Made by a program: the position numbers and the translations under genes. A stretch of 20,315 nt of DNA from a virus: positions 1 through 20,315 of the IMG/VR virus record IMGVR_UViG_3300043466_000717, one strand, 5' to 3'. The notes beneath the pieces were generated by a model. The model was not told the origin of the DNA and searched no databases. It saw only the letters and a list, made by a program, of their open reading frames with translations. Shown in pieces: positions 1 through 20,315 of the stretch; positions within the stretch are counted from its first letter, which is position 1; the number at the start of each line of letters is the position of its first letter.

Positions 1-1
1 C

Positions 2-136
2 CGCTTTAATGATGCTAAACTTCAACTAAAAATTATTGATGTGCCTATTCATATCTCATTTATTGAAACTATGATTAGTAAAATACAATACGCTATTGAT
101 TACAAAGCTAAAATTTATAAAACCTTAACCAACTAA
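2..136 (+). CDS. 3' end of an unknown gene, cut by the left edge
   Basis: An open frame runs from base 2 to a TAA at 134-136 and has no start inside the window's first codons, so this is the C-terminal 44 residues of a longer protein. The tail is lysine-rich and looks helical, ending in KIYKTLTN. Nothing identifies a family. It lies in the same direction as the next gene, 27 bases upstream, so it probably belongs to the same early operon. The continuous frame is seen directly; its coding status is inferred from context. Confidence 0.55.
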   Translation, partial: RFNDAKLQLKIIDVPIHISFIETMISKIQYAIDYKAKIYKTLTN

Positions 137-163
137 ACAGCCATAGACGGCAACAAAAAAAAC

Positions 164-376
164 ATGAACAACGCAGTATTATTACAAAGATTTGATTTAA
201 CACCAAAAGGAAAATTGGTAGTAGAACGCCTTGAAATTCTGTCAAAAGAATATAATGAAAACATGGAATACGAAATGATAATAAGTTTTGTTGAAGGTGG
301 AATAGTTATATTTTGGCTTGGAGAAGATGGAACTGAAATGCAACTTGAAGAATATTTAACCTTAACCAATGGATGA
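164..376 (+). CDS. Small hypothetical protein, 70 aa
   Basis: ATG follows an A-rich leader (AACAAAAAAAAC), the usual look of a Bacteroidota start without Shine-Dalgarno. The product is acidic in its C-terminal half and has alternating hydrophobic residues (EMIISFVEGGIVIFWLG) that suggest beta strands, not a membrane helix. I see no family signature. Its stop overlaps the ATG of the next small gene by eight bases (369-376), which suggests coupled translation. Position in a compact early operon supports it as a real gene; function unknown. Confidence 0.6.
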   Translation: MNNAVLLQRFDLTPKGKLVVERLEILSKEYNENMEYEMIISFVEGGIVIFWLGEDGTEMQLEEYLTLTNG

Positions 377-503
377 AGTAGAGAAGATACGCCTGGAAAT
401 ATGCAATCGAGTGATGAAAAAACACGCTGAAAAGGCAGAAGAAAAACGTAACCAATTTAAACCAAAACTAACTAAAACTAAACAAAATGGAAAAGACAAG
501 TAA
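369..503 (+). CDS. Very small basic protein, 44 aa
   Basis: This short frame begins at an ATG inside the end of the preceding gene (ATGGATGA overlap) and ends inside the start of the next one, overlapping it by 17 bases. Without it there would be a 110-base gap in an otherwise gap-free chain. The product starts MDEVEKIRLEI and is almost entirely charged, about a third Lys/Arg and a fifth Glu, so it is probably helical and may bind nucleic acid or a partner protein. No family recognised. The double start/stop overlap is the main support; the length makes it uncertain. Confidence 0.5.
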   Translation: MDEVEKIRLEICNRVMKKHAEKAEEKRNQFKPKLTKTKQNGKDK

Positions 504-702
504 GGGAATATTTGAATTTTTATGCAAACAGATGGAACAACTTGACAGAAAAGTAATATCTGTTGAGCATTTAAAAGCACAAGGCAATGCTGCCAAACAA
601 TTAAATAATCTTTTAAAGTATGAACTGGATAGAGCAAAGGCGGTTCAAAAGTTTAAAGATATTGACATTCGTAATATAGAAGGAAATGAGCCTATCAGTT
701 AG
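487..702 (+). CDS. Small hypothetical helical protein, 71 aa
   Basis: ATG at 487 follows an A-rich stretch (AACTAAACAAA). The product starts MEKTSKGIFEFLCKQMEQL and is rich in Lys, Glu, Gln and Leu, with heptad-like spacing from residue 8 to 60, so an all-helical fold is likely. This composition is common among small Bacteroidota phage early proteins of unknown role. The stop overlaps the next ATG by 17 bases. I do not recognise the family. Confidence 0.6.
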   Translation: MEKTSKGIFEFLCKQMEQLDRKVISVEHLKAQGNAAKQLNNLLKYELDRAKAVQKFKDIDIRNIEGNEPIS

Positions 703-1321
703 AAAAATAAACGATTTAGAGTTTGCCTTTACAGGTGAAAGATGTTTTGTTTTTTCTAAAACAGAAACCATCATAGTTAACGGAAAACAATTTACCAATA
801 CAGAGCGTGAAGGAAGATATGTTAATTATGATGAACTTTTTGAACAAGGTAAAATGCAATATTTTATGCCTGAGTGCTTATCATTTTTAGGTAGCCCAAA
901 ACTTTGGTACTATGAATATAATGATTCATATCAAATTGGTGGACTTAATGTAACAAATTCAGATTATTTTAGAAACATAATGCTTTTGCTAAAACTAATG
1001 GGTTTTGAATCTAATACAAGTAGATCTGGTGGAAATTATATTTTTAATCAAGATTACTATTTTGAATCAAACAAGTTTCCTTATACTATTGATTGCTATG
1101 CTGGAAGTATGGTAGAAATAGATTTAACATTTGAACAGATAATAAAATATAATTTATTTGGAACATCAAACTTAATGCTTTCTGATTTTGGGTATACTAA
1201 CCCACAAAAGGTTAAACTTTTTACTCCTTACTCAAAAGAAAATGAATTTAATAATGTTGATAGACTTATTTCATTTATTGAATATAGAACTCATTTATTA
1301 AACCAAAAATTAACCAACTAA
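686..1321 (+). CDS. Hypothetical phage protein, 211 aa
   Basis: The longest gene of the first early block. ATG lies inside the end of the preceding gene (GAAATGAGCC). The sequence is rich in Tyr, Phe and Asn, with alternating hydrophobic residues and a single short aromatic cluster (PKLWYYEYNDSYQIGG, about residues 71-86), which suggests a soluble mixed alpha/beta protein. I see no catalytic motif, no membrane segment and no zinc ligands. It ends four bases before the next start, so the two are co-transcribed. Function unknown; the unbroken 211-codon frame in a packed operon makes it a confident gene. Confidence 0.75.
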   Translation: MSLSVRKINDLEFAFTGERCFVFSKTETIIVNGKQFTNTEREGRYVNYDELFEQGKMQYFMPECLSFLGSPKLWYYEYNDSYQIGGLNVTNSDYFRNIMLLLKLMGFESNTSRSGGNYIFNQDYYFESNKFPYTIDCYAGSMVEIDLTFEQIIKYNLFGTSNLMLSDFGYTNPQKVKLFTPYSKENEFNNVDRLISFIEYRTHLLNQKLTN

Positions 1322-1325
1322 AATC

Positions 1326-1583
1326 ATGAAACCTAAAACACAACGTGAGGCACTTTTAAACCACTTTGCAAACGGTGGCAAGCTAAGTACTATTGAAGCA
1401 ACTCAGAGGCAATACGGCTATTGTACTAAGCTACCAAGCCGTATATTTGACTATGAAAATGAAGGATTTGTTTTTAAGCGTGAAGTCGTAAACAAAAAAA
1501 ACATTTTTGGAAAAACTTGCTACTTCAATTACTATACTTTGGATTTGAAAAAAACACCTAAAAAAGTTTTGAAATTGATTTAA
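1326..1583 (+). CDS. Small helix-turn-helix protein (HTH_39-like), 85 aa
   Basis: The product opens with KPKTQREALLNHFANGG, then STIEATQRQYGYCTKLPSRI and a C-terminal part with FDYENEGF and repeated Lys. This matches the pattern of the small winged-helix family often annotated HTH_39 in phages: a first helix with QREALLxHF, a turn containing T-x-x-EA, a recognition helix ending in L-x-x-RI, and a basic wing. By family it should be a small DNA-binding protein, possibly an early regulator. It is the last gene before the small-RNA locus, whose promoter starts inside its last codons; it could act on that promoter, but that is inference. Confidence 0.7.
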   Translation: MKPKTQREALLNHFANGGKLSTIEATQRQYGYCTKLPSRIFDYENEGFVFKREVVNKKNIFGKTCYFNYYTLDLKKTPKKVLKLI

Positions 1584-1596
1584 TTAGTTATATTTG
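1568..1596 (+). promoter_or_regulatory. Bacteroidota-type promoter of the small RNA
   Basis: TATATTTG at 1589-1596 matches the Bacteroidota -7 consensus TAnnTTTG exactly, and TTTG at 1568-1571 matches the -33 element. The 17-base spacer is within, though at the short end of, the range reported for this phylum. The predicted start is near 1601-1604, exactly where the folded region begins. It overlaps the end of the helix-turn-helix gene. Confidence 0.65.
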
Positions 1597-1601
1597 CTTT
1601 G

Positions 1602-1719
1602 TTGATTAAGGAATTGGGAACTCCTCGACAGATATCAAGCTAAGAGTTTAAATACCTCTTGCAACCAGTGAGTAGACTTGACTACGTTCCCACATTGAAT
1701 TGCAAGGGGTATTTTTTTT
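1602..1719 (+). ncRNA. Candidate structured small RNA with pseudoknot, about 118 nt
   Basis: The 169 bases between the genes at 1583 and 1753 hold no reading frame of note but contain nested complementarity. UGGGAAC at 1615-1621 can pair perfectly with GUUCCCA at 1686-1692. The latter sits in the loop of a 15-bp hairpin (1650-1664 with 1700-1714, one G-U pair), so the two helices form a pseudoknot. A short GUAG/CUAC stem (1672-1675 with 1682-1685) fits inside the same loop. AACUC at 1619-1623 can instead pair with GAGUU at 1644-1648, which competes with the pseudoknot. A consensus promoter lies just upstream and a U-tract ends the hairpin, so a discrete transcript is likely. I do not recognise a known RNA family, riboswitch or ribozyme core. 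Pairing is seen directly; the RNA itself is inference. Confidence 0.6.
1650..1719 (+). terminator. Intrinsic terminator of the small RNA
   Basis: Fifteen base pairs (AAATACCTCTTGCAA at 1650-1664 with TTGCAAGGGGTATTT at 1700-1714, one G-U) are followed by eight Ts at 1712-1719. The 35-base loop is unusually long for a plain terminator and contains the pseudoknot-forming GTTCCCA. It would also stop read-through from the upstream early genes, separating them from the replication genes. Confidence 0.7.
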
Positions 1720-1752
1720 AACGCTTAATCAATGCGAAATTGATTATAAATT

Positions 1753-1965
1753 ATGGCATACGAATTAGTATTTACTTCAACTGAAAGGTCTGAAGTTGAA
1801 TCCACACTTATTGCAAGGGCTAATCAATTTAATGAAATTTTTATTCAAATTGATGCTGGTGATTATCCACCATGTTTTTTATGTTTAGACAAAGAAACTG
1901 CTATAAGATTTGCAAAGGAATTACGTAAACAAATTTCATTTTTGGAGGAGGTTAACAATGGCTAA
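1753..1965 (+). CDS. Small hypothetical protein, 70 aa
   Basis: First gene after the small RNA. ATG follows ATTATAAATT with no Shine-Dalgarno. The product opens MAYELVFTSTERSEVESTL, has a central beta-like stretch (EIFIQIDAGDYPPCFLCLD) with a Cys-x-x-Cys-like pair (C41 and C44), and ends in a charged helix that contains the next gene's ribosome binding site. Only two cysteines are present, so a zinc site would need a dimer. No family recognised. The stop overlaps the ATG of the initiator gene by eight bases, so it probably feeds translation of that gene. Confidence 0.65.
   Translation: MAYELVFTSTERSEVESTLIARANQFNEIFIQIDAGDYPPCFLCLDKETAIRFAKELRKQISFLEEVNNG
1944..1951 (+). promoter_or_regulatory. 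Strong ribosome binding site that fixes the initiator start
   Basis: GGAGGAGG lies six bases before the ATG at 1958. Such a strong Shine-Dalgarno is exceptional here, where most genes have only A-rich leaders. It selects the start MAKRFTDTDK at 1958 over the in-frame upstream ATG at 1910, whose extra 16 residues are unlike the family. Confidence 0.8.
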
Positions 1966-2581
1966 AAGATTTACCGATACAGATAAATGGAAAAAGCCTT
2001 TTATTAGGGGTTTAAAATCTGAGTATAAAATACTTTGGCTTTATATTTTAGATGAGTGTGACCACGCTGGAGTATGGCAAGTTGACTTTGATGTTGCTAA
2101 GATTAAGATAGGTGAGCCAAATATAACTGAACAAGATGCTTTATTATGTTTTGGTGATAGGGTAATTTGCTTAGAAGGAAAATGGTTTATTAATGATTTT
2201 ATTGATTTTCAATATGGTGAACTTAATCCTGCAAATAGGGTTCATAAATCAGTAATTGATATAATTTCAAAATTCAAAAATAAGCCCCTTATAAGCCCCT
2301 TACAAGGAGCTAAGGATAAAGATAAAGAAAAGGATAAGGATAAAGATATTAATATACCTTCCTATTTAGAATTTTTAGAGTATGCTAAAACACTACCAAT
2401 TTACAAACCTACTTTTGATTATGCTATAACAGCAAAATATAACGCTTGGGTTGCTGATGGATGGAGGGATGGGCATAACAAACCAATTAAGAATTGGAAA
2501 ACAACCTTACAAAATACATTTCCTTATTTTAAGGAGGTGTCAATAAACACAACCAGTAAACCACCACGAGGATTATGTTAA
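1958..2581 (+). CDS. Replisome organizer / replication-initiator-like protein, 207 aa
   Basis: The N-terminal domain (about residues 1-100, MAKRFTDTDKWKKPFIRGL, then KILWLYILDECDHAGVW) is the small winged-helix-type domain found at the start of many phage replisome organizers. A lysine/aspartate linker follows (residues 119-130). The C-terminal domain (about 131-190) ends in the conserved NGW/DGW-x-KPIKNWK-x-x-LQNTFPYF pattern. By analogy with lambda O and gram-positive phage initiators it would bind the origin and recruit the helicase encoded next door. The helicase ATG overlaps this gene's stop by seven bases, which supports a paired role. The linker DNA contains tandem repeats that could be the origin. 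Role by family similarity; origin binding is inference. Confidence 0.75.
   Translation: MAKRFTDTDKWKKPFIRGLKSEYKILWLYILDECDHAGVWQVDFDVAKIKIGEPNITEQDALLCFGDRVICLEGKWFINDFIDFQYGELNPANRVHKSVIDIISKFKNKPLISPLQGAKDKDKEKDKDKDINIPSYLEFLEYAKTLPIYKPTFDYAITAKYNAWVADGWRDGHNKPIKNWKTTLQNTFPYFKEVSINTTSKPPRGLC
2280..2355 (+). repeat. Tandem repeats inside the initiator gene; candidate origin iterons
   Basis: ATAAGCCCCTT occurs twice in direct tandem (2280-2290 and 2291-2301). After 13 bases there are six GATAAA-like hexamers in a row (2315-2350: GATAAA, GATAAA, GAAAAG, GATAAG, GATAAA, GATATT). The block ends in the perfect AT palindrome ATATTAATAT (2346-2355). The layout of iterons, purine-rich strand and AT-rich element inside an initiator gene is that of the lambda ori within O. 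The hexamers also encode the Lys-Asp linker, so protein-level selection is a competing explanation. Confidence 0.45.
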
Positions 2582-3456
2582 TAGACTTTGATAAAATAAT
2601 TGAGCAAATAGAATATCACATCGACCATCCCGAAAGTTTTAGTTATAAACTACCAATAATGAACGGTTTATACAACTTTAAGAAAGGTAGAACAACTTAC
2701 TTTGCTGGCATTCCTTCACATGGTAAAAGTACATTTGTTTTTGAGTTGCTGATACAGCTAACCGAGAAACATGGCTTAAAACACGTTTTAGTCGCTCCTG
2801 AGGAAGGAACAGCAGCCGAGTTGTACATAACTATACTTTGCATGATTACAGGGCTTCAAAATCGCTCTAATGCGTTTAACCGTTTAACCAAAGAAGTATT
2901 TTATAAAAACATTGCCTACTTAAAGTCGCATTTTCATATTTATGATTTGGGTGAAAAGAGCGTATCACCTTATAAAATACTTGAAGATATTAAGGAATAC
3001 ATTATAGAGCATAAAATTGATACTTTGACCTTAGACCCCTGGAATGAATTAACTCATGATTTTAGTATTGGTGGCGGTAGGCAAGATATTTACTTAGAAA
3101 AAGTGCTTGGTGACATAAGACTATTTTCGAGGGCAAATAAAATACATACTTTTATAGTTGCACATCCTCGAACATTACAAAAGTCTAAGGATGGAGGCAA
3201 GTATGAACCGCCAACGGCTTATGAGTTTAGTGGTGGTGGAGCGTGGTATGCAAAAGCTGATGGAATTATTTGTGTATACCGACCTGAGGAATTTAGCGAA
3301 GTATTCAAAGAGCAAACCAAAGTTGAGATTATCATACAAAAAGCTAAAAGAGGAATAGGTAAAAAAGGAATTATCAACTTAGACTTTAACTTGCAAACAT
3401 CAAGATACATCGAACTGGATAAACCGATTGAAAATAATTTCACAGCACCTTTTTAA
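2575..3456 (+). CDS. DnaB/Twinkle-type replicative helicase, 293 aa
   Basis: A RecA-fold replicative helicase that should unwind DNA 5' to 3' at the phage fork. Walker A is GIPSHGKST (residues 45-53), Walker B is LTLDPW with D154, and VAHPR (about 195-199) is the conserved sensor motif; E76-E77 in APEEG is the likely catalytic glutamate region. A basic loop, KAKRGIGKKG, occupies about 256-265. At 293 residues it is much shorter than bacterial DnaB (about 450) and lacks the N-terminal helical collar that binds primase and loader. It consists of little more than the motor domain. The start overlaps the initiator's stop by seven bases, so loading by the partner is likely. No primase is visible in the window. 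Confidence 0.9.
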   Translation: MLIDFDKIIEQIEYHIDHPESFSYKLPIMNGLYNFKKGRTTYFAGIPSHGKSTFVFELLIQLTEKHGLKHVLVAPEEGTAAELYITILCMITGLQNRSNAFNRLTKEVFYKNIAYLKSHFHIYDLGEKSVSPYKILEDIKEYIIEHKIDTLTLDPWNELTHDFSIGGGRQDIYLEKVLGDIRLFSRANKIHTFIVAHPRTLQKSKDGGKYEPPTAYEFSGGGAWYAKADGIICVYRPEEFSEVFKEQTKVEIIIQKAKRGIGKKGIINLDFNLQTSRYIELDKPIENNFTAPF

Positions 3457-3483
3457 TAAATTAGCATTTAAATTAAATAATAT

Positions 3484-3491
3484 TATATTTG
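3484..3491 (+). promoter_or_regulatory. Bacteroidota -7 promoter element upstream of element A
   Basis: TATATTTG is an exact TAnnTTTG match, with a predicted start near 3497. No good TTG is found 17-20 bases upstream (only TTAG at 3461-3464), so the -33 part is weak. A direct repeat, GTGTCGGA at 3491-3498 and 3503-3510, sits at the predicted start and could be an operator. Transcription would pass through element A into the methyltransferase-like gene. Confidence 0.45.
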
Positions 3492-3517
3492 TGTCGGAAT
3501 AGGTGTCGGAGGAATGG

Positions 3518-3595
3518 CACATAACGGATTAGTGCTACACGATGGTAGCATATTAAACACAGTACGTGCTACTATCTTGTAACACTTGTTATGTG
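3518..3595 (+). other. Folded element A: inverted repeat with CACATAAC/GTTATGTG arms
   Basis: CACATAAC at 3518-3525 and GTTATGTG at 3588-3595 form a perfect 8-bp outer stem. GATGGTAGCA at 3541-3550 pairs with TGCTACTATC at 3567-3576 (10 bp, one G-U) as an inner stem. GTGCTAC occurs twice (3532-3538 and 3566-3572), and either copy can pair with the single GTAGCA at 3545-3550, so two folds compete. The long imperfect hairpin with short conserved ends resembles a folded recombination site such as attC, although the outer boxes differ from the RYYYAAC/GTTRRRY consensus by one position. The alternatives are a leader RNA or a protein-binding inverted repeat. Confidence 0.55.
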
Positions 3596-3624
3596 TAGTG
3601 GTTTAAATTAAATAATAATTAAAT

Positions 3625-4257
3625 ATGAAAAGAATTTTATTAGCTTGTGAAGAAAGTCAAGCAGTTACAAAAGCATTTAGAAAATTAGGTTTTGAAGCAT
3701 TTAGTTGCGATTTATTACCTTGTAGTGGCGGGCATCCTGAATGGCATTTCCAGGAAGATATGTTTGAAGTAATTAAGCGAGAGCCTAAATTTGATTTAAT
3801 GGTTGCTTTTCCTCCATGCACAGATTTAGCAGTAAGTGGAGCAAGACATTTTGAACGTAAAATTGCAGATGGTAGCCAACAAAAAAGCATTGAATTTTTT
3901 ATGAGTGTGATTAATGCAGACGTTGAAAGAATAGCAGTTGAAAATCCAATCGGAATAATGAGTGGTAGATATAGAAAACCAGACCAAATAATTCAACCTT
4001 GGATGTTTGGAGATAAAGCTCAAAAAAGTACTTGCTTATGGTTAAAGAATTTACCTTTATTAGAACCTACAAATATTGTAGAGAAAGGAGAGTTTTTTGA
4101 GTTTACAAGTAAAAAAGGAGAAAAGAAACGGATGCCTATGTGGTATTATAAAGCCTTACAAGATGCTAAAACACCAGCAGAAAGACGAACATTAAGAAGT
4201 AAATTCTTTCAAGGTATGGCAGATGCGATGGCTGAACAATGGAGTAAAGTTTTATAG
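3625..4257 (+). CDS. C5-cytosine DNA methyltransferase-like protein, 210 aa
   Basis: The N-terminus KRILLACEESQAVTKAF fits the cofactor-binding motif I of Rossmann-fold methyltransferases, with an acidic residue at D29 after the second strand. FPPCTDL (residues 62-68) carries the Pro-Pro-Cys of the C5-cytosine catalytic loop with C65, and AVENPIG (104-110) corresponds to the ENV motif. Conserved QPWMFGD (124-130) and FQGMADAMAEQW (195-206) define a compact phage/prophage family of about 200 residues. There is no obvious target-recognition domain, so its specificity and even its substrate are open. It might modify phage DNA against restriction or act on a nucleotide or RNA. The gene stands alone between folded elements A and B, with 168 bases before and 129 after, unlike its packed neighbours, so it may have been acquired separately. 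Confidence 0.75.
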   Translation: MKRILLACEESQAVTKAFRKLGFEAFSCDLLPCSGGHPEWHFQEDMFEVIKREPKFDLMVAFPPCTDLAVSGARHFERKIADGSQQKSIEFFMSVINADVERIAVENPIGIMSGRYRKPDQIIQPWMFGDKAQKSTCLWLKNLPLLEPTNIVEKGEFFEFTSKKGEKKRMPMWYYKALQDAKTPAERRTLRSKFFQGMADAMAEQWSKVL

Positions 4258-4280
4258 TCGAAGCGTGTACTTCACTATTA

Positions 4281-4333
4281 CACATAACTCAAAGCTAAAT
4301 GCCGTTTTAATGGCTTTTAGCGACTGTTATGCG
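4281..4333 (+). other. Folded element B: inverted repeat with CATAAC/GTTATG arms
   Basis: CATAAC at 4283-4288 pairs with GTTATG at 4326-4331, and GCTAAATGCC at 4294-4303 with GGCTTTTAGC at 4312-4321 (nine of ten positions), closing a short loop. The outer arms match those of element A: ACACATAAC here against GCACATAAC there, and GTTATGCG against GTTATGTG. The loop and inner stem are unrelated in sequence. Same outer boxes with different inner stems is how sites recognised by shape tend to look. No U-tract follows, so it is not a standard terminator. Confidence 0.55.
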
Positions 4334-4356
4334 ATGTTGTGTACTCACAATTTCGC
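4331..4356 (+). other. Hairpin in the leader of the DnaA-like gene
   Basis: GCGATGTTGTG (4331-4341) and CACAATTTCGC (4346-4356) form an 11-position stem with one mismatch and one G-U pair around a TACT loop. It abuts element B and lies 30 bases before the DnaA-domain gene. It could be a leader RNA structure or a binding site for that protein. GTGTAC occurs here (4339-4344) and at 4265-4270, on either side of element B. Confidence 0.4.
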
Positions 4357-4386
4357 ATTATTAAATAAATTAAACCAAAAAAAACC

Positions 4387-4764
4387 ATGATAGCAAACTA
4401 CACAATAGAACGTGCAAATGTAAAGTATGTTCAACCAAAGTTAACAGGATTAGCAGCAACTGATTTTATATTAGATTTATGTGCTAAAAGTTTTCACATT
4501 ACAGTTGACCAGTTAAGGTCTAATAGCAGAAAAAAAGAGTATACAGATGCTCGACATATTGCAAGGTGGTTTGTCTATTTCTATACTGATAAATCTTTAT
4601 TGTTGACTTCTATTTGCACAGGTGGCAAAGAGCATTCAGTTGTTTACAATGCACACGAAAAGGTTAAAAACTTTTTATTCACTGAGCCGTATTTTAAAAA
4701 AAGGTTTGATGCAATAAAAAATGAAATAGAAAAAAATATTGAACCAGTTAAATCAATTAATTAA
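4387..4764 (+). CDS. Stand-alone DnaA domain IV (origin-binding) protein, 125 aa
   Basis: Residues about 28-100 follow the DNA-binding domain of DnaA: a helix with FHITVDQLRSNSRKKEYTDARHIARW, then the signature GGKEHSVVYNAHEKV (79-93), equivalent to GGRDHSTVxHA of DnaA. No AAA+ ATPase, Walker motif or domain I/II is present. By family it should bind a DnaA-box-like sequence. Carrying only this domain, it could mark the phage origin, compete with host DnaA or act as a regulator. It follows element B and a hairpin, both rich in GTTATG-like sequence, which are plausible targets. I saw no canonical TTATNCACA box next to it. Domain assignment is firm; role is inference. Confidence 0.8.
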   Translation: MIANYTIERANVKYVQPKLTGLAATDFILDLCAKSFHITVDQLRSNSRKKEYTDARHIARWFVYFYTDKSLLLTSICTGGKEHSVVYNAHEKVKNFLFTEPYFKKRFDAIKNEIEKNIEPVKSIN

Positions 4765-4772
4765 ACCTGTTA

Positions 4773-5102
4773 ATGAGAGAGCTAAACAAGATTATTTTAG
4801 AAAACGGCAAAGGCGTAACGCCTCAATTTAGCCACCAAATGAGCGTAACTAATTCGCTTAACGTGCTATCTTCATTCCTTGTTGATATGGGAGTGAAGCT
4901 GAAAGAAAAAAACACAGTTGTACAGATTAAAAAGTATGAGGATTTGGGTAACTGTTATCGAGATTTGCGAAACAACTTAGCACAGTTATTCATTCACGAA
5001 GCTAATGTATTTGAACTTGAGCAAAAGAATTTAAAGCTGGCAAAGGAAGTACTCGAACTGAAAAAGGAAGTTGAAAAATTAAAGAAGATTAACGAATTTT
5101 AA
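4773..5102 (+). CDS. Hypothetical protein with C-terminal coiled coil, 109 aa
   Basis: Starts MRELNKIILENGKGV eight bases after the DnaA-like gene's stop, with no Shine-Dalgarno. From about residue 75 the sequence becomes a clear heptad repeat of Leu and Glu/Lys (NVFELEQKNLKLAKEVLELK and on to the end), so it should form a coiled-coil oligomer. The N-terminal two thirds look soluble and helical. No family recognised. Its place beside replication genes suggests an accessory role, but nothing in the sequence shows it. Confidence 0.7.
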   Translation: MRELNKIILENGKGVTPQFSHQMSVTNSLNVLSSFLVDMGVKLKEKNTVVQIKKYEDLGNCYRDLRNNLAQLFIHEANVFELEQKNLKLAKEVLELKKEVEKLKKINEF

Positions 5103-5116
5103 ACCAATAAAACAAT

Positions 5117-5341
5117 ATGCAACATTTATTAACAATTACAATAATAATATTATCTTTGGGCTTGTGTTATGGTATAGGTTATTACTTAACTTATCCAACT
5201 CCAAATGGCGAGCAAAGCATAATCTCTAAAATAATATTAGGATTTGCGACAATGGTTGCAACAGCAATGCTTATAGGGCTATGTTTTTTAATATATACAA
5301 TGGTTTATGATGCGTTAATTCATTTCAATATAACCATTTAA
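5117..5341 (+). CDS. Small two-helix membrane protein, 74 aa
   Basis: Two hydrophobic segments are clear: residues about 4-26 (LLTITIIILSLGLCYGIGYY) and 40-64 (IILGFATMVATAMLIGLCFL, then IYTMV), separated by a short polar loop. It is the last plus-strand gene, and its stop overlaps the stop of the convergent phosphoesterase gene by four bases (5338-5341). Early membrane proteins of this size may block superinfection or take part in lysis; the lysis genes here lie on the other strand, so I assign no function. Confidence 0.65.
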   Translation: MQHLLTITIIILSLGLCYGIGYYLTYPTPNGEQSIISKIILGFATMVATAMLIGLCFLIYTMVYDALIHFNITI

Positions 5342-6327
5342 TAGAACTTATTATTAACTATTGCAACCTGCTTCATGTGATAATTACCGTTAGGCTCTAA
5401 TTCAAGATAACCAAATCCATGCCCCCATTCGTTAATAGGCATATAGTTAGGGAACAAATCACAAAGGCAACCCAATGAATAGGTAGTGTACTGTTGTTCT
5501 CCAAACTGCTTACCGTTGGCTTTTGTTTCACGGTGAAAGTGTCCAATTACAGCCTGTTTGTTTAGTTTTAATTGAACTGTCCGGGCAGGATTAACCCCAC
5601 CGCTTTTAACTGGCAATTCATGACCGTGAAGTATAGGTAACTTACCTGCATAACTCCATTGCATTGATTTGATTTCAACTATTCTTAACTTAGGGAACTC
5701 TAATAACTCAGACAGCTGGACAGCTTCGATGTCTAAGAGGTGAGGTGCTGCTTGTATAATAAACTTTTCATACCTCGCATCATGATTTCCAATCTTGTAG
5801 CATATTAAAGCGTTAGGGAACATTTCACGCAAGCCACGCAAGAAAGTCCTAACACAATCCAATTCATAACTAAATGAGCGTTTGCGAGGGTCTTTCTCAT
5901 GTCTTGATAATTGGTAGGCATCCATTGTATCACCATTTAAGTAGATACAATCAACATCCTTTTCATGTCCGTATTCTAAAGCCTTAAACAAAGCGTTATC
6001 ATCTTGATAAGGAAAATGTATATCACTAAGTATTAACACTCGCCTGATTGATTTGGGTAGCTTGTATGGTTCGATTAAATCCGTTTCTCCTTTTGGCAAA
6101 TCCTTTTTAAGTTTTTCAAAAGCAAGTTTAAAATCTGATTTTTCAAATCTTTGTTTATTTACTTTACCGCTTAATCCCTTTGCGTTCCTTATTGTAGTTC
6201 GTGCAAGCTCTAAATTGCTAAATAGTTTTGGATGGTCTTGAACTATCTTTTTTGCCAGTGTCATGTTTGGGGTGTTTGGAAATTTCAAAATGATTTCTTC
6301 TACAACTCCTTGTTTAGTGAATTTCAT
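5338..6327 (-). CDS. Calcineurin-like metallophosphoesterase with N-terminal helical domain, 329 aa
   Basis: All metal-binding motifs of the calcineurin-like superfamily are present in order: D102-x-H104 (LSDIHFPYQDD), GD at 132-133 (LNGDTMDAYQ), GNHD at 180-183, HGH at 234-236 and GHFH at 262-265. It should bind two metal ions and hydrolyse phosphomonoesters or diesters, possibly nucleic acid. Residues about 1-55 form a separate helical domain (LAKKIVQDHPKLFSNLELAR, then TTIRNAKG), which looks like a helix-turn-helix-type module and may direct the enzyme to DNA. It is the last gene of the late strand, 11 bases after the preceding gene. Nuclease versus phosphatase activity cannot be decided from sequence. 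Confidence 0.88.
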   Translation of the reverse strand: MKFTKQGVVEEIILKFPNTPNMTLAKKIVQDHPKLFSNLELARTTIRNAKGLSGKVNKQRFEKSDFKLAFEKLKKDLPKGETDLIEPYKLPKSIRRVLILSDIHFPYQDDNALFKALEYGHEKDVDCIYLNGDTMDAYQLSRHEKDPRKRSFSYELDCVRTFLRGLREMFPNALICYKIGNHDARYEKFIIQAAPHLLDIEAVQLSELLEFPKLRIVEIKSMQWSYAGKLPILHGHELPVKSGGVNPARTVQLKLNKQAVIGHFHRETKANGKQFGEQQYTTYSLGCLCDLFPNYMPINEWGHGFGYLELEPNGNYHMKQVAIVNNKFY

Positions 6328-6338
6328 GTTATATTGGT

Positions 6339-6641
6339 TTATGGTTTTTCTTCAAATAGTAATTCAGCTTCAGCTTTCAAACATTCATCTATAATTTTTA
6401 GAGCATTGCTTTTAATTCTGTTTACACGCCTTACAGCTACATCAGTCATCTTCGCTTGTTCTTCTTCATCAATGTATGCAGTAGCATTAAAAGCATTCAT
6501 ACACATAGCCACAAGGTCATAAGTTGATAGGGGTGGCTCAACATAAATTTCCATATCCTCAACTTCCTCATTTGGAAACAAGGCGTTAAGTTTATCGAGA
6601 ATTAACTTTTGGTCGGCTAATATTTCATCCATTAGTGTCAT
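6339..6641 (-). CDS. Small acidic hypothetical protein, 100 aa
   Basis: Starts MTLMDEILADQKLILDKLNA; a second Met at residue 4 could also be the start. Highly acidic and helical throughout, with heptad-like spacing in the first 25 residues and near the C-terminus. No membrane segment, cysteine pattern or catalytic motif. It sits between the spanin-like gene and the phosphoesterase gene with only 11 bases to the latter, so they share a transcript. No family recognised. Confidence 0.65.
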   Translation of the reverse strand: MTLMDEILADQKLILDKLNALFPNEEVEDMEIYVEPPLSTYDLVAMCMNAFNATAYIDEEEQAKMTDVAVRRVNRIKSNALKIIDECLKAEAELLFEEKP

Positions 6642-6677
6642 AATCCATATCGCTTATAATAATAATTTCGTACATAT

Positions 6678-7220
6678 CTATGGTATTAAAAATCCGATTA
6701 ATAAACCAACTACGCCACCTTTAACGTATGCTTTGCGAATATCTTTTTTAGCTTGTTTCTTTGCGTCTGCTAATATCAAACTATCGTTTGCTATAATTGT
6801 ATCAGCTTTCAAATTAGCAAGCCTTAAACTGCTTATAATAGTATCTTTAATTAAGTTGCTACTATCGGCAAGCGTTAGCAAATCGTTGCACTCGTTAAAA
6901 GCTATGTGTAATTGGTTGCAACTATCTATTGAACCGATAAATTTATTAAAGTAATTTTGTTGCCCTGTGGTATCTAAAACTTTTACGCTATCCTTAATGT
7001 GTTTATACTTGGTAATGGTGGTGCTTTTTAGCGTGTTTAAGCTGTCAATTATATTTGCATAGCTATTTGTACGGTTAATTAATTCAGAACGCTCTAATTG
7101 TAGTTTTTGATTTGCAGATTTTAGAGGGTTAATTTCGTGTTCAACTTTTAATGAGCGTACCAATAGCATGGCAATAATGCCAACTAATAAAATTAAAGTT
7201 AAATCTCTAAGGTGTAGCAT
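6678..7220 (-). CDS. Rz-like inner-membrane spanin candidate, 180 aa
   Basis: An N-terminal membrane anchor (residues about 6-23, LTLILLVGIIAMLLVRSL) is followed by a long polar region with coiled-coil character (about 27-160, SANQKLQLERSELINRTNSY and on). A short hydrophobic end, GVVGLLIGFLIP, closes the protein. N-anchor plus periplasmic coiled coil next to endolysin and holin genes is the layout of an i-spanin, which links inner and outer membrane at the last step of lysis. No outer-membrane lipoprotein partner with a lipobox is visible in or beside it. The hydrophobic C-terminus is atypical and might reach the outer membrane in a unimolecular fashion; that is inference. Its ATG overlaps the preceding stop (TAATG). 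Confidence 0.5.
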   Translation of the reverse strand: MLHLRDLTLILLVGIIAMLLVRSLKVEHEINPLKSANQKLQLERSELINRTNSYANIIDSLNTLKSTTITKYKHIKDSVKVLDTTGQQNYFNKFIGSIDSCNQLHIAFNECNDLLTLADSSNLIKDTIISSLRLANLKADTIIANDSLILADAKKQAKKDIRKAYVKGGVVGLLIGFLIP

Positions 7221-7381
7221 TATTTTTTTACTTTTATAAATTGATTAGCCTTTTTTATCTTCGCCTCAGCAAATCTTTTTTGAACCGCCTCGCATAATAA
7301 TTCACGCCCTGCATTTACTTCCTTAACCGCTTCATCACGCTTTGCAATTTCACTCGCTGTTAAAGTGTTAAAGTAATTCAT
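7220..7381 (-). CDS. Small basic hypothetical protein in the lysis block, 53 aa
   Basis: I chose the Met at 7381 (MNYFNTLTASEIAKRDEAVK). An alternative Met at 7426 adds 15 residues encoded by very AT-rich DNA and would overlap the endolysin end. The product is charged and helical with a lysine-rich tail (KIKKANQFIKVKK) and no membrane segment. The stop and the next start overlap as TAATG, so translation of the spanin candidate depends on it. No family recognised. Confidence 0.55.
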   Translation of the reverse strand: MNYFNTLTASEIAKRDEAVKEVNAGRELLCEAVQKRFAEAKIKKANQFIKVKK

Positions 7382-7415
7382 TATGCAATTATAATATAAT
7401 TTTATTAAATTACAA

Positions 7416-7874
7416 TTACTTAGCAAAATATAAATTAGCCTCAGCCTCCCTACGTCTTACAAGTCCTGCAACTTTTCGCCCGCCAGCATTAACCCATTTA
7501 AGAAACTCAACTGCAATAGTAGGGTCGTTTGGGTTTGCGTTTACTTTTTTAAGTAATGTTGAACCCTTTAAACTTTGTGCTCCTAAATTATAGGCAAAAG
7601 AAACTAAAGCGTTAAATTGATTTTGTGTAATGGTATCAACTGCCATTGCATCAACTTGTAACTCAAAGAAAGCGACATCATATTTAAAATGTTCAATAGC
7701 CGTTCCTCTGCTTATTGGTGCATCAGTCAATCTTACCTTATGCCCATTTTGATAGCGTGTAGTACCAAATCCAATTGTTGGAACATTCGCACTGCATAGG
7801 TATGGCTTAGCTTCAAACCCCTCGAATAAAGTTATTAAATCAATTCCTTTGCTGTCTATTTTAGTTACTTTCAT
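7416..7874 (-). CDS. Phage lysozyme / endolysin, GH24 family, 152 aa
   Basis: A T4/P22-type lysozyme that cuts the beta-1,4 bond between N-acetylmuramic acid and N-acetylglucosamine in peptidoglycan. The catalytic triad E-(8)-D/C-(5)-T is intact: E18 in LFEGFEAKPY, C27 and T33 in PTIGFGTT. The second residue is Cys rather than Asp, as in several phage members. QFNALVSFAYNLG and GLVRRREAEANLY are the conserved C-terminal lobe motifs. Length is normal for the family. No signal peptide or SAR anchor is present, so release should need a holin. The start overlaps the end of the upstream holin candidate by 14 bases. Confidence 0.93.
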   Translation of the reverse strand: MKVTKIDSKGIDLITLFEGFEAKPYLCSANVPTIGFGTTRYQNGHKVRLTDAPISRGTAIEHFKYDVAFFELQVDAMAVDTITQNQFNALVSFAYNLGAQSLKGSTLLKKVNANPNDPTIAVEFLKWVNAGGRKVAGLVRRREAEANLYFAK

Positions 7875-8181
7875 TTTCTTCTTTTTCTTTTATAGTTTTA
7901 CTTCCGAAATAATATGCAAACACCATTAATACAAGCGTTTTAATTAAATCAAATAATGAATTGTTTTGATCCTCATTTAATAAATTAATTTTAAAAGCAA
8001 TTACTTTGTCTATAATATAAACAGCTACAAGTGCCGTAAATATTAATAGAATAAATTTTACCAATAATTCTTGCGTTTGGTTGACAAACAATTTGTTTAC
8101 CATAGCCATACAGCCTACAATAAATGCAAGTCCAATAAGGACTCCAGCTATCATAATTAACTCTTTTTCTGAACTGAACAT
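7861..8181 (-). CDS. Holin candidate with three membrane helices, 106 aa
   Basis: Hydrophobic stretches at about residues 9-28 (IMIAGVLIGLAFIVGCMAMV), 40-60 (LVKFILLIFTALVAVYIID) and 79-94 (LIKTLVLMVFAYYFGSKTI), then a strongly charged tail, KEKEENESN. Small size, three helices, a charged C-terminus and a 14-base overlap with the endolysin start fit a class I holin, which would open the inner membrane for the endolysin. Sequence similarity to a named holin family is not evident to me, so the call rests on topology and position. Confidence 0.65.
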   Translation of the reverse strand: MFSSEKELIMIAGVLIGLAFIVGCMAMVNKLFVNQTQELLVKFILLIFTALVAVYIIDKVIAFKINLLNEDQNNSLFDLIKTLVLMVFAYYFGSKTIKEKEENESN

Positions 8182-8183
8182 AT

Positions 8184-8381
8184 TTATTTATTAATAGTTG
8201 TAAACTTGCCACCAATAGCAATAGCAGCCGATACGAATAACGGAAACAAATGTTTGCTATCTAATTCAAATGTAGCCCAATCAACATTAACCCACGCATT
8301 AGCAATAGCCACCACCGCCCCTAAAATAGTGCTTAAATGGTTACGCCAATTAATTCGTTTCGGTTCGCTTACTTCGCTCAT
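8184..8381 (-). CDS. Second holin-like small membrane protein, 65 aa
   Basis: MSEVSEPKRINWRNHLSTIL opens with a charged head, followed by a hydrophobic stretch at about residues 16-32 (LSTILGAVVAIANAWVNV) and another at 44-58 (LFPLFVSAAIAIGG). Two helices, tiny size and a place two bases before the three-helix holin candidate suggest a holin, antiholin or pinholin partner. Similar short proteins next to endolysins are common in Bacteroidota phages and prophages. Which of the two forms the lethal hole cannot be told from sequence. Confidence 0.6.
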   Translation of the reverse strand: MSEVSEPKRINWRNHLSTILGAVVAIANAWVNVDWATFELDSKHLFPLFVSAAIAIGGKFTTINK

Positions 8382-8383
8382 AA

Positions 8384-8689
8384 CTAATCTTTGTTTAAGA
8401 ATTTTAAAATAGCAGACAAAGTATTATTTAATTGGTTTTCTTCATTTTTATTTTTGTGAATATTCATATTAATAGCTACTAACTTATTGTTAATATCAAT
8501 AAATCCTTCAACTACTTTCTTATCCAAATCCGAAACCTCTTTTTTTATTGCAGCCAACTCTAAGTCTTTTACATCTTCAATCTTTTGTACTCGCTTGCCT
8601 AAACTTGTTACGTTTGTAAATAGGTAAATACCTACACTGCTAATAATAGTAAATCCAATTCCAATAACTGTATTAATGTCAAGTAACAT
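8384..8689 (-). CDS. Membrane-anchored coiled-coil protein of the lysis block, 101 aa
   Basis: An N-terminal hydrophobic segment (residues about 7-27, VIGIGFTIISSVGIYLFTNV) precedes a coiled coil from about 30 to 80 (LGKRVQKIEDVKDLELAAIK and on). The start is supported by AAGGAG eight bases upstream at 8698-8703. The pattern is that of a hemolysin-XhlA-like or spanin-like lysis accessory protein, with the anchor at the N-terminal end. It is two bases from the small holin-like gene. Family not certain. Confidence 0.6.
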   Translation of the reverse strand: MLLDINTVIGIGFTIISSVGIYLFTNVTSLGKRVQKIEDVKDLELAAIKKEVSDLDKKVVEGFIDINNKLVAINMNIHKNKNEENQLNNTLSAILKFLNKD

Positions 8690-8691
8690 AG

Positions 8692-8862
8692 CTAATTCTC
8701 CTTAGGGGTTTCTTCGGATTTTGTCAATTGCTCACGTTTGTTGAACTCATCAATTACTATTTTGTAATTGTTACTAACTAATTGAAGCTGTGAACTTAGT
8801 TCAATACTAATTTTCATTAATTCTAAGTCGCTAATTTTGGTAATGTCGATTTGATTTTGCAT
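8692..8862 (-). CDS. Very small acidic helical protein, 56 aa
   Basis: A 57-codon frame between the tail fibre and the coiled-coil protein, starting MQNQIDITKISDLELMKISI and ending EETPKEN. It fills what would otherwise be a 190-base gap, lies two bases from the next start, and its last codons contain that gene's AAGGAG ribosome binding site. The product is helical, with hydrophobic residues in a heptad-like pattern from residue 7 to 40, so it may pair with the neighbouring coiled-coil protein. No family recognised. Confidence 0.6.
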   Translation of the reverse strand: MQNQIDITKISDLELMKISIELSSQLQLVSNNYKIVIDEFNKREQLTKSEETPKEN

Positions 8863-8881
8863 GATTTGTTTTATATTATGT

Positions 8882-11095
8882 TTAACTTGGATTTATTATT
8901 AACCATGCAACATCGCTTGTGTCAAGTATGCTACCGTTTGATGTAATTGTGAAAGACGTTCCTGCTGTTCTTGCTGTAACATCTATTGATGTTCCAATAG
9001 TTCCAGATGCGTTTTGTCTTGTTAGTTGTATTCTTGAATCTGCTGCTACTTTGGTTGTATTAATTGTTGCTACGCCTGCTACAAGAGTAACAATACCACT
9101 CATAGCATTAGTTCCTTCTTTTATTTTAATACCATTACCTACTGTGAAAATATTTAAATCTCCACCGCTTAATCTTAAAGCGTTTCTTGTTACTCCTGTA
9201 AATGCTCCATCGCTTCCTGTTAATGTAATATTTAAACCGTTAATTACTTGACTATTTACACTTGCATTTATTATTGGTGTAATTTCAGAAAAGTTATAAG
9301 TAGTTATTGCTGCGTTTGGTGCGTATGCTGTTGTATGAGTAAATGTAAATGCCTTGTAGTCGTATGCTGATATTAAAACAGCATTGCTTAATATACCTCT
9401 TATTACACCGCTTACTGGTGTAGTTTGGTTTATAGTACCTGTAAGAGCAAACATAGCCACATCAGTTGTGGCACTTGTATTAGCTACACCTCCCGATATT
9501 CTTAGTTTTCCAAAATTTGAACCGCCTACACTTGTATCGAGAGTTATTTGTACTGTTCTCGAAAAGTTTGTTACAAAAGAAATTGATGCTCCTGAACCTC
9601 CTTGCTCAAAAGTAGCATTATTTCCTAACATAATAGCGTTGTTGTTTTTTAACATAAACAAACTTGTACCTGCACTATTTCTAAAATCTACAACATTTTG
9701 ACTAGATGATATGCTACTACCTTCAACATGAAGTGTAGCATTAGGTGTAGGGCTTCCTGCCGTAGCATTAACCATTAACATAGCATTGCTATTGTAGCCT
9801 GTTGATAAGTATCTAAACTTGCCATTATCTTGACTTACTAATCCTGATGTACCTGCAAATAATATCGAACCACTTGTTATACTGGATAATGTAAGAGGAA
9901 CTGAAAGAGTAGCTGATGTAGAAGTAAACACAGCTAAATTAGTTGAATTTAAAAGTCTTATTCTGTGCTCTTGTGCATCATAAGTTATTAAATTTGGTGC
10001 TCCACTTAAACTTCCGTACATCGTTAAAGTAGGGTCAGCATTTGCAGTTGTTCCACCTATAATTCTATTATAGCCTGTTTGGTTATTAATACGATAAATA
10101 GCAGTTGTTGTATTTTGTATAATTGCAGATGAAGATACTTCAACTCCGTTTATTGTTTGAGTAGCACTCCAACTGTTGGCAGTTCCAAAAAGATTAAAAT
10201 ATTCTGGTATTGTTGCTCCTGCTCTTAAAAACCAAGTGTTTGTTCCTTTTGCTAATCTTGTTGCTACTCCACTTGCACCACCATATATTATATCACCCAC
10301 AGTTGTCATTGGGTTAGCAAAACCACCTAATCCTGCTAATGTATAGTCAGGTATGTTTAAAGCACCTGTTCCACTATTGTAAGTTGATGCACCGCTATTT
10401 CCTGATGTGGTTAAAGTTATTGAACTTCTTGACCTTGCATCGGTGTAGTATAAATTAGTTACTTCACTAATATTTGCAGTTGTTAAATTAACCGAACCTG
10501 TAAATCCATTTACCGAACTAACTGCATCCGTATTATCTACCTTGCTCCATGTTGTTCCGTTGCTTATAATCCAATCACCAACTTGCCAATCTGTAATGCC
10601 ATCAATATTAGTTGAGCCTGCTACATTTACAATATAGTACCAACCATTATTGCCACTACTTGCAGCTGGTATTGTTGGTGTGTTAGTTGATGCATTCCAA
10701 ACTCCTTTATAGGTTGCCCCACCAAGTAATGCAGATAAACTATTTTGAACCCTACCAAATGCAACTAATATACTATCTGTTGCAAGTATTGAACCGCCTG
10801 TGCTTAAATTTAAACCAGTTAATACTTTTCCTATTACTGCTGAATTTAATAAACTTGGATTTACATACGTACCGCTTAATTCACCGCCTGCCGATATGCC
10901 TGCAATAGTTGTTAAATAAGTATTAGTATCGTAGCTTATTACGCCTGCTGTTGACTTTACAAAACCTGTACCACTTAGCACCGCTTGTTTTGAAGCCAAA
11001 GCATCAGCCACAACATCCTCACTTGGTGCAAATAATGTTTCGCCATTTCTAATAGCTTGGCTTACTTCTGTTGGTATATTTATATCTATTGCCAT
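8882..11095 (-). CDS. Tail fibre / receptor-binding structural protein, 737 aa
   Basis: A long fibrous protein low in charge and rich in Gly, Ser, Thr and Asn. The N-terminus (MAIDINIPTEVSQAIRNGET, about residues 1-60) probably attaches to the tail. Segments typical of Bacteroidota phage fibres follow: YKGVWNASTNTPTIP, then WYYIVNVAGST with DWQVGDWIISNG (about 130-185), and VSSVNGFTGSVNLTTANISE with NLYYTDARSR (about 195-225). The middle holds beta-rich repeats (TLSVPLTLSSITSGSILFAG). The last 70 residues (SRIQLTRQNASGTIGT and VAWLIINPS) form a terminal module seen at the end of many such fibres. There is no C-terminal chaperone/protease domain. By position just before the lysis genes it should mediate host recognition. 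Confidence 0.8.
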   Translation of the reverse strand: MAIDINIPTEVSQAIRNGETLFAPSEDVVADALASKQAVLSGTGFVKSTAGVISYDTNTYLTTIAGISAGGELSGTYVNPSLLNSAVIGKVLTGLNLSTGGSILATDSILVAFGRVQNSLSALLGGATYKGVWNASTNTPTIPAASSGNNGWYYIVNVAGSTNIDGITDWQVGDWIISNGTTWSKVDNTDAVSSVNGFTGSVNLTTANISEVTNLYYTDARSRSSITLTTSGNSGASTYNSGTGALNIPDYTLAGLGGFANPMTTVGDIIYGGASGVATRLAKGTNTWFLRAGATIPEYFNLFGTANSWSATQTINGVEVSSSAIIQNTTTAIYRINNQTGYNRIIGGTTANADPTLTMYGSLSGAPNLITYDAQEHRIRLLNSTNLAVFTSTSATLSVPLTLSSITSGSILFAGTSGLVSQDNGKFRYLSTGYNSNAMLMVNATAGSPTPNATLHVEGSSISSSQNVVDFRNSAGTSLFMLKNNNAIMLGNNATFEQGGSGASISFVTNFSRTVQITLDTSVGGSNFGKLRISGGVANTSATTDVAMFALTGTINQTTPVSGVIRGILSNAVLISAYDYKAFTFTHTTAYAPNAAITTYNFSEITPIINASVNSQVINGLNITLTGSDGAFTGVTRNALRLSGGDLNIFTVGNGIKIKEGTNAMSGIVTLVAGVATINTTKVAADSRIQLTRQNASGTIGTSIDVTARTAGTSFTITSNGSILDTSDVAWLIINPS

Positions 11096-11865
11096 ACTAT
11101 GTTAAATGTTTCATCTTTTAAAGATGGTATTGTTTCGACTATTGGAGTGCCACCGTTTACAATAAAATTATAAGTTGTATCGGGTAGTATAAAAGGACTT
11201 GTACTTGCTACTTCACTATAAGTTGCATCGCTGTTTTCAATTGTGATATTTCCACCGCCAAGTATTATTTTGTTACCATCAAATCCAATAGGGGTTATTT
11301 CTGCATCCTGTTCATCTACTAATAGCACATCTTGAGTAGCACCGCTTGGTATGCTTATAAAGTATTCGCCATTTATTAAAACTACACTTGGTGTACACGT
11401 TGGACTTACTGGAATAGTTGCATTTATTGTAGGTACTTGACATCTGTTTCTATCTTGCAAGAAGTCAAACGCTAAACTCATTTCCCATCCATCGACTACA
11501 TCGGTATACGCTTCGCTAAGTGGAACTATATTTGAATTGAATTGAACTAAAAAATAATCTTGATAAATTGGATTTGTAAGCATTGCATATAAATCCTGAG
11601 CAATACTTAGAGTATCAGAAAATAAATCAATTTCATTTGCTGCATCTGCTTTTTGAATATCAATAACTTTGATAGTCATATTTACAGTTAACACCAATCC
11701 ATCAATAGAACTGTCCGTAACATATGCCCACACCAAAGGATAACGCTCTTGTTCGCTTGCTGCTATTTCCGAATTTTCACCAAAATTAAACGCCTTTACT
11801 TGGGCGTGATTGAGGCTTATCTCCCTTAATAGATTTACTAACCGATTGATTGTAAAAAATTCCAC
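11086..11865 (-). CDS. Tail-completion/baseplate-like structural protein, 259 aa
   Basis: Two parts can be seen. Residues about 1-145 (FFTINRLVNLLREISLNHAQ, then YPLVWAYVTDSSIDG and DGWEMSLAFDFLQDRNRC) look like a compact alpha/beta domain of the tail-terminator or connector type. Residues about 150-259 are beta-rich with short repeats of strand and turn (VLINGEYFISIPSGATQDV, IGFDGNKIILGGGN), like the small appended domains of Bacteroidota virion proteins. Its stop overlaps the tail fibre start by ten bases, which suggests linked assembly. The name of the step is inference from order: after portal and connector, before fibre. Confidence 0.5.
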   Translation of the reverse strand: MEFFTINRLVNLLREISLNHAQVKAFNFGENSEIAASEQERYPLVWAYVTDSSIDGLVLTVNMTIKVIDIQKADAANEIDLFSDTLSIAQDLYAMLTNPIYQDYFLVQFNSNIVPLSEAYTDVVDGWEMSLAFDFLQDRNRCQVPTINATIPVSPTCTPSVVLINGEYFISIPSGATQDVLLVDEQDAEITPIGFDGNKIILGGGNITIENSDATYSEVASTSPFILPDTTYNFIVNGGTPIVETIPSLKDETFNIVWQ

Positions 11866-11913
11866 TTTTTAAAAATGTATAAAGTTTATTAATATTTTTT
11901 TCTTTCGTTTTCA

Positions 11914-12513
11914 TTAACAAAATGGACTGCAACCATCTCTAAATTGTGAAGGCTCGATTTTAATTCCCTTAAAATTATACTGACCCATGCAACATGCCCC
12001 ATCACCCAATGCCATACCACTTGTAAAATTGTTTTGTTTTGCAAAAATAGTATCAATATTTGCATCGGTTTGGTTTAAGTATAAAGGGTATACAGTTGTG
12101 TTTGCTAAAAGAAACTTTGTAGTCCTATCTGCATAGTATTCAGCTTTGTTTTTTGCATTATCACGTATAACATAAATCTCCTCAATACTTGCAGGCTGTA
12201 AATTTTCGGCATTTTGTACTCCTACCGATTTGTTAAAGTGCTTATAGTTCATAACTAATGGCAATTCAAACCTACAATACCATATCATTGTACGCAATAC
12301 ATACTCATCTAATAGGGTTCTGTTTGGCTGTGTTAAAGTATTTGTTTCAACTTGTGAAATAATTTGATTATACAAACTGGTTCCTAAAATTGGAATAATA
12401 TAAAACTCTTGAACATCAAGAATAGTTGGTGAAATTACTTTCATGTCAACATTATCTTGTATAATGCTACGTTCTTTTAAAACGGTTTCGCTTAATAGTA
12501 TTACTTGTGCCAT
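11914..12513 (-). CDS. Head-tail connector protein, DUF6712-like, 199 aa
   Basis: The N-terminal pattern ERSIIQDNVDMKVISPTILD with EFYIIPILGTSLYNQI matches my memory of the DUF6712 family of Bacteroidota phages, which by position and helical fold resembles head-tail adaptor proteins. The C-terminus is unusual in holding five cysteines within about 30 residues (GDGACCMGQYNF, DGCSPFC), possibly disulfides or a metal site. Start and portal stop overlap (TAATG), so synthesis is coupled to the portal. Connector role is inferred from context. Confidence 0.65.
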   Translation of the reverse strand: MAQVILLSETVLKERSIIQDNVDMKVISPTILDVQEFYIIPILGTSLYNQIISQVETNTLTQPNRTLLDEYVLRTMIWYCRFELPLVMNYKHFNKSVGVQNAENLQPASIEEIYVIRDNAKNKAEYYADRTTKFLLANTTVYPLYLNQTDANIDTIFAKQNNFTSGMALGDGACCMGQYNFKGIKIEPSQFRDGCSPFC

Positions 12514-14474
12514 TATTTAATTTTCTTTACTAAACTTTGTTCCCAAATATGCCTGCAATAAGGTAGGTTTGTATCTGTATTCGGGTCATGATACCAACCG
12601 CCACGCCTTGTAAAAGCATTATAGTTATCTATTCCGTATAACGCCCCTAAGTCATCACCAATCATTTGTATATCTTCACGTGTGTAGTAGCGTGGGTTTG
12701 CCATCATTGCTTTGCAAAAATCTCTACTCTCACCGCCATCTACTAATGCAGGTGCTCCAGGTCTTAAATTATACTTGTAACGAATTACTAAACTTTCTAA
12801 ACTCGGTATTTTTTTTTGTACTCCCTCAGGGGTTGCCGTAATTCCTTTTGCTGAATCTTCAACTAATCCATCGGCAACTAAATTCTCTAAGGAGTTTAAT
12901 ACTTTTGTTTTGTCAATCTTTAAAACTTTGCCAATACCCTCTTTGGTAATGTTTGGAGTCTTTTTAATGATGTCTAAAATTGCCTCATCTAATTTAGTAA
13001 GTGCAAAGTCTTGATAAGAAAACATAAATTTCTTATGCTTAACTTCAACATAGTTATCTACGCTTTCACCATACTTTGAAAACACTTCAAAATCCAAATC
13101 ATCATTTGCTGCAAAATGTTTACACGAACTAAAATTTGCAGGTGCGGTATCTGTAACTGCATCACCTCCATTAACTGGTGGCTGATTAACTATTGCACGA
13201 ACTTCGTTTTGAGTTAAGCTGTTTATTACCTTAGTAGCTAACATAGGACTTAATGAATTTATTTCATCAACCAATCCTGATGCAACACTTGTTTCAATTG
13301 CCTCTCTACCGATAATGCTTCTCATCTCATCCTTAGTCAATATTTGACTTAATGTCGATTCGCTAAACGATGGCATAATAGGCTCTAATTGTTTAATCTT
13401 TAACTTACCCTTAATAGGTGAAAATAAATTGTAAACTTTTTCTTGAACTTGTTGGCGTGGGTCAACATAAGTGTTTTGGAATATGTTATAAGCATCTACC
13501 ATTTCACTCCTGCCACCCAATTGACCCTCTACACGAACACCAAATAACATAGGTGAAGTTACCTTATGTCCAACAAATATCTCTTGCTGTATGGTATCGT
13601 TTAAAGCGTTGTACTTATCGGCAAAATCGCCAGCACTTAAATCCAATATTTCAGGAACTCTAATCGGATCGTCTACAAAGTCAACTACCAATGAACCCGC
13701 TGCATCTGTTGGGTTAAATTTGTTTTTTAATTTTCTTTCAGTAGCGTTAATCTCATCGTCTGAAGGTATGCCGTTTTTAAAGATTATCATTTTAGAACCT
13801 TTAAAACTATTTTGTATTTCGGCTCTGTGAAAGTTTGCAATCTCGCAATCTGTAATAATAGCAGGAACCGCACCAATATAATCAGGTAGTGTATACGTGT
13901 TTAAATTTGGGCGATACATTTTATAATAGTAGATACTTTCGCTTGCAGGTTTCTCAGCATCATACGCAGGATAAACAGTATACTCATCCTCTTTAATGTT
14001 GGTATTCGGCTCTCCGTTTTTATTTAACCAATAGTTTGAATAATAGAATAAACTATTATCCTCATTACTTCTTATTTTAGCATAATCAACGTGCGAAATA
14101 TAATGCCCTTTCTTGCCTTTCTTTTGGGTTACTTTAAAATAGAAACCGCCAAACAACTCAACATCTAAAACCGTTTTTGTTAAAAGGTCTTGTAGTGTTT
14201 CGTATGGATTTGGATTATCAATAAATGAACGCAATGCAATCGTATCTTCGCCACTCATTCCATCGGCATTAAATACCCATCCCTGACCTGCAATGTATAG
14301 TTGCTTACTTGTTATTATAGCGTTATGTTTTGCACTTCTGTTGAATAGCAATACAAGATACTGAGGATAGTTATTAGTTTCACCATAATATACCCAATCC
14401 TTGCCTCTTACTTCCTGAAACTCGGGTACTTTATCGTTGCTAAAGCCTATTGATATTACGTTATTTTTATACAT
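12513..14474 (-). CDS. Portal protein with winged-helix segment and C-terminal CRH domain, 653 aa
   Basis: Residues about 20-430 have the phage portal pattern: WVYYGETNNYPQYLVLLFNR near the start, the wing region LDVELFGGFYFKV, and the stem/clip with TSPMLFGVRVEGQLGGRSEM. It would form the dodecameric ring through which DNA is packaged and ejected. Residues about 494-550 (LDEAILDIIKKTPNITKEGI, then KTKVLNSLENLVADGLVED) read as a winged helix. Residues about 563-653 hold GALYGIDNYNAF, RRGGWYHDP and PYCRHIW (C640, H642), a short domain that recalls the Mu-F-type head-morphogenesis C-terminus. The protein is longer than typical portals (about 400-500) because of these additions. Start overlaps the preceding stop by one base. 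Confidence 0.85.
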   Translation of the reverse strand: MYKNNVISIGFSNDKVPEFQEVRGKDWVYYGETNNYPQYLVLLFNRSAKHNAIITSKQLYIAGQGWVFNADGMSGEDTIALRSFIDNPNPYETLQDLLTKTVLDVELFGGFYFKVTQKKGKKGHYISHVDYAKIRSNEDNSLFYYSNYWLNKNGEPNTNIKEDEYTVYPAYDAEKPASESIYYYKMYRPNLNTYTLPDYIGAVPAIITDCEIANFHRAEIQNSFKGSKMIIFKNGIPSDDEINATERKLKNKFNPTDAAGSLVVDFVDDPIRVPEILDLSAGDFADKYNALNDTIQQEIFVGHKVTSPMLFGVRVEGQLGGRSEMVDAYNIFQNTYVDPRQQVQEKVYNLFSPIKGKLKIKQLEPIMPSFSESTLSQILTKDEMRSIIGREAIETSVASGLVDEINSLSPMLATKVINSLTQNEVRAIVNQPPVNGGDAVTDTAPANFSSCKHFAANDDLDFEVFSKYGESVDNYVEVKHKKFMFSYQDFALTKLDEAILDIIKKTPNITKEGIGKVLKIDKTKVLNSLENLVADGLVEDSAKGITATPEGVQKKIPSLESLVIRYKYNLRPGAPALVDGGESRDFCKAMMANPRYYTREDIQMIGDDLGALYGIDNYNAFTRRGGWYHDPNTDTNLPYCRHIWEQSLVKKIK

Positions 14475-14896
14475 TAATTTTGATATTGATAAACTATTGA
14501 TGTATTACTTGAAGGCTCATATGTTACATTGACAACCGCCGAAGGAACAACCCAAACTAATCCAACTTCTACGCTCTTAACTATGTTTGCAACCGCTTCT
14601 GAGGCACTTGTAAGCCCTGAAGTGTTAGGTAAGTTAGTTTGGTATACTACATAATTATAAAACCCCTCATTGCCTAATGTCACTTCACCAGTTAAAGTAT
14701 TAGCGTTTGTTTTTTCAGTTAGTAAAAACTTATTGTAACGCTCAATGTGGCTCGATGTATCTGTGCTTATAAAGTAATAGTCAACATTTGATTGCTGATT
14801 AGTGAACTTAAATAAATAGATAGGATTAAAAGTAGTTGCATTCTCTGTTAAGGTAACAACTATTGTATTAATCGTGTCTTTGATAATGTTCAACAT
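14474..14896 (-). CDS. Hypothetical structural protein before the portal, 140 aa
   Basis: MLNIIKDTINTIVVTLTENA and YLFKFTNQQSNVDYYFIST begin a beta-rich protein with YNKFLLTEKTNANTLTGEVT and GFYNYVVYQTN in the middle. This pattern recurs in Bacteroidota phage structural clusters, always near the portal or capsid, without an established role; a fibre-base, decoration or neck protein is possible. It is the first gene after the terminator at 14927-14957, so it and the portal may be expressed at a lower level than the capsid genes. Confidence 0.65.
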   Translation of the reverse strand: MLNIIKDTINTIVVTLTENATTFNPIYLFKFTNQQSNVDYYFISTDTSSHIERYNKFLLTEKTNANTLTGEVTLGNEGFYNYVVYQTNLPNTSGLTSASEAVANIVKSVEVGLVWVVPSAVVNVTYEPSSNTSIVYQYQN

Positions 14897-14926
14897 ATTT
14901 AATAATATAAAAAAAACTTTTATTGC

Positions 14927-14957
14927 AAAAAAAAACCCTCACGTTATGCAAGGGCTT
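14927..14957 (-). terminator. Intrinsic terminator inside the structural operon
   Basis: On the minus strand AAGCCCT pairs with AGGGTTT (7 bp, one G-U) around an 11-base loop, and the stem runs straight into nine Ts (14935-14927). It lies 22 bases after the 172-aa structural gene and 31 before the next start. It would cut transcription between the capsid genes and the 140-aa protein/portal, unless antitermination or partial read-through occurs. On the plus strand only four Ts follow. Confidence 0.8.
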
Positions 14958-14978
14958 TTAATATAAAACCAATCCAAC

Positions 14979-15497
14979 TTAAACCAATAAAGCTGTTATT
15001 ATTGTAGGGTCAACTTCGTTTGCAAATAGTTTTTCTTCGCCTTGAAAAGTAATGGCATAACCATTAAACTCACTCATTGCTTGTCCTGAAGTACCTGTGC
15101 CTCCGTTAACTTGCATTCCAAATTCTTTCCCGAATAAAAAATACTGTCCTGTTTTCATTTCAACTAAAACAGAAACTCTATTTTGTATTACGTTTTGTAA
15201 AATGTTTTGAGTCTCAAACTTCATTTTCACAAATGCAGCATTGATGTTTTGCTCAACTGATACAGTACCAATTGTAGGGTCTGCATTAATAGTCTGTGAA
15301 GTGCTATTTACACCTCTTGGCTCTAATGCGTAGGTAAAGTATTTCTTACCTCCTACCTTTGTGATTGCTGTAACATATCCGCTTGCGTTTTGTGCTACTG
15401 CGGTAATGTTTGCTAATTCTGTAATGTAGATATTCTTAATTCCACCGACTGCATCTTTGCAGTCAAGTGCGTAACCTGATACTATTGCACACGCCAT
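14979..15497 (-). CDS. Virion structural protein, 172 aa
   Basis: MACAIVSGYALDCKDAVGGI opens the protein, with cysteines at residues 3 and 13. It continues with YITELANITAV, KKYFTYALEPRG, a helical FVKMKFETQN region, and YFLFGKEFGMQVNGGTGTSG near the end. This beta-rich layout recurs in Bacteroidota phages next to the major capsid gene. It may be the tail-tube protein or a capsid-associated protein; the sequence alone does not decide. It is flanked by an attenuator-like hairpin before and a strong terminator after, so it is probably made in large amounts with the capsid. Confidence 0.7.
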   Translation of the reverse strand: MACAIVSGYALDCKDAVGGIKNIYITELANITAVAQNASGYVTAITKVGGKKYFTYALEPRGVNSTSQTINADPTIGTVSVEQNINAAFVKMKFETQNILQNVIQNRVSVLVEMKTGQYFLFGKEFGMQVNGGTGTSGQAMSEFNGYAITFQGEEKLFANEVDPTIITALLV

Positions 15498-15504
15498 TTT
15501 TTTA

Positions 15505-15533
15505 AAATATTAAAGGGGAGTGTTTAGCTCCCC
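15505..15533 (-). terminator. Hairpin between capsid and 172-aa gene; possible attenuator
   Basis: On the minus strand GGGGAG (15533-15528) pairs perfectly with CTCCCC (15520-15515) around CTAAACA, then TTTAATATTTT follows. The G/C-only core is striking in this AT-rich DNA. The T-tract is broken by As, so termination should be partial. It could lower expression downstream of the capsid gene or protect the capsid mRNA 3' end. Confidence 0.55.
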
Positions 15534-15539
15534 ATGTTA

Positions 15540-16481
15540 TTACCAAGTAAATTTAACTATCTCTTGAGTTTGAGAAACTTGCACTCCGTAACGGAAACGT
15601 GCTTTGAATCTTACAACATCAAAATCTTCTGAGTACCAAAACTTGAATTCTTCTTGGTCGTTTTCCAAATCAACACCTAAGAACATATTGCTATCTCTTA
15701 ATGCATAGATTGCATTTACTCCAACTAAACCAGGAGTTGAAACCAAAGTGATGTTTGTACCATGTAATTTCATTTCACCTAAAGCATTTTCAGTAGGGAT
15801 GAAGTGGAACAAGTTAGCGTTAATCAAAGCCATTTGGTATGCTCTGAACAAGTCAGTACCGATTGATACTTTCATGTCAGGCTTATCCAATACTTCAATT
15901 GGAATTGAACTGTAGATTTGTTGCATTACTGAAACGATGTTTGCTGAAGTAACACCTGTTACAACTACGAAACCGTTTAAAGTGCTGTTTGCGTTTACTA
16001 CACCTGATGCTGCATTGATAATTTTAACCAATCCATCATACTTGTTTAACAAAACATTACCACTTGATAAATCACCTTGCCAAATAGCCTTTTCAGTTTG
16101 CTCGTGAAGCGTACCCATGATAGTGTTTACAAACGCCTCATCGATACCGCCCGGTAATGCTGAATAGTTTGAACCCGGTGAAAGCAATAATTGAGTGTAC
16201 TTAGCTTCTAAGTCATTGATACACCATTCTTGGTTTACTTTAATAGAACCAGTTGTAAGTGTACGTGCTGAGATAGTAGTATCTCCTGATGCAGTAAACC
16301 CACAAGCAGCACCATTTTGGTAAAACATTGTGTTAGATAAAGAAGGAACCAAGATAGATGATTTTACACCTGTCAAGATTTGCATGCGTGATGCAGTTTT
16401 AGGCTCAAAAAATGAGCGAGTAATTAGTGTGTTTTCGTTTGGAGCTACATATGCTGTAAGTCCTGTTACATTAAATGCCAT
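15540..16481 (-). CDS. Major capsid protein, HK97-like fold, 313 aa
   Basis: Length, position after protease and scaffold, and composition fit a major head protein. N-terminal MAFNVTGLTAYVAPNENTLI and FFEPKTASRMQILTGVKSS lead into a beta-rich core with LEAKYTQLLLSPGS and LHEQTEKAIWQGD (long spine-type helix). YDGLVKIINAASG and a C-terminal ALRDSNMFLGVDLEND, ARFRYGVQVSQTQEIVKF follow, as in HK97-like capsids of Bacteroidota phages. No N-terminal scaffold (delta) domain is fused; the preceding gene supplies it. The start has only an A-rich leader. A hairpin follows the stop. Confidence 0.82.
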   Translation of the reverse strand: MAFNVTGLTAYVAPNENTLITRSFFEPKTASRMQILTGVKSSILVPSLSNTMFYQNGAACGFTASGDTTISARTLTTGSIKVNQEWCINDLEAKYTQLLLSPGSNYSALPGGIDEAFVNTIMGTLHEQTEKAIWQGDLSSGNVLLNKYDGLVKIINAASGVVNANSTLNGFVVVTGVTSANIVSVMQQIYSSIPIEVLDKPDMKVSIGTDLFRAYQMALINANLFHFIPTENALGEMKLHGTNITLVSTPGLVGVNAIYALRDSNMFLGVDLENDQEEFKFWYSEDFDVVRFKARFRYGVQVSQTQEIVKFTW

Positions 16482-16487
16482 AATTTT

Positions 16488-17063
16488 TTATTTGTTTTTT
16501 AGTTTTTTAAAATCGTTAAATCTATCAATCACAGAATGTGCTTTGAATGTTGAGTTTGCTGGAGTTGCAATTGGTGCAGCAGGCTCTTCAGCTATTGCAT
16601 CAACTATTTCCTTAATTGCGTTAAACTTAGTTTCGATGCTTGTGTTATCGGTTGCAAACTTTTCTGTAATTTCTGCAAACTTAGCATCGTAGCCAGTTAC
16701 TTTGTTTTTCATTTCTGCTAATTCAGATTTGATTGAGGTAAATTCTTCTGAAAATTGGGCAAACATTTTTTCAATCTTATCTCCCATATCTTCAGTTTCA
16801 ACTTCAACTTCAACTTCTGACTCAGGCATCTTAACCTCAGTAACTAATCCACCAACTACGGTTACCATAGTTCCATCTTCCATTGTGATAGTTCCATCAA
16901 CTGTTGGCATCATGTTACCATCGGAGTCTACAGTCATTAATGCTGTACCTTGTGATAATTCACCCTCCCATTGTATAATTAATCCATCAACGGTTTTGGC
17001 GTTTTCAAAATTTTGATTTGTTAGCAAAACAGATAGCTTTGCAAATGCTTCTTTCATTGTCAT
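16488..17063 (-). CDS. Scaffold-like capsid assembly protein, 191 aa
   Basis: Three parts: an N-terminal helical stretch (MKEAFAKLSVLL), a small beta region with VDGTITMEDGTMVTVVGGLV (about residues 50-80), an acidic spacer (ESEVEVEVETED), then a long coiled coil from about 95 to 150 (FAQFSEEFTSIKSELAEMKN). It ends in a basic tail with FNDFKKLKNK. Acidic coiled coil plus basic C-terminus between protease and capsid genes is the hallmark of phage scaffolds, which shape the procapsid and are then cleaved. Six bases separate it from the capsid gene. The start may instead be the Met two codons later. Confidence 0.72.
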   Translation of the reverse strand: MTMKEAFAKLSVLLTNQNFENAKTVDGLIIQWEGELSQGTALMTVDSDGNMMPTVDGTITMEDGTMVTVVGGLVTEVKMPESEVEVEVETEDMGDKIEKMFAQFSEEFTSIKSELAEMKNKVTGYDAKFAEITEKFATDNTSIETKFNAIKEIVDAIAEEPAAPIATPANSTFKAHSVIDRFNDFKKLKNK

Positions 17064-17092
17064 ATTTAGTAGTATTATTTTTATTTTTATTG

Positions 17093-17671
17093 TTAATTAT
17101 CTATTGACTTTACTATCTCAATTATTTGCTCAATCACGTTTAAAGGTTTTGTGGCAATCTTTTCAGTCCTGAATAAACCCTCAACGCTAAATCCTTTAAA
17201 ATCTCCAGTCTTTACAAAGTCATTCCAAATATTATCATTGTCTACTTTGTAACTACCGAACCAACTGCCATCAGTTAAGTTATAACCTTTTGGTGAGTTA
17301 ATGCCACGCTTAGAGTCGATTAAAAAACTTTCAATCATAAATACACCATCAACCATTTGGTTGCTATCGTGCATCATGTTTACTTGCTTATCCTTTGACT
17401 GTTTAAAAAACTTATTGCGTAAAAAGTAAATATCTTCGGCTGTGAATATTCCGTAATACTCACCGCTTTCATCTCGTCTATAAATAGGAAGTTCGGCTAC
17501 CATTAACGGACCTGAGATAATTCTTTTTTCCTCGTTAGCTGAGAACTTAAATTGACTACCGTTGAACGCTTGCCAGTTTAATTCAATAGCAGGATTATCA
17601 ACTAATGCTACTGCATCAAGTTTACATTCGTCATCTTCAGAAACCTTAAATCTGTATATTGGTAAATCCAT
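17093..17671 (-). CDS. Prohead protease, XkdF-like, 192 aa
   Basis: Matches the XkdF-type putative phage serine protease family. GPLMVAELPIYRRDESGEYY, then FTAEDIYFLRNKFFK, VNMMHDSNQMVDGVFMIESF with the probable catalytic His in MMHD, and FKGFSVEGLF near residues 158-168 with the probable nucleophile Ser in GFSVEG. These HD and GFS motifs correspond to the His/Ser pair of herpes/HK97-type maturation proteases. It would cleave the scaffold during head maturation. N-terminal MDLPIYRFKVSEDDECKLDA looks like the self-cleaved leader. It sits immediately before the scaffold and capsid genes, as expected. Confidence 0.8.
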   Translation of the reverse strand: MDLPIYRFKVSEDDECKLDAVALVDNPAIELNWQAFNGSQFKFSANEEKRIISGPLMVAELPIYRRDESGEYYGIFTAEDIYFLRNKFFKQSKDKQVNMMHDSNQMVDGVFMIESFLIDSKRGINSPKGYNLTDGSWFGSYKVDNDNIWNDFVKTGDFKGFSVEGLFRTEKIATKPLNVIEQIIEIVKSIDN

Positions 17672-17687
17672 TATTAAATAATATTAA

Positions 17688-19373
17688 TTATCCGATTGTT
17701 GCTTTTTGTTTTATGCCATCTATACGCCTTTGTGAATCGCTAATATCAGACTCTAATACATAAACCTTAGTATTGCCTTGATTAACATCACGTGTAAGCA
17801 ATGCCGACTCTTGACTTAATCGAGTTCCATTTACTTGCTGAGGTACGTTTGGTGCTCCACCGCCAACTGGTGTTGGTAATGTTCCACCGCCACCGCCTCC
17901 TGGTACTTTTACTTTTAAAATATTTTTAACCGCTGCAACACCTGCAAGAGTTGCTGCTGCTGCTGATATAATTGAGAACGTTCCTGTAGGATCTACCTTA
18001 AATCCTTCTTTGTATGCTCTAAATGCAGCAACATAAGTATCTATTGTAGTTGATGCAACTGCTAACGCTTTGCCCGCTGCCGTTTCTTTTCCTGCTAATT
18101 CCGAAGAGTTTATTAACACTTGACTAAATGCTTGTAATATTTGCATTTTAGCGTTCATCTTTTCTTGTTCTATTTTTACCTCAGCATCTGCATATTCTTT
18201 TTGTGTAATAAGACCAGCATTTAAATAAGCATCTAATATTTCTTGTCTTGTTTCGTATGTTCTAGTTGTATCATCTACAGCTTTTAAAGCGTTATTTCTT
18301 AAAGTTTCAACCTCAGATACACTGGCATCGGTTTGTGTTTTTATGTCTTCAAAGTCTTGTTTTATTTTTTCAACCTTTGCTGCACTAATAGCAGTTTCTG
18401 CTGCTGCATTTAATTTTACTTGTGCTATCCTATCCTCTTCTAACTTTTTAGCTTGTTGATTTAATCTTTCAGCTTCTTGTTTATCTTTTTCGTTTTTTTC
18501 TTTTTTCTTAGCATCATCTTCGTCTTGAAACTTTTTAGATAAATTACCCAACTCAGTTAAATGCTGTTGCTCTAAAGCCGACATTAAACTATTAAAGTCT
18601 GATCTTGTGGAATACTCTCTTTGTGCTTCTTGCGTTTCTCTTCTTTGCCTTTCTTTTAACTCTGCGGTTTCTTTATCTCTTACATCTTTTATTCCTGCTA
18701 ACCTTGCATCAATAATTTTTTTATAAAAATTTTGCGACTCTTTATTTTTTTCAATGTTTTTTTCTAATGCTTCGGTATTATCCGCCACTGATGTAGTTAG
18801 CTTTTTAAAACCAGGAAATACACTATCAAGCACAGCAACTACCTTTTCCCAATTAGCTACCAACAAACCAACTGCAACAACCAACAAACCAATACCAGTC
18901 GCTGCGATTGCACCCCTTAAAGTTGAAAACGCTTTAGTTACGTTTGTTTTGATAATTCCGCCAAGTTCCTTAAAATCATTTTTGAACTCTAATAGCGAAT
19001 TTAATCCATTACTCAAAGCCATAGCCCCTTGTACTTTTACTAAAGCCTTTTGCAAGTCTGCACTCTCAGATCCAAACAAAGCCATAGCACCCTGAACGGC
19101 TGCAAATCCACCCGCCAAACCTGCGATAGTTCTTGCAAACGGAGCAAACTTCTTTTCAGGGTCAGCGTTCTGTATTGAGTCATTAACTCCTCTAATCTTT
19201 TCTTGTAAATGTCCAGCCCTTTTAGCAGCCTCATCGAATGCTTTGCTTGCAGGGTCAAGTTGTCCTAATTGATTTTTTAAGTCCCTTAATTCACCCTTTA
19301 AAGATTTTACGCTTTCACCGCCTTTCAGCTTGATGTCTACACCTAAAACTATATTCTCGTTTGTAGTTGCCAT
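17688..19373 (-). CDS. Tape-measure-like tail protein, 561 aa
   Basis: N-terminal VLGVDIKLKGGESVKSLKGE begins a helical region typical of tape-measure proteins, followed by Ala/Gly-rich hydrophobic segments (FARTIAGLAGGFAAVQGAMA; GIGLLVVAVGLLVANWEKV at about 158-176). A long charged coiled coil occupies about 205-330 (KELRRETQ-like repeats, DDAKKKEKNEKDKQEAERLN), then a further hydrophobic stretch, SIISAAAATLAGVAAVKNIL, and a Gly-rich hinge of six Gly. It ends with a compact tail, LLTRDVNQGNTKVYVLESDI. It is short for a tape measure, so the tail would be short or this is one of two such proteins. Overlaps the previous gene's stop as TAATG. Confidence 0.75.
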   Translation of the reverse strand: MATTNENIVLGVDIKLKGGESVKSLKGELRDLKNQLGQLDPASKAFDEAAKRAGHLQEKIRGVNDSIQNADPEKKFAPFARTIAGLAGGFAAVQGAMALFGSESADLQKALVKVQGAMALSNGLNSLLEFKNDFKELGGIIKTNVTKAFSTLRGAIAATGIGLLVVAVGLLVANWEKVVAVLDSVFPGFKKLTTSVADNTEALEKNIEKNKESQNFYKKIIDARLAGIKDVRDKETAELKERQRRETQEAQREYSTRSDFNSLMSALEQQHLTELGNLSKKFQDEDDAKKKEKNEKDKQEAERLNQQAKKLEEDRIAQVKLNAAAETAISAAKVEKIKQDFEDIKTQTDASVSEVETLRNNALKAVDDTTRTYETRQEILDAYLNAGLITQKEYADAEVKIEQEKMNAKMQILQAFSQVLINSSELAGKETAAGKALAVASTTIDTYVAAFRAYKEGFKVDPTGTFSIISAAAATLAGVAAVKNILKVKVPGGGGGGTLPTPVGGGAPNVPQQVNGTRLSQESALLTRDVNQGNTKVYVLESDISDSQRRIDGIKQKATIG

Positions 19374-20315
19374 TATATTTTAATTAATCTGTATTGAATA
19401 GTAAAAGTTATAGTTCCATCACCGCCTGCCAAATTGCCTGATGCCTTTAAATATAAACCATAATTAGTAAATAAAGGCTGAGCTAAGTCTTGTGCGTTTT
19501 GCATACAAGTTTCATTAGCGTATGCAATTCCTTTAAGTTCGGCAATATGAGTGTCGGTTGTATTTTGGTGAATTATTATATTATGGTTTTTGTATCTGTC
19601 AGTACCATAGTTATTCCTTGCATAGCCACTTACATATTGAACTATGTAATCGGTTTGCGTAGGTACTATTTCAATAGTTATTGTGTCTAAATCATCAAGT
19701 TGTGCTTGATTTAGTGTAATAACTTTTGTAAATGGATATTGAATATTATTTATTGCAACCTCGCCATCCAATGTTGTAACATAGTCTGAGGTATTGATTA
19801 AAGTAACATCATTTGTTTGTACTACGTTGGATTGACCGTTTAAAACATTTGCATAATCGCTTACCACGTTATTTGAACGTGAGTTTACTATTGCATTGTT
19901 TGAGCCTATGTTGTTATCCGTTCCAAATGATACGCTGTTTTGTTGCAATGGTTTGCCGTTGCCATCTCTAAATATACTATCACCATATAAAGGTAAGTCA
20001 GTGCCTCCACCATTGTTAAAACCGCCTCCATTGATAGGACTTGAAACGCCTACAAATACTGGAATGTCGGTTAACTGTAAAAACTGAACGGTTGTAGTTT
20101 CATTGCTATTGATATCATACTCTACATTGTAAAGCCTGTAGTAGTTTTGGTCAATATAATATAGCAGTCTGAATGATAAAGCGTTTAATTGCACTTCATT
20201 TAGCTTCATTTTAAACTCAACTATCTTACTATCTTTGTCCGATATTTCTAAAACGCCTTGTTTGTGGTACTTATTAAATAGATTATTATTAGGATATTCA
20301 AATATATTAGGATAG
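19373..20315 (-). CDS. C-terminal part of a structural protein, cut by the right edge
   Basis: A Met at 20209 could start a 278-aa protein, but the frame stays open through the edge of the window (YPNIFEYPNNNLFNK, then ISDKDSKIVEFKM before that Met), and this upstream part continues the same beta-rich pattern. I therefore read it as the last 313 or so residues of a larger protein. Visible parts are NALSFRLLYYIDQNYYRLYN, a Gly/Asn loop (PINGGGFNNGGG), an Asn-rich stretch near the middle and a C-terminal beta domain (ITFTIQYRLIKI). Such proteins precede tape-measure genes in this phage group, so a tail or baseplate component is likely. Exact role unknown. Confidence 0.65.
   Translation of the reverse strand, partial: YPNIFEYPNNNLFNKYHKQGVLEISDKDSKIVEFKMKLNEVQLNALSFRLLYYIDQNYYRLYNVEYDINSNETTTVQFLQLTDIPVFVGVSSPINGGGFNNGGGTDLPLYGDSIFRDGNGKPLQQNSVSFGTDNNIGSNNAIVNSRSNNVVSDYANVLNGQSNVVQTNDVTLINTSDYVTTLDGEVAINNIQYPFTKVITLNQAQLDDLDTITIEIVPTQTDYIVQYVSGYARNNYGTDRYKNHNIIIHQNTTDTHIAELKGIAYANETCMQNAQDLAQPLFTNYGLYLKASGNLAGGDGTITFTIQYRLIKI

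Follow-up and report, generated by a model that had tools for sequence, protein, structure and literature searches.

Paired loops of a 5' hairpin and its own terminator in an RNA that probably serves as leader of phage replication operons

The P4 CI RNA reportedly works by premature termination ahead of replication genes. In the IncB/IncI-alpha repZ leader, control is exerted at the level of translation by a pseudoknot that contains no terminator and is opposed by an antisense RNA. The leader of the pT181 replication gene repC carries a 5' hairpin followed by an intrinsic terminator, and kissing is central to attenuation there (PMC4878617), while the IsrK RNA of prophage Gifsy-1 ends at its own terminator, part of it reads through, and the short form acts in trans on the long one (PMC4825925).

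The RNA described here lies at the entry to a phage replication region and combines features of these systems. With the repZ leader it shares a long-range pairing of loops immediately ahead of the gene for a replication initiator, but that leader acts on translation, is opposed by antisense RNA and has no terminator in its pseudoknot. The P4 CI RNA, together with c4 of P1/P7 (RF01695), resembles it in having complementary segments on the same strand of a phage leader RNA; however, the anatomy is different, an Rfam match is absent here, and those are immunity RNAs of temperate elements, whereas one of the phages that carry the present layout, FCL-2, is virulent. To our knowledge, a 5' hairpin that kisses the loop of its own terminator is known in none of these systems; the open-access literature was searched, and an earlier description is possible. 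Closest in layout is pT181 repC, likewise a replication-gene leader with a 5' hairpin, a terminator and loop-loop kissing, but there the kiss is made with an antisense RNA transcribed from the opposite strand, and an antiterminator is built in (PMC4878617), whereas here both loops are on one RNA and no antiterminator of the pT181 type was found. No antisense promoter opposite the RNA was noticed by eye. P4 CI and IsrK are closest in logic. IsrK, too, is a phage RNA with its own terminator and partial read-through into downstream genes, but it controls anrP and, via anrP, the anti-Q gene antQ rather than replication, and a kissing terminator is not described in the part of the report used here (PMC4825925).

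The window, i.e., the whole stretch of DNA analysed, is a 20.3-kb IMG/VR virus contig (IMGVR_UViG_3300043466_000717, positions 1 to 20,315), and its features are collected in Table 1. An intergenic region (1584–1752) separates the HTH_39 gene from the replication region; it contains no ORF of at least 50 aa, in agreement with the non-coding body claimed in the first-pass annotation. The promoter proposed there is an exact match in both boxes and spacer, the Bacteroidota consensus being TAnnTTTG/TTTG (PMC2483708), and its -33 box falls within the 3' end of the HTH gene. The pattern alone is weak, since 29 of 100 shuffled versions of the window have at least one match. A search for sigma-70-type sites found none. 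The terminator hairpin has the 15 pairs and the eight-T tract assigned to it, a GC-containing stem being directly followed by the U tract as in an intrinsic terminator, and the expected transcript, about 1600–1719, would be close in length to the 115–120 nt that had been predicted. Above the lower stem there is an upper stem, CAGUG (1666–1670)/CAUUG (1693–1697), and a sub-hairpin, GUAG (1672–1675)/CUAC (1682–1685).

Table 1 Features of the RNA locus and the adjoining genes in the window
Feature	Coordinates	Strand	Details and evidence
HTH_39 winged helix-turn-helix protein, 85 aa	1326–1583	+	Pfam PF14090, E=2.8e-9
Bacteroidota-type promoter, TTTG-N17-TATATTTG	1568–1596	+	TTTG 1568–1571, 17-nt spacer, TATATTTG 1589–1596; exact match; both boxes unchanged in L003
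5' hairpin H1	1598–1632	+	UUUGUUGA (1598–1605)/UCGACAGA (1625–1632), two G-U pairs
Kissing segment 1, UGGGAAC	1615–1621	+	Within H1 loop; UGGUAAC in L003
Linker	1633–1649	+	Between H1 and terminator hairpin
Terminator hairpin	1650–1714	+	15-pair lower stem, AAATACCTCTTGCAA (1650–1664)/TTGCAAGGGGTATTT (1700–1714); compensated changes in L003
Kissing segment 2, GUUCCCA	1686–1692	+	Terminator apical region; GUUACCA in L003
U tract	1712–1719	+	Sequence; predicted 3' end about 1718–1720
First downstream ORF, 70 aa, no family	1753–1965	+	ORF list, Pfam
Replication-organiser-like gene (MAKRFTD...)	1958–2581	+	Putative function, from position and the alternatives at the same place
DnaB-like replicative helicase	2575–3456	+	Pfam PF03796, E=3.5e-10; PHROG primase/helicase

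The first-pass annotation recognised the terminator and the wealth of complementarity, but omitted the main feature, the kissing loops, and also missed H1. The inner part of H1 comprises a 4-nt bulge, the short helix GGA (1610–1612)/UCC (1622–1624) and the loop AUUGGGAAC (1613–1621). This hairpin is present in the minimum-energy fold of the syntenic copy L003 and absent from that of the window, where its assignment therefore rests on homology. The two kissing segments are complementary over seven pairs and are predicted to form an intramolecular loop-loop helix. The crossing-helix score of the intergenic region is -39.2, compared with a shuffle mean of -21.9 (sd 3.0, minimum -31.6, n = 100); the kiss alone, with the terminator taken as given, has p = 0.03 in the window, and the folding energy of 1602–1725 is moderately unusual (z = -2.18, 7 of 200 shuffles being as stable). 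Tentatively, UCAAG in the linker (1635–1639) may pair with the sub-hairpin loop CUUGA (1677–1681), L003 having GGGA/UCCC at the same places (n = 2). Two other candidates were discarded: a long-range pairing of UUGAUUAAG (1602–1610) with CUUAAUCAA (1724–1732), which reaches past the terminator, is AT-rich and is only partly kept in L003, and an HDV-like ribozyme, whose nested helices are loosely alike and for which, on inspection, neither the J4/2 segment nor the catalytic C could be placed.

The RNA and its promoter are conserved in L003 at 76% identity, and the kiss differs from that of the window by a compensated change (Table 1). Further compensated changes are found in the lower terminator stem and in the sub-hairpin, which reads GCAU/AUGC in L003. 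The syntenic HTH_39 protein is 52% identical, and L007 provides a relative. L004 retains the order of HTH_39-like ORF (read from the sequence), RNA, replication gene and helicase, with a kissing pair different from that of the window, GUGAUGAG/CUCAUCAC; in its ordinary minimum-energy fold, which is blind to the kiss, both segments land in the two apical loops. The place of the 70-aa ORF is occupied by a different gene in L003 and by the replication gene in L004. A near-exact 16-base pattern gave 21 matches in viral contigs, only two of them true copies, and direct DNA similarity to phages and plasmids yielded chance-level matches only for the window RNA and none for the freshwater subfamily described below. 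The Rfam search proposed in the first-pass annotation gave no match to the gathering threshold (best PyrR, 19.8 bits versus 54 needed), and no match at E <= 0.1 was obtained for ten relatives.

An alignable freshwater subfamily, present in at least 120 contigs by a pattern scan and, among the matches listed, in metagenomic contigs only, allowed the structure to be assessed by covariation. The 43 distinct RNAs among the matches listed were aligned to a model consisting of 5' hairpin, linker and terminator, in which loop 1 kisses loop 2. Across H1, the terminator stem and the kissing helix, 99.1% of the cells in these 43 listed sequences are paired and 11 pairs are changed on both sides, whereas sliding the partners by 1–3 columns leaves 34–43% paired with 0–2 double-changed pairs, and shuffling leaves 87.7% paired. 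Within the kissing helix, five of the seven pairs are changed on both sides with 99.3% of cells paired (43 sequences among the matches listed), and double-changed cells amount to 99 of 301 (33%) in the kiss, the 5' hairpin having about 5% and the terminator stem about 2%, again among the matches listed. The H1 loop is thus complementary to the terminator loop with covariation. A covariation check had been suggested in the first-pass annotation, and besides the covarying pairs of this subfamily there is one compensated kissing pair between the window and L003. The constancy of the linker is not evidence, because the search pattern fixed it.

The kissing loops of the subfamily are also hypervariable: the mean pairwise difference is 0.40 in each loop, whereas the outer 5' stem has 0.13, the terminator stem 0.12 and the coding region upstream 0.16. 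Among the matches listed, six loop alleles are distinguished and the loop pairs are perfect in 41 of 43 RNAs; the other two, L228 (CTACGAA/TTCGCAG) and L304 (AGTCGAG/CTGGACT), have one kiss mismatch each, are apparently recombinants between alleles and provide test cases supplied by nature. The six alleles combine freely with five kinds of first gene among the matches listed, namely replication genes of the MAKRFTD, DUF1376-like and Lin1244_N-like types, HNH and GIY-YIG, and since alleles pair with different first genes the RNA appears to be a module of the replication operon and not of one gene. The subfamily RNA often ends 8–35 nt ahead of the first ATG. Among the matches listed, the next gene is in every case a replication gene or an HNH/GIY-YIG endonuclease gene, and the endonuclease gene lies ahead of a replication gene at the loci traced beyond it (L105, L121 and L129). 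Free-standing GIY-YIG/HNH genes sit exactly between RNA and replication gene with several loop alleles (these three loci and others of L186–L305). Alleles co-occur in five metagenomes, where their within-sample distinctness is not beyond chance by a rough estimate; exclusion of alleles within samples was considered and set aside as suggestive and not significant.

Recurrence was examined with relatives of the replication-organiser-like gene, gathered from viral contigs and genomes (92 dereplicated loci), and the RNA is often found just upstream of such relatives. Crossing-helix scores of the 200 nt upstream of the start codon, evaluated against shuffles, split the 92 loci into roughly a quarter far beyond chance and a random-looking remainder. 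A stricter scan required a terminator hairpin with a T tract and a loop complementary to upstream RNA. It placed a kissing terminator no more than 80 nt upstream of the replication gene at 15 of the 92 loci versus 3 of 1840 shuffled upstream regions, a rate 23-fold over that elsewhere on both strands of the same loci (Fisher p = 2e-15). The element invariably runs in the same direction as the replication gene, and where a terminator is present there, kissing complementarity reaches p <= 0.02 in 44% of cases. At some loci the element is found 200–570 nt upstream with a small gene between, examples being the window and phages in which an HNH or GIY-YIG gene is inserted; the window element, at -244, lies between its promoter and the first gene of the replication operon with the one 70-aa ORF in between. 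L024, about 570 nt upstream of its replication gene, has a 12-pair kiss/pseudoknot and a 17-pair terminator stem (total -56.9). In many relatives of the replication gene, the 200 nt upstream lack such an element, one group of rep-C phages has a plain hairpin only, and in Lin1244/DUF4373-type isolate phages (Enterococcus, Vibrio, Lactobacillus, Porphyromonas) the element was not found just upstream of the replication gene. The layout of promoter, 5' hairpin, kissing terminator and replication gene recurs in many unrelated phages, in families that share no primary sequence; common descent is therefore not proven, and the architecture could be a case of convergence and not one family. By inspection, the promoters are of Bacteroidota type in some families and TTGACA/TATAAT-like in others, so that the layout appears not to be limited to a single host phylum.

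Two sequenced laboratory phages of Flavobacterium columnare, FCL-2 and FCV-1, have the same layout. The gp53–gp54 interval of FCL-2 contains a TATATTTG promoter, a 5' hairpin (TGTAG/CTACA) and a terminator (AACCCTTAA/TTAAGGGTT) ahead of gp54, with the kiss CATCCAC/GTGGATG. FCV-1 and its relatives have AATGTAATG/CATTACATT, the kiss GTAGAGAG/CTCTCTAC (read by eye), a 13-pair stem and an imperfect U tract (AACUUUUU), the interruption of which is the reason that the scan missed this kiss. Similarity between the two phages covers the promoter-side flank (about 50 nt at 87%) and does not extend to the RNA body. Their first replication genes match PHROG replication-initiation families, with a small ORF between in FCV-1. 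FCL-2 is described as virulent (PMC8092290), which excludes classical lysogenic immunity at least in this phage, and with it a general role of the RNA in such immunity.

The sequences themselves show the anatomy, the covariation, the recurrence, the diversification of the loops and the linkage to replication genes. The element is probably a leader, or attenuator, RNA that gates the phage replication operon, and it probably controls whether, and for whom, expression of the replication genes begins. Attenuation is the most economical reading, given that the terminator separates the promoter from the operon and that no other Bacteroidota-type promoter with the same spacing was found across the window. 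We infer that the promoter just upstream starts a transcript of roughly 120 nt, in which the 5' hairpin would fold first and the terminator hairpin second, whereupon both apical loops would kiss. Most transcripts would stop at the U tract and give a compact RNA, and the replication genes (1753–3456 in the window) would be expressed only from polymerases that read through. The kissing pair would set or tune this choice, as pairing of the terminator loop with H1 most likely alters the efficiency with which the terminator forms and hence the amount of replication protein. We lean towards a kiss that stabilises the terminated form, because members of the alignable subfamily keep a closed stem about a 7-nt loop that is fully paired, and the loop pair would be a specificity element too, because it changes rapidly while staying complementary. 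In most families, pairing of the linker with a terminator arm is no better than for a shuffled linker. Since no conserved antiterminator was found, this is no classical two-state switch, and regulation would have to depend on the kiss itself, on a protein or on another RNA.

An attenuator that works purely in cis has no need of hypervariable loops, and the rapid, compensated change of the loop pair, which would not be expected of such an element, is the best hint of recognition in trans. In such self-specific control, which is compatible with attenuation and which we regard as possible and no better than tentative, the terminated RNA or a processed half would kiss nascent or read-through leader RNA of the same allele and so limit the replication of sister or superinfecting genomes, like P4 CI, plasmid incompatibility RNAs and IsrK. 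The rapid divergence of loops that remain complementary and the presence of several alleles in one metagenome are consistent with it, and IsrK offers a precedent for a terminated phage RNA that acts in trans on its own read-through transcript (PMC4825925). However, the intramolecular kiss should out-compete pairing in trans unless the RNA is processed or acts during transcription, within-sample distinctness of alleles is not beyond chance by a rough estimate, and the virulence of FCL-2 excludes, in that phage at least, an immunity function of the classical lysogenic kind.

Covariation and recurrence bear out, at the level of sequence, the first-pass claim that a discrete, structured RNA equipped with a promoter and a terminator of its own stands before the replication genes, but the further proposal of a stand-alone small RNA or decoy is not established, and the leader is simpler because the RNA directly precedes the replication operon in every traced locus of the alignable subfamily, among the matches listed. 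An RNA that is a decoy or regulates host genes, and that lies ahead of the replication operon by happenstance, would fit the separate promoter and terminator and the expected stability of a compact two-hairpin kissed structure; we consider it unlikely, since the RNA is closely tied to the first replication gene even where the replication proteins are unrelated, and since the families have no conserved unpaired segment in common that might serve as a shared target. Kissing and hypervariable loops are also known in plasmid primer control, and this parallel, with the adjacent replication gene and the small DnaA-domain proteins encoded nearby, would suit a replication-origin element, whose transcript would be a primer or R-loop RNA with hairpins controlling its 3' end in the manner of ColE1 RNA II. 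This is quite improbable, as the position is fixed relative to the start codon and not to any repeat, and termination at the U tract would set the RNA free. That the site acts as structured DNA, single-stranded or cruciform, is hardly credible although inverted repeats are common near replication genes: the frequent G-U/U-G pairs in the covarying stems indicate an RNA made from this strand and not DNA, both promoter and U tract are retained, and the element never points away from the direction of the replication gene.

If the leader reading holds, phage DNA replication would have a further, common checkpoint at its entry, set at the level of RNA and spanning several unrelated replication proteins and more than one promoter type. 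A bolder and doubtful extension is that same-strand kissing-hairpin attenuators form a very widespread, undescribed class of phage RNA, with the loop pair as a code for self and non-self. If this were true, the released RNA would throttle genomes of the same allele, as superinfection or copy control, and this would drive the diversification of alleles. The hypervariable, co-varying loops offer a direct, testable approach to how phages in a co-infection might distinguish transcripts of their own from foreign ones. FCL-2 and FCV-1 make the proposal directly testable.

Several further observations concern the surroundings of the RNA. A perfect Shine-Dalgarno run, GGAGGAGG, unusual for a Bacteroidota-type phage, lies at about 1943–1957 ahead of the replication-organiser-like gene, and the RNA contains a complement to it, CUCCUC (1621–1626), which may be coincidental. 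Two hairpin-forming elements whose ends are alike (CACATAAC...GTTATGTG/GTTATGCG), at 3513–3600 and 4276–4345, flank a DNA-methyltransferase gene (3625–4257, phrog_757). By eye they resemble attC-like sites at which a mobile gene cassette would recombine, and ahead of the first there is a TATATTTG box. A small protein with only the C-terminal, DnaA-box binding domain of DnaA is encoded near the RNA in the window (4387–4764) and likewise in another phage group (L253:10006–10434). The divergently transcribed structural half of the contig includes, on the minus strand (8882–11095), a gene for a tail-spike-like protein with a C-terminal K1-lyase-type domain (PF24146).
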